64,000 nucleotides of DNA from Dyella choica (GTDB taxonomy: Bacteria; Pseudomonadota; Gammaproteobacteria; Xanthomonadales; Rhodanobacteraceae): contig NZ_RYYV01000010.1 of assembly GCF_003977665.1 (NCBI RefSeq), positions 62,001 to 126,000 on the forward strand. Direction: 5' to 3'. A program made the position numbers and the translations under genes. The notes beneath the pieces were generated by a model, which saw only the letters and a program-made list of their open reading frames with translations, was not told the origin of the DNA and did no database searches. This document shows, piece by piece, positions 1 through 64,000 of the stretch. The first letter of the stretch is position 1; every line of letters starts with the position of its first letter.

Positions 1-1311
1 GCCGTTTTCGATGATGGTGACGGATTCTTCGATCAAGGCGCGGATTTCGCTGGATGCCGTACGCGAGCTGCGCGCCAGCGCCTGTACTTCGGCCGCCACG
101 ATGTTGAAACCCTTGCCGGCCTCGCCGGCGCGGGCTGCTTCCACGGAGGCATTCAGCGCCAGGATGTGCGTCTGCGTGGCGATGCGATCCATCGTTTCGG
201 TGATTTCCGTGATGCGGCTGGCCACATCCTGTACCTGCGTCATCGCACCCACGGCTTCCGACATGGCGGTGCCGCTCTGGCGGGCGATGTCGGAAGCCGA
301 TTTGGCCAGGCGACTTGCGTCGCGCGCGCGCGTGGCATTGGCGTTCACGCTGTTGGTAAACGACTGCATCGACGAAGCGGTTTCTTCCAGGGCCGCGGCC
401 TGCTCGCTGGTGCGCTGGGAAAGGTCCTGGTTGCCGCTGGCAATCTGCCGTGTGGAGGCGGAAATCTCGGTGGAGCCTGCACGGATCACGCTTACCACGT
501 TGCGCAATTGCCCATTCATGGCAGCCAGCGCGCAAAGCAGCTTACCCGTTTCATCGCCGCCGGCTGCCACGATCTCGGTGGAAAGGTCGCCTTCCGCCAC
601 CGCCTCGGCCACTTTCACGGCCCGCCCCAGGGGTGCGGTAATGCTGTAGGCAAGCAGCCACACCAGCACGGCACCGGCGACCATGGCGCTCAGGACCACC
701 GACACGAGCAGCATGCACGCCTCGCCAAATGCCGCGCGGCTTTGCTCGTCAATGCGCGCCGACGCGGCTTCGGCCTCATGCTTCATTTCGGCGACCAGTC
801 CGTCAATGGCGGCCGTGGGCGCGCGATCGATACCCACCACCAAAGCGTCAACCACATGCACGCTCTTTTCATCCTTGGCGTCGTAGTGCCCGATGGCAGC
901 CAAGTACTTCGTGCCGAGATCGGCGTGCGTCGCGATGGCACTGTCCACACCGCGTGTGTCCAGGCCGAGTTCGCTCATTTGCCGTTTCAGCGCGGCGAGA
1001 TCCCTATCGACAGCATGCGCCTGTGCGATGAAGGCCTCATGGTATTTTTTGAAGGAAACAGCATCCGCACCGCGCAGCAGCAGGTCCTTCCACTCCTGTA
1101 CCTGTTTCTTGAAATCGACCTGGGCAATGCGTGCCGCATCCACCGCCGCGGCGAATTGGGCAGCCGTGGTGGCCGAGCGAACCTGCAGTTCATGCGTGCG
1201 CGTCAATCCGCGCCAGCCGCCGAGGCCTACTATGACCGTGGCCGCCAGCAGGATGACCCCAAGCAGGCCAAGCCGGACGGCGATGCGCAAATCACGAAAA
1301 CGGACAATCAT
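1..1311 (-). CDS. methyl-accepting chemotaxis protein (3' part beyond window)
   Basis: Transmembrane chemoreceptor that would signal through CheW and CheA to the flagellar motor. Translating the minus strand from the ATG at 1311 gives an N-terminal membrane helix (about residues 12-32), a periplasmic helical domain to about residue 190, a second membrane helix (about 195-215), a HAMP linker and the start of the coiled-coil signalling domain. The conserved receptor segment is visible as [20 protein letters not shown] and [16 protein letters not shown]. The reading frame is open to base 1, so the C-terminal end lies outside the window. The ligand is unknown. A sigma-28-like promoter sits about 40 bp upstream. 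The family is secure; the exact start is likely. Confidence 0.93.
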
Positions 1312-1347
1312 GGGAAAACCGCAACAAAAAGGGCTGTGTCACCGTGA

Positions 1348-1375
1348 CTATCGGCACAGATGCGGCTTGGCTTGA
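1348..1375 (-). promoter_or_regulatory. candidate sigma-28 (FliA) promoter of the chemoreceptor gene
   Basis: On the minus strand, TCAAG is followed after 15 bases by GCCGATAG, close to the flagellar sigma-28 pattern (TAAAG, 14 bases, GCCGATAA). It lies 37 bases upstream of the receptor start codon, which suits a flagellar-class chemoreceptor gene. The spacer is one base longer than ideal, so confidence is moderate. Confidence 0.5.
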
Positions 1376-1390
1376 ATCAGGCGTTCAGGC

Positions 1391-1446
1391 GTAGGCTGGG
1401 ATGGCAATCCCAGCATGGCAAAGCTGGGTTTTTCAACCCAGCCTAT
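1391..1446. repeat. REP pair between the chemoreceptor and serA genes
   Basis: Two inverted copies of the window's dispersed REP palindrome. The left copy reads GTAGGCTGGGATGGCAAT and the right copy ends in AACCCAGCCTA. It abuts the 3' end of serA. See the transposase at 63003 for the likely mobiliser. Confidence 0.85.
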
Positions 1447-1451
1447 ATTCA

Positions 1452-2684
1452 TCAATACAGCACGCGGGTGCGCAAGGTGCCGGGAATCGCCGCCAGCTTG
1501 TCCTTCAGCGCGGCGGCCTGTTGCTCGTCGGCGGACACGTCGATCACCACGTAACCCACTTCCGCATGGGTCTGCAGGAACTGCGCGTCGATGTTGATGT
1601 TGCCTGCGGAAAACAGTTCGTTGATGCGTGAAAGCACGCCCGGAACGTTGCGGTGGATGTGCAGCAGGCGGCGGCTGCGCGGATGTTCGGGCAGCGTCAC
1701 TTCAGGAAAATTGACGGCCGACAAAGTGGAGCCGTTGTCGCTGTAGCGCACCAGCTTGCTGGCGACTTCAATGCCGATGTTGTCCTGCGCCTCCAGCGTG
1801 CTGCCGCCGATGTGCGGTGTCAGGATCACGTTGTCCATGCCCACCAGCGGCGAGACGAACGGATCGTCGTTGCCCTTCGGCTCCACTGGAAATACGTCGA
1901 TGGCCGCACCGCCGAGATGCTCCTCACGCAAGGCACCGGCCAGCGCATCGATGTCGACCACGGTGCCGCGCGAGGCATTGATCAGCGTCGCGCCCTTGCG
2001 CATCTTCACCAGTTCGTTGCGGCCGATCATTAGCTTGGTGGCCGGTGTTTCCGGCACGTGCAGCGTAACGATGTCTGCGCGTTCAAGCAGGTCGTCCAGG
2101 CCCGCGGCGGCACGCGCATTGCCGAGCGCAAGCTTGGATTCGATGTCGTAGAAGATCACGCGCATCCCCAAGCTTTCGGCCAGCACGCCCACCTGCGTGC
2201 CGATGTGGCCGTAGCCGACGATGCCGATGATCTTGTCGCGCACTTCGAAACTGCCGGCGGCCGATTTGGTCCAGCCACCGCGATGACACAGCGCATTCTT
2301 CTGCGGAATGCCACGCAGTAGCATGATCGCTTCGGCAATCACCAGTTCGGCGACGCTGCGTGTATTGGAATAGGGCGCGTTGAACACGGGAATGCCGAGC
2401 TTCGCCGCCGCATCGAGTTCGACCTGGTTGGTGCCGATGCAGTAGCAGCCTACGGCGATCAGCCGTTTGGCGTGTTCCAGCACATCGGCAGTGAGGTGCG
2501 TGCGGGAGCGGATACCGACGATGTGGGCGTCGGCTATGCGCGCCTTCAGTTCGTCCTCAGGCAGGGATTTGGCGTGGTACTCGATCTGGCTGTAGCCCGC
2601 GCGCTGGAACGTCTCCACCGCCGTGCGGCTCACGCCTTCGAGCAGCAGCACCTTGATGTCTTGCCTGGGGAACGAGGTCTTCAT
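1452..2684 (-). CDS. serA: D-3-phosphoglycerate dehydrogenase
   Basis: Catalyses the NAD-dependent oxidation of 3-phosphoglycerate to 3-phosphohydroxypyruvate, the first step of serine synthesis in the cytoplasm. The 410-residue protein matches the usual SerA length. It shows the Rossmann motif GYGHIGTQVG, the catalytic segments NASRGTVVD (Arg), DVFPVEP (Glu) and LTPHIGGST (His), and a C-terminal ACT domain beginning LHIHRNVPGVLSRI that normally binds serine for feedback inhibition. I chose the ATG at 2684 (MKTSFPRQDI) over an upstream in-frame ATG because it gives the standard family length. The gene is divergent from a D-2-hydroxyglutarate-dehydrogenase-like gene 109 bp away. SerA can also reduce 2-oxoglutarate to D-2-hydroxyglutarate, so the pairing is meaningful. 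Confidence 0.97.
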   Translation of the reverse strand: MKTSFPRQDIKVLLLEGVSRTAVETFQRAGYSQIEYHAKSLPEDELKARIADAHIVGIRSRTHLTADVLEHAKRLIAVGCYCIGTNQVELDAAAKLGIPVFNAPYSNTRSVAELVIAEAIMLLRGIPQKNALCHRGGWTKSAAGSFEVRDKIIGIVGYGHIGTQVGVLAESLGMRVIFYDIESKLALGNARAAAGLDDLLERADIVTLHVPETPATKLMIGRNELVKMRKGATLINASRGTVVDIDALAGALREEHLGGAAIDVFPVEPKGNDDPFVSPLVGMDNVILTPHIGGSTLEAQDNIGIEVASKLVRYSDNGSTLSAVNFPEVTLPEHPRSRRLLHIHRNVPGVLSRINELFSAGNINIDAQFLQTHAEVGYVVIDVSADEQQAAALKDKLAAIPGTLRTRVLY

Positions 2685-2793
2685 GGCGGCCCGCGATTTG
2701 GAAGTCCAAACACTATGCCAGATTTTGCCGCGTTGCAGCACTAGACGATCGCGCCGGGCGCTGGCAGGCTGGACGCTTCCCTACGGAGCCGCC

Positions 2794-5234
<2,441 letters not shown>

Positions 5235-5236
<2 letters not shown>

Positions 5237-5261
5237 CTTCCAGCACGGAAGCTATTTTTTT
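5235..5261 (+). terminator. intrinsic terminator after pip
   Basis: AGCTTCC and GGAAGCT pair across a 5-base loop and are followed by ATTTTTTT. The hairpin begins inside the pip stop codon. Confidence 0.85.
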
Positions 5262-5268
5262 GAGGACT

Positions 5269-5384
5269 GTCATTCCGGCGCAGGCCGGAATCCAGTTTCA
5301 ATATGATGTGCGAAGCACTCTAAGCCCGGTTTTGTGTCCTTCGGACGCGTATTTAAACTGGATTCCGGCCTGCGCCGGAATGAC
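5269..5384. repeat. 116-bp palindromic MITE-like element, copy 1
   Basis: Both ends are inverted copies beginning GTCATTCCGGCGCAGGCCGG. The interior holds two small hairpins, GTGCGAAGCAC and GTCCTTCGGAC. A homologous copy lies in the opposite orientation at 25468-25586. It has no coding capacity and sits between convergent pip and upp. Confidence 0.85.
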
Positions 5385-5420
5385 GGTGAGGCGGAGAGTG
5401 GATGGGTCGCCAGATGCGGT

Positions 5421-6059
5421 TCACGCCGGCAGTTGCTTGGTCCCGAAAATCTTGTCCCCCGCATCCCCCAGGCCAGGCAGGATGTAGCCGTGCTCGTTGA
5501 GCCGCTCATCGATCGCCGCGGTATAGATCTCGATGTCCGGATGCGTCGCCTCGATGCGCTTGAGCCCTTCCGGCGCGGCCACCAGGAACAAGCCCTTGAT
5601 GCGCTTGCAGCCGGCAGCCTTGAGCATCTCCACCGTTGCCACCAGCGTGCCGGCCGTAGCCAGCATCGGGTCGACGATCAGCGCGATGCGCTCGTCCATG
5701 CGACCGGTGAGTTTTTCGTAGTAGGCAATCGGCTGCAGTGTCTGCTCGTCGCGTTGCAAACCCACCACGCTGACTTTGGCCGATGGAATCAGCTCCAGCA
5801 CCCCGGGCAGCATCCCCAGGCCGGCGCGCAGGATCGGCACGATGGTGATCTTCTTGCCCTTGATCTGCTCCACGCGCACGGTGCCGGCCCAGCCTTCGAT
5901 CTGCGCCTCGATGGTTTCCAGGTCCTTGGTGGCTTCATAGGTCAGCAGCGAGGCGACTTCAGAGGCCAGCTCGCGGAATTCCTTGGTGCTGATGCCGGCT
6001 CGGCGCATCAAGCCCAGCTTGTGCCGGATGAGCGGGTGGCGGACTTCGACGATCTTCAT
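5421..6059 (-). CDS. upp: uracil phosphoribosyltransferase
   Basis: Converts uracil and PRPP to UMP in pyrimidine salvage; cytoplasmic. The 212-residue protein has the N-terminal family signature [14 protein letters not shown], the motif [10 protein letters not shown], the PRPP-binding loop [14 protein letters not shown], and the uracil-site C-terminus [16 protein letters not shown]. The start ATG at 6059 (MKIVEVRHP) matches other Upp proteins; a longer reading would add ten unconserved residues. It is convergent with pip and shares its strand with the next two genes but has its own flanking signals. Confidence 0.97.
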
Positions 6060-6103
6060 GCGCAAGGCCATGCAAAGAGATGGCCGCAAGCATAGCCGGA
6101 AAC

Positions 6104-6131
6104 GAAAAAGGCGCCGCTTCTCGGCGGCGCC
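6104..6131 (-). terminator. intrinsic terminator after the PsiF-like gene
   Basis: On the minus strand GGCGCCGC pairs with GCGGCGCC across a short loop, followed by TTTTTC. It lies 26 bp past the stop codon of the PsiF-like gene. Confidence 0.8.
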
Positions 6132-6156
6132 TCGAATTCGCAGCAGCCTCAGCGCA

Positions 6157-6474
6157 TCAATGCGCCTTCATGCAGGCGCTGACGGCGCTCTTGTATTCGG
6201 CCCCTTTTTTGCCCGCATTTTCCTTGGAGCAGGCAGACATGCGTTCCTGCGGGGTCATCTTGGCGGGAGCGGCGGCAGCGGTGGTGTCGCCCTTCATGCA
6301 GGAGCTGACGGCATTCTTGTAGTCGGCGCCGGTCTTGCCCTTGGCGGCGTGGCTGCAATCGGCCATTTTCTGCTGTGACGAGGAGAGCGGTTTGCTTTGC
6401 GGTGCGGCAGCGAAGGCGGCGCTGGCGAATACCAGCGCAGCGCTGGCTGCGACCAGGCTCAGACGCATGGACAT
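6157..6474 (-). CDS. PsiF-repeat secreted protein
   Basis: A 105-residue exported protein with an N-terminal signal peptide ([20 protein letters not shown], cleavage near AFA-AA) followed by two PsiF-type repeats. Each repeat carries a Cys pair: [20 protein letters not shown] and then VSSC, and [19 protein letters not shown] and then VSAC. PsiF in enterobacteria is phosphate-starvation induced, but its molecular role is unknown and no Pho box was identified here. GGAGGAAG directly upstream supports the ATG at 6474. It is probably monocistronic and ends at the terminator at 6104-6131. Confidence 0.88.
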
Positions 6475-6612
6475 GATTCTTCCTCCTGATTTATGACCGG
6501 CGGCGGTACCGGTCACGGCAGTCTATGCCTTGTGAAGAAAGAGGGGAACGGGGCGCAAGGGCGCGGACAATGCCTGCATTTCGCGGAGCTTTATCTTCGC
6601 GCGGAGGGTTCT

Positions 6613-6679
6613 GTAGGCTGGGATGACAATCCCAGCACTATGCCGAGAGAAGCAAGCTGGGATTGGCATCCCAGCTTAC
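6613..6679. repeat. REP pair upstream of the PsiF-like gene
   Basis: Inverted REP copies: GTAGGCTGGGATGACAAT on the left and GGGATTGGCATCCCAGCTTAC on the right in outline, separated by about 20 bases. It lies immediately downstream of the aminotransferase gene. Confidence 0.85.
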
Positions 6680-6697
6680 CTCGAAGGGCGACAAGCG

Positions 6698-8194
6698 TCA
6701 GGCCGCCTGCGCTTCGCTCTTGCGCGGTCCTTCCAGCAGCGCGTGCCGCACGTGCGCAATCACCATGTCCACTTCCGCGCTGGTGATCTTGAAGTGCGGG
6801 GTGAAGCGCAGCGAATTGGCGCCGCCGTGGATCACGCCGATGCCGCGCTCGCGCAGGTATTCCTCGGTAGAGCCTGCACCGTAGCACTTGAATTGTGGCG
6901 CCAGTTCGCACGAGAACAGCAGTCCGGTGCCCTGCACCTTGGTGATCAGGCCGCCCAGTTCGTCTTTCAGCCCGTTGAGCTTGTCGACGAATTCCTTGCC
7001 GCGAGTGCGGATGTTGGCGCGCACCTCATCGGTGAGCTGGTCCAGCGTGGCCAGCGCCACGTCCAGCGCGCGCGGATTGGCAGTCATGGTGTTGCCATAG
7101 ATGCCCTTGCGATACAGGCCGGCGACGCGGTCGCTCACCGCAAGCACCGAAAGCGGATACTGGCCCGCGTTGAGCGCCTTGGAGAAGGTTTCCATATCCG
7201 GCGGCGCCAGCTTTTCGAAGCCGGGGTAGTCGATGATCGACAGCACGCCATGCGCGCGCAGGCCGGCCTGGATGGAGTCGACCAGCAGCAGCGAGCCGTG
7301 CGATTCGGTCAGCTCGCGCGCGGCCTGGTAGAACGCCGGCGTCACCGAACGGCCCGGGTCGCCTTCGCCCATCACCGGTTCCAAGAACATCGCCTCGATG
7401 AACCAGCCGTGCTTGTCCGCGTCAGCGAATACGGCTTCCAATTGCGCAGTGTCGTAGGGCGCCACAGTAAGTAGCGTATCTTCATGGCGGTAGCTCGCCA
7501 GGTGCTGCACGTAGGTGCGGCGCGAGGAATCCGAATACAGAGCAGGGCGATCGGTGCGGCCGTGGAAGGCACCTTTCACGGCGATGCGCTTGATCGTGCG
7601 CCCGGCATAGCGGGCACCCGGGTCGGTCATCAGTTTGGCATTCACGTCGGCGATGCGGCAGGCCAGGCCCACCGATTCCGAACCGGAATTCAGGCACAAG
7701 TAGCGCGTATAGGGATTGTTGCCGCGATGGCGGCCAAGCTCGCGATTGAGCGCCTTCGAAAAGCGCATCTGCGAAATGCTCGGCGTCATCACGTTGGCCA
7801 TCACTTGCGGATGCGCCAGCGCGGCATCGATCGCAGCGTTGTTGTGGCCGAAACCGAGCATGCCGTAGCCACCGTTGTCGTGCACCACGGAGCCTTTCAG
7901 CGTGACGACCCATGGACCGCGTGCCGCGGCCGGCACGTAGGGATTGATGGCGTCGTCGGGATAGAAATTCACGAAATCGCGCAGCGCCAGCGTGAGCTGC
8001 TCGGCCTCATCCAGCTTCAGGAAATCGCTCAGTTCGGCGCGCAATTCGCGATGGCGTGCGACAGCCTCGGCAACAGCCTGTACGAGTTGCGGGTCCAGCG
8101 CCGCCATGCGCTCGATGGTGGCGTCGTCCAGGCCGGTGGTCCGCGGCTTGCCGCCAAATTCGCGCAGTTCGCGCAGCTGATCGATGACACCCAT
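6698..8194 (-). CDS. class III PLP-dependent aminotransferase
   Basis: A 498-residue fold-type I aminotransferase of unknown substrate. Visible features are the phosphate-binding NSGSESV, AFHGRTDRPA, the catalytic Schiff-base Lys in FSKALNAGQYPLSV, and the PLP-ring segment DSIQAG. Most class III enzymes have D-E-x-Q in that last segment; here the Glu is replaced by Ser while the Asp and Gln are retained. The N-terminal 90 residues form a helical extension not usual in ornithine or GABA aminotransferases. GAGGAGA upstream supports the ATG at 8194. It stands alone, divergent from the ABC transporter genes, so context does not give a substrate. Confidence 0.88.
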   Translation of the reverse strand: MGVIDQLRELREFGGKPRTTGLDDATIERMAALDPQLVQAVAEAVARHRELRAELSDFLKLDEAEQLTLALRDFVNFYPDDAINPYVPAAARGPWVVTLKGSVVHDNGGYGMLGFGHNNAAIDAALAHPQVMANVMTPSISQMRFSKALNRELGRHRGNNPYTRYLCLNSGSESVGLACRIADVNAKLMTDPGARYAGRTIKRIAVKGAFHGRTDRPALYSDSSRRTYVQHLASYRHEDTLLTVAPYDTAQLEAVFADADKHGWFIEAMFLEPVMGEGDPGRSVTPAFYQAARELTESHGSLLLVDSIQAGLRAHGVLSIIDYPGFEKLAPPDMETFSKALNAGQYPLSVLAVSDRVAGLYRKGIYGNTMTANPRALDVALATLDQLTDEVRANIRTRGKEFVDKLNGLKDELGGLITKVQGTGLLFSCELAPQFKCYGAGSTEEYLRERGIGVIHGGANSLRFTPHFKITSAEVDMVIAHVRHALLEGPRKSEAQAA

Positions 8195-8386
8195 GACTAC
8201 TCTCCTCGAATCTGACAGCGCCTCGCGCACCCAATCGCGAAGCAGGCCGGCAGGATGTTTTTTGTGCGTGAAGGGCTACGGGAGCCCGGGCCGATGCGCC
8301 CGTTCGCACTGCGCCGTGTATGGGGAAACCGCCGGCGCACGGGCGTCAGGATAACCGCTGGGACAGGTCGGCGGTACCCCCAAGGG

Positions 8387-8398
8387 TGACGGCTGTCA
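8387..8398. promoter_or_regulatory. candidate operator upstream of the ABC/two-component operon
   Basis: TGACGGCTGTCA is a perfect inverted repeat of TGAC with a 4-base centre, 72 bp before the first ATG. LuxR/NarL-family regulators often bind such short palindromes, so it could be an autoregulatory site for the response regulator at 11402. This is pattern-based only. Confidence 0.3.
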
Positions 8399-8470
8399 TG
8401 CCGGATCGCTGACGCGGACAACTGTAGTAACGCGCTTGGCATCCTTACGCTGCAATGCAAGGAGGCCACT

Positions 8471-9385
8471 ATGCCTATCTCATCCGATGTCGTAGCCCGT
8501 CTTGACGGGGTGGAAAAGCGTTATAACGGTGTTACCGCGCTCGACGGCGTGAATCTTCTGCTGCAGCGCGGCGAGCTGCTGGCGGTACTGGGGCCCAACG
8601 GTGCCGGCAAAAGCACCAGCATTGGCCTGCTGCTTGGACTGATGCGGCCGGACCGCGGCCAGGTGGAATTGTTCGGCCTGGACCCGCAGCGCATCGACGC
8701 ACGGCGCCGTATTGGCGTGATGCTGCAAACGGCCATGCTGCCGCCTACGCTGCGTGTCGGTGAGCTGCTGCGCCTGGTCGCCAGCTACTACCCGCAGCCG
8801 CGCCCGCTTGAGGAAAGTGCCGCGTTGGCAGGTATCGGTGACCTGCTGAACCGGCCTTACGGCAAGCTTTCGGGTGGCCAGCAGCGCCGGGTGCAGTTTG
8901 CGCTCGCCCTGTGCGGCAGGCCCGAACTGGTGTTCCTGGATGAGCCAACGGTAGGCATGGACATCGACGCGCGCCGCAAATTGTGGAACGCGATGCGAAC
9001 CCTGGTCGCCGAAGGCTGCTCGGTGGTGTTGACCTCGCACTACCTGGAAGAGGCCGAAGCGTTGGCGCAACGCGTGATCGTGATGGCAAAGGGACGTGTG
9101 CTGAGCGAAGGCAGCGTCGATGCGTTGCGCGCGCAAGTGCCGCTTACGCGCATTCGTTGCGCCACGGATCTCGATCCGGCGGCAGTATCGGCTTGGCCGC
9201 AAGTAACTTCGGTCGAACGCGAGGGCGCGCGTCTGCTCATCAACACCAGCGAGCCTGAGAACGTCCTGCGGCGTCTGCTTGATGCAGATGCAGGGCTCGG
9301 CGCATTGGAAGTACAGCGCGCGGGTCTGGCGGAGGCATTTACCGAATTGACGCGCGAAGAAGGCGAACAACAGGAGGCCGCTTGA
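8471..9385 (+). CDS. ABC transporter ATP-binding protein (drug/lipid export type)
   Basis: A 304-residue ATPase subunit that would energise the membrane protein encoded next to it. It contains Walker A GPNGAGKST, signature LSGGQQRR, Walker B LVFLDEPTVGMD and a switch His in LTSHYLEEAEAL. The C-terminal 85 residues resemble the accessory region of multidrug-type (DrrA/YhaP-like) ATPases. AAGGAGG precedes the ATG. Its stop codon overlaps the permease start by one base, and the four genes up to 12004 look like one operon. The substrate is unknown; in similar operons with a DesK/DesR-like pair the system responds to envelope or antibiotic stress. Confidence 0.94.
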   Translation: MPISSDVVARLDGVEKRYNGVTALDGVNLLLQRGELLAVLGPNGAGKSTSIGLLLGLMRPDRGQVELFGLDPQRIDARRRIGVMLQTAMLPPTLRVGELLRLVASYYPQPRPLEESAALAGIGDLLNRPYGKLSGGQQRRVQFALALCGRPELVFLDEPTVGMDIDARRKLWNAMRTLVAEGCSVVLTSHYLEEAEALAQRVIVMAKGRVLSEGSVDALRAQVPLTRIRCATDLDPAAVSAWPQVTSVEREGARLLINTSEPENVLRRLLDADAGLGALEVQRAGLAEAFTELTREEGEQQEAA

Positions 9386-10182
9386 TGAACACCGTATCGA
9401 TATCCGTCGCGCCGGCCGCAGCATCCTCTGCCGGCATGAACACCCGGCGCGTCATCGGCGCCTACATCGCCGAAGCACGCAGCGAGTGCCTGCGCTACAT
9501 GCGTGCACCGGGCTTCATGCTGCCCATCATCCTTTTCCCCACCATGTTCTACCTGTTGTTCGGCATCGTCATGGGCCGGTCGGCAGGTGCGGACACCACG
9601 CGCTATCTGTTGGTGAGCTATGGCGTGTTCGGCGTGATGAGTCCTGGCCTGTTCGGATTTGGTGTCTCGCTGGCGCTGGAACGTGATGGTGGCCTGCTCA
9701 CCTATAAACGTGCCTTGCCCATGCCGCCGGGAGCGTATCTGCTAGGCAAGATGCTGATGGCCATGGTGGCGGCTGCGATGGTGATCCTGCTGCTGCTCGC
9801 AATGGGGCTGGCGCTAGGACACGTCCCCCTGTCCTGGCAGCAAGCCGCGCTGCTGTTGCTGACCGGCGTGCTGGGCGTATTGCCATTCTGCGCGCTGGGC
9901 ATGCTGGTGGGCACCCTGATCAAGGGGCAGGGCGCACCGGGCATGCTCAACCTTGTCTACCTGCCGATGTCCTTCCTGTCCGGTTTGTGGATTCCGCTTA
10001 ATATGTTGCCGAAGCTGCTGCAGCAGATCGCGCCGCTATGGCCGAGCTATCACCTGCACCAATTGGGGCTGGCAGCGTCAGGGATGGAGCATGGCAGCGT
10101 GATCCGGCATTCTGCGGTGTTGCTGGGTTTCGCCGCGATATTCTTCCTCATCGCCGTGCGCAGACTGCGGCGTTACGGTTGA
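9385..10182 (+). CDS. ABC-2 type transporter permease
   Basis: A 265-residue membrane protein with about six hydrophobic helices and an ABC-2 architecture. The N-terminal cytoplasmic stretch is followed by the first helix at GFMLPIILFPTMFYLLFGI and the conserved late segment LNLVYLPMSFLSGLWIP. It partners the ATPase encoded immediately upstream (TGATG overlap) and probably exports a small hydrophobic compound or lipid. The upstream TTG is in frame but the ATG at 9385 is the natural coupled start. Confidence 0.92.
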   Translation: MNTVSISVAPAAASSAGMNTRRVIGAYIAEARSECLRYMRAPGFMLPIILFPTMFYLLFGIVMGRSAGADTTRYLLVSYGVFGVMSPGLFGFGVSLALERDGGLLTYKRALPMPPGAYLLGKMLMAMVAAAMVILLLLAMGLALGHVPLSWQQAALLLLTGVLGVLPFCALGMLVGTLIKGQGAPGMLNLVYLPMSFLSGLWIPLNMLPKLLQQIAPLWPSYHLHQLGLAASGMEHGSVIRHSAVLLGFAAIFFLIAVRRLRRYG

Positions 10183-10226
10183 AGTACGATGGCGCAGGGG
10201 AAGGTAGCAGCGTGGGGAGTGCAGCC

Positions 10227-11405
10227 ATGAACACGACGACAGCGATACTCGCATGGTTTACGCCGGCGCCGGATTCCTACGCTGCTTCCAACTTACGCAA
10301 GGGCAAGTCCGTCTGGGTGGATGCGGTGCACCTGCTGTGGTCGGTGTGGTTGTTCATCACTCCCATATTCGATCATTACACCTGGCAATGGGCGCTGATC
10401 ACGCTCGCCACCTATCCTGTTTTCCTGGTCCTGTATGCCAAATGCTGCGTGGCTTCGCGGCGGGATACGCAAGTCTACGCGCTGGCCCTGGTTGCGCTCG
10501 CGCTGGCGCTGATGCCATGGTACCCGAGCGGGCTGACCTATTTTATCTATGGCTGCGTGATGCTGCGCAGCTGCCGCTTGCCGTTCCGCTCCTATCTATT
10601 GGCGCTGGCGGTGCTCAACCTCGGTTGCCTGTTTGAGGCATGGCTCCTGCATTATTCATGGCAGGCTGTGATATCGGTTCCGGTAACGTGTTTCATCGTC
10701 GGCATCGTCGTCAATGCAGAGATCGCCAACGACGAAAAAGACGCCGAGCTGCGGCTTTCGCACGATGAAGTGCGCCGGCTCGCGGCGACAGCGGAACGCG
10801 AGCGAATCGGGCGTGACCTGCATGATCTGCTGGGGCACACCTTGTCGCTGATCACCTTGAAACTGGAGCTGTCACGCAAGCTGTTCGATCGCGACAGCGC
10901 CGCCGCGAGGCGCGAGTTGGAAGAGGCCGAGCGTGTTGCCCGCCATGCGCTGGCGGAAGTGCGCGCCGCGGTGACCGGCATCCGCTCCACCGATCTGGCT
11001 GCGGAACTCGCCTCGGCGCGACTTTTGCTGGAATCGTCCGCCGTGCACCTCGACTACGGCAGCCTGCCCGATTCGTTGCCACAAGATGTCGAGCGCACAC
11101 TCGCTCTGGTCATTCGCGAAGCCATGACCAATATCCATCGGCACGCAGCTGCCACCGAGGCCTGCGTTCGCTTTGCTCGTGCGACAGACAGGCTGGACAT
11201 GCAGATCAGCGACAATGGAAAAGGCGGGCTCGCTGTCCACGGCAACGGTATGAGCGGTATGTGTGAGCGCGTGTGCGCCATCGGTGGCAGCTTGCAGATC
11301 GATTCGCCGCCGCGCCACGGCACGCGTCTGCTGATCAGCGTGCCGTTGCGGGCACGAAAAGAACAGGACTCTTCCGAAACCGGTCTTGCCAGGAGCGCCG
11401 CGTGA
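10227..11405 (+). CDS. sensor histidine kinase, DesK/NarX family
   Basis: A 392-residue membrane sensor. Four to five hydrophobic helices occupy about residues 30-165. They are followed by a HisKA_3 dimerisation domain with the phospho-acceptor His in RIGRDLHDLLGHTLS and a compact ATPase domain with the N box VIREAMTNIHRHA and the G-box region GNGMSGMCERV. This is the layout of DesK-like kinases that sense membrane state. It overlaps the response regulator gene by four bases (GTGA) and follows an ABC exporter by 44 bp, so the pair likely controls that transporter. Confidence 0.93.
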   Translation: MNTTTAILAWFTPAPDSYAASNLRKGKSVWVDAVHLLWSVWLFITPIFDHYTWQWALITLATYPVFLVLYAKCCVASRRDTQVYALALVALALALMPWYPSGLTYFIYGCVMLRSCRLPFRSYLLALAVLNLGCLFEAWLLHYSWQAVISVPVTCFIVGIVVNAEIANDEKDAELRLSHDEVRRLAATAERERIGRDLHDLLGHTLSLITLKLELSRKLFDRDSAAARRELEEAERVARHALAEVRAAVTGIRSTDLAAELASARLLLESSAVHLDYGSLPDSLPQDVERTLALVIREAMTNIHRHAAATEACVRFARATDRLDMQISDNGKGGLAVHGNGMSGMCERVCAIGGSLQIDSPPRHGTRLLISVPLRARKEQDSSETGLARSAA

Positions 11406-12004
11406 TCCGTGTATTGCTGGCCGAAGACCAGGCCATGGTCAGAGGTGCGCTGTCGGCGCTGCTCAATCTTGAATCGGATATCGAAGTGCTGGGTTCGGTT
11501 GCCGATGGCGAATCCGCCTGGCGCGAACTGCAGCGATTGAAGCCGGACGTGCTGGTCACCGATATCGAAATGCCCGGCCTCACCGGCCTGGAACTGGCGC
11601 AACGCATTCATCGGCATGAGTTGCCGGTGAAATGCATCATCGTCACCACCTTCGCGCGCCCCGGATTTCTTCGGCGCGCCCTGGATGCGGGAGTTTCGGG
11701 CTATTTGTTGAAGGATGCACCGGCGGAAAATCTTGCCGAGGCCTTGCGCATCGTGCATCGCGGCGGTCGTTCGATCGATCCGCAGCTTGCGCTGGAGGCG
11801 TGGTCGGAGGCCGACCCCTTGAACGATCGCGAACGCCAGGTGTTGCGTCTTGCCGGCGAAGGACAGTCTGCCAGCGATATCGCTGCCAGACTTAATCTTT
11901 CACATGGTACCGTGCGCAATTATCTATCCGAAGCTATCGGCAAACTGGGAGCAGCCAATCGCATCGAGGCGTATCGCCTAGCGCGGCAGAAGGGATGGCT
12001 TTAA
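11402..12004 (+). CDS. LuxR/NarL-family response regulator (DesR-like)
   Basis: A 200-residue regulator with a receiver domain (acidic pocket AEDQ, phospho-acceptor Asp in VLVTDIEMPG, Lys in YLLKDAP) and a C-terminal LuxR helix-turn-helix (LNDRERQVLRLAGEGQSASD through NLSHGTVRNYLS). It starts at a GTG overlapping the kinase stop codon, so the two are translationally coupled. Expected target: the promoter of its own ABC operon near 8.4 kb. Confidence 0.94.
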   Translation: MIRVLLAEDQAMVRGALSALLNLESDIEVLGSVADGESAWRELQRLKPDVLVTDIEMPGLTGLELAQRIHRHELPVKCIIVTTFARPGFLRRALDAGVSGYLLKDAPAENLAEALRIVHRGGRSIDPQLALEAWSEADPLNDRERQVLRLAGEGQSASDIAARLNLSHGTVRNYLSEAIGKLGAANRIEAYRLARQKGWL

Positions 12005-12067
12005 TCCGCGGTAAGCGATTAATAAAATCGTCATCGCCCTTAGGAAATATTCCTAGCCGAAAATCAC

Positions 12068-12096
12068 TTGCATTGAAAATAAAGCTCACGTATTGT
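12068..12096 (+). promoter_or_regulatory. candidate sigma-70 promoter of the RNA-rich locus
   Basis: TTGCAT and TATTGT are separated by exactly 17 bases in an AT-rich stretch that follows the response-regulator gene. The predicted start near 12103 lies about 40 bases before the short leader reading frame. No sigma-54 motif, typical of rtcBA operons in other bacteria, was seen. Confidence 0.5.
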
Positions 12097-12140
12097 TCGC
12101 ATCCTTCGCCGCTTATGGCGAATTTATTCGAGGGTTAGTC

Positions 12141-12245
12141 ATGCTGCATCACGTCGCACAATTCGGTTTGCCGTCGCGGAAGATCCGCGATGCAAAACCG
12201 TGCGTGCGCGGCGGGCGGCATCTGCCCAAGAATTTTACTGAATGA
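12141..12245 (+). CDS. candidate 34-residue leader peptide
   Basis: A short frame beginning ATG CTG CAT CAC, with GAGGG about 6 bases upstream as a possible ribosome binding site. It ends at TGA 12243-12245, just before the first of three mutually exclusive hairpins. The peptide has adjacent His residues at positions 3-4 and is rich in Arg, Lys and His, but lacks the long codon run of classical amino-acid leaders. Its position is what one expects of a ribosome-controlled attenuator. There is no similarity evidence, so it may not be translated. Confidence 0.4.
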   Translation: MLHHVAQFGLPSRKIRDAKPCVRGGRHLPKNFTE

Positions 12246-12249
12246 CCGA

Positions 12250-12330
12250 CTCCGCCCGCGGAGATCGGTCACCCCGATCTCCCGAGGCAACGCGAACGCC
12301 CTCGGGTCGCTACCCGGGGGCGTTTTGTTT
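12250..12330 (+). promoter_or_regulatory. attenuator-like set of three mutually exclusive hairpins
   Basis: Hairpin A pairs GGAGATCGG (12260-12268) with CCGATCTCC (12274-12282). Hairpin B pairs CCCGAGG (12281-12287) with CCTCGGG (12300-12306). Hairpin C is a strong terminator. A overlaps B and B overlaps C, so forming A permits C (termination) and forming B prevents it. With the leader frame ending at 12245 this matches the logic of transcription attenuation. Confidence 0.6.
12295..12330 (+). terminator. strong intrinsic terminator (attenuator arm C)
   Basis: Thirteen base pairs (one G-U) form between 12295-12307 and 12312-12324 with the loop CGCT, followed by TTGTTTTC. It would stop transcription before the tRNA-like genes unless the alternative hairpin forms. 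Confidence 0.85.
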
Positions 12331-12401
12331 TCGGCGTTTGCAAGGGAAGTTCATGCGAAAAGCGAATGTGAATCCGGTCATCGGAAGAATTTTTCCGCCC
12401 T

Positions 12402-12480
12402 GAAGCACCCGGTGCGAGCACGCGCCGCGGCAAAGGGCGCGGCCGCAACAGGCGCATGTGCGCTGCACCTGGGTGCTTCG
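12402..12480 (+). ncRNA. long structured hairpin upstream of the tRNA-like genes
   Basis: GAAGCACCC (12402-12410) pairs with GGGTGCTTC near 12471-12479, extended inward by GGTGC with GCACC across a one-base bulge. Smaller GC-rich hairpins fill the interior. The 3' arm can instead pair with GGTGCAG near 12480-12486, so the element may be bistable. Further perfect hairpins follow (TTGCCGATGG with CCATCGGCAA, 12536-12559; AACACCCA with TGGGTGTT, 12601-12663). No protein-coding signal was seen in 12331-12670. Confidence 0.5.
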
Positions 12481-12670
12481 GTGCAGGTGGCGCGAGAAAG
12501 GGTTCCATGCATTCGGGCGCTTGCGCCCATACGAATTGCCGATGGCAAGCCATCGGCAATAAGCAGCATCCAAACGGCTGGATTCAGCGGTATGGGTTCA
12601 AACACCCATCCGGTGCGCGGAGGCTTTGCCTTGAGCGTATGCCGAAGCCCGTACGTGGGTGTTGCGAGAG

Positions 12671-12746
12671 TCGACGTTAGCTCAGAAGGTAGAGCAACGA
12701 CAGATGATGTCGTTGGCCGCCGGTTCGAATCCGGCACGTCGAGCCA
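12671..12746 (+). tRNA. tRNA-like gene 1 with abnormal anticodon loop
   Basis: A complete 76-base cloverleaf: perfect 7-bp acceptor stem (TCGACGT with ACGTCGA), canonical D-arm (GCTCAGAAGGTAGAGC), anticodon stem ACGAC/GTCGT, T-arm GCCGGTTCGAATCCGGC and encoded CCA. The anticodon loop reads AGATGAT, giving a nominal ATG (His) anticodon but with G instead of the near-universal U at position 33. The anticodon stem can extend to seven pairs. The molecule should fold and mature like a tRNA but looks unfit to decode. It abuts tRNA-like gene 2 and precedes slipin and rtcB. Confidence 0.75.
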
Positions 12747-12818
12747 CTGGATAGCTCAGTCGGGTAGAGCAGCGGATTTAAAGTCCGTGTGTCGTGGGTT
12801 CGACTCCCACTCCAATCA
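12745..12818 (+). tRNA. tRNA-like gene 2 with broken acceptor stem
   Basis: The D-arm (GCTCAGTCGGGTAGAGC), anticodon stem GCGGA/TCCGT and T-arm GTGGGTTCGACTCCCAC are canonical and lysine-tRNA-like. The 7-base loop TTTAAAG gives a nominal TAA (Leu) anticodon, yet the 5-base variable loop is not that of a leucine tRNA. The acceptor stem has only four contiguous pairs (TGGA/TCCA) with mismatches at two of the three outer positions. There is no encoded CCA, and the 5' end overlaps the CCA of tRNA-like gene 1. A GNRA hairpin AGGGCGAAAGCCCT follows directly. It is probably a tRNA mimic or decayed tRNA. Confidence 0.65.
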
Positions 12819-12837
12819 GGGCGAAAGCCCTACTACA

Positions 12838-13060
12838 GGAAACACCCCGTGCGTGGACTGATGAAATCACCAGGGTAGGCGACGAGTCAGTTTGTGCAGC
12901 GGGTACAGAACCGGATTTTCGTTCCCAAGCTCGGGCGGGTGACCGTGGAAATGCAGCGGATGCGGTACACCGTCCGATGCATGCAAACGATTGTCTCCCC
13001 TTGCGAGGCGCGAGTATCCCGCTCCGTATACGCAAAGGGGTGTTTCCACTTTTTATTTTA
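12838..13060 (+). ncRNA. structured RNA closed by a long-range helix
   Basis: GGAAACACCCC (12838-12848) is perfectly complementary to GGGGTGTTTCC (13037-13047). After a small internal loop TGCGT (12850-12854) pairs with ACGCA (13030-13034), giving about 16 pairs closing a 210-base domain. Inside are ACTGA/TCAGT (12857-12861 with 12886-12890) and CTTGCG/CGCGAG hairpins. A T-rich tail (CACTTTTTATTTT) follows. No conserved coding frame was recognised. It lies between the tRNA-like genes and the slipin gene. I do not recognise a known RNA family. Confidence 0.55.
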
Positions 13061-13121
13061 AGTCGGCACTGCGGATTTGTGCGTCGATTTTCCCGAATGG
13101 GAGGGCGAAGTGTGCCCGCGA

Positions 13122-13189
13122 TTATGGGGTTGGCCGTCACACATATTGGTTCGCCGGTGTGACGGATTATTCAGGCGGGCCCCATTGGG
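13122..13189 (+). promoter_or_regulatory. hairpin in the slipin 5' leader
   Basis: CCGTCACAC pairs with GTGTGACGG across a 14-base loop. An outer helix ATGGGG/CCCCAT with added G-U pairs encloses it. The structure ends about 12 bases before the AAGGAG ribosome binding site of the slipin gene and may modulate its translation or mark an RNA processing site. Confidence 0.45.
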
Positions 13190-13210
13190 AAACGAAAAAG
13201 GAGTCTTCCC

Positions 13211-14332
13211 ATGTTCTGGATCAAGCAAATCGTGATCGGCGACGGCGAGCGCGGTTTGCTGTACCGCAACCGTCGAGTCCAGGCCGTGCTGACGGCCGGC
13301 GCGTATCGCTACTTCGACCCGTTCGATCGCATTGCCATGGTCGTGCACAACGTCGCGCGCCCGGAATACAGCGGCGACGATGCCGAAGTGCTGATGGCTT
13401 GCACGGATAGTGAGCTTGCCAGGCACTTCCTGGTGGCGGACGTAGGTACCGACCAGGTCGGCCTGGTGCTGAAGAACGGCAAGCTTGAGGACGTGCTGGC
13501 GCCGGGTACGCGCAAGCTGTACTGGCATGCATTGGTGCCGATCGAAGTCCAGCTGGTATGGCTGTCCGAATCGCTGGCGATCGACGCCAACGTGGTGTCT
13601 CGCTTGCGTCAGCTCGGCGCGCTGTCCAAGGTGGCCGTGACGGTCGACGTGCCGGTGGAGTCCACCGGCCTGTTGTTCGTCGACGGCAAGCTGGTACGTG
13701 CGTTGACGCCGGGTGCTTATGCCTTCTGGAGTTTCCGCAAGAACGTCGCCGCTGAGGTAACCGACTTGCGCGTGCAGTCCATGGAGGTGTCCGGCCAGGA
13801 ACTGTTGACGCGTGACAAGGTGAGCTTGCGTGTGAATCTCGCCGCAAGCGTGCGTGTGGTCGATCCAGTCGCGGCACGTACGAAGGTTGCCAAGTATGGC
13901 GATTATCTGTACCGCGAGCTGCAGTATGGCCTGCGCAAGGCGGTCTCCGCCAAGACGCTGGACGAACTGCTCGGTGACAAGGCTTCGTTGGACTCCGACA
14001 TCTTCGCGTATGTGCACGGCCGCGTAAGCGAGCTGGGCCTGGATGTGCTCGGCGTGGGTGTGAAGGACGTGATCCTGCCGGGAGACATGAGGGAGATCCT
14101 CAACAGCGTGGTGCAGGCAGAAAAGGCGGCCCAGGCCAACGTGATCCGCCGTCGCGAGGAGGCGAACGCGACGCGCTCTCTACTCAATACGGCCAGGCTG
14201 ATCGAGGAGAGCCCGACGCTGATGCGCCTGAAGGAGCTGGAAGCCTTGGAAAAGGTCACCGAGAAGATCGACAAGCTCACCGTGTTCGGCGGCCTGGATG
14301 GCGTGCTGACGCAGCTCGTGAGCCTCAAGTAG
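13211..14332 (+). CDS. slipin / SPFH (band 7) family protein
   Basis: A 373-residue protein of the slipin type that accompanies rtcB in many bacteria. It has no obvious N-terminal membrane helix. The N-terminal 170 residues are an extension with two similar beta-rich segments (VGTDQVGLVLKNGKLEDVLAPG and VESTGLLFVDGKLVRALTPG). These are followed by the SPFH core (SGQELLTRDKVSLRVNLAAS, DVLGVGVKDVILPGDMREIL) and a C-terminal coiled coil (AEKAAQANVIRRREEANATR). SPFH proteins assemble into oligomeric scaffolds. Its role with RtcB is not established. AAGGAG lies just before the ATG, and rtcB follows after 54 bp. Confidence 0.88.
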   Translation: MFWIKQIVIGDGERGLLYRNRRVQAVLTAGAYRYFDPFDRIAMVVHNVARPEYSGDDAEVLMACTDSELARHFLVADVGTDQVGLVLKNGKLEDVLAPGTRKLYWHALVPIEVQLVWLSESLAIDANVVSRLRQLGALSKVAVTVDVPVESTGLLFVDGKLVRALTPGAYAFWSFRKNVAAEVTDLRVQSMEVSGQELLTRDKVSLRVNLAASVRVVDPVAARTKVAKYGDYLYRELQYGLRKAVSAKTLDELLGDKASLDSDIFAYVHGRVSELGLDVLGVGVKDVILPGDMREILNSVVQAEKAAQANVIRRREEANATRSLLNTARLIEESPTLMRLKELEALEKVTEKIDKLTVFGGLDGVLTQLVSLK

Positions 14333-14386
14333 TAAAATTCGGCATGGTGGATGGAGACGCCATGTCGACCCTTAGAGATAAAGGAT

Positions 14387-15610
14387 ATGGAAACGCAATC
14401 TCATTACGAACTGCTGCACGCCGAAGGCAGCGCCACCCCGATCAAGGGCTGGGTGCGCGGCGTACCGTTGGAAGAGCAGGCGCATCGCCAACTGCAGAAT
14501 ATTGCCGCGTTGCCGTTCGTCGGGCCGTGGGTGGCAGTGATGCCAGACGTGCATCTTGGCAAGGGCGCGACCGTGGGTTCGGTCGTGCCGACGCGCGGCG
14601 CGATCATCCCGGCCGCTGTGGGCGTGGACATCGGCTGTGGCATGGCCGCTGTGCGTACCACTCTGGGCGCGAAAGACCTGCCAGACAATCTGGCGCAACT
14701 GCGTTCGAGCATCGAGCGCGGCGTGCCGGTGGGCAACGGACGCGATGGAGATCATCGTCGTGTGCCGGGCAGCGTTGAAACGCGGCTGGGAATGTCGGGG
14801 CTGTTCGAGCGCCTTGAAGCCATCAAGGCCAAGCATCGTCGTATTCGCATCGACAAGCTCGACAAGCAGCTCGGTACGCTCGGCGGCGGCAATCACTTCA
14901 TCGGGATCTGTCTTGACGAGACGGATAGGGTGTGGGTCATGCTGCACTCCGGTTCACGCGGTACCGGCAACCTGATCGGAACCTACTTCATCGAACGCGC
15001 ACGCGAACAGCTGGCCTATCGTGTGCTTGGCTTCCATTTGCCGGACAAGGACCTGGCTTTCTTCATGGAAGGCGAGCCGCTGTTTGAAGATTACGTGGAA
15101 GCGGTCTCCTGGGCGCAGGACTACGCGCGGCACAATCGTGAGGCGATGATGCTGCGCGTACTGGATGAAATGCGCCATCGCCTGCCAAAGTTCCAGTTGG
15201 ACAAATTGGCCGTCAACTGCCATCACAACTACGTACAGCGCGAAACGCATGGTGGCGAATCGCTGCTGGTTACGCGCAAGGGCGCAGTGAGCGCCAGGGA
15301 AGGCGAGCTGGGCATCATTCCGGGCAGCATGGGTACGCGCAGCTACATCGTGCGGGGCAAGGGCAATCCGGAAAGCTTCCATAGCTGCAGCCATGGCGCG
15401 GGCCGAGTGATGAGCCGTACGGCGGCCCGCCAGAACATCACTTTGTCACAGCATCGTGCTGCGACAGCGCACGTGGAATGCCGCAAGGACGCGGGCGTGA
15501 TCGATGAGTCGCCGGCGGCGTACAAATCGATCGATGCCGTGATGGCCGCGCAGACGGACCTGGTGGACGTGGTGCATACCCTGCGTCAAGTGTTGTGCGT
15601 GAAGGGGTAA
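14387..15610 (+). CDS. rtcB: RNA-splicing ligase RtcB
   Basis: GTP- and manganese-dependent ligase joining RNA 2',3'-cyclic phosphate or 3'-phosphate ends to 5'-OH ends, an established activity in tRNA repair. The 407-residue protein has the metal- and guanylate-site segments MPDVHLGKGATVGSV, GVDIGCGMAA (metal Cys), HSGSRGTGN, NCHHNY and SCSHGAGRVMSR (the His that is guanylylated). The ATG at 14387 (METQSHYELL) aligns with the usual N-terminus; an in-frame ATG at 14351 would add 12 residues. No rtcA or rtcR is present. It is in tandem with slipin and downstream of the tRNA-like genes. Confidence 0.96.
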   Translation: METQSHYELLHAEGSATPIKGWVRGVPLEEQAHRQLQNIAALPFVGPWVAVMPDVHLGKGATVGSVVPTRGAIIPAAVGVDIGCGMAAVRTTLGAKDLPDNLAQLRSSIERGVPVGNGRDGDHRRVPGSVETRLGMSGLFERLEAIKAKHRRIRIDKLDKQLGTLGGGNHFIGICLDETDRVWVMLHSGSRGTGNLIGTYFIERAREQLAYRVLGFHLPDKDLAFFMEGEPLFEDYVEAVSWAQDYARHNREAMMLRVLDEMRHRLPKFQLDKLAVNCHHNYVQRETHGGESLLVTRKGAVSAREGELGIIPGSMGTRSYIVRGKGNPESFHSCSHGAGRVMSRTAARQNITLSQHRAATAHVECRKDAGVIDESPAAYKSIDAVMAAQTDLVDVVHTLRQVLCVKG

Positions 15611-15622
15611 CGGAAATGCCGC

Positions 15623-15695
15623 GTAAGCCGGGTTGCGAACCCAGCATTGCCATGCATGCGCGCCGCGCAATGCTGGGGTTATCATCCCAGCTTAC
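15623..15695. repeat. REP pair between rtcB and queA
   Basis: GTAAGCCGGGTTGCGAACCC and, inverted, GGGGTTATCATCCCAGCTTAC in outline, with a short GC-rich centre. It is a divergent member of the window's REP family. Confidence 0.75.
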
Positions 15696-15762
15696 GATTG
15701 CCCCTGGCTCGGGGAGCGTCCCATTTGCGCGATAATGGGCTACCCCAAGCCAGCGCCGCCCC

Positions 15763-16806
15763 GTGAAGAAAGCCGATTTCAACTTCGATCTCCCGCCCGA
15801 ACTGATCGCGCAGGCGCCGCTGCCCCAGCGCAGCGCGAGCCGGTTGCTAACGCTCAACGTGCCCACGCGCACCTGGCAGGACAGGATGTTCCGCGACCTG
15901 CCGTCGCTGCTGCGCAAGGGCGACCTGCTGGTGTTCAACGACACGCGCGTATTGCCGGCGCGTTTGTACGGACAGAAGCCGAGCGGCGGTGCGGTGGAGA
16001 TACTCATCGAGCGCGTCACCGGCGCTCACGAAGCCACCGTGCAGCTCGGGGTAAGCAAGAAGCCGCGCGAAGGCACCGTGATCATCCTGGCCGACGGCAG
16101 CCACGCCACGGTGCTGGGGCGCGACGAGAGCTTCTTCCGGCTGCGCTTCGAGTCGACCCAGCCGCTGGAGCGCCTGCTGTCGAAGCTGGGCGAGATGCCC
16201 TTGCCGCCGTACATCTCGCGGCACGCCGATGCCAGCGACCTGGAGCGTTACCAGACGGTCTACGCGCGCGAACCCGGAGCGGTAGCGGCACCCACGGCTG
16301 GCCTGCATTTCGACGAGGCCTTGCTGCAGCAATTGCGCGAGCTGGGCGTGAATTTCGGCTACGTAACTTTGCACGTGGGCGCGGGCACGTTCCAGCCGGT
16401 GCGCAGCGAGGATCTTGCCCAGCACAAGATGCATCGCGAATGGCTCAACGTCGGCGCCGGCCTGGTCGAGCAGATCCAGCGGACCCGGCGTGCCGGGGGG
16501 CGGGTCATCGCCGTCGGCACGACCGTGGTGCGCGCGCTGGAAAGCGCCACGGCGAAGGGGGAATTGCATCCTTTCGCAGGCGAAACGCAGATCTTCATCT
16601 TTCCCGGCTACCGCATCACCAGCATCGATGCGCTGATCACCAACTTCCACCTGCCGCAATCGACGTTGCTGATGCTGGTGTCCGCGCTGGCCGGGCGGGA
16701 GTTCATCCTCAATGCCTATCGGCATGCAGTGCAGGCGCGTTACCGGTTCTTCTCGTACGGGGATGCGATGCTGATACTCCCGCAGGGCTTGGACGGCGCC
16801 AGGTAG
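15763..16806 (+). CDS. queA: S-adenosylmethionine:tRNA ribosyltransferase-isomerase
   Basis: Transfers and rearranges the ribosyl group of SAM onto preQ1-modified tRNA to give epoxyqueuosine. The 347-residue protein begins at GTG ([20 protein letters not shown], the family N-terminus) and carries the conserved segments [49 protein letters not shown] and [17 protein letters not shown]. It precedes tgt in the standard queuosine order, with a large palindromic repeat between them. Confidence 0.97.
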
Positions 16807-16815
16807 TTCATGGCC

Positions 16816-16948
16816 GTCATTCCCGCGCAAGCGGTGGCGCCTTTCAACAGCGAATGCTGGTCAATCAAAAATCGCCTTTTCTCATCCGAGCACCCTGGAT
16901 TGACCGTCATTCGCTGTTGAAAGGCGCCACCGCTTGCGCGGGAATGAC
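16816..16948. repeat. perfect 41-bp inverted repeat, MITE-like element
   Basis: Bases 16816-16856 (GTCATTCCCGCGCAAGCGGT...) and 16908-16948 are perfect reverse complements over 41 bases, separated by 51 bases. The GTCATTCC terminus is shared with the 116- and 119-bp elements at 5269 and 25468, but the interior differs. Transcription from queA to tgt would have to pass through this very stable hairpin. Confidence 0.85.
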
Positions 16949-16988
16949 AGCTGCGCCGTCACTGTTTTATCGCCAGACCGCCCTTTAA

Positions 16989-18161
<1,173 letters not shown>

Positions 18162-18320
18162 CGAAACCCTGCCGGTCCACTGTTGTCTGAGGCTCACGCG
18201 CCCCGGCCCGGCCGGCCTTTCCCGCCGTGCATAGCACCGGGGCGCATGGCATAATCCAACGTCTTTTATTGGGCTTGCGGCAAAAACTCCAGTCGCAGCC
18301 ACAACTTGCGGGATAAGCTG

Positions 18321-18650
18321 ATGAATTTTCCGACGACTTTCGTGCTGGCGCAGGCCGCGCCAGGGGCAGCCAATGGCGGCCTGTCCATGCTGATCATGAT
18401 GATCGCGCTGTTCGGCCTGATGTATTTCATGATGATTCGCCCGCAGATGAAGCGGCAGAAGGAACACCGCCAGATGATGTCGAGCCTGGCCAAGGGCGAC
18501 GAAGTGGTCACCAACGGCGGCATCGCCGGCCGCGTCGATGACGTGGGCGAGACCTTCATCACGGTGGAGATCGCGCCGAACGTGAAGGTCAAGCTGCAAA
18601 AGGGCTCGGTCCAGCAGGTGCTGCCCAAGGGCACGCTGAAGTCGTCCTGA
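18321..18650 (+). CDS. yajC: Sec translocon accessory protein YajC
   Basis: A small inner-membrane partner of SecDF. The 109-residue protein has one N-terminal membrane helix (GGLSMLIMMIALFGLMYFMM), the hallmark IRPQMKRQKEHRQMM, and a small beta-rich cytoplasmic domain (LAKGDEVVTNGGIAGRV). The ATG at 18321 gives the standard N-terminus. It lies between tgt and secD as in most gammaproteobacteria. Confidence 0.96.
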   Translation: MNFPTTFVLAQAAPGAANGGLSMLIMMIALFGLMYFMMIRPQMKRQKEHRQMMSSLAKGDEVVTNGGIAGRVDDVGETFITVEIAPNVKVKLQKGSVQQVLPKGTLKSS

Positions 18651-18729
18651 TCGGGCGGCCCGTTCCTTCTCCCTCAATCAATTCAAGCTACCCGCGGCAA
18701 TGCTGCCGCGGTTCATTCGGATGCAAGGC

Positions 18730-20649
18730 ATGAGTGATTTTCCACGCTGGAGATACTTTCTGGTCGCCGTCGTACTGGTGCTGGGCATCCTGTACGCATT
18801 GCCGAACATTTATCCGCCGCTGCAGGCCGTGCAGGTGGCGCCCACCCAAGGCGCGTCGCTCGATCCGACGGCGCAGCAGAAGGTCATCTCCACGCTGCAG
18901 GCCGCCAAGCTGCCGTACGTGAATGAAAGCCTCAAGCACGATGCCAGCCGCGGCGATTACATCGTGGTTGGCTTCGCCAACGGCGATTTGCAAAAGAACG
19001 CTGCGGACGCGCTGAAGGCTGGCCTGGGCGAGAGGTACAACGTCGGCTTCAACCTGGAGTCCACCGTACCGCGCTGGCTCAGTCTCTTTGGCGGCCGCGC
19101 GATGCCATTGGGCCTGGATCTGCAGGGCGGTGTGCGCTTCCTGATGGCGGTCGACCAGAGCGACATCATCGATCGCCAGGAAAATCGCTATGCGCAGGAC
19201 GTAACCGCCCTGTTGAAGGACAAGAAGATCTCGTTCATTTCGGTCACGCGCAACGCCACGCGCGGCCAGGGCGTGATCGTGGTCCTGGGGACTGCGGCCG
19301 ACCGGACCGCGGCAAGTGATGCGATCGTCACCGAATACACCGATCTTGCCGTCACCGACGGCCAGAGCACCGGCGACCGTTTCGTGCTCAATGCGGTCAT
19401 CAAGCCGAACAAGCTGCATGATCTGCAGGTCAACGCCATTCGCCAGAACCTCACCACGTTGGGCAACCGCATCAATGCGCTGGGCGTATCCGAGCCGGTG
19501 ATCCAGGCGCAAGGCGAAGACCATATCTCGGTCGAACTGGCGGGCGTGCAGGATCCGGGCGAGGCGAAGAAAGTGATCGGCGCAACCGCCACGCTGCAGT
19601 ACGTTGCGGGATTGGGTGAAGCGCGCTTCAACGGCAGGGACTGGCTAGGCGACCAGACGGTGGCGGATGCCGTGCACAGCGGCAACATTCCGCCTGATGC
19701 ACATCTGTACTACAACGCGGAAAATACGATCGCCTATCTGGTCAGCAAGAACATCATCGCCAGCGGTGACGAGCTGGTTGATGCAGCCTCCGGCAACGAT
19801 CCGCAAAGCGGTTCGCCGATGGTGAGCGTGACGCTGAATTCCGCCGGCGCCGCCAAGATGCTCGACTTTACGCGAGAGAACGTCGGCAAGCCGATGGCCG
19901 TGGTGTACGTGGAAACCAGCACGGACACCAAGATCGTCGACGGCAAGGAAGTGCGCACGCCCAAGACCACCTACCAGGTCATCAACTACGCCTCCATCAA
20001 CGGCGTGTTCAGCAATAAATTCCAGACCACCGGCCTGGCCAGTACCAAGGCCGCCTCGGACCTTGCACTGATGCTGAAAGGCGGTTCGCTGGCTGCGCGC
20101 ATGGACATCGTATCGGAGGGCGTGATCGGCCCCAGCATGGGCCAGGACAACATCGACAAGGGCCTGAAGGCGGTGTTGCTGGGCCTGGGCCTGGTGTTGG
20201 TTGCGGCGGCGATCTACTACAAGCTGTTCGGCCTGGTGGCGGACATTGCGCTGTTCTTCAACCTGGTGGTGCTGGTGGCGGTGATGTCGATGATCGGCGT
20301 GACGCTCACCATGCCGGGCATTGCGGGCATCGTGCTGACCCTGGGTATGGCGATCGACGCCAACGTGCTGATCTGTGAACGCGTGCGCGAGGAATTGCGT
20401 AACGGTTCCACACCGCTGGCGGCGATTCGCGCCGGCTATGAAAAAGCCTGGGCCACCATTCTCGACGCCAACGTCACCCACCTTATCGCCGCGCTGGCGC
20501 TGACCACGATGGGCTCGGGTCCGATCAAGGGCTTCGGCGTCACCTTGCTGATCGGTATCCTCACCTCGATGTTCACCTCGGTAACGGTTACCCACGCGAT
20601 CACCGCGCTCATTCACGGCGGCCGCAAGCTCAAAACGCTGTCGGTGTAA
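18730..20649 (+). CDS. secD: protein translocase subunit SecD
   Basis: With SecF it uses the proton gradient to help complete protein export. The protein of about 639 residues has an N-terminal helix (RYFLVAVVLVLGILYALPNI), the D1 motif MPLGLDLQGGVRF, a large periplasmic domain, and five C-terminal helices with the conserved GIAGIVLTLGMAIDANVLI. ATGs at 18721 and 18730 are both possible; 18730 (MSDFPRWRY) best matches other SecD proteins. secF follows after 12 bp. Confidence 0.96.
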   Translation: MSDFPRWRYFLVAVVLVLGILYALPNIYPPLQAVQVAPTQGASLDPTAQQKVISTLQAAKLPYVNESLKHDASRGDYIVVGFANGDLQKNAADALKAGLGERYNVGFNLESTVPRWLSLFGGRAMPLGLDLQGGVRFLMAVDQSDIIDRQENRYAQDVTALLKDKKISFISVTRNATRGQGVIVVLGTAADRTAASDAIVTEYTDLAVTDGQSTGDRFVLNAVIKPNKLHDLQVNAIRQNLTTLGNRINALGVSEPVIQAQGEDHISVELAGVQDPGEAKKVIGATATLQYVAGLGEARFNGRDWLGDQTVADAVHSGNIPPDAHLYYNAENTIAYLVSKNIIASGDELVDAASGNDPQSGSPMVSVTLNSAGAAKMLDFTRENVGKPMAVVYVETSTDTKIVDGKEVRTPKTTYQVINYASINGVFSNKFQTTGLASTKAASDLALMLKGGSLAARMDIVSEGVIGPSMGQDNIDKGLKAVLLGLGLVLVAAAIYYKLFGLVADIALFFNLVVLVAVMSMIGVTLTMPGIAGIVLTLGMAIDANVLICERVREELRNGSTPLAAIRAGYEKAWATILDANVTHLIAALALTTMGSGPIKGFGVTLLIGILTSMFTSVTVTHAITALIHGGRKLKTLSV

Positions 20650-20661
20650 TCGGAGACTCGC

Positions 20662-21627
20662 ATGGAAATTTTCAGCCACAACAGCAACGTCCACTTCCTG
20701 GGTCTGCGTAAGGTCAGCATTGGCCTTGCCGTGCTGCTGGTGATCGCTTCGGTCGTATTGCTCGCTACACGCAGCCTCAACTATGGCCTGGACTTCACCG
20801 GCGGCGTCAGCATGGAGGTCACCTACGACAATCCTGTCGCGACCGAAGACGTGCGCAGCGCGTTGGCCAAAGGCGCCATCGAAAACGTCGTCGTGCAGAG
20901 CGTAGGCGGTACCCGGCAGGTGTCGATCCGCTTCCAGCCCAAGGACGACCATCATTACACCCAGCAGGACGGCCAATCGCCCAACCTCGACCTGATCTCC
21001 GCCGACGTGGCCAAGGCTCTGCAGGCGGTGCGCCCCGACGCCAAGATCGCGGGCAAGAGCTATGTCGGTCCGCAGGTAGGCGAGCAGTTGCGCAGTGATG
21101 GCGTGACCGCCGCGATCTTCGTGATCATCGGCATCGGCATCTACCTGTGGATCCGCTTCGAACGTCGTTTCGCGATCGCGGCTCTGCTCACGGAAGTGCA
21201 TGACACGCTGGTCACGCTGGGCGTGATCTCACTGGTCCAGCGCGAATTCGACCTCACCGTGCTGGCCTCGGTGCTGGCGGTGATCGGTTACTCCATCAAC
21301 GACAAGGTGGTGGTGTTCGATCGTATCCGCGAACTGTTCCGGTCCTCGCGCAAGGCCGATCCGGAGGAAGTTCTCAACCGCTCGATCAACAGCACGCTGT
21401 CGCGAACCATCATCACTTCGCTGTTCACCAGCATCGCGATGGCCGCGCTGTATTTCTTTGGCGGGCCGTCGGTGCATGGCTTTGCGATCACCATGCTGAT
21501 CGGCATCCTGGTCGGCACGCTGTCGTCGATCTTCGTGGCCAGCCCGATCCTGTTGTGGCTGGGCGTGTCGAAGAAGGACCTGATGCCGGTGACCAAGGAG
21601 AACCCGGAGCTGGCGCGCCGTCCGTAA
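20662..21627 (+). CDS. secF: protein translocase subunit SecF
   Basis: A 321-residue partner of SecD with the first helix ISIGLAVLLVIASVVLLATR-like at residues 17-38, the conserved LNYGLDFTGGVSMEV, a periplasmic domain, and four to five C-terminal helices including VIGYSINDKVVVFDRIRE and a late RTIITSLFTSIAMAALYFFG. GGAG precedes the ATG. The operon ends at the terminator at 21651. Confidence 0.96.
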   Translation: MEIFSHNSNVHFLGLRKVSIGLAVLLVIASVVLLATRSLNYGLDFTGGVSMEVTYDNPVATEDVRSALAKGAIENVVVQSVGGTRQVSIRFQPKDDHHYTQQDGQSPNLDLISADVAKALQAVRPDAKIAGKSYVGPQVGEQLRSDGVTAAIFVIIGIGIYLWIRFERRFAIAALLTEVHDTLVTLGVISLVQREFDLTVLASVLAVIGYSINDKVVVFDRIRELFRSSRKADPEEVLNRSINSTLSRTIITSLFTSIAMAALYFFGGPSVHGFAITMLIGILVGTLSSIFVASPILLWLGVSKKDLMPVTKENPELARRP

Positions 21628-21650
21628 TTTGAGCACGTCCCAAACATGCT

Positions 21651-21683
21651 AAACGGCCCGGTCTTCCGGGCCGTTTTCATTTT
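21651..21683 (+). terminator. intrinsic terminator after secF
   Basis: AAACGGCCCG pairs with CGGGCCGTTT across GTCTTC, followed by TCATTTT. It separates the sec genes from motAB. Confidence 0.9.
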
Positions 21684-21765
21684 GGCGGCCACGAAGTGCC
21701 GTGGAGCGATCGCATGTGACCATGTTGGCCATTGATCCAGATCACAATGCGGGCCTTTCTTGATC

Positions 21766-21792
21766 TAAATTTAGGCTCGCAGCGGTCGATAA
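21766..21792 (+). promoter_or_regulatory. sigma-28 (FliA) promoter of motAB
   Basis: TAAATTTA, 11 bases, then GTCGATAA: a near-consensus flagellar sigma-28 promoter (TAAAGTTT, N11, GCCGATAA), 37 bases before the motA start codon. It places the stator genes in the late flagellar class. Confidence 0.8.
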
Positions 21793-21828
21793 GCAGGAGA
21801 GGACGCTGACGTCCCGAATGGAGTCCCC

Positions 21829-22701
21829 ATGCTTGTCCTGATCGGTTCCCTGGTGGTGATGGCCTGCGTGCTTGGCGGTTTTCTGCTGTCACACGGACAA
21901 ATTCTTGCGCTGTGGCAGCCGAACGAGCTGATGATCATCGGCGGCGGTGCCATTGGCGCATTTCTCTCCGCCAATCCGTTGAAGATCGTCAAAGGCGTCG
22001 GTCAAAACCTTATCGCTCTATTCAAAGGGCCGAAGTATCGCAAGCAGGACTACGTTGATCTGTTGTCGCTGCTGTACGACATCTTCGGCGTCATGCGCAA
22101 GCAGGGTTTGCTTGGTTTGGAATCGCATATCGAAGACCCGCAGTCGAGCTCGATCTTCAGCGCCTATCCGCGATTGGTGAAAGAACACCATCTGATCGAG
22201 TTCATTACCGACTGCCTGCGCCTGATGGTGGGCGGCAATATGAATCCGCACGAGTTGGAGCAACTGCTGGAAGTGGAATTGGAGACTCATCACCACGAAG
22301 CCGAAGCGCCCGCGATGGCGGTGATGAAGATGGCTGACGCCTTGCCGGGCTTTGGCATCGTGGCCGCGGTGCTCGGCATCGTCAACACTATGTCGCAGCT
22401 AGGCGGGGATACTTCGCAGATCGGCGAACACATCGCCGGTGCGCTGGTCGGCACGTTCCTGGGCATCCTGCTCTGTTACGGCTTCATTGGCCCCTTGGGG
22501 GCGGCGATGGAAAGCCGCGTGCAGGAAGACGGCAAGGCGTTCGAGTGCGTCAAGGTCGCTTTGCTGGCCAGCTTGCGCGGCTACAACCCGAAGGTATCGG
22601 TGGAGTTTGCGCGCAAGACGCTCTCGCCACAGGCGCGGCCGAATTTCCAGGACTTCGAAGACCATCTCAAGGAGGCTTCCCGCGCCGGAGCTTCAGCGTG
22701 A
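21829..22701 (+). CDS. motA: flagellar motor stator protein MotA
   Basis: A proton-channel stator subunit of the flagellar motor. The 290-residue protein has four membrane helices, a cytoplasmic loop with the charged residues that contact FliG, and the conserved prolines in DALPGFGIVAAVLGIVNTM and LGILLCYGFIGPLG. Its N-terminal pair of helices and length resemble the H+-type MotA of enterobacteria. GGAG precedes the ATG. It overlaps motB by four bases. Confidence 0.95.
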   Translation: MLVLIGSLVVMACVLGGFLLSHGQILALWQPNELMIIGGGAIGAFLSANPLKIVKGVGQNLIALFKGPKYRKQDYVDLLSLLYDIFGVMRKQGLLGLESHIEDPQSSSIFSAYPRLVKEHHLIEFITDCLRLMVGGNMNPHELEQLLEVELETHHHEAEAPAMAVMKMADALPGFGIVAAVLGIVNTMSQLGGDTSQIGEHIAGALVGTFLGILLCYGFIGPLGAAMESRVQEDGKAFECVKVALLASLRGYNPKVSVEFARKTLSPQARPNFQDFEDHLKEASRAGASA

Positions 22702-23615
22702 GCGAGCAGGGTCGAGATACCCTGATCGTGGTACGTCGTTCGCGGCGCAAGAAGCATGGTCATCATGGTGGGGCCTGGAAAGTGGCCTATGCCGACTTCG
22801 TCACGGCGATGATGGCGTTCTTCCTCGTGATGTGGCTGCTTGGTGTGGGTACGCGTCAGCAGCGCGCGGCCATCGCCGAATACTTCAAGAATCCCAGCAT
22901 GGCGCCGGGCACGGCAACGATCGCGCCGCCCGGGAAGATGGGGCCGGGCGGCGCGAGCGACAGCATGATCAAGCTCGGTGGTGCGATGGACGTGCCGCAT
23001 GGTCCCGGCAAGGACCGCCGCGCCGCGCGCCTGGATTCCGCGGATGTGGAGAAACTGGCCCGCGAGCACGAAAAGCAGCGCCTGGAAAACCTGATGCTGC
23101 AACTGCGTGCGGCCATCGAGAAAAGCCAGGCGCTGGAACCATTCAAGGACCAACTGCTGCTCGACATCACGCCGGAAGGCCTGCGTATCCAGATCGTCGA
23201 CAAACAGAACCGCCCGATGTTCGCCACCGGCAGCGCGATGCTCGAACCGTATACGGTGGCGATTCTGCATGAGCTGTCGACCTTTATCGAGCAGGCGCCG
23301 AACAAGGTCAGCATCTCCGGCCATACCGACGATGCGCCTTACAGCACCGAAAGCCGTTACAGCAATTGGGAGCTTTCCGCCGATCGTGCCAATGCGGCGC
23401 GGCGCGCCCTGCTGGAGGGCGGCCTGGAAGAAGAGAAGATCGCGCGCGTAGTCGGCTTGGCTGCCTCGGTGCCGTTTGACAAAACCAACCCCGGGAATCC
23501 GATCAATCGGCGTATTAGCATCATCATGATGACCAAGCAGGCGCAGGATGCGGCGCTGTCCCAGGAGGAGGCACCTCTACCTGCGCCACGATCTTCATCC
23601 GTTCCGCCGACTTAG
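22698..23615 (+). CDS. motB: flagellar motor stator protein MotB
   Basis: Peptidoglycan-anchored partner of MotA. The 305-residue product from a GTG overlapping the motA stop (GTGA) has a basic N-terminus (VVRRSRRKKHGHHGG) and a single membrane helix with the proton-carrying Asp in AYADFVTAMMAFFLVMWLL. Its C-terminal OmpA-like peptidoglycan-binding domain includes KVSISGHTDDAPYS and NRRISIIM. The GTG start is chosen because earlier in-frame codons lie inside motA. Confidence 0.95.
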   Translation: MSEQGRDTLIVVRRSRRKKHGHHGGAWKVAYADFVTAMMAFFLVMWLLGVGTRQQRAAIAEYFKNPSMAPGTATIAPPGKMGPGGASDSMIKLGGAMDVPHGPGKDRRAARLDSADVEKLAREHEKQRLENLMLQLRAAIEKSQALEPFKDQLLLDITPEGLRIQIVDKQNRPMFATGSAMLEPYTVAILHELSTFIEQAPNKVSISGHTDDAPYSTESRYSNWELSADRANAARRALLEGGLEEEKIARVVGLAASVPFDKTNPGNPINRRISIIMMTKQAQDAALSQEEAPLPAPRSSSVPPT

Positions 23616-23624
23616 GCCGAAATC

Positions 23625-23697
23625 GTAGGCTGGGATGACAATTCCAGCATCAGAATGCCGCATACATGGCAATGCTGGGATTGTCATCCCAGCCTAC
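23625..23697. repeat. REP pair between motB and murU
   Basis: GTAGGCTGGGATGACAAT and its inverted partner (GGGATTGTCATCCCAGCCTA) flank about 28 bases. The right end contains the TAG stop codon of murU, so the repeat sets the C-terminus of that protein. Confidence 0.88.
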
Positions 23698-24386
23698 GGA
23701 TTTTCGCTGTTCAACGCCGCCAGTCTTTCGGGCGACCCCACATCCGTCCACTCGCCACGATGATGATGGCCGCTTACCTCACCCCGCCGCATGGCTGCCC
23801 GCAGTAGCGGTGCAAGCTTGAAGCGCGGAAGTTTCTCATCGGCAGGATCGATGACGGCTCGCCAATCGCGCAAGATCTCGCGTCTGTAAACGCCGATGCC
23901 ACTGTATGTCAGCCGCTGATAACCTTCCTCGTGTAATTTGCCCTGCTCATCCAGTGCAAAATCACCCGTTTGATGATGCGGCGGGTTGTCCACCATCAAC
24001 AGATGCGCAAGGCCATCCGGCTGCGCTGGCAGGATGCCGAAATCGGCATCCGTCCACACATCGCCATTGATCACGATAAAGGGCTCCGACCCCAGCAGCG
24101 GTAGTGCGTTGAGCATCCCGCCGCCGGTTTCCAGCGGCACCACGCCTTCGTACGCATACCGGATGCGCAGGCCCCATTGCGAGCCGTCGCCCAGCGTCTG
24201 TGGGAACTGTTCGGCCAGGTGCGAAGTGTTGATCACCACGTAGCGCACGTCGATCGCCGCAAGCTTCTCCAGGTGCCAGACGATCAGCGGCTTGCCGCGC
24301 ACCCTCAACAGCGGCTTGGGCGTGTGATCGGTCAATGGACGCATGCGCTCGCCAAGGCCGGCGGCAAAGATCAGCGCATGCCTCAT
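23694..24386 (-). CDS. murU: N-acetylmuramate-1-phosphate uridylyltransferase
   Basis: Makes UDP-MurNAc from MurNAc-1-phosphate in the cell-wall recycling route that bypasses fosfomycin-sensitive MurA. The 230-residue nucleotidyltransferase has FAAGLGERMRPLTDHTPKPL (nucleotide-binding loop), the metal site INGDVWTD, VPLETGGGM and the late GEWTDVGSPERL. The ATG at 24386 overlaps the amgK stop codon (ATGA). Its stop codon is supplied by the adjoining REP sequence. Confidence 0.92.
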   Translation of the reverse strand: MRHALIFAAGLGERMRPLTDHTPKPLLRVRGKPLIVWHLEKLAAIDVRYVVINTSHLAEQFPQTLGDGSQWGLRIRYAYEGVVPLETGGGMLNALPLLGSEPFIVINGDVWTDADFGILPAQPDGLAHLLMVDNPPHHQTGDFALDEQGKLHEEGYQRLTYSGIGVYRREILRDWRAVIDPADEKLPRFKLAPLLRAAMRRGEVSGHHHRGEWTDVGSPERLAALNSENP

Positions 24387-25396
24387 GCCGGGCTGACCTG
24401 GGTCAAATCGCGGCCTTCGGCATGGCGTTCGATCAGTGCGGCAAAGTCGGCCAGCTCTGGATAGCGGTGCGCTACGGACATCACGTAGTGATACACGCGT
24501 GGCACGTCGGCGAGATAGCCAGGCTTGCCGTCGCGATACCACAGGCGATAGAACTGGCCGAGCACCCGCACGTGGCGGTGTAACCCGGTGAGGTCGAACC
24601 AGCGTCGGAAGCGTTCGCTGTCGACCTCAGCGTCGATTACGCCGGCATGACGCAGGCGCTGCCGATAGGATTCCGCCCAGCTCTCCACGCGTTCGCGAGG
24701 CCAGACGACATAGGCGTCGCGCAGCAGCGAGGCAAGATCGTAGGTGATGGGGCCGGCCAGCGCACCCTGGAAATCGATGATGCCCGGGTTGTTCTGCCCG
24801 ACCACCAGCAGGTTGCGGCTGTGATAGTCGCGATGCACGAAGCAGCGCGGCTGCTCCTGCGCGTTTCGAACGATCACTTCGAAGGCCGTTTCCAGAGCAG
24901 CCCATTCAGCGCGGGCGGGGGTGTGGCCCAGATGGCGGCCAAGAAACCACTCCGGCATCACTTCCAGTCCGCGCATCAGCAGGTCGCGGTCGAACGGGGG
25001 CAGGTCGCGGTAGTCCATGCGCGTTTGCATGAGCAGCAAGGCATCCATCGCGTCAGCGTAAAGGGCATCCGCGTTGTGCTCGTCGAGCTCGTTCAGATAC
25101 AGCCGTGTGCCGAGATCTTCGATCAGCAGGAAGCCCTGTTCGAGATCCTGCTCCTGCACGGCCGGTACATGCAGACCTGCAGCGGCGAGTTGCCTGCCGA
25201 TCTTCAACCAAGGACGCGGATCTTCCTGCGCAGGCGGTGAGTCCATCACGATCCAGCTGCGGCCACCGTGCTGGGTGCGCCAGTAGCTGCGGAAGCTTGC
25301 GTCGGAGGAAGCGGGTTCGAGCGTTAGCGAAGGATCGCCAAGCGCTGCACGCGTCCAGGCTAGGCGGGCGGCCGTGCGGTCGGTAGTGCTTTGCAT
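24383..25396 (-). CDS. amgK: anomeric MurNAc/GlcNAc kinase
   Basis: Phosphorylates MurNAc (and GlcNAc) at the anomeric carbon, supplying MurU. The protein of about 337 residues has an aminoglycoside-phosphotransferase fold with the catalytic loop VHRDYHSRNLLV, the metal loop IIDFQGALAGPITYDLASLL and an N-terminal nucleotide site (SDASFRSYWR, WIVMDSPP). Start is ATG 25396; a GTG at 25417 is also possible and neither has a clear ribosome binding site. It forms a two-gene operon with murU. Confidence 0.92.
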   Translation of the reverse strand: MQSTTDRTAARLAWTRAALGDPSLTLEPASSDASFRSYWRTQHGGRSWIVMDSPPAQEDPRPWLKIGRQLAAAGLHVPAVQEQDLEQGFLLIEDLGTRLYLNELDEHNADALYADAMDALLLMQTRMDYRDLPPFDRDLLMRGLEVMPEWFLGRHLGHTPARAEWAALETAFEVIVRNAQEQPRCFVHRDYHSRNLLVVGQNNPGIIDFQGALAGPITYDLASLLRDAYVVWPRERVESWAESYRQRLRHAGVIDAEVDSERFRRWFDLTGLHRHVRVLGQFYRLWYRDGKPGYLADVPRVYHYVMSVAHRYPELADFAALIERHAEGRDLTQVSPA

Positions 25397-25467
25397 GAGT
25401 GGCTTGGTTGCGGACACGTGAATAGCTTAGTGCCAGTTCGTGCCTTTCACTCAACTCTTGTCATGCA

Positions 25468-25586
25468 GTCATCCCGGCGCAGGCCGGGATCCAGTCTGAA
25501 TACGCGTCCGAAGGACACAGCGCCTTCATATGTTGAGTGCTTCGCACAACGTATTCGAACTGGACCCCGGCCTGTGCCGGGGTGAC
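25468..25586. repeat. 119-bp palindromic MITE-like element, copy 2
   Basis: Homologous, in reverse orientation, to 5269-5384. The shared parts include TGTGCGAAGCACTC and GTGTCCTTCGGACGCGTATT (read on the minus strand here) and GTCAYYCCGG termini. It lies between amgK and amt. Confidence 0.85.
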
Positions 25587-25607
25587 GATCGGCTAACGCA
25601 GCGATGC

Positions 25608-26945
25608 TCAAGACAAGTTGTAGGCCCGCTCCTCATGCTCGGCGATATCCAGTCCCACCTGCTCCTGTTCGGGGCCGACGCGCAAGCCCATCGCGCGATC
25701 CAGCAGCTTCAGGATCACCCAGCTCAGCACGCCGCTCCACGCCACGGTGAAGCCCACGCCCTTGGCCTGAATCCATAACTGCAGCAGCGGCGAGGTTACC
25801 GCGCTATCGAAGCCGCCCAGCTTCGGTGCTGCGAACATGCCGGTAAGCAGTGCGCCGATGATGCCGGCCACCGCATGCACGCCGAACACGTCGAGGCTGT
25901 CGTCATAGCCCAGCTTGTGCTTCAGGCGCGTGGCGGTGAAGAAGCACGCTGCTCCTGCAGCCAAACCGATCACCAGTGCGCCGGCGGGGCCGGCCGTGCC
26001 CGCGGCAGGGGTGATGGCGACCAATCCAGCCACGGCGCCGGAGGCCGCACCGAGCACGCTGGCGCGCTTGTGCACGATCCACTCCACCGCCACCCAGCCG
26101 ATGACCGCGGCAGCGGTGGCGATCTGCGTTACCAGCATGGCCATGCCTGCATTGCCGTTGGCGGCCACGGCAGAGCCGGCATTGAAGCCAAACCAGCCCA
26201 GCCACAGTAGGGCGGCGCCAATGACCGTATAGCCCAAGTTGTGCGGCGGCATGTGCGTATGCGGCCATCCGCGCCGCTTGCCGAGCACCAGGCAGGCGAC
26301 CAATCCCGCAATACCGGCGTTGATATGCACTACCGTGCCGCCGGCGAAATCGAGCACACCCAGGTCGCCCAGCAGCGAACCCGGGCCGCTCCACACCATG
26401 TGCGCGATCGGCAGATACACCAGGCTGAGCCATAAACCGGAAAACCACAGCATCGCACTGAATTTCATGCGCTCGGCGTAGGCGCCGATGATCAGCGCTG
26501 GGGTGATGATCGCGAACGTGAGCTGGAACATCACGAACACGCTTTCCGGCACCGTCTGGTATAGCGTGGAAGGCGTGAGTCCGGCCAGCATCACGCGATC
26601 GAAAGCACCAAGGAATGAATGCCAGTTGGTCACGCCCGCGTGCATCCCCAGGGTGCTGAAGGCCAGCGAATAGCCGTATGCCATCCACAGCACCGTGACC
26701 AGCGCGGTGATAGCGAGGCACTGCATCATCACCGACAACAGGTTCTTCGCCCGCACCATGCCGCCATAGAACAGCGCCACGCCCGGGATCGTCATCATCA
26801 GCACGAACGCGCTGGCGACAATCATCCAGGCAGTGTCGCCGGCATTGAGCGTAGGCGCAGGTACGGCCTGCCCGAGGGCAGGCATGGCCAAGCCGGACGC
26901 CAAGACGGCGGCGGCGAACTGCAAGGCAATTCGATACTTGCCCAT
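25608..26945 (-). CDS. amtB: ammonium transporter
   Basis: An inner-membrane ammonium channel of 445 residues. It has a cleavable signal peptide (LQFAAAVLASGLAMPALG) and 11 predicted helices. The pore histidines are visible in AGGTVVHINAGIAGL and DVFGVHAVAGIIGALLTG. GAGG lies upstream of the ATG at 26945. It is co-transcribed behind glnK, whose product blocks the channel when nitrogen is abundant. Confidence 0.95.
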   Translation of the reverse strand: MGKYRIALQFAAAVLASGLAMPALGQAVPAPTLNAGDTAWMIVASAFVLMMTIPGVALFYGGMVRAKNLLSVMMQCLAITALVTVLWMAYGYSLAFSTLGMHAGVTNWHSFLGAFDRVMLAGLTPSTLYQTVPESVFVMFQLTFAIITPALIIGAYAERMKFSAMLWFSGLWLSLVYLPIAHMVWSGPGSLLGDLGVLDFAGGTVVHINAGIAGLVACLVLGKRRGWPHTHMPPHNLGYTVIGAALLWLGWFGFNAGSAVAANGNAGMAMLVTQIATAAAVIGWVAVEWIVHKRASVLGAASGAVAGLVAITPAAGTAGPAGALVIGLAAGAACFFTATRLKHKLGYDDSLDVFGVHAVAGIIGALLTGMFAAPKLGGFDSAVTSPLLQLWIQAKGVGFTVAWSGVLSWVILKLLDRAMGLRVGPEQEQVGLDIAEHEERAYNLS

Positions 26946-26976
26946 CCCCCGTTCCTCGTTTCCCATTCCCCGCAGC

Positions 26977-27540
<564 letters not shown>

Positions 27541-27572
27541 TCAGTCCTGATTAGGCGCTATCCTTCTTCCCC

Positions 27573-28030
27573 ATGTTTCGTGTCAGCCGACTGACGGACT
27601 ACGCCACCGTGGTGATGACCTGCATCGCCGCGCACCCTGGCGACGTCCTGAGCACCGCCCAGATCGCCGAAGAGGCGCATCTGGAATTGCCCACCGTCAG
27701 CAAATTGCTGAAGTCGCTGGGGCATGCCGGGCTGGTGGACTCCTTTCGTGGGGTGAACGGCGGCTACCGCCTCGCGCGGCCGGCGCAGCAGATCAGCTTG
27801 GCCGATATCGTGGAGGCGATCGAAGGCCCGCTCGGCATGACCGAATGCACGCTCAGCGAAGGCCAGTGCGACCGCGAGGCCCAGTGCAGCGTACGCGGCA
27901 GCTGGCAGCGCATCAATCACGTACTCGACAACGCGCTGCGCACGATGAGTCTGGCCGACATGCTGCGCCCCGTTGCGCCGCCGGCCACCGCCAGCGCGGC
28001 GCTCACCGAATTGAAAGGCAGGACAGCATC

Positions 28031-28034
<4 letters not shown>
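27573..28034 (+). CDS. Rrf2-family regulator of the suf operon
   Basis: A 153-residue transcription factor of the SUF-associated Rrf2 type, related to IscR. It has a winged-helix domain ([48 protein letters not shown]) and three Cys in the putative [2Fe-2S] site ([14 protein letters not shown]). It likely senses iron-sulfur status and represses its own operon. Its stop codon overlaps the sufB start by four bases. Confidence 0.93.
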
Positions 28035-29497
<1,463 letters not shown>

Positions 29498-29621
29498 GAT
29501 GTGCCCTCGCTACGGATTTTTACGCGGCGATGCCTATGGCGAGCGCGATACCGCATCCTGCGCCGATCTGGCGGCACATCCCGCCGTCGTACCCCATCAA
29601 CCTTGAATTGACTTTCTAGCC

Positions 29622-30391
<770 letters not shown>

Positions 30392-30395
<4 letters not shown>

Positions 30396-31705
30396 ATCGG
30401 TCGCCGGCACCCATGCCCTTCATCGATGCGCTGCGCGAAGCCGGCGACCTGCGTTTGCCGGGCAGCGGGCTGGCATGGCTGGATGCGGCGCGGAGCGAAA
30501 ACCTCGAAGCGTTCATGGCGGCCGGTTTGCCGGATACGCGAGCGGAGGCGTGGAAGTACACTGCGCTGCGCGCGCTGGGACAGCGGCGTTTCGCGTTGGG
30601 CGATGCGGACGCGGCCACGCACCCGGTCGATCCCCACGCGCTGGCCTTGCCCGGCATCGACGGGCCACGCCTGGTCTTCGTCAACGGTGTATTCCGTGCC
30701 GATCTCTCGAAGCTCGAAGCGTTGCCGCCGGGCTTGTCGCTGCAGCCGCTTTCCAGGGTGCTGGCGAATGACCCGGAGCCGCTGCGTTTCGCCCTCAGCC
30801 GCCAATACCGTGAAGCCGGCGATGCTTTTGCGCGGCTCAACGCGGCGCTCGCCGGCGACGGCATGGTATTGCGCGTCGCACCGGGCGTGCGTGTCGGCAA
30901 GCCGATCCATCTGTGCTTCGCGGGGGCGCCGGCGCAAGGCGATGTCGCCTGGCATCTGCGCAACGTGATCGAACTGGGCGAGGGCGCCGAACTGGATCTG
31001 GTCGAGCATCATCTGGCTACGGCGCAGCACAAACACCTCAGCACCCTGGTCAGCGAGATCGTGGCGCGCGACGGCGCCAAGCTGCAGCACACGCTGCTGC
31101 AGAACGTAGCCGAGGAATGCACGCTGATTCGCCGTGGCAGCGTCCGCCTCGGTGCAAAGGCGCAAGTCATGCTGCACGTATTGGAGCTCGGTGGTGCGTT
31201 GGTGCGGCATGATCTGCACGCCGAACTGCATGGTGACGAGGCGCGCTTCGATACGCGCGGCGTCTTCGTACTGCGTGGGCGCCAGCACGTCGATACGCAG
31301 CTCTCGATCCACCATCAGGCGCTCAATACCGCTTCGGAGTCCATCTGGCGCGGCGTTGCCGACGAGCGTGCGCGAGGGGTGTTCCGTGGTGCGATCGTGG
31401 TAGCGCAAGGCGCCGATGGCAGCGATGCCAGTCTCAACAACAAGAACCTGCTGCTGTCGCCGCTGGCCGAGATCGATACCAAGCCGGAACTCGAAATCTA
31501 CGCCGACGAGGTGAAGGCAGCGCACGGCGCCACCGTCGGCCAGCTCGATGAGCGGGCGCTGTTCTACCTGCGTTCGCGCGGCCTGCCACAAGCCGAGGCA
31601 CGCGCATTGCTCACTGCTGCATTCTGCAGGGCGGTGTTCTCGGCGCTACCCAACGAAACCCTGCGCGATCATTTCTCCAGCGCTCTGCTCGCGCATTTGC
31701 CCTGA
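30392..31705 (+). CDS. sufD: Fe-S cluster assembly protein SufD
   Basis: The 437-residue SufB paralogue completing the SufBC2D complex. It has the N-terminal helical domain (DTRAEAWKYTALRAL) and the beta-helix core ending in AAHGATVGQLDERALFYLRS, with the characteristic C-terminal SRGLPQAEARALL. It begins at an ATG overlapping the sufC stop and precedes sufS by 8 bp. Confidence 0.96.
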
Positions 31706-31713
31706 TCGATGCC

Positions 31714-32961
31714 ATGAACCTCAAGCCCAGCCATCCTTCCGTCGACTTTGATGTACAGCGCGTGCGCGCGGATTTTCCGCTGCTGTCGCGCAGCGTACAC
31801 GGCAAACCGCTGGTGTACCTGGATAATGCCAACACCAGTCAGAAGCCGCGGCAGGTAATCGAAGCCGTCGACAACCACTATCGTGTACACAACGCGAACG
31901 TGGCGCGCGCGGTGCATCAGCTGGGCGAGGAAGCAACGGCCGCCTACGAGAGTGCGCGCGACAAGCTGGCGGCGTTCATCAATGCCGGATCGCGCAACGA
32001 GCTGGTGCTGACCTCCGGAACCACCCAGTCGATGAACCTGGTGGCCTACAGCTATGCGCTGCCCCGGCTCAAGCCCGGCGATGCGATCGTCACCACGGTG
32101 ATGGAGCATCATGCCAATATCGTGCCGTGGCAACTTGTTGCAGCGCGTACGGGCGCAACGGTGAAGGCGGCGCCGATCGATCAGAGTGGTGAGCTGATCC
32201 TGGAAAAGTTCTTCGAGCTGCTTACCCCGGATGTGAAGCTCGCTTGCGTGGCGCATGTCTCCAATGTGCTGGGCACGGTGAACCCGGTTCGCGAGATCGC
32301 GCGCGAATGCCGCAAGCGTGGCATTCCGCTGGTCGTCGATGGTTCGCAGGCGCTGCCGCACCGGCCAGTGGACGTACAGGCGCTGGGTTGTGATTTCTAT
32401 GCATTGACCGGCCACAAGATGCTTGCTCCGACCGGTACCGGCGCACTGTGGGCGAAGCGCGAGCTGCTTGAGGCCATGCCGCCGTTCTTCGGCGGCGGCG
32501 ACATGATTCGCGAAGTGCGCTTCGACGGCACCACCTTTGCCGACCCGCCGCACAAGTTCGAGGCAGGCACGCCAAACATAGCTGGTTTTGCGGGAGTGGG
32601 CGCAGCCATCGACTACTACCAGTCGTTGGGGTTCGAAGCGGTTCGGGCGTGGGAAGACGAGCTATTGAGCTACGCCACCCAGCGGCTGCGTGAGATTCCT
32701 GGCATGCGCCTGTTTGGCGAGGCCCGGGAGAAGGAGCCGGTGATCTCCTTCCTGCTGGAAGGCGCGCAAGCCACCGACCTGGCGACCCTGCTTGACCTGG
32801 AAGGCGTGGCCGTGCGCTCCGGTCATCACTGCGCTCACCCGCTGATGCAGTTCTACGGCGTGCCGGCCACGCTGCGCGCGTCGCTCGCGTTCTATAACAC
32901 GCGCGAGGAAGTGGACGCGTTCATCGCCGCGCTGCTGAAGGTGCGCAAGCTGCTGATGTAA
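31714..32961 (+). CDS. sufS: cysteine desulfurase SufS
   Basis: A PLP enzyme that removes sulfur from cysteine for cluster assembly. The 415-residue protein has the PLP Lys in FYALTGHKMLAPTGTGALW, VTTVMEHHANIVPW, and the catalytic Cys in VRSGHHCAHPLMQ. It is the last gene of the operon. No sufE, sufU or sufA follows within the window, so the sulfur-transfer partner must be encoded elsewhere. Confidence 0.96.
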   Translation: MNLKPSHPSVDFDVQRVRADFPLLSRSVHGKPLVYLDNANTSQKPRQVIEAVDNHYRVHNANVARAVHQLGEEATAAYESARDKLAAFINAGSRNELVLTSGTTQSMNLVAYSYALPRLKPGDAIVTTVMEHHANIVPWQLVAARTGATVKAAPIDQSGELILEKFFELLTPDVKLACVAHVSNVLGTVNPVREIARECRKRGIPLVVDGSQALPHRPVDVQALGCDFYALTGHKMLAPTGTGALWAKRELLEAMPPFFGGGDMIREVRFDGTTFADPPHKFEAGTPNIAGFAGVGAAIDYYQSLGFEAVRAWEDELLSYATQRLREIPGMRLFGEAREKEPVISFLLEGAQATDLATLLDLEGVAVRSGHHCAHPLMQFYGVPATLRASLAFYNTREEVDAFIAALLKVRKLLM

Positions 32962-32967
32962 CGCCTA

Positions 32968-33035
32968 GTAGGCTGGGATGACAATCCCAGTTTCAGGAAA
33001 CCCATTGAAAAGCTGGGATTGCCATCCCAGCCTAC
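32968..33035. repeat. REP pair after sufS
   Basis: GTAGGCTGGGATGACAAT and inverted GGGATTGCCATCCCAGCCTA with a 20-base centre, between convergent sufS and the anti-sigma-like gene. Confidence 0.88.
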
Positions 33036-33039
33036 GATT

Positions 33040-33453
33040 TCATCGTCGTGTCAGATTGGGCAGCCTGCCCAGCAAGCCTGGCAATGCGAAGCAGGCCGCC
33101 AGCGCCACCAGCCATGGATTCGACAGCCAGGCCATCACCAGATTGCTGTAACGCGCAGTCAGCCCAAGTAGCACCACGGCCAATAGGCCGAGCAACGCCC
33201 AGCTCAAATAAAGCTCCAGCCGCATGTCATCGGCTGCGAGGGCGTGAACCTCCTCGGCAACCTGGCTGGCAAAATCGGGTGGCAAGTCCCTGTCCAGCGG
33301 CTGTCGCAATGCGCGCGCCACAGTCCGATAGCGCAGGAGACTTTCATCGTGACGAACGTCCAGTCCAAGCCGCTCGGCTTGAACCGCCTGCTCTTGCAGC
33401 ACCCATTCGCGTTCCATGCGTTCGTCGTGTGATGACGGCGGTTTGCGGTTCAT
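33040..33453 (-). CDS. small membrane protein, possible anti-sigma factor
   Basis: A 137-residue protein with a charged N-terminal cytoplasmic segment of about 75 residues and two C-terminal membrane helices (LELYLSWALLGLLAVVLLGL and NPWLVALAACFALPGLLG). It has no zinc-type HxxxCxxC motif. Because its start overlaps the stop codon of an ECF sigma factor, it may be the anti-sigma partner. I do not recognise a named family. The stop codon lies next to a REP. Confidence 0.6.
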   Translation of the reverse strand: MNRKPPSSHDERMEREWVLQEQAVQAERLGLDVRHDESLLRYRTVARALRQPLDRDLPPDFASQVAEEVHALAADDMRLELYLSWALLGLLAVVLLGLTARYSNLVMAWLSNPWLVALAACFALPGLLGRLPNLTRR

Positions 33454-34019
33454 GGCAATACTCCGTACGCGCTCTCCAGCTGTTCGCGCAAACGAAGGCG
33501 TGTGCGAAACAGATGGCTTTTGATCGTGCCGGCCGCCAAGCCGGTGATGCTGGCGATCTCGTCGATGGACAGTTCGTCCAGATGATAGAGCGTAAGCAAG
33601 GTACGCTGCATTGGGGGCAGGGTTTCGATCGCCTGGTGCAGGCGCGCAGCGATTTCGCTGTCGGCATAGGCGGTTTCCAGGTCGAAACCGTCGCCCGCGT
33701 TCTCGACCGCATCGGCGGTGTCCTCGTTTTCGCCGGGATCGAGTACCGCGATGCGCTTTCGCTCCAGATGACGTAGCGCGACGGTATACGCGACGCGGCC
33801 GATCCATGACTTGAGCGCGCTTTCGTAGCGATACTGTCGTAAATGCCGGTGAACGCGCAGGAACGTGTCCTGACATAGATCGCGCGCGTCTTCGGGATGG
33901 TGCACCATCCGGTAGATGATGTGCCAGCACAATGCCTGATGCTCGCGCACCAGTCGTTCGAACGCGCCGGGTGCGTTCGCCAGTACGGCTTCGACCAACT
34001 GGCGATCCTGATGGCTCAT
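33450..34019 (-). CDS. ECF-family RNA polymerase sigma factor
   Basis: A 189-residue sigma-70 group 4 factor. Region 2 is visible as IIYRMVHHPEDARDLCQDTFLRVHRHL and region 4 as LPPMQRTLLTLYHLDELSID followed by EIASITGLAAGTIKSHL. An acidic linker (about residues 95-115) separates them. It is in an operon with a small membrane protein upstream (15 bp) and an anti-sigma-like gene downstream (ATGA overlap). The signal it answers is unknown. Confidence 0.94.
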   Translation of the reverse strand: MSHQDRQLVEAVLANAPGAFERLVREHQALCWHIIYRMVHHPEDARDLCQDTFLRVHRHLRQYRYESALKSWIGRVAYTVALRHLERKRIAVLDPGENEDTADAVENAGDGFDLETAYADSEIAARLHQAIETLPPMQRTLLTLYHLDELSIDEIASITGLAAGTIKSHLFRTRLRLREQLESAYGVLP

Positions 34020-34034
34020 GCGCTGCGGCGCCAA

Positions 34035-34376
34035 TCAGCTGAAACGTCGCGCGAGCACAAAGAACAGGACGGAGCCAAGCCCGAAAGCGCCCAGCAGCAT
34101 GGCCACCACGCCGGGATTGATGTCGGTCCAGCCCATCGCCTGGATGACGCCGAAGCCGATCGCTTCCATGCCGGTGAGAATACCCCAGCGCAAGGCCGTC
34201 ATCTGGTCACGGTGCGCATCACCCTGCACTATGGCCTCCACCAGTTCCTTCGAACTGCACGTCTGCAGCATCTTGGTGCGTAAGCGCGCGTTGACCAGCA
34301 GTCTGGCGATGTAAGTGATGCCCAAGGTGATGCACAGGAAAAGCACAACCGGAATGATCTCGCTTTTGTCCACCAT
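34035..34376 (-). CDS. small membrane protein of the DUF6249 type
   Basis: A 113-residue protein with an N-terminal helix (IPVVLFLCITLGITYIARLL), a short cytoplasmic segment with two Cys-flanking polar stretches, and two C-terminal helices separated by GWTDINPG. Similar small proteins accompany ECF sigma genes in Xanthomonadales. The family name is from recall. AGGAG precedes the ATG. Its position as first gene of the sigma operon suggests a role in sensing or regulation. Confidence 0.6.
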   Translation of the reverse strand: MVDKSEIIPVVLFLCITLGITYIARLLVNARLRTKMLQTCSSKELVEAIVQGDAHRDQMTALRWGILTGMEAIGFGVIQAMGWTDINPGVVAMLLGAFGLGSVLFFVLARRFS

Positions 34377-34583
34377 CTGCTCCTGAAAAGGGCGCCGAAC
34401 GTGGCGCCGACGAGTATAGAGATACAGCCGCCCGCCGATCGGTTGCAGCCGAACGCCTTGCAACCGATTGATCGCTGCGTGCATCCCTCTATCCGTAGTT
34501 CGCCATTCCCGCAGCCATCCATCCTGCCGCGTACCCTGCATGCCCGGCCAGCGGGCTGTTGCGCCTTTCCAAGGAGAAAAGCC

Positions 34584-34952
34584 ATGCGTTTGTGCATAGC
34601 CGCACTGTGCCTTGCCTGTTTTCCTTTTGCCGCGCTGGCCGATTCGGTGCACACCATTGAGGTGGTCAACGACACGTACAGCCGGATCGATACCTTTTCG
34701 ATGGCTCCGGCCGGTAGCGATCGTTGGATCGAGGTCGACTTCAGGACGTCCATGCAGGAGTCTTCGTTCGAGCAGCAGCTTGCCATGCTGCTGCAGTTTC
34801 ATGACGGCGACGGGTGCCTGCGCGACCTGCGCACGGTGCTGTCGGACGGCCGGCGGATCTTCGCGCGCAACTTCGACCTGTGCCGTTTCCATGCCTATCG
34901 GCCTGGCACGCTCTTTCATCACGATCGTCGGGTTTCGCAGGTCATGCCGTAG
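34584..34952 (+). CDS. secreted protein of unknown function
   Basis: A 122-residue product with a signal peptide (MRLCIAALCLACFPFAALA) and a mature domain of about 103 residues with two Cys (GDGCLRDLRT and FDLCRFH) that could form a disulfide. AAGGAGA supports the ATG at 34584. It is divergent from the sigma-factor operon, which makes it a candidate target of that sigma factor. I do not recognise the family. Confidence 0.7.
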   Translation: MRLCIAALCLACFPFAALADSVHTIEVVNDTYSRIDTFSMAPAGSDRWIEVDFRTSMQESSFEQQLAMLLQFHDGDGCLRDLRTVLSDGRRIFARNFDLCRFHAYRPGTLFHHDRRVSQVMP

Positions 34953-35000
34953 TTGCGGGAATGGCTTTGGCCCGGTCGCAACAGGGATTATCATGACCGG

Positions 35001-35540
35001 ATGATTGCAGTCATCATTCCCGTATTCCGCAAGGCCGCCGAAACCGATATCGGCGCCATCGTCGCCCTGATCCAATCCGCCTATCGCGGTCAATTCAGCC
35101 GCCAGGGCTGGACCACCGAAGCCGATCTGCTTGATGGCCAGCGCACGGATGCGGCTGATGTGGCCCGGTCGCTGGCTGCGCCGGACAGCGCCGTGCTGCT
35201 GGCGTCGATCGATGGCGAGCTGCTTGCCTGCTGCCACGTCGAGCGGCACGGCGATGCGGCGTACTTTGGCATGTTCGCCGTTCATCCGCCGCGCCAAGGT
35301 GGCGGCTTGGGGCGGCTGGTGCTGGCCGAGGCCGAACGTCATGCGCGACAAGCATGGCAGTGCTCAGCGATGCACATGAAGGTGATCGACGTGCGCAGTG
35401 ACCTGATGGCCTGGTACGAGCGGCAAGGCTATCGCCGCACCGGCGAATGCTCGCCTTTCCCTTATGGCGATGAGCGCTTCGGCATTCCGCGCCGCGACGA
35501 TCTGAAGTTCGAATTGATGGTGAAGGACCTGACGGCATGA
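35001..35540 (+). CDS. GNAT-family N-acetyltransferase
   Basis: A 179-residue acetyltransferase with the acetyl-CoA loop FAVHPPRQGGGLGRLVLAEA and a C-terminal VIDVRSDLMAWYERQGYRRT typical of the fold. The substrate is unknown. The ATG at 35001 (MIAVIIPVFRKAAETDI) was chosen because the segment after it begins the conserved fold. It overlaps the Rieske gene by four bases; the pair may be a trailing part of the suf neighbourhood. Confidence 0.88.
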   Translation: MIAVIIPVFRKAAETDIGAIVALIQSAYRGQFSRQGWTTEADLLDGQRTDAADVARSLAAPDSAVLLASIDGELLACCHVERHGDAAYFGMFAVHPPRQGGGLGRLVLAEAERHARQAWQCSAMHMKVIDVRSDLMAWYERQGYRRTGECSPFPYGDERFGIPRRDDLKFELMVKDLTA

Positions 35541-35854
35541 ACGAGGCTTGGGTGGAAGTCGGGACGCGCTCGGAGCTGCTGCCGGGCGAATTCAAAGTGG
35601 TTTGGGACGGCGACACCGCCATCGCTGTCTTCAATGTCGACGGCGATCTTTATGCGGTCGAGGATATCTGCACCCACGACGGCGGCGAGTTGGCCGGCGG
35701 CGAGATCATCGGCCACGAAGTGGAATGTCCGCGCCATGGTGCGCGTTTCGACTTGCGCACGGGAGCGCCGACCTGTCCGCCGGCGTATGAGCCGATCCAT
35801 CGGTTTCCGGTAAAGGAAGAGCATGGTTTGATCTGGACGCGGGACGATCGCTGA
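35537..35854 (+). CDS. Rieske [2Fe-2S] ferredoxin
   Basis: A 105-residue small Rieske protein with the cluster motif CTHDGGELAGG...CPRHG (two Cys, two His) and the typical FDLRTGAPTCPPA. It resembles the ferredoxin subunits of non-haem iron oxygenases found beside suf genes in Xanthomonadales. Its electron partner is not encoded nearby. It is translationally coupled to the GNAT gene. Confidence 0.92.
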   Translation: MNEAWVEVGTRSELLPGEFKVVWDGDTAIAVFNVDGDLYAVEDICTHDGGELAGGEIIGHEVECPRHGARFDLRTGAPTCPPAYEPIHRFPVKEEHGLIWTRDDR

Positions 35855-36357
35855 GCGCAACGTTCAGTCATCTGTTTGCAAAGAACTCTCCCGCTTTTGT
35901 GCCTTGGTTCTCAGGGCAGCATGCACGCAGCTGTTGTTGACGGAGCTTTCATCGAAGGATTGCTACACCGCAACATAGGAAGTGGAAGTTCGTAGTGGAA
36001 TGCTGTGGCACGCGTGGAGACTCGCGCGTGCAGGGGTTGCGACAAGACGCAGGTCGATGTGCGTCGTGGCTGGTGCAAGCAGGTCAAGCGGATGACGTTG
36101 GCTGGCAGCGTGTCGGTGAACGTTTCTTTTTGCGGTGTCAATCGCGCGAGCGTCCTTTTCATGGCTGAAGTCGGCCGTGACGGTGTGCTTGCGCCATAAA
36201 GAAAGAGCGCAGCCGCATGCGCCGGAAGAGTGTGCCCAGGGGTAATCAATGACGAATGACGAATGCGAGTGCAACGCAGGCGGAGCAGCCACCTATCAAT
36301 GAGGCATTGAGTCGGCCGGCCGGGCCTTTGCATGCGCCTTCGCAAGGAGATTGCGCA
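35855..36357. other. 503-bp intergenic region upstream of the NRPS gene
   Basis: No gene could be supported here. The stretch is somewhat lower in GC than its neighbours and has a direct duplication (ATGACGAATGACGAATG near 36249-36265), an imperfect hairpin CACGCG/CGCGTG near 36009-36030, and AAGGAG at 36343 serving the NRPS start. A small frame at 36005-36199 is present but lacks a convincing start signal. Confidence 0.5.
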
Positions 36358-39300
36358 ATGAATCATGAGTCACCTATGTCGCTGCCATTGACGACCGCCC
36401 AGCGCGGATTGTGGGTAGGCCAGAAGATCGGCGCGGCGGATGCCACCTTGAACATCGCCGAGATGCTGGAGATTTGCGGTCCGGTGCGGCCTGAGTTGTT
36501 TATCCGCGCGCTATGGCAGGTTACTCGCGAAGCCGACACGCTGCGTGTAAGCGTGATTGAGCATCAAGGCCGCCCACGTCAGGTGGTGCGGTCGATCTAT
36601 CCGGGTGAGTTCCCGTATCTGGATGTCAGTCACGAGGCCCGTCCGCGCGCAGCAGCCGAAGCATGGATGATGGAAGAATTGAACCGCCCCGTGGATCTGG
36701 CCAATGATCCCCTGTGGGTGAGTGCTCTGTTCAAAGCTGCGGAGGATCGCTACTACTGGTACCAGCGCGCTCATCACGTAATCTTTGACGGTTATAGCGG
36801 CGGTGTAATCGCACGAAGGTTGGCCGAGCTCTATAACGCCTATGTGGAAGGATGCGAACCGGCTCAGTGCGGCTTCGGTCCCTTGCAGGAACTGATCGAG
36901 GCCGAGGCCGCGTACCGCGATTCGGACCGGCTGCAGCGCGATCGGGAATACTGGAAGGAAAAGCTTGCCGACCTGCCCGAAGCTGTTTCGCTGTCGCGTC
37001 TGGGGCCGCACAGCAGCATGGGGGGGCTACGCCGCAGCACCGGGCATCTGTCTGCCGAAACGGTGCAGCGCTTGCACGAACTGGGCAAGCGCACTTCCAC
37101 CAGCCTGCCGCAGTTGCTGATCGCATTGGTGGCCGCCTATTATCACCGTGCTACCGGCGCGCAAGATCTGGTGATCGGCATGCCGGTCTCAGGGCGCATC
37201 AATGCAGCCTTGCGCAAGACGCCTGGCATGGTCGCCAACATCGTGGCCATCCGCTTGCGCTTCACCCCGGAAACCACCGCGATCGATTTGTTCGCGCAAG
37301 TCGCGCAGGTGGTCAGGCAGGCACTGCGCCATCAGCAATATCGTTACGAGGATTTGCGGCGCGATCTTGGGTTGATCGGACAGGGCAAGCATATCGCCTG
37401 GCTCGGCGTGAACATCGAGCCGTTCGATTACCAGCTGGCGTTTGCCGGCGCTCGCGTGATTCCGCACAACGTATCGAACGGCTCCGGCGAAGATCTCACG
37501 ATCTTCGTCTACGACCGGGGCAACGGCAGCGAATTGCGTTTCGACCTCGACGCGAATCCCGTTCTGTACAGCGTCGCCGATCTGGATGAGCATCGTCGGC
37601 GTTTGGCCCTGTTGATGGATGGGGTGTTGGACGAGCCCGATCGACCGCTGGAGCAAATCGACATCCTCGGTGTCCAAGAGCGCCGGCGCCTGTTGCACGA
37701 CTGGAACGACACGGCCGTCCCGCTGGCGCAGGAAAGCTTGCCCGCGTTCATTGCACAGCATGCGCAGTTGACACCCAATGCGCCTGCCGTGTGTTGTGAA
37801 GATTCAACCGTGACCTACCGCGAACTGCACGAACGCAGTGTGTGGCAGGCCTGGCAATTGCTTGCCGATGGGGTGCGGCCCGGTGACACCGTCGCCGTAA
37901 TGCTTCCGCGCAACGAGCAGTGGCTGATCGTGCTGCTGGCGATCATGCGCACGGGTGCCAGTTTCCTGCCATTGGATCCGGACGGCCCGCCGGAGCGTAT
38001 TTCGATGATGCTGGACGACGCCGCGCCGATCGCGCTGATCGCCACCCCCGAGTTGTGCGAGCGCTTCGGGCTTGGCGGCATGCTGCTACTGCATCCTGAG
38101 GATCTGAGTGGCTCGCTCGATGCGAACGCCGAAGCGCCGGACTGGTCGCGACCCGATGACACGGCCTACGTGCTCTACACGTCGGGATCGACTGGACGCC
38201 CCAAGGGCGTGGAGGTCACCCATCGCAATCTGGGCAATTTGCTGCAAGGCATGCGGTTGCAGCTCGCGCTCGGCCCGAGCGATCGCTTCCTGGCCATAGC
38301 CACCATGGTGTTCGACATCGCCTTGCTGGAGCGCTTCCTGCCGCTGATGGCTGGAGCGAGCGTAGTGATCGCAGGCAGCGAGACGGTGCGCCATCCTCCC
38401 AGCTTGCTGCGTCTGCTGCAGCGTCAGCAAGTCACGCACATGTGGGCGACACCCTCGCTATGGCGGGTGCTGCTGGCGAGCGCGGACGCTCAGCTCGGAC
38501 AGCTGCACGCATTGGTCGGCGGCGAAGCCCTGAGCGCGGAACTGGCCAATCGCCTGCTGCAGCGCGCATCGAGCGTGACACAGCTTTATGGCCCGACCGA
38601 AACCACGGTCTTGTCCACGTCGTACGAGTTGAAGGAGGTGAGTTCAAACGCGCCACCGATCGGCCGCCCCTTATGCAACACGCGGTTGTACGTGCTGGAT
38701 CAGCATCAGCAACTCGTGCAGACCGGTGCCATCGGCGAGCTCTATATTGCCGGCGCCGGCGTTGCGAAAGGCTATCTCCATCATCGTCAGCTGACCGAGG
38801 CGCGTTTCCTGCCGGATCCCTTCGCGGCTGACGGCAGCCGAATGTACCGTACCGGCGATCTGGTCTATTGGAACAGCCAGGGCTCGCTGCATTTCGTCGG
38901 CCGTGCTGACGAGCAGGTGAAGATTCGCGGCCATCGCGTTGAACTGGGCGAGATCGAAAGCCGGTTGGTCGCGCATGCCGCGGTAGTCGAGGCAGCGGTT
39001 ACCGCCCACCGAGACCAGGATGGCGCAATGGCTTTGGCAGCTTACGTAGTGATGCAGGAAAACCGGCAACTGGTCGCCTCCGAGCTGCGCAGCTACTTGG
39101 CCAGGTTCTTGCCCGAGTACATGCTGCCAAGCCATTTCATAGCAGCGCAAGCGATGCCGCTGACGGCCACCGGCAAGCTGGACCGCAAAGCCTTGGCACC
39201 GCCGGTACGCACTCAGCGAGCTGGCTATACCGAGCCGGTTACGGATGTCGAAAAGAAACTAGCCGCGCTGTGGCAGCAAGTGCTGGGTGTCGAGCGGATC

Positions 39301-40374
39301 GGCCTCAACGACAATTTCTTCCAGCTGGGCGGCGATTCGCTCAGCGCCGCGGAGATGATTGCGCGCTTTCCGGATTGCTTCGGCATGGAACTGCCGCTCG
39401 CCAGCCTGTTCGAAGCATCGACCATCGCCGGTCTCGCGGCGTACCTGCAGCGCGCCGAAGGCAAGAGCGATCCACTGGGCTTGGTGCTGCCGTTGCGCGT
39501 TTCGCTCCGGGACCGGCCCTTGTTCTGCATTCATCCAGCGGTTGGGCTTGCTTGGGGCTACACGGGCCTGTTGCGGCACCTGGACGACAAACTGCCGGTA
39601 TACGGCCTGCAATCAGGCGGTTTGAGTGACATTGCGTCGTTGCCGGCGACTATCGCGCAAATGGCCGGCGACTATCTGGCGCAGGTCCGGCGCATCCAAC
39701 CGGAAGGCCCCTACCGGCTGCTCGGCTGGTCGCTGGGCGGCCTGATTGCGCACGAGATGACGGCGCAATTGCAATCGCAGGGCCGGCAAGTGGAATTCCT
39801 GGCACTGCTGGATGCCTATCCCTTCGTGGTGGATGAGGCGATGACCAACGCCGATACGTCGCAGGAGATCAGGGCCATCCTGCGTTTCCTCGGCTTCCAC
39901 CAGCATGTAGAGCATCCCCCTGCCAGCCTGGCCGCGCTGACGAATCTGCTATGCACGGAATACGGGGTGTTCAGCATGCCGCTGGTGCAGGAGATTTCAC
40001 GCAGCCATCCGCAACTGGTCGAGCAGGTATCTGCCGTCACGCTCAACAATCTGCAGCTGGCACGCAAACACGTGCCGAGGCGGATCGATACCGATGTGCT
40101 GTTCTTCCGGGCAGCGCAGAAGGAATCCGTCGACCTGAGCGCGCAACTCTACGACCGGCCCGAAGCCTGGCAGCTTTACGTGGATGGCCGAATCGAAGTG
40201 CATGACATCGCCTGCCATCACCAGGCCATGCTGGAAGCGGCCCCGGCCGCGCAAATCGGCAGGCTGGTCATGCAGCGGCTGTATGCGTTGCAGACGGCCC
40301 GTCCCCAATCCGCCCAACTCGTCCGGCATGCGCCGGATCATGCGCCTACCGGGAGCTTCGCCGCCTATGCCTGA
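36358..40374 (+). CDS. single-module non-ribosomal peptide synthetase (C-A-T-TE)
   Basis: A 1338-residue synthetase with EntF-like architecture. Condensation domain: residues about 6-430, active motif HHVIFDG near 140. Adenylation domain: about 460-950, with YTSGSTGRPKGVEVTH, YGPTETT, YRTGDLVYW, DEQVKIRGHRVELGEIES and TGKLDRKAL. Carrier domain: FFQLGGDSLS near 985 (phosphopantetheine Ser). Thioesterase: GWSLGG near 1123, His in CHHQAM near 1283. Hand alignment of the binding pocket gives D-I-L-W-V-G-L-V-L-K, nearest to glycine-type codes. The ATG at 36358 has AAGGAG nine bases upstream; an in-frame ATG at 36256 lacks this. The stop overlaps the glycosyltransferase start by eight bases. Product unknown. 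Confidence 0.93.
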   Translation: MNHESPMSLPLTTAQRGLWVGQKIGAADATLNIAEMLEICGPVRPELFIRALWQVTREADTLRVSVIEHQGRPRQVVRSIYPGEFPYLDVSHEARPRAAAEAWMMEELNRPVDLANDPLWVSALFKAAEDRYYWYQRAHHVIFDGYSGGVIARRLAELYNAYVEGCEPAQCGFGPLQELIEAEAAYRDSDRLQRDREYWKEKLADLPEAVSLSRLGPHSSMGGLRRSTGHLSAETVQRLHELGKRTSTSLPQLLIALVAAYYHRATGAQDLVIGMPVSGRINAALRKTPGMVANIVAIRLRFTPETTAIDLFAQVAQVVRQALRHQQYRYEDLRRDLGLIGQGKHIAWLGVNIEPFDYQLAFAGARVIPHNVSNGSGEDLTIFVYDRGNGSELRFDLDANPVLYSVADLDEHRRRLALLMDGVLDEPDRPLEQIDILGVQERRRLLHDWNDTAVPLAQESLPAFIAQHAQLTPNAPAVCCEDSTVTYRELHERSVWQAWQLLADGVRPGDTVAVMLPRNEQWLIVLLAIMRTGASFLPLDPDGPPERISMMLDDAAPIALIATPELCERFGLGGMLLLHPEDLSGSLDANAEAPDWSRPDDTAYVLYTSGSTGRPKGVEVTHRNLGNLLQGMRLQLALGPSDRFLAIATMVFDIALLERFLPLMAGASVVIAGSETVRHPPSLLRLLQRQQVTHMWATPSLWRVLLASADAQLGQLHALVGGEALSAELANRLLQRASSVTQLYGPTETTVLSTSYELKEVSSNAPPIGRPLCNTRLYVLDQHQQLVQTGAIGELYIAGAGVAKGYLHHRQLTEARFLPDPFAADGSRMYRTGDLVYWNSQGSLHFVGRADEQVKIRGHRVELGEIESRLVAHAAVVEAAVTAHRDQDGAMALAAYVVMQENRQLVASELRSYLARFLPEYMLPSHFIAAQAMPLTATGKLDRKALAPPVRTQRAGYTEPVTDVEKKLAALWQQVLGVERIGLNDNFFQLGGDSLSAAEMIARFPDCFGMELPLASLFEASTIAGLAAYLQRAEGKSDPLGLVLPLRVSLRDRPLFCIHPAVGLAWGYTGLLRHLDDKLPVYGLQSGGLSDIASLPATIAQMAGDYLAQVRRIQPEGPYRLLGWSLGGLIAHEMTAQLQSQGRQVEFLALLDAYPFVVDEAMTNADTSQEIRAILRFLGFHQHVEHPPASLAALTNLLCTEYGVFSMPLVQEISRSHPQLVEQVSAVTLNNLQLARKHVPRRIDTDVLFFRAAQKESVDLSAQLYDRPEAWQLYVDGRIEVHDIACHHQAMLEAAPAAQIGRLVMQRLYALQTARPQSAQLVRHAPDHAPTGSFAAYA

Positions 40375-41677
40375 GTCCCACGCACCCATCGCCATTTTCA
40401 CCATCGGCACGCAAGGCGATATCCGTCCTTGCGTTGCTCTGGGTGTCGGCCTGCAACGCGCCGGTTATCCGGTGCGCATCGTCACCAGCGACAATTTCGA
40501 AAGCATGGTGCGTGCGGCCGGCCTGGCGTTCTTTCCGCTGACGGCGAATTTCCAGACGCTGCTCGACTCTCATCGCGAGATTGCCGACCAGGGCTTGGAC
40601 ATGTCGGCGATGGCACGCATTTCCCGCCACTTCTACGCCGAATGGGCCACCCATTGGGCCAGCGAAGGCATGGCGGCGGCCCAAGGCGCGGGCTTGCTGA
40701 TCGGGGTGGCCAACAGCACCCTGCTGGCCAAGGCGGTTGCCCAAGCGCAGGGCATCCCGTTCGTGGGCGCGCAATTGCAACCTCTGACACCGTCACGCCA
40801 GATGTCCCCGCTGGTGCTGGTCGGCGGACGCAAGCTGCCGCCCGCGCTGAACATGGCGGCCTACAACGTATTGCGGCTGCTGGTCTGGTACGTGATGAAG
40901 CCGGCCATCAATGACATCGTGCGCCCGCAACTCGGCCTGCCGGGATATCCCTGGTACGGGCCTTACTTCAAGAATCGGCATCATCGTGTGCTGTACGGAT
41001 TCAGCCGTCACGTCGTGCCCAGGCCGGGCGATTGGCCTGAGACGGCGCAGATCACCGGCTACTGGTTCCTCGACCAAGCCGATTGGCAACCACCGGATCC
41101 CTTGCGTGCCTTTCTCGATGCCGGTCCCAAGCCGATCTATGTCGGTTTCGGCAGCATGGTCAGCACGCATGCCGAGCAATTCACGAAGACCGTGCTCGAA
41201 GCCGTCCGGCGCAGCGGCCAGCGTGCCGTGCTCGCCACCGGTTGGGGCGGTTTGGCGGGCGAGGAGGGCACCCAGGACGGGTCCATCTTCTTTACTCGCG
41301 GCGCACCGCATGACTGGCTGTTTCCACGGGTTGCCGCGGCGGTTCATCACGGTGGCGCCGGCACCACGGCGGCGGCGGTCCGCGCCGGGATTCCTTCGGT
41401 AATCGTGCCTTTTTTTGGCGATCAGCCGTTCTGGGGGCGGTGCTTGCAACGCGAGGGGGCTGCACCGCCGATCGTGGACCGGCGCAGCATGCGTGCGGAA
41501 ACTTTGGCTGCGGCGATCGATGCGGCAACCAAGCAGCCCATGCGAAGAGCGGCTGCATCGCTAGGGGTAAACGTGCGTGCGGAAAACGGCGTGGCGGAGG
41601 CGATAGTGTGTCTGCGCAACTGGGGCTTGTTGAAGCCGGCTCATGATGAAGAGTTTGCGCTTGCTGTCGCAAGATGA
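40367..41677 (+). CDS. UGT-type glycosyltransferase (GT1 family)
   Basis: A 436-residue GT-B enzyme with an N-terminal acceptor domain (FTIGTQGDIRPCVALGVGLQ, the sterol/macrolide glucosyltransferase start) and a C-terminal nucleotide-sugar site (VHHGGAGTTAAAVRAGIPSV then PFFGDQPFW, about residues 325-360). Enzymes of this group glucosylate or rhamnosylate lipids and small natural products. Its start overlaps the NRPS stop codon, so the two proteins are coupled and it probably modifies the NRPS product. Confidence 0.93.
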   Translation: MPESHAPIAIFTIGTQGDIRPCVALGVGLQRAGYPVRIVTSDNFESMVRAAGLAFFPLTANFQTLLDSHREIADQGLDMSAMARISRHFYAEWATHWASEGMAAAQGAGLLIGVANSTLLAKAVAQAQGIPFVGAQLQPLTPSRQMSPLVLVGGRKLPPALNMAAYNVLRLLVWYVMKPAINDIVRPQLGLPGYPWYGPYFKNRHHRVLYGFSRHVVPRPGDWPETAQITGYWFLDQADWQPPDPLRAFLDAGPKPIYVGFGSMVSTHAEQFTKTVLEAVRRSGQRAVLATGWGGLAGEEGTQDGSIFFTRGAPHDWLFPRVAAAVHHGGAGTTAAAVRAGIPSVIVPFFGDQPFWGRCLQREGAAPPIVDRRSMRAETLAAAIDAATKQPMRRAAASLGVNVRAENGVAEAIVCLRNWGLLKPAHDEEFALAVAR

Positions 41678-42000
41678 GGCGAAATGTGCTTGGGCCGGGA
41701 AGATCGCGGGTCGTCCCATTTCGCCGGGAAGTTTCAAACCACCTTACCGACATCCCAGCGAAAGCTGGGATCCAGCGACTTGCAGACCGCAAAGGCACTG
41801 GGTACCAGCCTTCGCTTTGATGAAGAGCAAAAATCGCGGGGATACCTCTGGGTTGGATTGTTTTTGGGGCAAATTGATTTTTCCTACGCTGAGCCTGGAA
41901 GCGTTAAGTAGGGCCAAGTGACACATTGGAAAGTGCCTCTCTGCTCCAGTTTTATGCCAGAGCGAGCATGCTTCTCGCTAAATCATGCGCCGCTTGAACG

Positions 42001-42350
42001 CATCAGCTTGCCGACCGCTTCGGATTGGCCGGCCGTAGTGTGTAAGCGTCATCTTACGCTGCGTAACGCATAAGTCCTCTAGCGACCATTCAAATGCTTC
42101 TCCAATCTAGCCCTTTGCGATGCGGCTGCGGCCGACAGAATGGGGAATGAGAGGCATGACTTGTGGCGACGGCCGCCACATAAATCAAGCCGTTGCACAC
42201 CTGAGCGTGACGAGCATCCTGATCGCACATCGCGAGGCAATCAGCGCGTCAGTAGACAAGCTCATCGCCTTGCGGAATGGCAAGACTTTTGATTGGTCTG
42301 GCGTAGAGCTAATCAGTCAAGGCCTGGACGGAGGCTTTCCGTCATCATGA
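42001..42350 (+). pseudogene. decayed ABC exporter (C39-peptidase type) fragments
   Basis: Bases 42156-42320 encode HINQAVAHLSVTSILIAHRE and then KLIALRNGKTFD, which is the C-terminal end of an ABC exporter ATPase (switch His in IAHR) with no Walker A, signature or Walker B ahead of it. Upstream, 42001-42042 encodes HQLADRFGLAGRSV before a stop, resembling the end of the N-terminal C39 peptidase domain of bacteriocin exporters. The middle of the gene is missing and stops interrupt the frame. The C-terminal match is fairly clear; the N-terminal one is tentative. Confidence 0.6.
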
Positions 42351-42390
42351 AATAGCGTGGAGTTTTGCGTAAATAGACGAGGTGGTTTGG

Positions 42391-42603
42391 ATGGTCATTA
42401 CCCGAAAAAAAGGGCTCATGGTCTTTGCTGCGGCGACTGCGCTTTTCGTGCCATGGATGTTTGTACTGAATTGCTTTGTTTACATCCTGAATACTGGCAG
42501 CATGAATAGCGAAAATCTTGTCATTTCGTTAATTACGTCGACTATTTCCGGCGTTCTATGCGCGCTTATTGCCCTGCACGGCTACCTTCGCAAGCGAGGT
42601 TAA
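42391..42603 (+). CDS. small membrane protein
   Basis: A 70-residue product with two hydrophobic helices (GLMVFAAATALFVPWMFVLN and LVISLITSTISGVLCALIAL) and basic ends. GAGG eight bases before the ATG at 42391 supports translation. GC content and codon use are lower and more AT-biased than in neighbouring genes, as in the exporter remnant just upstream, suggesting a shared foreign origin. The family is not recognised. Confidence 0.55.
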   Translation: MVITRKKGLMVFAAATALFVPWMFVLNCFVYILNTGSMNSENLVISLITSTISGVLCALIALHGYLRKRG

Positions 42604-42704
42604 TCGCTCTGGCAAATCGCCGATATCACCTACACTGGTCAGCAGCTTGGTACGCGCATCGACGCGCGGTGTATTGCGCTTGAGCAAGGATGAGTTCTCG
42701 ATCC

Positions 42705-42784
42705 GTAAGCAGGCTGGGATGCCAATCCCAGCATCGCGTGTGTGGCGTGCATGGCAATGCTGGGTTTTGCAACGTAAGCCTACG
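42705..42784. repeat. REP pair between the small membrane protein and efflux genes
   Basis: AGGCTGGGATGCCAATCCCAGC-type head and an inverted, divergent tail TGGGTTTTGCAACGTAAGCC. It lies just past the stop codon of the efflux adaptor gene on the other strand. Confidence 0.75.
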
Positions 42785-42797
42785 TTAGGCAGGTGCG

Positions 42798-43700
42798 TCA
42801 GTTCGGCGGGAACTTCACCAACACCCGTTGACCGATGCGTAAAGCTGCCGACGGCGCCTGATCGAGCGTCAGCACGCAATCCACCGACCGGGTATTGGCG
42901 CGCACCTGCGGATCATCTTCCAGCGTGCTGGCCCCGAACACCTTGCCGACGCGCAGCACGTGTGCCTTCAGTGGCGCCATGCCGCTGCCGCTGTCGTCAT
43001 CCACTTCGGCAGCCATGCCCTCATGCACCACGCCAACGAACGACTCATTGAGTTCGGCGCGCACGATGCGCGGCGAATCGGGGAGCATCACGAAGATGGG
43101 CCCCGTCGCTGGCGATACCGAAGCACCTGGCTGCACCATGCGCTGCACGATCTCGCCGGTAGCCGGCGCGTGCAGGCTACGCAGCTCCAACTGATAGCGG
43201 GCACCGGCTACTTTCTGGGCAGCCAGTGCTGCGGCCGCGTGGGCGTTGTTCAATTCGGTCTGAGCCTGCTGCGCGGCTTCCCGCGCATCGTCCGCGCTTT
43301 GTACGTCACCGGCGCCAAGCTTGGCAGCCTGCTCCAACCGCGATGCGCGCAATCCGGCCGACTTGGCGCGCTGCTCCAGCGCGCCGATCTGCGCCATGGC
43401 TTGCTGCTGTTCGGCGAGCGCGGTGTCCAGGGCCAGCTTGGCCGGCTGCAGGTCGAGTTGCGCCAGCAACTGTCCTTTCTGCACGTGGTCGCCTTCATGC
43501 ACATCGACCTGGGCGACGACGCCTTCACTGGGCATGGTGAGCTTGAGCAGGCCCCCTTCGATGTCGATGCGTCCGCGCGCTACCGCCGCATACGCCGCTG
43601 CCCTGGCAGCGGCGCTTGGCTCCGGTGCCGGGTCTCGCGAGCAGCCGGCCAGCAGCGCGACAAGCAAGGCCAACGGAAGGCGCAGATCACGCAAAGTCAT
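42798..43700 (-). CDS. periplasmic adaptor (HlyD/MacA-type) lipoprotein
   Basis: A 300-residue membrane-fusion protein with a lipoprotein signal (LALLVALLAGC), a split biotinyl-lipoyl domain (PSEGVVAQVDVHEGDHVQKG and LHAPATGEIVQRMVQPGASV), a coiled-coil hairpin (about residues 95-160) and a beta-barrel. It would bridge the inner-membrane permease and the outer-membrane channel encoded in the same operon. It is the last of four genes, 51 bp after the ATPase gene. Confidence 0.9.
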   Translation of the reverse strand: MTLRDLRLPLALLVALLAGCSRDPAPEPSAAARAAAYAAVARGRIDIEGGLLKLTMPSEGVVAQVDVHEGDHVQKGQLLAQLDLQPAKLALDTALAEQQQAMAQIGALEQRAKSAGLRASRLEQAAKLGAGDVQSADDAREAAQQAQTELNNAHAAAALAAQKVAGARYQLELRSLHAPATGEIVQRMVQPGASVSPATGPIFVMLPDSPRIVRAELNESFVGVVHEGMAAEVDDDSGSGMAPLKAHVLRVGKVFGASTLEDDPQVRANTRSVDCVLTLDQAPSAALRIGQRVLVKFPPN

Positions 43701-43751
43701 GCATAGGTTCCTAAAAGAAAGCAGGCTTGCCCGCAAGATTCGCCCCTCACC

Positions 43752-44537
43752 CTAAGCCCCCGATCGCGCCGGGGGCAGGCTTTCTCCCGGAAGGGGGGAG
43801 GGGGCGGAAGCTGCAGGCGGCACATGGTCGCTCAGAATGCGGCCGTCTTCCATCGCCAGCACGCGGTCGGCATGGTGGACCAGGCGCGGATCGTGGCTGA
43901 CGCACAGCACCGTGGTGCCATGCGCTCGGGCGATGCGATGCAGGATGTCGATCACGATCTGTCCATTGGCGGCATCCAGCGCACTGGTGGGTTCGTCGGC
44001 GAACAGCAGTTCCGGCTGTTTGGCCAGCGCGCGAGCGATCGCGACACGCTGTTTTTCGCCGCCGGACAATTCGGCCGGCAGCAGCCGCATGCGCGGGCCA
44101 AGGCCGACCTCCTCCAGCGATTCGGCCGCGCGCTTGCGCACCACGTCCTTGGCCAGTCCCATGTAGCTCAGCGGCAGCTCCACCTGCTCCAGGGCGGTCA
44201 ACGCCGGGAACAGATTGAAGCCCTGGAACACGAAGCCGGTGTGCTGCAGGCGGAAGGATTCCAGCGCCCGCGTGCTCATTCCGCTCAGTTCATGGCCGAG
44301 CGCACGCACTGCGCCGCCATCGGCGGGTTGCAGGCCGCTCAGGATCGCCAGCAACGTGCTCTTGCCACAGCCGGAGGGGCCGGAAATCAGCGTGAGTTCG
44401 CCGGCGTGCACGTCCAGGGTGAGGTCGTGCAGCACCGTGCTTTCAATGCGGCCCGAAACGAAGGATTTGCGCACGCTGCTGGCTTGCAGCGCCGGGGTAC
44501 CTGGGGAAGAGGTCGAAGCGAGGGTGGACATGCTCAT
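43752..44537 (-). CDS. ABC transporter ATP-binding protein (MacB/LolD type)
   Basis: A 261-residue ATPase with Walker A GPSGCGKSTLL, FVFQGFNLFPALTALEQVELP, signature LSGGEKQRVAIARAL, Walker B LLFADEPTSALD and the switch His in VSHDPRLV. It belongs to the LolD/MacB/DevA family that partners FtsX-like permeases. The start (44537) overlaps the permease stop codon. The C-terminal tail is low-complexity (Pro/Ser/Ala). Confidence 0.94.
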   Translation of the reverse strand: MSMSTLASTSSPGTPALQASSVRKSFVSGRIESTVLHDLTLDVHAGELTLISGPSGCGKSTLLAILSGLQPADGGAVRALGHELSGMSTRALESFRLQHTGFVFQGFNLFPALTALEQVELPLSYMGLAKDVVRKRAAESLEEVGLGPRMRLLPAELSGGEKQRVAIARALAKQPELLFADEPTSALDAANGQIVIDILHRIARAHGTTVLCVSHDPRLVHHADRVLAMEDGRILSDHVPPAASAPSPLPGESLPPARSGA

Positions 44538-45667
44538 CTCAGCAGGCTCGCCGGGTCGGCACGGCGCAGGGTACGCACGGCGGCCAGGCCGGATACGATC
44601 GCCAAAGCCATGCTCAGTGCCAGACAGACGATGGTGGTGAGCGGATTCAAGTCCATCGGCACGCTGCGGTTGCGCGCGATGACGAGCAGGATCAGGCCGA
44701 TCACGATACTGCACATCAATCCCAGCGCACCTACCCAGAACGCCTGTTCCATCACCACCTTGCGCAGCGAACCGCGGCCGACGCCAAGTGCGTTCAAGGT
44801 GGCGTATTCGCGGATCGAGCCGATGACTGCGGCGATCAGGGTCTGGCTGGTGATCACCGAGCCGACCAGGAACACGATGCCGGCGAGGAACAGCACGCCC
44901 GCACCGGCGCCGGTGTCGAACATCCAGTACAGGCTCGATTCGCGTGCGAATGCCTTGGCCGTCCAGACGGTGTACGGCCCGAATGCATTGGAACCGTTCA
45001 AACGGTTTGCCACCAGCTTGGGCTTCACGCCATGGCGTACCTTGGCAATGAAGTAGGTCATCATGCCGGCATCGTCGTGCGAGAGGTCGAGCATGCGTGC
45101 GGTTTCCAGCGAAGCGACGATGTTCACGCCGCCTAGCGCGCGCAAGCCGCTGCTCACGCCGACTACTCTCACGCGCTGGCCATTGATGACCGCACTCTCG
45201 CCGATGTCGACGCCGAGGCTGTCAAGGTCGGCCTTGTCCACGATCACCGCGCCGGGTTCGTTCAGGCGTGCGCGCAGCGCGGGGGGCAGCGCGCGCGCGA
45301 ACATCATGCCGTCTGGATGCACATCGATGCCGGACACGAACACCGACACGCCGCCAGTGTCGCGCGAGCCGCGCCAGTCGGCATCCACCCAGCGAAACGG
45401 CTCCACCTTCATCACATCCGGATCCATGCGCAAGCGCATCGCCACGTCTTCGCTGATGGGGCGGCCGAGGTTCACGCTCTGCGTGCCCGGATAGCCTGCC
45501 CACAGATCAGCCGAGGAACCGGTGATGTACACGCTTGCGCTGCCAAAGATGCCGAGCACTAGCGCAGCCTGCAGCAGCTGCAGCAGGCTGGCGAAACCCA
45601 CCGCCAGAATCGCCGGCAGAAAGCGGCGCCATTCGTAGACGAGGGTCTTGCGTGCCAGCGCCACCAT
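44534..45667 (-). CDS. FtsX-like (DevC/MacB-type) ABC permease
   Basis: A 377-residue membrane protein with one N-terminal helix (FLPAILAVGFASLLQLLQAA), a large periplasmic domain of about 230 residues and three C-terminal helices, ending in the typical AAVRTLRRADPASLLR. This is the DevC-like layout of type VII ABC (mechanotransmission) systems that push substrates through a TolC-like duct. Start and stop codons overlap the neighbouring genes. Confidence 0.92.
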   Translation of the reverse strand: MVALARKTLVYEWRRFLPAILAVGFASLLQLLQAALVLGIFGSASVYITGSSADLWAGYPGTQSVNLGRPISEDVAMRLRMDPDVMKVEPFRWVDADWRGSRDTGGVSVFVSGIDVHPDGMMFARALPPALRARLNEPGAVIVDKADLDSLGVDIGESAVINGQRVRVVGVSSGLRALGGVNIVASLETARMLDLSHDDAGMMTYFIAKVRHGVKPKLVANRLNGSNAFGPYTVWTAKAFARESSLYWMFDTGAGAGVLFLAGIVFLVGSVITSQTLIAAVIGSIREYATLNALGVGRGSLRKVVMEQAFWVGALGLMCSIVIGLILLVIARNRSVPMDLNPLTTIVCLALSMALAIVSGLAAVRTLRRADPASLLR

Positions 45668-47148
45668 TACTTGGCTTCCTTGCGGCTGCTCAGTGCCTTG
45701 TAATCGGCGGCCACATTGACCAGCGGCAACGGTGCACCACCCAGGGCCTTGTACAGCGACACGTAGGCGAGGTCACGCTCGGCGCGCGCGGATACCAGTT
45801 CGAGCTGCGCTTTGGCTTGGGCGATCGTCGCGTCCTGCAGGTCAAGGGTGCTGGCAAGGCCAAGGCTGCGCCGCTTGTTCAGTGCGGAAACGTTGTCGTC
45901 GAGCGCTTGCGCAGCTTGCTGGGCCCAGGTCTCTCGCACGCGTGTCTGCTGCAGATCGCCCATCGCCGTTTCGGTTTCGGCAACCCCCTGCAGCACTGCC
46001 TGGCGGTACGCGTATACCGCCGCTTGCAGCCCATGCTTTTGAGAGTTGGCCTTCGCCATGCGCATGCCCCAATCGAACAGCGGCATGTCGATCACCGGCC
46101 CGGCCGAGAAGATGCTGTCGCCGGAGCGAATGAGCCTGCGCTCGGTCAACAGGTTCACCGACCAGTCCAGTGAACTGCCCAGGCCGATATGCGGGTAGAT
46201 GTCGGCACGGCTGATACCTGCTTCGCCTGCCGCCCGCAGCACCTCCGCTTCGGCCGCGGCGATTTCAGGGCGCGTGCGCAGCAAGTCCGCTGGCGCGTGT
46301 GTCATCTGCCAGTCGCCCAATTGCGGCTGCACGCCGCCTTCCAGCCAGGCCGGATCGGGTTCGCTCTGGCCGAGCAGCACCGCCAGTTGCTGGGCGTTCG
46401 CATTGATGGCGTGCTGCGGATCGGTCAGCGCCATTTCCGAACGTGCCAGCTCGGCCTTGGCCGAGGCGACATCGGTCGGGGCGACCAGCTTCAAACCCGC
46501 GCGCAACACCAGCAGGTGCAGCTTTTCCTGGTTCGCATCGCGCACGCCGGCAAGCAGCTTCGCCTGCTCCTGGGCCGTGCGCAGCGAGACCCAGCAGCGA
46601 GCCACTTCCGCCACCAGGGTGACATAGGTGCCTTGCAGGTTTGCCCGCGCCGCATCGAGATTGCCGGTGGCGAGCCGGTGCGTGCTCTTCAATGCCCCAA
46701 ACAACGGCATTTCCCATAGCGCATCGAAGCCCACGATGAAATAGGAAGCACTGGCGTCCGGCTGGATCACCTGGTTGGTATCGAAGCGCAGGCTGGGCAA
46801 ATAAGGGTCGTTGCTGTGCCGATACAGGATGCGTGCCGCGACCAGCCGTTCGGAGGCGGCTTTGACTTCCAGGTTATGGTCCAGCGCGCGCTTCACCAGC
46901 GCGTCCAGCTGGGGATCGTTGAGCGCCTGCCACCAGTTCTTGAGGTCTGGCTGCGCGGGGTTTGCCGCGGTTGCCGTGGGCGCGTTGCGCCAAGCCTGCG
47001 GTAGCGGCGGCTTCAGGGCCGGCAGGGGGGGCGCGGTGCAGCCAACCAGAAGGGTCAGCAGCAGCGCCGGCAGCAGGCGGAGGATAGGGAGGACTTGGCG
47101 CGGTGCGGAATCGTGCACGGGCTGGTGACCGTCAATGAAGGCGTGCAA
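45667..47148 (-). CDS. outer-membrane efflux lipoprotein (NodT/OprM family)
   Basis: A TolC-family outer-membrane channel of about 480-490 residues with a lipobox (ALLLTLLVGC) and two outer-membrane-efflux repeats. It includes the segments NWWQALNDPQLDALVKRAL, LLRTRPEIAAAEAEVLRAAG and LFDWGMRMAKANSQK. The first residues are uncertain: the candidates are a TTG at 47148 and a GTG at 47118, neither with a clear ribosome binding site. It is the first gene of the efflux operon. Confidence 0.9.
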   Translation of the reverse strand: MHAFIDGHQPVHDSAPRQVLPILRLLPALLLTLLVGCTAPPLPALKPPLPQAWRNAPTATAANPAQPDLKNWWQALNDPQLDALVKRALDHNLEVKAASERLVAARILYRHSNDPYLPSLRFDTNQVIQPDASASYFIVGFDALWEMPLFGALKSTHRLATGNLDAARANLQGTYVTLVAEVARCWVSLRTAQEQAKLLAGVRDANQEKLHLLVLRAGLKLVAPTDVASAKAELARSEMALTDPQHAINANAQQLAVLLGQSEPDPAWLEGGVQPQLGDWQMTHAPADLLRTRPEIAAAEAEVLRAAGEAGISRADIYPHIGLGSSLDWSVNLLTERRLIRSGDSIFSAGPVIDMPLFDWGMRMAKANSQKHGLQAAVYAYRQAVLQGVAETETAMGDLQQTRVRETWAQQAAQALDDNVSALNKRRSLGLASTLDLQDATIAQAKAQLELVSARAERDLAYVSLYKALGGAPLPLVNVAADYKALSSRKEAK

Positions 47149-47367
47149 AAGCTAAGCATAGCGGCTCAGGCCACCATTTGGTTTACGCATGGCGCGCCTG
47201 GCCCGAGCGAAAGCGAATCCAGGTGGGCATGGGAGGAAGACGTTTGGCGTCGCAAAAGGGGAAACGGCCCCAGGCCTGGGCCGCAGGAGGGCTGGAAGGG
47301 CTGGAAAGGCGACCGAAAGGGGTCCCTCGTCAAGATGCACTTCGTCTTAGGGTAGGAGTGGGTGCGA

Positions 47368-48069
47368 GTGGCTGCTTGGAACATCCTGTGCGATTTCGAC
47401 GGAACCATCTCCGTCGAGGACGTGATCGACTCGCTGCTGGATCGTTTCGGCCGCCCTGGCTGGGAAGCGTTGGAGCAGGATTGGCGCGCCGGCCGCATCG
47501 GGTCGCGCGAGTGCATGAGCGGCCAGGTGGCCCTGCTGGACGTGAGTCGCGAAGCCCTTGATGAGCACCTGGACGGGTTGTGGATCGACCATGCTTTCCC
47601 GGCATTCGTGGCGCGCACGGTAGAACTCGGCACGCCGATGCGCATCGTAAGCGACGGCCTCGACTACGCCATCCATCGAATTCTTGGACGCTACGGTTTG
47701 GATAATCTTCCGCTCGCCGCCAATCACCTGGCCCCGGGCAGCCCGCCTCGCCAGTGGCAGCTCACTTCGCCGTTCCAGAGCGAAGGCTGCCGCAGCGGTA
47801 CCTGCAAGTGCGCGTGCGTAGCGCAAGCGCGCAAGGATGGCGGCAAGACTCTGCTGATCGGCGACGGCGCATCCGATTTCTGCGCGGCCGACCGAGTGGA
47901 TTTCGTCTTCGCCAAGCATCGTTTGATCGAGCATTGCCGCGCTTCCGGCATTCCCTATGTGCCGATCACCGGCTTCGAGGATGCGCTGGAACTGCTGCCA
48001 CGTTTGCTGGACGGCAGCCTGCTGGCTGAACACGGGCCGCGGGTGTTGCCGGCGGTTTCGAATTTTTAG
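47368..48069 (+). CDS. MtnX-like HAD-IB phosphatase
   Basis: A 233-residue haloacid-dehalogenase-type phosphatase with motif I CDFDGTISVEDV, motif II IVSDGLDYAI and motif III GDGASDFCAA. It carries the Cys-rich segment SGTCKCACVAQA seen in MtnX-like enzymes. MtnX acts in methionine salvage, but no other salvage genes are present, so the substrate is open; a phosphoserine-like substrate is possible given the adjoining aminotransferase. The GTG at 47368 has AGGAG at a good distance; a GTG two codons earlier is alternative. Confidence 0.85.
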   Translation: MAAWNILCDFDGTISVEDVIDSLLDRFGRPGWEALEQDWRAGRIGSRECMSGQVALLDVSREALDEHLDGLWIDHAFPAFVARTVELGTPMRIVSDGLDYAIHRILGRYGLDNLPLAANHLAPGSPPRQWQLTSPFQSEGCRSGTCKCACVAQARKDGGKTLLIGDGASDFCAADRVDFVFAKHRLIEHCRASGIPYVPITGFEDALELLPRLLDGSLLAEHGPRVLPAVSNF

Positions 48070-48111
48070 TCGAGCAGCCGCCCATTTTTCGTGACAGCTG
48101 ATTGCTTGCCT

Positions 48112-48139
48112 CGCCGTTCCCGCGGATGCGGGAACGGCG
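48112..48139. terminator. strong hairpin between phosphatase and aminotransferase genes
   Basis: CGCCGTTCCCGC and GCGGGAACGGCG form a 12-bp stem with a 4-base loop. There is no adjoining T-run, so it may attenuate or protect RNA rather than terminate transcription. Confidence 0.45.
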
Positions 48140-48200
48140 GTCAGGCAGCCTCAGGCCAGCACGGTCGCCCTTTTTTTCATTCCATTCCCTCTTCTCTTGC

Positions 48201-49610
48201 ATGAACACCTACGACCCCAACGCCGCCTCCTACGTCATCCCCGACGAACAACTGCTTGCCGACGAAGCGCAATACAGCTCCTTCGGCGACACCGTGCACT
48301 ATGTCGATCCGCCGAAGATTTTCCGTCACGGCCAGGGCAGCTACATGTACGACACGGCCGGCGTGCCGTTCCTCGATCTGCAGATGTGGTATTCGGCGGT
48401 CAACTTCGGTTACGGCAACAAGCGCCTGAACGACACGCTGAAGCGCCAGATCGATGTGTTGCCGCAAGTCGCCAGCCAGTACCTGCACCAGACGCGCATC
48501 GAACTGGCCAAGACCATCGCGGTCGACGCCCAGAAGAAGTTCGGCCTGAAGGGCCGGGTGCACTTCAACGTGGGCGGTGCGCAGGCGGTGGAGGATTCGC
48601 TCAAGCTGGTGCGCAACTACAAGAACGGCAAGAGCCTGATGTTCGCCTTTGAAGGTGGCTATCACGGCCGTACGCTGGGCGCTTCGTCGATTACTTCCAG
48701 CTACCGCTATCGCCGCCGCTTCGGCCACTTCGGCGAGCGCGCGATGTTCATTCCGTTCCCGTACCCGTTCCGCCGCCCGAAGGGCATGACGCCGGAGGAG
48801 TATTCCGATCATTGCGTGCGCCAGTTCGAGCGCCTGTTCGAGACCGAGTACAACGGCGTGTGGGACCCGAAGGTCAACCAGGCCGAATACGCCGCCTTCT
48901 ATGTGGAGCCGATCCAGGGCACCGGCGGCTACGTCGTACCGCCGCGCAACTTCTTCAAGGATTTGAAGCGCGTGCTGGACAAATACGGCATCCTGATGGT
49001 GGTGGACGAAATCCAGATGGGTTTCTGGCGCACCGGCAAGCTGTGGTCGATCGAGCATTTCGGCGTCACCCCCGACATCATCGTGTTCGGCAAGGCGCTC
49101 ACCAATGGCCTGAATCCGCTGTCCGGCCTGTGGGCGCGCGAGGAGATGATCAACCCGACCATCTTCCCGCCCGGCTCCACGCACTCCACGTTCAATTCCA
49201 ATCCGCTGGGCACCTCGCTGGGTCTGGAAGTGATCAAGATGGGCTACGAGCTGGATTACGAAAAGACCGTGCCGCAAAAGGGTGCCTACTTCCTCGACGG
49301 CTTGAAGGATCTGCAGAAGCGCCACAAGGAAATCGGCGACGTGGACGGGCTGGGGCTGGCGTTGCGTGCGGAGATCTGCACTGACGATGGCTTCACGCCG
49401 AACAAAGCACTGTTGGACAAGATGGTCGACATCGGCCTGGCAGGGGACCTCGAACACAACGGCAAGAAGATCGGCCTCGTGCTGGACGTGGGCGGCTGGT
49501 ACAAGAACGTGATCACGTTCGCGCCGTCGCTGGACATCAGCTATGAGGAAATCGATCTAGCCATGGTGCTGCTTGACCAGCTGCTGACCAAGGCGAAGAA
49601 GGCCATGTAA
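48201..49610 (+). CDS. class III PLP-dependent aminotransferase
   Basis: A 469-residue aminotransferase. It has the PLP phosphate site NVGGAQAVEDS, FEGGYHGRTLGASS, the PLP-ring segment VVDEIQMGFWRTGK and the Schiff-base Lys in IVFGKALTNGLNPLSG. All key residues are present. It follows the MtnX-like phosphatase by 131 bp on the same strand, suggesting a shared pathway. The substrate is not identifiable from sequence. The ATG at 48201 (MNTYDPNAASYV) begins the conserved region. Confidence 0.92.
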   Translation: MNTYDPNAASYVIPDEQLLADEAQYSSFGDTVHYVDPPKIFRHGQGSYMYDTAGVPFLDLQMWYSAVNFGYGNKRLNDTLKRQIDVLPQVASQYLHQTRIELAKTIAVDAQKKFGLKGRVHFNVGGAQAVEDSLKLVRNYKNGKSLMFAFEGGYHGRTLGASSITSSYRYRRRFGHFGERAMFIPFPYPFRRPKGMTPEEYSDHCVRQFERLFETEYNGVWDPKVNQAEYAAFYVEPIQGTGGYVVPPRNFFKDLKRVLDKYGILMVVDEIQMGFWRTGKLWSIEHFGVTPDIIVFGKALTNGLNPLSGLWAREEMINPTIFPPGSTHSTFNSNPLGTSLGLEVIKMGYELDYEKTVPQKGAYFLDGLKDLQKRHKEIGDVDGLGLALRAEICTDDGFTPNKALLDKMVDIGLAGDLEHNGKKIGLVLDVGGWYKNVITFAPSLDISYEEIDLAMVLLDQLLTKAKKAM

Positions 49611-49716
49611 AGCCTTTACGCTCTTTCCCTCTCGGGACAGGGCCGGATTTTTTTGTCGATGTTCCCATGCAGGGGAAGCTGACAAACATGGCGGTGCGCA
49701 GCGCCGCCTTTTTTTG

Positions 49717-49789
49717 TAGGCTTGGACGGCAATCCCTGCATTGTCATCTATGCGGTGTCGCGGTGCTGGGATTGTCATCCCAGCCTACT
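49717..49789. repeat. REP pair upstream of the kinase gene 3' end
   Basis: A degenerate left copy (GTAGGCTTGGACGGCAAT) and an intact inverted right copy (GGGATTGTCATCCCAGCCTA) abut the stop codon of the histidine kinase gene. Confidence 0.8.
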
Positions 49790-49794
49790 GATTT

Positions 49795-51198
49795 TCACGT
49801 GCCGTGCGCCGGCGGAAAGACGATCTCCACGCGCAAACCTCGTCCGTTGTTGCCGCTGCGATAACGCACGCGCGCGGCATGCCATTCGGCAATGCGCTGC
49901 ACGATCGCCAGGCCGAGCCCGCTGCCTTGTTCCTCGCTGCCGGGCACGCGAAAAAAACGCTCACCCAGGCGTTCGATCCATGCGGGCGGCACGCCAGGGC
50001 CGTTGTCCTCCACGGCCAGGCAGATGTGCTTGTCTTCGCGATCAAGCGACACCGTCATCACGCTGCCGCGTCCGGCATAGCGCAAGCCGTTGTCGATCAG
50101 GTTGTCCAGCATTTCCTGCAGGCGATGGCGGTCGCCGTCAACCAGCAGTGGGCCGGTGGGGCCTTCGTAACCCAGATCGATGTCGGCAACCAATGCTTCA
50201 TGCACGCGTTGGCTGACCAGCTCGGGCACCAGCATGGCCAGATCCAGCCGTTCGGTATCGCCTGCTTCGTGTCCGGCCGTTTGTGCCCGCGTAAGCGCAA
50301 GCAGCTGGCTCGAAGTGCGATTGGCCCGCAGGATCAAACGCTGGATGTGATTCAGGGCGTCCTTGATCGTCGCCGGATCAGCAGTGGCTTGCGCGCGATC
50401 CGCGTGCACGCTCAAGCCGGCAAGTGGCGTACGCAGCTGATGCGCGGCATCGGCGATGAAGCGCTCATGCAAGGCCAGCATGCCGCGCAGGCGCGCGAAC
50501 AGGCCATCGATGGTGCGCGTGAGCGGCAGGATTTCCACCGGCACTTCGGCGTCGCCGATCGGCGCCAGATCATGTTCGCGATTGGCGAGCTGGTTGGTGA
50601 GCGGCTCAAGTTGGCGCAAGCTGGTGCTCACACCCAGCCATACCAGCAAAAAGGCCGCGATGATCAGCAATGCCTGTGCCGGAATGCTGAGCAGCAGAAT
50701 TTGCCTGGCTTCCAGATGCCGGTCGCGCAGTGTCTCGGCGATGGTCACTTCCAACTGGTCGCCAGGCTCGCGCGGATTGCGCATCTGGATGCTGGCTGCG
50801 CGCAAAGCGTGCCGTTCGATCCGGACGTCGTAACGCTGCGGCGCGTGGCCATCGGTGAACAAGCCGCTAGGCGGCTTCAGCGCCGGGTTGCCGGCGATCA
50901 GGCCGTGGTGTTCGCTGAATACGCTGAAATAGTTGCGCCCTTCCGGTTCGTACTCCAGCAGGAACTGCGCCTGCGGCGTGACGAGGCCATCCGGGCTCTT
51001 GTCGGCCATCAGCTGCGCCAGGGTCAGCGTGTCGTTGACCAGGTTCACGTCATGCACGTGGTTGGCGTAGATCAGGGCGCCGACGTAGGTGATCAGGCTG
51101 TTCAACAGCAGCAATGCGGTGAGCGGCACCAGCAGGGTGGTCAGCAGGCGCTTGCGCAGGCTCTGGCGGGCATGGCGCCACCGCAGGCGCTGGCTCAT
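49795..51198 (-). CDS. sensor histidine kinase (QseC/TctE type)
   Basis: A 467-residue membrane kinase. It has two membrane helices (about residues 22-45 and 165-190), a periplasmic 2CSK-type sensor domain between them, HAMP, and the HisKA H-box FIADAAHQLRTPLAGLSVHAD. The ATPase domain shows LDNLIDNGLRYA, VEDNGPGVPP and GSGLGLAIVQRIAEWH. The family commonly senses tricarboxylates or quorum signals. Its start overlaps the response-regulator stop codon. Confidence 0.94.
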   Translation of the reverse strand: MSQRLRWRHARQSLRKRLLTTLLVPLTALLLLNSLITYVGALIYANHVHDVNLVNDTLTLAQLMADKSPDGLVTPQAQFLLEYEPEGRNYFSVFSEHHGLIAGNPALKPPSGLFTDGHAPQRYDVRIERHALRAASIQMRNPREPGDQLEVTIAETLRDRHLEARQILLLSIPAQALLIIAAFLLVWLGVSTSLRQLEPLTNQLANREHDLAPIGDAEVPVEILPLTRTIDGLFARLRGMLALHERFIADAAHQLRTPLAGLSVHADRAQATADPATIKDALNHIQRLILRANRTSSQLLALTRAQTAGHEAGDTERLDLAMLVPELVSQRVHEALVADIDLGYEGPTGPLLVDGDRHRLQEMLDNLIDNGLRYAGRGSVMTVSLDREDKHICLAVEDNGPGVPPAWIERLGERFFRVPGSEEQGSGLGLAIVQRIAEWHAARVRYRSGNNGRGLRVEIVFPPAHGT

Positions 51199-51869
51199 GC
51201 TTCCTTGACCCCTTCCAGCAGGTAGCCCAATCCGCGGATGGTGCGCACCTGCGTGCCCGAGTCGGTCAGCTTGCGGCGCAGGCGATAAATGGCGATGTCC
51301 AGCCCATTGTCGGTGAGTTCCTGGTCCCAACTGCACAGGGCTTCGATCAATTGCGCACGGCTGGTAACGCGATCGGGGCGCGCGGCCAGCGCTTCGAGCA
51401 GGCCGAATTCGCGTGCGGTCAGTTCCAGCGGCTTGTCGTCAACCCAGGCGCGATGGCCCGGCAGATCCAGGCGCAGGCGGCCGATGCTGATTTCCGGCGC
51501 GCCTTGCGTGGTGTAGCGGCGCAACAAGGCGCGCACGCGCGCCTCGAACTCGGCCAGCGCAAAGGGCTTGACCAGGTAATCATCCGCACCCAGGTCCAGC
51601 ACGCGCACACGCTCGCGCAAACCTTCGCGCGCGGTGATCACCAGCACCGGTAGGCCACTGCCGCGTCTGCGTACGCGCTGCAGCACTTCGCTGCCGTCCA
51701 GGCCGGGCAGACCAAGATCGAGCACCAGCAGGTCGTAGGGGGTATCTTTCAGCGCGGCGTCGGCGCGTACACCGTCGGCCACATGATCGACCGCGTGGCC
51801 GCCCTGACGCAGCGCTGCACTGACGCCGGCGGCAATGGAGGGATCGTCTTCGGCAATCAGGATACGCAT
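51195..51869 (-). CDS. OmpR-family response regulator (QseB/TctD type)
   Basis: A 224-residue regulator with receiver residues AEDDP, LLVLDLGLPG (phospho-acceptor Asp) and DYLVKPF, and a C-terminal winged helix (LTAREFGLLEALAARPDRVT, DIAIYRLRRKLTD, RTIRGLGYLL). It is the first gene of the two-component operon and is divergent from the M1 peptidase gene 202 bp away, which could be a target. Confidence 0.95.
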   Translation of the reverse strand: MRILIAEDDPSIAAGVSAALRQGGHAVDHVADGVRADAALKDTPYDLLVLDLGLPGLDGSEVLQRVRRRGSGLPVLVITAREGLRERVRVLDLGADDYLVKPFALAEFEARVRALLRRYTTQGAPEISIGRLRLDLPGHRAWVDDKPLELTAREFGLLEALAARPDRVTSRAQLIEALCSWDQELTDNGLDIAIYRLRRKLTDSGTQVRTIRGLGYLLEGVKEA

Positions 51870-52071
51870 GGTCGAAGGGCTCCGTCAGGCCATGGATGTT
51901 GCGGTAGGGCCATGATTTTCAGCGGGTTCCAGTCGAAAAGGCCGAGTTAAGGATCAGCTTAGCGCTTGTATCCGGATTCGCCCAGATGTACCGCGCGACA
52001 TGACGTTTGGCCGATGCCCTTGCGGTCGGGCATGGCGCACGCTCGATCAACTTGGGAAGGGGAGGTCATCG

Positions 52072-54294
52072 ATGAGCTTTGCAACGAGCAGGAGCGGGCT
52101 GTGGCTTGCGGCGTGCGCGGTGCTGTGGTCCAGCCAGGCCATGGCGCAGACCACGCCGCCCGCCGCACAGCCGGCGGGCACGGCATCGGCCGCCGCGCTG
52201 CAGGAAATTCCATTCGCGCCCGCGCACGACACCATCATCACCACGCAGAGCGCGCCCAACGCCTGGGGCGGGGAGCGTACCGGCACGGAACCGACCCTTT
52301 CCGATCGCGTGGTGAGCTACACCATCGATGCGGACTTGGATGCCGCCAAACATGCAGTGGCCGGCAAGGAACACATGACCTGGCGCAACCGCAGCGATCG
52401 CGCGGTGAGCAGTGTCTATTTCCATCTCTACCTCAACGCTTTCCAGAGTGAGGGCAGCACCTTTTTCACCGAGCGCAAGGTGCTCACCGCGCATGGTCAA
52501 TCGCGCGGCAATGCAGTACTGGAAAAAGGGCAGTGGGGTGGTATCCGTCTGCAAAGCGTGCAGCAGAATGGTGCGACGTTGAAGTGGAGCTTCGTGCATC
52601 CGGATGGCGGACCGGACACGGATCAAACGGTAGTGCGTATCGACCTGGCGCAACCCGTGCCGGCCGGTGGCAGCCTGGCGCTGGACATCGACTTCCTCAG
52701 CCAATTGCCGCGCGTGGTGGAACGCACCGGATGGTGGGGCGATTTCAACCTGGTCGCGCAGTGGTTCCCGAAGATCGGTGTGCTGGAGCTGCCCGGGGAG
52801 CGGGGCGCCACGCAAGTGCGCTGGAACGTGCATGAGTTCCATTTTATGAGCGAGTTCTATGCGGACTTCGGGCTGTACGATGTACATCTGACGGCGCCCA
52901 GTGATTACACCGTGGGCGCGGTCGGCAAACTGCAAGGCGCGCCGGAACAGAAGAACGGCAAGACGATTTACCACTTTGTGCAAGGTGACGTGCACGATTT
53001 CGCGTGGGTGGCCGCCAAGGGCTTCAAGACCATGGACGGCAGTTATGAAGGGCCGGGCAGCCCGAAAGTCGCGGTACGCGTGATCTATCCATCGGAATAC
53101 GAAGCCACCGCCGCGCCAACGCTGAAGTCGACCATCGATTCGCTCGGCTACTTCTCGCGTACGCTGGGTGCCTATCCCTATGAAACGGTCACGGCGGTCA
53201 TTCCGCCTTATAACGCTGATGAAGCCGGCGGCATGGAGTATCCGACCTTCTTCACCTCGGAAGGCTATGAAAAGGTCGAGCCTGACACGCTGTATCAGAC
53301 CTCCAGCGATTTCGTGAACATCCACGAGTTCGGCCACGGCTATTTCTACGGCCTTCTCGCGTCCAATGAATTCGAGGAACCGATCCTGGACGAAGGGCTC
53401 AACGAATACTGGGACAACCGCATGCTGCGCGAGCGCAAGCAGGACCTGGTGCTTGCCACGCCCTTCACTCGATGGCTGGGCATTACGCCGCACCTCAGCG
53501 GCTTTGCTTTCGAACGCCTGAGCGCGACCTTGTTCCATCCGGCTGATCCATTGGCGCAAAACAGCTGGGACCGCCTTTCCGGCACCAGCTACGGCACCGT
53601 GTATTCGCGCACCGCCACGGCCATGCATGACCTGGAGGAACGGCTTGGCCGGCCTGCGTTGGAAAAGGCATTCAAGCTCTACTATCAGCGCTGGCATTTC
53701 CGTCATCCTTCGGTCGCGGATTTCCGCGCCGCGCTGATCGACAGTTCAGGCAATGCCAAGGAAGTGGATGCCATTTTCAATCAATACGTCTACGGCACCG
53801 CCTTCATCGACGACAACGTGGCCGATATCGACAGCTATGAAGTGTTGCCGCAGGCTGGCGTGACCTGGAAGGACGGCAAGCGCACCGAAGTCGATGCCAA
53901 CGAACTCGACAAGCAGATCGACAAGCAGCGCAGCGATTGGGAAAAAGCGCACAAGGACGCGAAGCCTGGCGCAGCGGGGCCCTTTCCGTGGCATAGCACG
54001 GTGACCGTGCGGCGTGATGGCGTATCCGCGCCGGAGTTGCTGCGCGTGAGCTTCGAGGACGGCACCCGCCAGGACATCAGCTGGGACGACGACCGCCGCT
54101 GGGCGCGCTTCGATTTCGTGAAGCCCGCCAAAGTGGTGTCGGCGGAGCTCGATCCGGATCGGCACAACCTGCTGGATCGCGATCGGTTCAACAACAGCCA
54201 GGCCACCGAGCCGAACGGTGCTGCATCGCGACGCTGGACCGCAGACGTTGCGGCGCTGCTGCAGAGTTTCTACGCCTTGCTGGCAACCATGTGA
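52072..54294 (+). CDS. M1-family zinc metallopeptidase, exported
   Basis: A 740-residue gluzincin aminopeptidase-like protein with a signal peptide (GLWLAACAVLWSSQAMAQ). The zinc site HEFGHGYFYG with a downstream Glu in DEGLNEYW (HExxH, then E) is intact, and AGGMEYPTF corresponds to the exopeptidase GAMEN-like strand. A long C-terminal region follows. It would act in the periplasm or outside. GGGAGG precedes the ATG. A membrane-protein gene follows by 11 bp and may be functionally tied to it. Confidence 0.9.
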   Translation: MSFATSRSGLWLAACAVLWSSQAMAQTTPPAAQPAGTASAAALQEIPFAPAHDTIITTQSAPNAWGGERTGTEPTLSDRVVSYTIDADLDAAKHAVAGKEHMTWRNRSDRAVSSVYFHLYLNAFQSEGSTFFTERKVLTAHGQSRGNAVLEKGQWGGIRLQSVQQNGATLKWSFVHPDGGPDTDQTVVRIDLAQPVPAGGSLALDIDFLSQLPRVVERTGWWGDFNLVAQWFPKIGVLELPGERGATQVRWNVHEFHFMSEFYADFGLYDVHLTAPSDYTVGAVGKLQGAPEQKNGKTIYHFVQGDVHDFAWVAAKGFKTMDGSYEGPGSPKVAVRVIYPSEYEATAAPTLKSTIDSLGYFSRTLGAYPYETVTAVIPPYNADEAGGMEYPTFFTSEGYEKVEPDTLYQTSSDFVNIHEFGHGYFYGLLASNEFEEPILDEGLNEYWDNRMLRERKQDLVLATPFTRWLGITPHLSGFAFERLSATLFHPADPLAQNSWDRLSGTSYGTVYSRTATAMHDLEERLGRPALEKAFKLYYQRWHFRHPSVADFRAALIDSSGNAKEVDAIFNQYVYGTAFIDDNVADIDSYEVLPQAGVTWKDGKRTEVDANELDKQIDKQRSDWEKAHKDAKPGAAGPFPWHSTVTVRRDGVSAPELLRVSFEDGTRQDISWDDDRRWARFDFVKPAKVVSAELDPDRHNLLDRDRFNNSQATEPNGAASRRWTADVAALLQSFYALLATM

Positions 54295-54305
54295 GGGCCG
54301 CAACC

Positions 54306-55175
54306 ATGTCTCGTTCCCCAAGTTTCGCGGCGGTGCTGTCCAGCATGGGTGCCGCAGTGCAATGGCGTTTGCTGTTGCTATGGCTGTTGATCATGCTGAT
54401 TCCGGCTGCGCTGGTGGCTTTGCCGTTGTGGGTCATGCTTGGCGGCGTGCTCGACACCTCGGTGCACTCCGCCGAATGGGCGCAAGGTTTCAATGACTTC
54501 ATGTTCAGTGATGTGATCACCAGCTTTTTCGATCACCCGCAGTGGTTGCTCACCGGCATGGCCATTGCGCAGGCGTCGACTTTGCTGCTGTCCCCGTTCC
54601 TGACCGGCATGGTGATCGGCAGCGGCAAGGCGGGGCGTGCGCTGGGTTTCGGTGCTTTGCTGCAAAGCGGCCTGCTGGAATACGGCCGCATGTTCCGTTT
54701 GCTGTTGTGGTCGCTGGTTCCCTACGGGTTGATTATCGCCGTGCACCTGCTGGGTTCGCACATGGCGGACAAGCAGGCGGAGCAGGCTGTGCTGGAATCG
54801 CAGGCAGATCGATACGCCAGCGTAGCGCATTGGGTGCTGCTGATCGTGTTGGTATTGATGCAGTCGATCGTGGAATCGGCGCGTGCGGCGTTTATTGCCG
54901 ATCCTTCGCTGCGGTCGGCCACGCGCGCACTGGGGCGAGGTATCAAGCAATTGTTCCGCCAGCCGGTGAAGACTTTGCTGTTCTATCTGGTGGTGACACT
55001 GCTGGGCCTGGCGCTGGCTGCCGTGTTTGGTCTGCTGCGGATTCGCGTGACCGCGGTTGGCGTGGCCGGCACCGCGTTGGCTTTGTTGCTTGGCCAGCTG
55101 ATCGTGCTCGTGATCGGCTGGATGCGTACGGCGCGGTTGTTTGCACTGGCGGAAGTCGCACGTGCTTCAAGATAG
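54306..55175 (+). CDS. polytopic membrane protein of unknown function
   Basis: A 289-residue protein with about six hydrophobic helices, beginning with LLLLWLLIMLIPAALVALPL. It resembles uncharacterised proteins that accompany M1 peptidase genes in Xanthomonadales. No catalytic motif was found. The ATG at 54306 has GAGG nine bases upstream; a GTG at 54291 overlaps the previous stop and is alternative. It ends at a REP. Confidence 0.75.
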   Translation: MSRSPSFAAVLSSMGAAVQWRLLLLWLLIMLIPAALVALPLWVMLGGVLDTSVHSAEWAQGFNDFMFSDVITSFFDHPQWLLTGMAIAQASTLLLSPFLTGMVIGSGKAGRALGFGALLQSGLLEYGRMFRLLLWSLVPYGLIIAVHLLGSHMADKQAEQAVLESQADRYASVAHWVLLIVLVLMQSIVESARAAFIADPSLRSATRALGRGIKQLFRQPVKTLLFYLVVTLLGLALAAVFGLLRIRVTAVGVAGTALALLLGQLIVLVIGWMRTARLFALAEVARASR

Positions 55176-55178
55176 CCT

Positions 55179-55245
55179 GTAGGCTGGGATGAAAATCCCA
55201 GCTTTCTGTTCTGAGGGCGATGCTGGGATTGTCATCCCAGCCTAC
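55179..55245. repeat. REP pair supplying the hutD stop codon
   Basis: GTAGGCTGGGATGAAAAT and inverted GGGATTGTCATCCCAGCCTA. The right end includes the TAG stop of the HutD-like gene on the minus strand. Confidence 0.88.
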
Positions 55246-55805
55246 GTGGCGAGATGTACCAGCAGCAGCTCGCCACCACCCTCGACGCGCAGGCGCTCAC
55301 CAGGCTGCGCGTCGATCCAGACATTGGCGCCGGCCACAAACTCGGCATGCTCATCATTCACTTGAATACCGGCGTGGCCGCTTAAGACATGCACGAACCA
55401 ACGCCACGATGCGCGTGCCGGCAACCACATGGCTCCGGTCAACGGCCGTGCGATCAATTCGCCCTGTGCGTCGTCACGCAGCATCAGGTTGAAGGCGCGC
55501 GTGGCACCCTCCGGTAGTGAGATATAAGGCGCTTCAGCACCATCGAACAGGATCGTTTGCAAGCGCAACAGGGAAAGCTCGCGTTCCGGAGCGAAGCGCA
55601 ATCGCACCGGCGCATCCAATGCAACGAATTGCCGGCGCGTGGCGGGGAAACTGGAAAATTCACACGCCTGGGTGATTTCGGCGATGCTCAAGCGCCAACG
55701 CCAGGCGTCGCCGGGCCCGCACGCGATCTCGGTGGTGATCCCGGCGCCATTCGCCCACGCCTGCGTTTTCAACGCTTCGGTGGGAACCTGGCGCAAGCGG
55801 TTCAT
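55242..55805 (-). CDS. HutD/Ves family cupin-like protein
   Basis: A 187-residue double-stranded beta-helix protein of the HutD family. It has the N-terminal KTQAWANGAGITTEIACGP, WRWRLSIAEI and FPATRRQFVAL. HutD is linked to histidine utilisation in other bacteria, but no hut genes are present here, so its role is unclear. It is the last gene of a SET-GNAT-HutD operon, and its stop codon is part of a REP. Confidence 0.88.
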   Translation of the reverse strand: MNRLRQVPTEALKTQAWANGAGITTEIACGPGDAWRWRLSIAEITQACEFSSFPATRRQFVALDAPVRLRFAPERELSLLRLQTILFDGAEAPYISLPEGATRAFNLMLRDDAQGELIARPLTGAMWLPARASWRWFVHVLSGHAGIQVNDEHAEFVAGANVWIDAQPGERLRVEGGGELLLVHLAT

Positions 55806-56344
55806 GCAAAAGCGTGGCGGCGGAAGTCGCGATGCGGGGGATAGTAGGCGAAAACGTGGTTGTCGCTGCCGAAGAAATCGATGTCTTCGATGTGTTCGCC
55901 GCCGAGGCGTTCGGCTACCCGATCGGAAGCTTCGTTACCGACCCGCACCAGGCTGATTACGCGCTGCAGGTGCAGCTGGTTCCAGGCGTAATCCAGGATC
56001 GTCAGGCCCGCCTCGGTGGCGTAGCCGTGATGGCGATGCTCCGGCTTGAGCATCCAGCCCATTTCCACGTCCGGCCAGCCTTCCGGATGCAACAGCCCTG
56101 CGCGGCCGATGAACTCGCCGGTGGCTTTCAGTTCCAGCGCCCACATGCCGTAGCCACGCAATTGCCAATGGCCGATCAGCATGGCCAGCGATCGCCACGC
56201 GTTGGTGCGGTCCAGCGGCTGGCCGTCGCCGATCCAGCGGGTACTGTCCGGATCGGCGAGCATCACCGCGTAATCGTTGAAATGACGTTCGGCCAGCGCC
56301 GTCAGGCGCAGGCGTTCGGTCGCAAGGATGGGAATGTCGATCAT
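55802..56344 (-). CDS. GNAT-family N-acetyltransferase (RimJ/RimL type)
   Basis: A 180-residue acetyltransferase with the N-terminal ILATERLRLTAL, the fold segments GEFIGRAGLLHPEGWPDVEMG and the acetyl-CoA region RHHGYATEAGLTILDYAW. Such enzymes often modify ribosomal proteins or small amines; the substrate is unknown. It overlaps hutD by four bases and follows the SET gene by 7 bp. Confidence 0.92.
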   Translation of the reverse strand: MIDIPILATERLRLTALAERHFNDYAVMLADPDSTRWIGDGQPLDRTNAWRSLAMLIGHWQLRGYGMWALELKATGEFIGRAGLLHPEGWPDVEMGWMLKPEHRHHGYATEAGLTILDYAWNQLHLQRVISLVRVGNEASDRVAERLGGEHIEDIDFFGSDNHVFAYYPPHRDFRRHAFA

Positions 56345-56351
56345 AAGCCGA

Positions 56352-56822
56352 TCAGTCGCCTTGGCTCGCGCTATCCAACACTCTGGCCAGGGCGCGGGTG
56401 GTGGTCATCAGGCTCTCTTCCCACGCCAGACCTACAATTTTCTCACCGGTGGCGGTGTCGATAAAGTCCTCTTCCTGCCCAGGGGGCAGCAGGTGACGGT
56501 AATCCACGGTGACCTCGGTACCGGCCGGGAGGTCGTGCAGGGCGAAAACGAAGCCCAGATGCCACAGGCCCGTTGGATCGAAGCTATGGTTGAGATAGCA
56601 CTCGTCCGGCCATTCCGGCGACAACGTGTAGCGATCTTCAAACCAGCGGGCGCTGGCATACAGCAGGTCCCGCTTGACCAGCAGCTCGTCCAGCCGGTAG
56701 GTGTGCTCGATGGCGTCGGGCGCTGTGATGATGCGTCCCGCGTAGACATCCTCCTCCAGAAACAACCCCTTGCCGGCGCCACGGATGGTGGACGCGTCGA
56801 TACGGTAGCGGGGCAGGATCAT
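56352..56822 (-). CDS. SET-domain protein (putative methyltransferase)
   Basis: A 156-residue protein with a compact SET domain: IRGAGKGLFLEEDVYAGRII, CYLNHSFDPTGLWHLGFVFA (the NHS core), AGTEVTVDYRHLLPPGQEED. SET enzymes methylate lysines. Bacterial ones are often single-domain and uncharacterised. The C-terminal Cys cluster of many eukaryotic SET proteins is absent. The start has no good ribosome binding site. It begins a three-gene operon. Confidence 0.85.
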   Translation of the reverse strand: MILPRYRIDASTIRGAGKGLFLEEDVYAGRIITAPDAIEHTYRLDELLVKRDLLYASARWFEDRYTLSPEWPDECYLNHSFDPTGLWHLGFVFALHDLPAGTEVTVDYRHLLPPGQEEDFIDTATGEKIVGLAWEESLMTTTRALARVLDSASQGD

Positions 56823-56925
56823 GGTGATGATGAGGATGGGCGACGGTGGATGGGATTTCGGCGCCGCGGAGTGTAGCGCAAGGATGCGGCCCGCGAGCGC
56901 GTGCCGCATCGGTGCTTGGGCCGGA

Positions 56926-57279
56926 TCAGTCCTGGGCGTCCGGTTCCCTGGTCGCTGCGGACTTCCCGCCACGCTTGGGCTTGGCTGCCGGACCAGCGTT
57001 GGCCTTGCTGCCTTCGCTGCCGAGCAGGATGGCGTCGTGATTGCGTTCCAGCATGGCGGGGCCAACGCCCTTGACCTGCGACAATTCGTCCACGCTCTTG
57101 AAGGGGCCGTGTTCATCGCGGTAGGCCACGATGGCTTTCGCCTTGGCCGACCCAATCCCGTCCAGGGATTGGGCAATCGTTTCGGCGTCTGCCGTATTGA
57201 TATTCACCGGCGTTGCTGCGAATGCCGGCAAGACGAGCGCCAGCGTCAGGCCGGCGATGGTGGCAAGCTTCTTCAACAT
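56926..57279 (-). CDS. ComEA-like helix-hairpin-helix DNA-binding protein
   Basis: A 117-residue exported protein with a signal peptide (LKKLATIAGLTLALVLPAFA) and a ComEA-type double HhH domain (VNINTADAETIAQSLDGIGS, FKSVDELSQVKGVGPAML). It ends in a basic tail. Such proteins bind incoming DNA in the periplasm during natural transformation. GGAG upstream supports the ATG at 57279. No other competence genes are adjacent. Confidence 0.9.
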   Translation of the reverse strand: MLKKLATIAGLTLALVLPAFAATPVNINTADAETIAQSLDGIGSAKAKAIVAYRDEHGPFKSVDELSQVKGVGPAMLERNHDAILLGSEGSKANAGPAAKPKRGGKSAATREPDAQD

Positions 57280-57575
57280 GATGATCTCCCTGAGTGAGTT
57301 AGCGGCAGGTGCGCGCCGCGTATTCACTTTGCGTTGTTGCATGGGTGGCAGCCCAGTCGGTGAAGCGCGTACCGCAATGGCTCAATTACGCCAGCGTGAG
57401 TGTCATCCAGATGCCGCCAGACTTGTGAGCGTCGATGTATGTGCCGCCCTGGCCAAAATCTCCCGGATTCCTTTCCTGCGCATGCAGTTTGCTGAAAGCG
57501 TATGTTCCCTTGCAGCAAGAGTTGCAATGGCTTGCGCTGGTAACATCGCACTTTCCCTTTTACCCCGGAGTCCCT

Positions 57576-58997
57576 ATGGATAGCGCGCGCATCACTCGTT
57601 ACATCAGCGATCTATGGGACGCCGAAATCGTTCCGCAATTGGTCCAATACATCCGCATTCCGAACAAATCGCCGATGTTCGACCGGGACTGGGCCGCGCA
57701 CGGTTACATGGACGCGGCGGTGCAGCTGATGGAGACCTGGGCGCGCAGCAAGCTCTCGCAACTGACGGGAGCCACGCTGGAGGTGGTGCGGCTGGAAGGG
57801 CGCACTCCGCTGATCTACATCGAGGTGCCAGGACAAGGCGACGACACCGTGGTGCTGTATGGCCACCTCGACAAGCAGCCGGAAATGACCGGCTGGTCCG
57901 AGGGATTGGGGCCGTGGACGCCCGTGCAGAAGGGGGACAAGCTCTACGGCCGCGGCGGCGCCGATGATGGCTATGCGATCTTCGGTTCGCTCGCTGCGTT
58001 GCTGGCTTTGCGCGAGCAAGGCGTTCCGCACGCGCGCTGCGTGATCCTGATCGAAGCGTGCGAGGAATCGGGCAGCTACGACCTGCCGTATTACGTCGAC
58101 CATCTTGCGCCGCGCATAGGCAATCCTTCGCTGGTGGTGTGCCTGGATTCCGGTTGCGGCAATTACGACCAGCTGTGGCTCACTACTTCGCTGCGTGGCA
58201 TGACTGGCGGCGAACTCACCGTGCAGGTGCTGGAGGAGGGCGTGCATTCGGGCGATGCGTCCGGTGTGGTGCCTTCCAGCTTTCGCATCCTGCGCGAGCT
58301 GCTGTCGCGCCTGGAAGATCCTGAAACCGGACGGATCAAGCCGAACGAGCTTTATGCGGACATCCCGCAGCAGCGGATCGAGCAGGCCAAGTCCGCAGCG
58401 GGCGTGCTCGGCAAGGCGATCTACCAGAAATTCCCGTTCGTGGAGGGCATGCAGCCGGTGACGGAGGACCTCACCGAACTCGTGCTCAACCGCACCTGGC
58501 GTCCGCAATTGGCGGTGACCGGCGTCGACGGACTGCCTCCGCTGGAAAGCGCCGGCAACGTATTGCGCCCGAAGACTTCAGTAAAACTCAGCCTGCGCGT
58601 GCCGCCAACGCTGGACGGCGCGAAGGCCGGCGAGTTCGTGAAGCAACTGCTGGAGCAGGACCCGCCGTACGGCGCCAAGGTCAGCTTTAAGCTTGAGAAG
58701 GACGGCAGCGGATGGAATGCGCCGCCCTTGTCGCCGTGGCTGGAGCAGGCGGTCGCTGAGGCCTCCCGGCAGTACTTCGGAGCTCCGGCAGCCTACATGG
58801 GCGAGGGCGGCTCCATTCCCTTCATGGGCATGCTGGGAGCGAAGTTCCCGCAGGCCCAGTTTCTGATCACTGGCGTACTGGGGCCGCATTCCAACGCGCA
58901 CGGTCCCAACGAGTTCCTGCACATCCCCACCGGCAAGAAGGTATCGATGGTGGTGGCCGAGGTGATCGCACGGCATTTTCAACCGCACTCGCGATGA
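57576..58997 (+). CDS. M20-family metallopeptidase
   Basis: A 473-residue zinc peptidase of the dipeptidase/carnosinase-like M20 group. Visible are the metal ligands in VLYGHLDKQPEM, YGRGGADDGYAI, the catalytic Glu in EACEESGSYDLP, and the dimerisation domain (about residues 200-390). C-terminal ligands appear in GPHSNAHGPNEFLH. The substrate is probably a peptide or acyl-amino acid. CGGAG precedes the ATG. Its stop codon overlaps the yggS start (ATGA). Confidence 0.93.
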   Translation: MDSARITRYISDLWDAEIVPQLVQYIRIPNKSPMFDRDWAAHGYMDAAVQLMETWARSKLSQLTGATLEVVRLEGRTPLIYIEVPGQGDDTVVLYGHLDKQPEMTGWSEGLGPWTPVQKGDKLYGRGGADDGYAIFGSLAALLALREQGVPHARCVILIEACEESGSYDLPYYVDHLAPRIGNPSLVVCLDSGCGNYDQLWLTTSLRGMTGGELTVQVLEEGVHSGDASGVVPSSFRILRELLSRLEDPETGRIKPNELYADIPQQRIEQAKSAAGVLGKAIYQKFPFVEGMQPVTEDLTELVLNRTWRPQLAVTGVDGLPPLESAGNVLRPKTSVKLSLRVPPTLDGAKAGEFVKQLLEQDPPYGAKVSFKLEKDGSGWNAPPLSPWLEQAVAEASRQYFGAPAAYMGEGGSIPFMGMLGAKFPQAQFLITGVLGPHSNAHGPNEFLHIPTGKKVSMVVAEVIARHFQPHSR

Positions 58998-59689
58998 TCG
59001 ATATCGCTGCCAATTGGGCGGCCGTGCGCGGTCGGGTCGACGAGGCCTGCCGCCAGGCAAGCCGCGACCCGGCTGAAGTCACGGTGCTGCCGGTCAGCAA
59101 GACCTTCGGCCCGGAAGTGATCCGCGCCGCGCTGGTGCTGGGCCTGAATCGCTTCGGCGAGAACAAGGCGCAGGAGATCCGGGACAAGTCCGCTGCTCTG
59201 GCCGGAGAGGCGATCGATTGGGTGGTGATCGGCCACCTGCAGACCAACAAAGCCAAGGAAGTGGCCAGGCTTGCCAGCGAGGTGCAGTCGCTGGATCGGC
59301 TGGAACTGGCCGAGGCGCTGGAGCGGCGCCTGCAGGCTGAAAACCGCGTCCTGGACGTGCTGGTCCAGGTCAAGACGGCGCGCGAGGAGAGCAAGCATGG
59401 CCTGGACGCGGCGGACCTGCCGGGCTTCCTGGACCGTCTGCATGCCTATCCCAGGCTGCGCGTCAAAGGCCTGATGACGCTAGCCACCCTGTCCGAAGAT
59501 GCCGGGGAGGTGCGCGCCTGCTTTCGCCAGCTGCGCGAACTACGCGACCAGTGCGCCGCCGAGGGGCATGTGTTGCCGCGTCTTTCCATGGGCATGAGCG
59601 GGGATTTCCCGCTGGCGATTGCCGAAGGTGCCACTGAGGTGCGGATCGGAACCGCCATTTTTGGTCACCGCTCGCACCCCGCCGCCTAG
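58994..59689 (+). CDS. yggS: PLP homeostasis protein YggS
   Basis: A 231-residue PLP-binding protein (YBL036C/YggS family) that buffers pyridoxal phosphate and affects amino-acid metabolism. It has the PLP Lys in VTVLPVSKTF, RFGENKAQEI, WVVIGHLQTNKAK, and the late phosphate site LSMGMSGDFPLAIAEGATEVRIGT. It is coupled to the M20 peptidase gene and ends at the terminator near 59691-59730. Confidence 0.96.
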   Translation: MIDIAANWAAVRGRVDEACRQASRDPAEVTVLPVSKTFGPEVIRAALVLGLNRFGENKAQEIRDKSAALAGEAIDWVVIGHLQTNKAKEVARLASEVQSLDRLELAEALERRLQAENRVLDVLVQVKTAREESKHGLDAADLPGFLDRLHAYPRLRVKGLMTLATLSEDAGEVRACFRQLRELRDQCAAEGHVLPRLSMGMSGDFPLAIAEGATEVRIGTAIFGHRSHPAA

Positions 59690-59690
59690 G

Positions 59691-59730
59691 TTTTTCGCCG
59701 TCCCGAGCGTAAAGCGGGCGAAAAATTTTT
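59691..59730. terminator. terminator after yggS
   Basis: TTTTTCGCC pairs with GGCGAAAAA and is followed by TTTTTC; it may work in both directions. Confidence 0.75.
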
Positions 59731-59794
59731 CAGCGGTTGCTTACGTATGAACCTGCGTTTCTGTTCAATTATTAGAAAAATCAAAGCATTGGAC

Positions 59795-59943
59795 GTGATA
59801 TGAGGTGTGATCCGGCTTTCCGAACGATAGAGTTCAGTTAACCTCATCCGAACAAGTCAGCGGCGAGGCTTTGTTACTTTCACTGCTTCGTCACGGCCGC
59901 CGCGGGGGCGACGGCCGGATCGGTAACCGCCCAGAGATCACCG
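59795..59943 (+). promoter_or_regulatory. riboswitch-like leader of the NlpC/P60 gene
   Basis: ATGAGGT (59800-59806) pairs with ACCTCAT (59841-59847), enclosing GTGATCC. The 3' strand is followed by CCGAACAAGTCAGC. From memory, a GGUGAAUCC-like 5' part and a CCGAAnCCGUCAGC-like 3' part are core elements of the ydaO-type cyclic-di-AMP riboswitch, a class known to precede NlpC/P60 genes. A GC-rich hairpin follows (59893-59917), and CGGT (59930-59933) can pair with ACCG (59940-59943) at the start codon. An exact family match was not computed. Confidence 0.45.
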
Positions 59944-59944
59944 A

Positions 59945-60664
59945 ATGCCAAACACGCGACTTGTACTCGCCGCGCTCGCCACGGCTATGTGCTTTTCAGG
60001 CAGCACTTTCGCCGCCGACAACGGCAGCAGTATTCAAGCCCAGGTTTCCGGAAAGTTCTCCTCCACGTTGATGAGTCCGCTCGCCGCTTTCACTCCCGCG
60101 GCGGCCATGGCCCAGTCCACGCTCCCCACCCAGCTTCCGATTGCCGCGCTGGCGCACGCCAAGGACAGCGCCGTCGACAACACCGCCGGCCAGGCGGATG
60201 ACGGCAGCGAACAGTTCAGCGACGTCAAGACCAGCCAGGGCCTGCGCGACATGCTGATCGGCCTTGCCATGCAGTTGCGCCATGTGCGCTACGTGCGCGG
60301 CGGCCGCGATCCTTCCACCGGTTTCGACTGCAGCGGCTTTGTCCGCTACGTTTTCGAACGCGCCATTGGCCTACAGCTGCCGAGCAATTCCGCTTCGCAA
60401 TACCTGGTCGGCCACATCATTCATCGCGATGACATGCAGCCGGGAGATCTGGTGTTCTTCCGCACCGCTGGCGGCCGCCATGGCAACGGTCGCATCTCGC
60501 ACGTGGCGATCTACATCGGCGAAGGCCGTTTCATCCATTCCCCGCGTCGTGGTGAATCGGTGCGTGTGGACAATCTCGCCGACAGCTACTGGGCCAAGCG
60601 CTTTGCCGGCGCCCGTCGCCCGGATGCCATGGCCCAGATCAATGCGGGCACGCACAACGGTTGA
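59945..60664 (+). CDS. NlpC/P60 family cell-wall hydrolase
   Basis: A 239-residue secreted peptidase with a signal peptide (LVLAALATAMCFSGSTFAA) and a C-terminal NlpC/P60 domain. It has the catalytic Cys in GFDCSGFVRYVF, the His in RISHVAIYIGEGRFIHS, and the segment MQPGDLVFFR. It cleaves peptidoglycan stem peptides. The leader contains a riboswitch-like structure, and transcription ends at the terminator 60689-60717. Confidence 0.94.
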   Translation: MPNTRLVLAALATAMCFSGSTFAADNGSSIQAQVSGKFSSTLMSPLAAFTPAAAMAQSTLPTQLPIAALAHAKDSAVDNTAGQADDGSEQFSDVKTSQGLRDMLIGLAMQLRHVRYVRGGRDPSTGFDCSGFVRYVFERAIGLQLPSNSASQYLVGHIIHRDDMQPGDLVFFRTAGGRHGNGRISHVAIYIGEGRFIHSPRRGESVRVDNLADSYWAKRFAGARRPDAMAQINAGTHNG

Positions 60665-60688
60665 TGTTCCAAGTCACTTTCGATTGTC

Positions 60689-60717
60689 AAAGGCCACCTT
60701 TGGGTGGCCTTTTTTTG
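60689..60717 (+). terminator. intrinsic terminator after the NlpC/P60 gene
   Basis: AAGGCCACC pairs with GGTGGCCTT across TTTG, followed by TTTTTTG. Confidence 0.92.
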
Positions 60718-60737
60718 TTGGGTGTTTTACCTAGCAC

Positions 60738-60806
60738 GTAGGCTGGGATGACAATCCCCGCATTCGGAATGCCGAATGGAAAGCTGGGATTGTCATCCCA
60801 GCCTAC
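60738..60806. repeat. REP pair upstream of the rhomboid gene
   Basis: GTAGGCTGGGATGACAAT and inverted GGGATTGTCATCCCAGCCTA with about 23 bases between. Confidence 0.88.
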
Positions 60807-60852
60807 TCACACGCGCTCCGCCCTATACGCCTACCTCACGACCCTCATCACC

Positions 60853-61506
60853 ATGCCCACCCGCCTCCCGCCAGTCACGCGCAACTTGCTCATCGCCAAC
60901 GTCGCAGTGTTTCTTCTGCAGCAGATAATGCACTACACCCTGGTTGTGCATTTCGCCCTATGGCCATGGGGGCCTGATCACTGGACGCAGTTGCCGGACG
61001 GCAGCCTGACGGCGATCGGCTTCCGGCCGTGGCAGCTCGTCACCTATGCCTTCATGCACGGCAACCTGCAGCACATCTTGTTCAACATGTTCGCGCTGTA
61101 CATGTTTGGTCGCGCCATCGAGGAGACCTTCGGTCCGCGCAATTTCACGCTGTACTACTTCGTTTGCCTGCTCACCGCTGCGCTGACGCAATTGCTGGTG
61201 GTGTACTACTTCACGCATGGCTTTGAGCCTACGCTCGGCGCATCTGGTGCGATCTTCGGGCTGCTGCTGGCGTTCGGCATGCTGTACCCGCAAGAGCGGT
61301 TGATGCTGATATTGCTACCCATTCCGATCCCCGCCTGGCTGTTCGTGATCGGCTATGGCGCCTTGGAGCTGGTGCTGGGCGTGGGCGGCTGGCAGGCGAG
61401 CGTTGCGCATTTCGCCCATCTTGGGGGTATGCTGGGCGGCTTCTTGATGATCCAGTATTGGCGCGGCAAGTTTCCGATCAAACCCAAGCGCCGTTTGCTG
61501 CGCTGA
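60853..61506 (+). CDS. rhomboid-family intramembrane serine protease
   Basis: A 217-residue membrane protein with six helices and the catalytic dyad: Ser in LGASGAIFGLLLAFG and His in VAHFAHLGGMLGGFLM. The upstream HGNLQHILFNMFALYMFGR supplies the oxyanion-hole Asn/His of rhomboids. Substrates are unknown. The ATG at 60853 (MPTRLPPVTRNLL) was taken because the longer in-frame start lies within the REP. An amino-acid permease gene follows 25 bp downstream. Confidence 0.93.
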   Translation: MPTRLPPVTRNLLIANVAVFLLQQIMHYTLVVHFALWPWGPDHWTQLPDGSLTAIGFRPWQLVTYAFMHGNLQHILFNMFALYMFGRAIEETFGPRNFTLYYFVCLLTAALTQLLVVYYFTHGFEPTLGASGAIFGLLLAFGMLYPQERLMLILLPIPIPAWLFVIGYGALELVLGVGGWQASVAHFAHLGGMLGGFLMIQYWRGKFPIKPKRRLLR

Positions 61507-61531
61507 ACAAAACGTATAAGGGCGGGAAAGC

Positions 61532-62899
61532 ATGACCCAACACCTGCAGCGCCGGCTGATGCCGCGCCACATCACCTTCATGGCGCTGGGCATGGCCATC
61601 GGCACCGGCCTGTTCCTGGGTTCGGCCAGCACCATCCAGATAGCCGGCCCGTCTGTGCTGTTCGCGTACATGTTCGGCGGCCTGATGATCTTCATCATCA
61701 TGCGCGCGCTGGGCGAAATGGCGGTGCACGATCCGGTGGCCGGCTCGTTCAGCAGTTACGCGCATCGCTACCTGGGGCCGTTCGCCGGCTACGTCACCGG
61801 CTGGAACTACTGGCTGCTGATGGTGGGCGTGGGCATGGCCGAAAGTACCGGGGTCGGCATCTACATGAAGCTATGGTTTCCGCACGTGGATCAGTGGGTC
61901 TGGGTGTTGGCCAGCGTGCTGATGATCGGCTCGCTGAACCTGATGGCGGTGAAGGTGTACGGCGAGATGGAATTCTGGTTCACCATGATCAAGGTGGTGA
62001 CCGTGGTGCTGATGATCCTGGGCGGCGCCGGCATGATCTGGCTGGGCTGGGGCAACGGCGGACGGCCGCTGGGCCTGTCTCATTTGTGGAGCCACGGCGG
62101 CTGGTTTCCCAAGGGGTTGATGGGAACAGTGCTGGCGTTGCCGGTGATAGTGTTCTCCTTCGGCGGCATAGAAACCGTGGGCATGGCGGCAGGCGAGGCC
62201 TCGCAGCCGGAGCGCACTATCCCGCGAGCCGTCAATTCGGTGCTGTGGCGTATCCTGATTTTCTACGTGGGCGCGCTGTTCGTGATCATGGCGATCTATC
62301 CGTGGGATCAGCTCACCACGCAGAGCAGCCCATTCGTGACCACCTTCGACAAGCTTGGCATTGCGCAGGCCGCCGGCTTGATCAATTTCGTGCTGATCAC
62401 CGCTGCGCTGTCAGGCTTCAACAGCACCACCTTCAGTGGCAGCCGCATGCTCTACAGCCTGGCCAACAAGGGGCAGGCGCCGGCGGCGCTGGCCAAGGTA
62501 AGCGCGCACGGCGTGCCGATCCGCGGCGTGCTGGTGACCCTGGCCTGCCTGATGGTGGGCGTGGTGCTCAACTACGAGCTGCCCAAGAACATCTTCGGGA
62601 TGATGATGTCGATCCTTTCGTTCAACACCGTGTGGACGTGGTCGATGGTGCTGATCGCACACTTCAGCTTCCGCCGTCGCTTTGGCAAGACGGCATTCCC
62701 GCTGCGCGGCTGGCCGTTGGCCAGTGTGGTCTGCCTGGCATTCATGCTGTTCGTGGTGGTGATGCTGGGCTATGACCCGGGCACGCGCGTGGCCTTGTAT
62801 GTGGGCCTGGGGTGGGTGGCGTTGTTGACCATCGCGTACTTCGCTTTCGGTATCGGCAAGCGTATGACGCTTGCGGCGGTGGATGTGAACGCGGCTTGA
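61532..62899 (+). CDS. amino-acid permease (APC superfamily, AAT family)
   Basis: A 455-residue transporter with 12 hydrophobic helices. It has the family motifs LGMAIGTGLFLGSASTIQIAG and YVTGWNYWLLMVGVGMAEST, and an unwound helix with FSFGGIETVGMAAGEA. It resembles proline/GABA/aromatic amino-acid permeases; the exact substrate cannot be read. It starts at ATG 61532. Confidence 0.93.
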   Translation: MTQHLQRRLMPRHITFMALGMAIGTGLFLGSASTIQIAGPSVLFAYMFGGLMIFIIMRALGEMAVHDPVAGSFSSYAHRYLGPFAGYVTGWNYWLLMVGVGMAESTGVGIYMKLWFPHVDQWVWVLASVLMIGSLNLMAVKVYGEMEFWFTMIKVVTVVLMILGGAGMIWLGWGNGGRPLGLSHLWSHGGWFPKGLMGTVLALPVIVFSFGGIETVGMAAGEASQPERTIPRAVNSVLWRILIFYVGALFVIMAIYPWDQLTTQSSPFVTTFDKLGIAQAAGLINFVLITAALSGFNSTTFSGSRMLYSLANKGQAPAALAKVSAHGVPIRGVLVTLACLMVGVVLNYELPKNIFGMMMSILSFNTVWTWSMVLIAHFSFRRRFGKTAFPLRGWPLASVVCLAFMLFVVVMLGYDPGTRVALYVGLGWVALLTIAYFAFGIGKRMTLAAVDVNAA

Positions 62900-62930
62900 T
62901 TTTGCGGGCTCCCGTTTCTGGCCTGGAACC

Positions 62931-62992
62931 AAGGGCTGGGATTACATCCCAGCCTACCGATTGAGCGTAGGCTGGGATGACAATCCCAGCTT
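62931..62992. repeat. REP elements on the upstream side of the transposase gene
   Basis: An inverted-type copy (GGGATTACATCCCAGCCTAC, 62937-62957) followed by a direct-type copy (GTAGGCTGGGATGACAAT from 62967). The second copy ends about 11 bases before the transposase ATG. Confidence 0.85.
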
Positions 62993-63002
62993 CCCCAAGC
63001 CG

Positions 63003-63539
63003 ATGAGAACCTACACCCGTGCCCGTATTCCGGGTGCCACGTACTTCTTCACCGTCACTCTGGCTGAGCGACATGGCAACGATCTGCTCACCCGGCATAT
63101 CGATGCCTTGCGCGAGGCTTTTCGCGTGACTAGGCAAGAACATCCATTTGTCGTCGAAGCTGTGGTGGTGTTACCTGAGCACTTGCATTGCCTTTGGAAG
63201 CTGCCAGCCAACGATCATGATTTTCCGTTGCGCTGGCGCTTGATCAAGGCTCGATTCTCACGAATGATTCCCGCCAATGAGACGCCATCTCCAAGTCGGC
63301 TGCGCAAGGGTGAGCGGGGCATTTGGCAGCGCCGCTATTGGGAACATCTGATTTGCGACGACCGCGATATGAGGCAGCATTTCGACTACATCCACTTCAA
63401 TCCCATCAAGCACGGTTATGTAGCTCGTGTTGCGGACTGGCCATATTCGTCCTTTCATCGCCATGTTGCGGGCGGCAGGTATCCCGTGGATTGGGCGGTG
63501 GCGCCGGGAGCGGTCGATCTAGTCTCCGCGGGTGAATAG
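63003..63539 (+). mobile_element. REP-associated tyrosine transposase (RAYT, TnpA-REP)
   Basis: A 178-residue single-gene transposase of the Y1/HUH superfamily. It has RIPGATYFFTVTLAERHGND at the start, the HxH metal site in VVVLPEHLHCLWKLP, and the region with the candidate nucleophile Tyr, QHFDYIHFNPIKHGYVARVA. RAYT proteins bind and move REP sequences. Here the gene is flanked on both sides by the same REP palindromes scattered through the window, so it is the likely source of their spread. Confidence 0.92.
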
Positions 63540-63546
63540 GTGACCC

Positions 63547-63640
63547 GTAGGCTGGGTTGCTAAACCCAGCATTGCCGTATGTGTAAGCCGCGCGATGCTG
63601 GGATTTTCATCCCAGCCTACGATTACGATTCCAGCCTACA
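63547..63640. repeat. REP pair downstream of the transposase gene
   Basis: GTAGGCTGGGTTGCTAAACC and inverted GGGATTTTCATCCCAGCCTA, plus a third partial copy ending CCAGCCTACA. Confidence 0.85.
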
Positions 63641-63642
63641 AT

Positions 63643-64000
63643 TCAGCGTAACGCCAGAAAATCCGGGCTCACCACAAACCGCACCGCATCCAGACGCAAA
63701 CGCGCCTGCGGCAGCGCTGCCAGCAGCGCCGAACGCTCATCTTCCAGCCGCTCGATTTCCGCTTCGCTGATCGACGGATTCACCGCGCGCAGCGCCCGCA
63801 GGCGTGCCAGCTCCGCATCCAGTGTTTCCCTTGCCTCCGTTACCGCGTTGGCCATGCTGCTTTGCGCACGCAAGCTTGCTGCGGCCTCGGCCTTTTCGAG
63901 CATCGGCGGCACCAGCTTGGTGAGGAATTTGCGATAGCGCGGCACCTCGATAGTGCGATCGGCGGCTTTGCGCACGGCGCCATCGCTGGGCTGGAAACTG
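63643..64000 (-). CDS. rapA: C-terminal part of RNA polymerase-associated protein RapA
   Basis: The minus-strand frame entering from the window end encodes FQPSDGAVRKAADR and about 110 further residues. They include a helical, alanine- and leucine-rich stretch with VNPSISEAEIERLEDERSAL and ends in LRLDAVRFVVSPDF. This is the C-terminal domain of RapA/HepA, a Swi2/Snf2 ATPase that recycles RNA polymerase. The N-terminal ATPase part is outside the window. Family call is by recognition of the C-terminus only. Confidence 0.72.
   Translation of the reverse strand, partial: SFQPSDGAVRKAADRTIEVPRYRKFLTKLVPPMLEKAEAAASLRAQSSMANAVTEARETLDAELARLRALRAVNPSISEAEIERLEDERSALLAALPQARLRLDAVRFVVSPDFLALR

Follow-up and report, generated by a model that had tools for sequence, protein, structure and literature searches.

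A synthetase-glycosyltransferase gene pair of Dyella choica as candidate core of a glycine-glucolipid type pathway

The gene pair and its chromosomal slot

In the window, i.e. the whole stretch of 64 kb of this soil bacterium that was analysed, a gene for a single-module non-ribosomal peptide synthetase (NRPS) with the domains condensation (C), adenylation (A), thiolation (T) and thioesterase (TE) is followed by a glycosyltransferase (GT) gene, and the features of the locus are as follows.

35537 to 35854, forward strand: Rieske ferredoxin-like gene, left border of an accessory insertion (Pfam, genus comparison)
36344 to 36349, forward strand: Shine-Dalgarno-like AAGGAG ahead of the NRPS start (direct sequence reading)
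36358 to 40374, forward strand: single-module NRPS, C-A-T-TE, 1338 amino acids (ORF, Pfam, purifying selection)
36382 to 37695, forward strand: condensation domain of the EntF-type clade with intact HHVIFDG (Pfam, motif check, C-domain tree)
37756 to 38778, forward strand: adenylation domain core with the code DILWLGLVLK, a divergent form of the glycine code DILQ(L/M)G(F/L)(V/I)WK (Pfam, code alignment)
38950 to 39177, forward strand: C-terminal adenylation subdomain, TGKLDRK (K517) (Pfam, motif check)
39256 to 39447, forward strand: thiolation (carrier) domain, LGGDSL (Pfam, motif check)
39514 to 40236, forward strand: type I thioesterase, GWSLGG (Pfam, motif check)
40367 to 41677, forward strand: GT1-type glycosyltransferase, 436 amino acids, overlapping the NRPS gene by 8 bp (ORF, Pfam, PDB relatives)
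42798 to 47148, reverse strand: DevBCA-like exporter with NodT-type outer membrane factor, a core-genome neighbour outside the cluster (profile matches, genus comparison)

The NRPS reading frame spans positions 36256 to 40374 on the forward strand with a supported start at 36358 just behind the AAGGAG motif, and since the GT gene starts at 40367, the two genes share positions 40367 to 40374. With Condensation, AMP-binding, AMP-binding_C, PP-binding and Thioesterase all above their Pfam cut-offs, the C-A-T-TE synthetase overlapping a glycosyltransferase by eight bases, as described in an earlier sequence-only reading, is borne out. In addition, the core motifs of all domains are unbroken (HHVIFDG in C; YTSGSTGRPKG, YGPTE and TGKLDRK in A; LGGDSL in T; GWSLGG in TE), and in comparison with Dyella nitratireducens the dN/dS ratios (NRPS gene 0.128, GT gene 0.083) reveal purifying selection on both, so that neither gene is decaying. 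The GT matches EryCIII-like_C, Glyco_transf_28 and UDPGT in Pfam, and its closest relatives in the PDB are sterol 3-beta-glucosyltransferases, with which it has the motifs HHGGxGTT and PFFGDQ in common, in line with its earlier designation as a macrolide/sterol-type enzyme.

With respect to the neighbourhood, the exporter was considered as a cluster member and ruled out, as its DevC-like permease is found in 16 of 16 genomes of the genus with or without the NRPS-GT pair and the orthologous GT in only seven of the 16. Eight of the nine genomes lacking the GT have an empty site, with the Rieske gene immediately adjoining the exporter (25 to 217 bp between the aligned ends); in the ninth, a contig end truncates the site, and part of another NRPS is visible. 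A single chromosomal slot that is occupied in some members of one genus and vacant in others thus amounts to a natural experiment. Both phosphopantetheinyl transferase (PPTase) genes of the genome are located on contigs other than that of the pair, and searches with Marinomonas queries found no EntB, EntC or FecCD homologue within the 64 kb, which agrees with the earlier remark that neither a PPTase nor a donor synthetase is nearby. Defence-system models gave no match.

Distribution of the pair

The gene pair does not stand alone but is one member of a widespread family. The same NRPS gene followed by the same GT1 gene was found at 41 of 74 related loci, ranging from Dyella and Lysobacter through to the Acidobacteriota and often accompanied by added genes. 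When broken down by NRPS identity, this adjacency holds at 33 of 35 loci with at least 47% identity (both misses lying at contig ends) and at 8 of 39 below that threshold, which was picked after the table had been seen. It was likewise present in all 18 family genomes with a GT match of at least 55% identity, their species being partly shared with the 74 loci, and at 13 of another 17 GT loci, which come from Zhongshania's order. A trio of NRPS, GT1 and PPTase genes occurs at two of the 41 GT1-linked loci (Zhongshania) and at nine of the 17 further loci of that order. At 17 of the 41 GT1-linked loci a second glycosyltransferase gene (GT2) lies downstream, whose match to TIGR01556 (RhlC-type rhamnosyltransferase) reaches 149.5 bits and remains below the cut-off of 200.55. 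Besides the PPTase and this RhlC-like GT2, the extra genes at the relatives' loci encode stand-alone condensation-type acyltransferases and an acylase or exporter; the Dyella clade of the window is devoid of the relatives' second glycosyltransferase and acyltransferases.

At a larger scale the distribution is patchy, because in a class-wide sample of 369 genomes only the window's own matched the Zhongshania GT at an E value of 1e-50. Next to a GT relative (44% identity) on a plasmid of Rhizobium lusitanum no NRPS match was found within a 25-kb stretch, and the 12 annotated genes inspected for a plasmid-borne relative (37%) of Nostoc sp. HK-01 include no NRPS either. Titles and beginnings of abstracts from literature searches, none of them aimed at Alcanivorax or the glycine-glucolipid, name the pair nowhere.

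Proposed product and alternatives

Of 40 aligned GT-linked NRPSs, including that of the window, 32 have DILQ(L/M)G(F/L)(V/I)W, the code for glycine, and all 13 NRPSs of Zhongshania's order read DILQLG(L/V)(I/V)WK. The alignment was restricted to reading frames of 1200-1800 amino acids and does not contain L064, L076 and L078 (broken frames) or L029 and L057 (cut). The glycine code is not confined to members with the GT, as ten NRPSs of Marinomonas and Terasakiispira without the GT have it as well; at six such loci of Marinomonas, 2,3-dihydroxybenzoate genes lie alongside. The glycine-like code that had been read from the window accordingly holds for the NRPS family, whereas the window's own DILWLGLVLK deviates from the consensus at two of ten positions, 278 and 331 (W278 and L331, residues 696 and 752 of the NRPS). 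Other rows of the same alignment show the code DVWHFSLVD. In Dyella acidisoli the code reads DILQLGFVWK.

The condensation domain falls into one clade with that of EntF, and the C domains of the genome's lipopeptide synthetases separate from it with 100/100 support, in a tree of C domains with at least 400 amino acids, drawn from the loci searched plus 20 selected rows of the family; at a further step of the analysis, 13 distant or near-duplicate rows were set aside. This supports the earlier proposal of an EntF-like enzyme that probably joins an external acyl donor to an amino acid, perhaps repeatedly, before glycosylation. What has been observed is an intact pair of overlapping genes for a C-A-T-TE synthetase and a GT, their joint conservation across phyla and a glycine-type pocket in most relatives; by analogy, we consider it probable (roughly 0.6) that the two enzymes together produce a glycosylated lipo-amino acid resembling the glycine-glucolipid, a good known model for a cluster whose product had not been recognised. 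The A domain would charge the T domain with glycine (though in this clade the substrate may be a different small amino acid), and the EntF-type C domain would N-acylate the amino acid with a 3-hydroxyacyl group and then probably attach further 3-hydroxyacyl units one at a time via ester bonds. The free acid would be released by the TE, and the GT would glycosylate the terminal 3-hydroxyl with a single sugar, most likely glucose with UDP-glucose as donor, giving a surfactant that is secreted or exposed on the cell surface. Compared to relatives with a second sugar transferase and acyltransferases, the pathway in the Dyella clade would be cut down to its two core enzymes. It counts against the glycine-glucolipid reading that the NRPS-GT cluster contains no enzyme providing a 3-hydroxyacyl donor and no adjacent PPTase gene, that the window's pocket departs from the glycine code, that this code also occurs in the absence of the GT, and that EntF-type C domains of known donor use catechols as far as is known.

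The choice of the amino acid leaves room for a first alternative, which we regard as unlikely, namely that the pocket of the Dyella clade has moved off glycine and that a novel lipo-amino acid glycoside results. The changes Q278W and W331L are confined to the NRPSs of the window and of L009, L010, L060 and L162, with no other aligned row having this change, and all five lack the GT2/acyltransferase block, while purifying selection persists on the window genes; L011 and L160, which occupy the same slot, have kept Q278, W331 and the block. However, the two changes look volume-compensating, with one tryptophan gone from the pocket and another added elsewhere in it, so glycine may still fit, and Alcanivorax borkumensis itself makes some alanine congeners, as observed by Lipphardt et al. 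(PMC10684412).

An improbable alternative is a glycosylated catechol-amino acid siderophore, for which the EntF-like enzyme would couple an aryl acid with an amino acid before glucosylation by the GT, as in salmochelin. The position of the C domain in the EntF clade speaks for it. In addition, Marinomonas relatives with about 43% identity lie beside genes for isochorismate synthase, 2,3-dihydroxybenzoate (DHB) dehydrogenase, DHB-AMP ligase, FecCD and a periplasmic binding protein. The DHB genes stand to the left of the Marinomonas NRPS; ent genes to its right were ruled out by NCBIfam matches to a glycosidase-like protein, a sugar symporter and a regulator. However, the six loci adjoining DHB genes lack the GT, and among the 74 loci, the 17 further loci and the window, homologues of EntB and EntC occur in six and of FecCD in eight, all from Marinomonas and none with the GT. 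Only one of 147 family genomes, and none of the 18 with an orthologous GT, has a DHB-AMP ligase above the TIGR02275 cut-off of 723.55; the best match in the window's own genome reaches 255 bits, with 2 of 14 control genomes passing. As no DHB-activating enzyme exceeds the cut-off in the own or the 18 GT-bearing genomes, an enterobactin- or salmochelin-like product is unlikely, and the adenylation code is of the glycine rather than the serine type. Searches with the Marinomonas queries EntA, EntB, EntC, EntE and FecCD likewise disfavour a catechol donor: many weak matches to EntE (at most 96 bits, 25-33% identity) and some to EntA (at most 81 bits) are to be expected given the existence of NRPS adenylation domains and common dehydrogenases.

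It is very improbable that the GT serves for self-protection or is unrelated to the NRPS that it adjoins. In favour of this reading, its top NCBIfam match is a rifamycin-inactivating GT, although at 121.6 bits this lies far below the cut-off of 800; the 8-bp overlap and the adjacency, which has been retained across phyla at 33 of the 35 close loci and at 13 of 17 loci of Zhongshania's order, argue against it.

Beyond the glycine-glucolipid type product itself, we tentatively suggest, without holding it to be the likelier case, that the pair might lie at the heart of a family of NRPS-primed glycolipids that has not been described so far and has spread horizontally. The glycine-glucolipid core would, in Xanthomonadales and Acidobacteriota, be elaborated into polyacylated diglycosyl lipo-amino acids by between one and four stand-alone acyltransferases of the condensation type together with the RhlC-like second glycosyltransferase, and the Dyella clade would have shed this block and re-tuned its pocket for another head group. 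The glycine-glucolipid reading in itself would link an unexplained NRPS of Dyella, Lysobacter, Xanthomonas and Acidobacteriota to a known class of biosurfactants with a testable product, and the natural variants with or without the second sugar transferase, extra acyltransferases and altered pocket allow for a comparison of the ways in which a single NRPS module might assemble a chain of ester-linked 3-hydroxyacyl units.

Comparison with known systems

The two top NCBIfam models for the NRPS are MxcG and EntF. EntF of the enterobactin pathway has the C-A-T-TE layout and the C-domain clade in common with it, but the window NRPS reaches 667.5 bits against a cut-off of 2400, its DILWLGLVLK is of the glycine type in contrast to the serine code of EntF, and the genome has no DHB-AMP ligase above cut-off. 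For MxcG of the myxochelin pathway the score is 813.5 bits against 2300, and the terminal reductase is replaced by a thioesterase. The rhamnolipid enzymes RhlB and RhlC follow a similar logic, a GT1 and then a GT2 acting on 3-hydroxyacyl lipids, and it is to this type that the relatives' GT2 shows its sub-cut-off match; however, an NRPS stands where RhlA would be expected, and the window is without a GT2. SwrW (serratamolide) and PysA (pyreudione) are single-module C-A-T-TE NRPSs in which one module suffices for a lipo-amino acid. The pyreudione enzyme is named as C-A-T-TE in PMC8719888. Both resemble the window NRPS in architecture, and the literature passages on them mention no coupled GT.

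Alcanivorax borkumensis is a marine bacterium feeding on oil. Its GT gene presumably adjoins NRPS and PPTase genes, and the window's order of an NRPS directly followed by GT1 would correspond to this layout, as would the NRPS-GT1-PPTase trios of Zhongshania and its order; in contrast, the window pair has no adjacent PPTase gene and an altered adenylation pocket, and many of its relatives carry GT2, acyltransferases, acylase or exporters besides. The glycine-glucolipid consists of glucose, four 3-hydroxy fatty acids and glycine (PMC6669457; PMC10710537), ABO_1783 and ABO_2215 encode RhlB-like glycosyltransferases, and the pathway had still not been elucidated as of 2023 (PMC10710537). Based on the finding of a trimeric aglycone-glycine, Lipphardt et al. 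speculate that glycine comes first, 3-hydroxyacyl units are added stepwise and glucose is attached last; in their work the congener glc-40:0-gly has an m/z of 916.6 ([M-H]-) (PMC10684412). Glycine activation, 3-hydroxyacyl condensation and a single glucosyl transfer are what the glycine-glucolipid needs, and the same functions would be offered by the window pair.

The NRPS and glycosyltransferase genes

The coordinates that the sequence-only reading had given for the pair, 36358-41677, proved correct.

36358-40374, + strand: NRPS gene with C, A, T and TE domains, AAGGAG ahead of the start
40367-41677, + strand: GT1-type glycosyltransferase (GT1) gene, overlapping the NRPS gene by 8 bp

Each of the four NRPS domains exceeds its Pfam cut-off. 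With core motifs intact and dN/dS values of 0.128 (NRPS) and 0.083 (GT) with respect to Dyella nitratireducens, the nearest named relative, both genes are evidently maintained. Compared with solved structures, the GT1 is closest to sterol 3-beta-glucosyltransferases, which use UDP-glucose, and the closest counterparts of the adenylation domain come from linear gramicidin synthetase subunit A. The C domain forms one clade with E. coli EntF, itself a long branch in that tree; the lipopeptide C domains of the same genome are split from this clade with 100/100 support. The Dyella choica genome also harbours several large multimodular NRPS genes on contigs C12, C26, C32 and C48 (loci L126-L134), the C domains of which fall into a different clade from that of the pair.

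With the NRPS as query, a pattern-based scan of genome_contigs yielded 74 loci, 41 of them with a GT1 homologue directly after the NRPS gene. At an NRPS identity of at least 47% this holds for 33 of 35 loci, the remaining two being cut by a contig end, and below that threshold for 8 of 39. Among the hosts of the 41 GT1-linked loci are Dyella, Rhodanobacter, Frateuria, Lysobacter, Luteimonas, Xanthomonas hortorum, Granulicella and other Acidobacteriota, Nitrospirillum, Zavarzinia, Telmatospirillum, Asaia, Gluconobacter, Zhongshania and Piscinibacter. The own genome was the sole match in a 369-genome sample of its class. In the order to which Zhongshania belongs, the Pseudomonadales, 19 of 390 genomes gave GT matches. 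There, 17 of the 20 match places were examined (leaving out two Zhongshania loci already in the set and genome G772), and an NRPS adjoins the GT in 13 of these, with a PPTase match in addition to NRPS and GT in 9 of the 17. One genome, G732, has two separate pairs (L195, L196), a PPTase adjoining one and not the other. The pair is a genuine biosynthetic unit of two genes, both maintained and conserved.

In a quick NRPS tree without bootstrap the Acidobacteriota are nested inside the Rhodanobacteraceae, which points to horizontal transfer. Six acidobacterial loci (L018, L021, L026, L027, L028, L037) carry NRPS-GT1-GT2-acyltransferase clusters whose NRPSs are placed within the Rhodanobacteraceae in this tree, a transfer between phyla being probable.

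The chromosomal slot in Dyella

By NRPS identity the genome groups with Dyella, to which the top-ranking named loci (71% to 83%) all belong. In the own genome (5.49 Mb in 68 contigs) the pair has a Rieske ferredoxin-like gene on one side and on the other a convergent operon for an exporter, encoding an MFP, an ATPase, a DevC-like permease and an outer membrane factor. All 16 genus genomes searched have the permease but only 7 of the 16 an orthologous GT, and the exporter was therefore rejected as evidence for the function of the pair. In 8 of the 9 genus genomes without the orthologous GT the Rieske gene and the exporter adjoin each other; the pair is an accessory insertion within a fixed chromosomal slot.

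The ninth, G104, which is the closest relative by exporter permease (97%), has in the slot the terminal T-TE portion of another NRPS (L151, 11989-12966), at a contig end and with no GT before the exporter; NRPS genes may insert here recurrently. Between GT and exporter the window has a gap of 1.1 kb, as opposed to about 65 to 390 bp in the four other Dyella loci lacking GT2 and acyltransferase genes, and a small ORF (42391-42603, + strand) of 70 aa, hydrophobic by eye, lies in this interval.

Adenylation code and accessory genes

In the alignment, 32 of 40 GT-linked NRPSs, the window among the 40, have the code DILQ(L/M)G(F/L)(V/I)W, as do in kind all 13 from the order of Zhongshania; in published work, DILQLGMIWK and DILQLGVI have been ascribed to glycine (PMC12283262; PMC5466765). 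The exceptions are the window, L009, L010 and L060, all with DILWLGLVLK, and L016, L020, L023 and L046. Since DILQLGLIW also occurs in 10 GT-less rows, from Marinomonas or Terasakiispira, the code does not separate the GT-linked members.

Amongst the 41 GT1-linked loci, several of them cut by contig ends, family matches assign an RhlC-like GT2 to 17, stand-alone condensation/PapA-like acyltransferases to 16, an ABC-2 exporter to 7, RND pumps of the Zavarzinia kind to 4, a penicillin-amidase/PvdQ-like acylase to 4 and a PPTase to 2. The PvdQ-like amidase genes adjoin the pair at L012, L013, L016 and L047, where they possibly serve the trimming or recycling of an N-acyl product.

Among the occupied slots of the genus, those of Dyella acidisoli (L011 and L161, the same genome; DILQLGFVWK) and G017 (L160; DILQLGCVWK) have a GT2 and one acyltransferase gene after the GT, and the window, L009, L010, L060 and L162 (G135), all five with DILWLGLVLK, have neither. 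Across all seven loci the change in the pocket and loss of this block thus go hand in hand, five having both and two neither, which may reflect one event, the loci being one clade.

Acyl donor and proposed likeness to glycine-glucolipid synthesis

An EntF-like role in a catechol siderophore, with an aryl acid as acyl donor, has one real argument on its side, namely the Marinomonas relatives with adjoining 2,3-dihydroxybenzoate (DHB) biosynthesis and iron-uptake genes. However, across the 74 loci, the 17 further loci and the window, homologues of EntB and EntC were confined to 6 loci and those of FecCD to 8, all from Marinomonas and without a GT, and no DHB-AMP ligase exceeded the cut-off in any of the 18 family genomes that carry an orthologous GT. 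In Marinomonas L042 and L070, GT-less C-A-T-TE NRPSs with a glycine code adjoin DHB genes, FecCD and an MFS transporter on their left flank, which suggests a catechol-glycine siderophore for these clusters.

The favoured reading instead makes the pair a variant of the machinery for the glycine-glucolipid of Alcanivorax borkumensis, a lipid in which glucose, four 3-hydroxy fatty acids and glycine are joined (PMC10710537). The A domain would activate glycine or a small amino acid, a choice that the changed pocket may affect, the C domain would repeatedly transfer 3-hydroxyacyl groups from a presumed donor, the TE would release the product, and the GT would add glucose. In A. borkumensis the GT gene presumably adjoins both an NRPS and a PPTase gene; that the pair has no adjoining PPTase is no obstacle, because two PPTases are encoded elsewhere in the own genome. 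Lipphardt et al. 2023 (PMC10684412) described alanine congeners as well as a trimeric aglycone, and speculated that glycine comes first, 3-hydroxyacyl units are then added stepwise and glucose follows. A C-A-T-TE module with a GT acting after it would give just this order.
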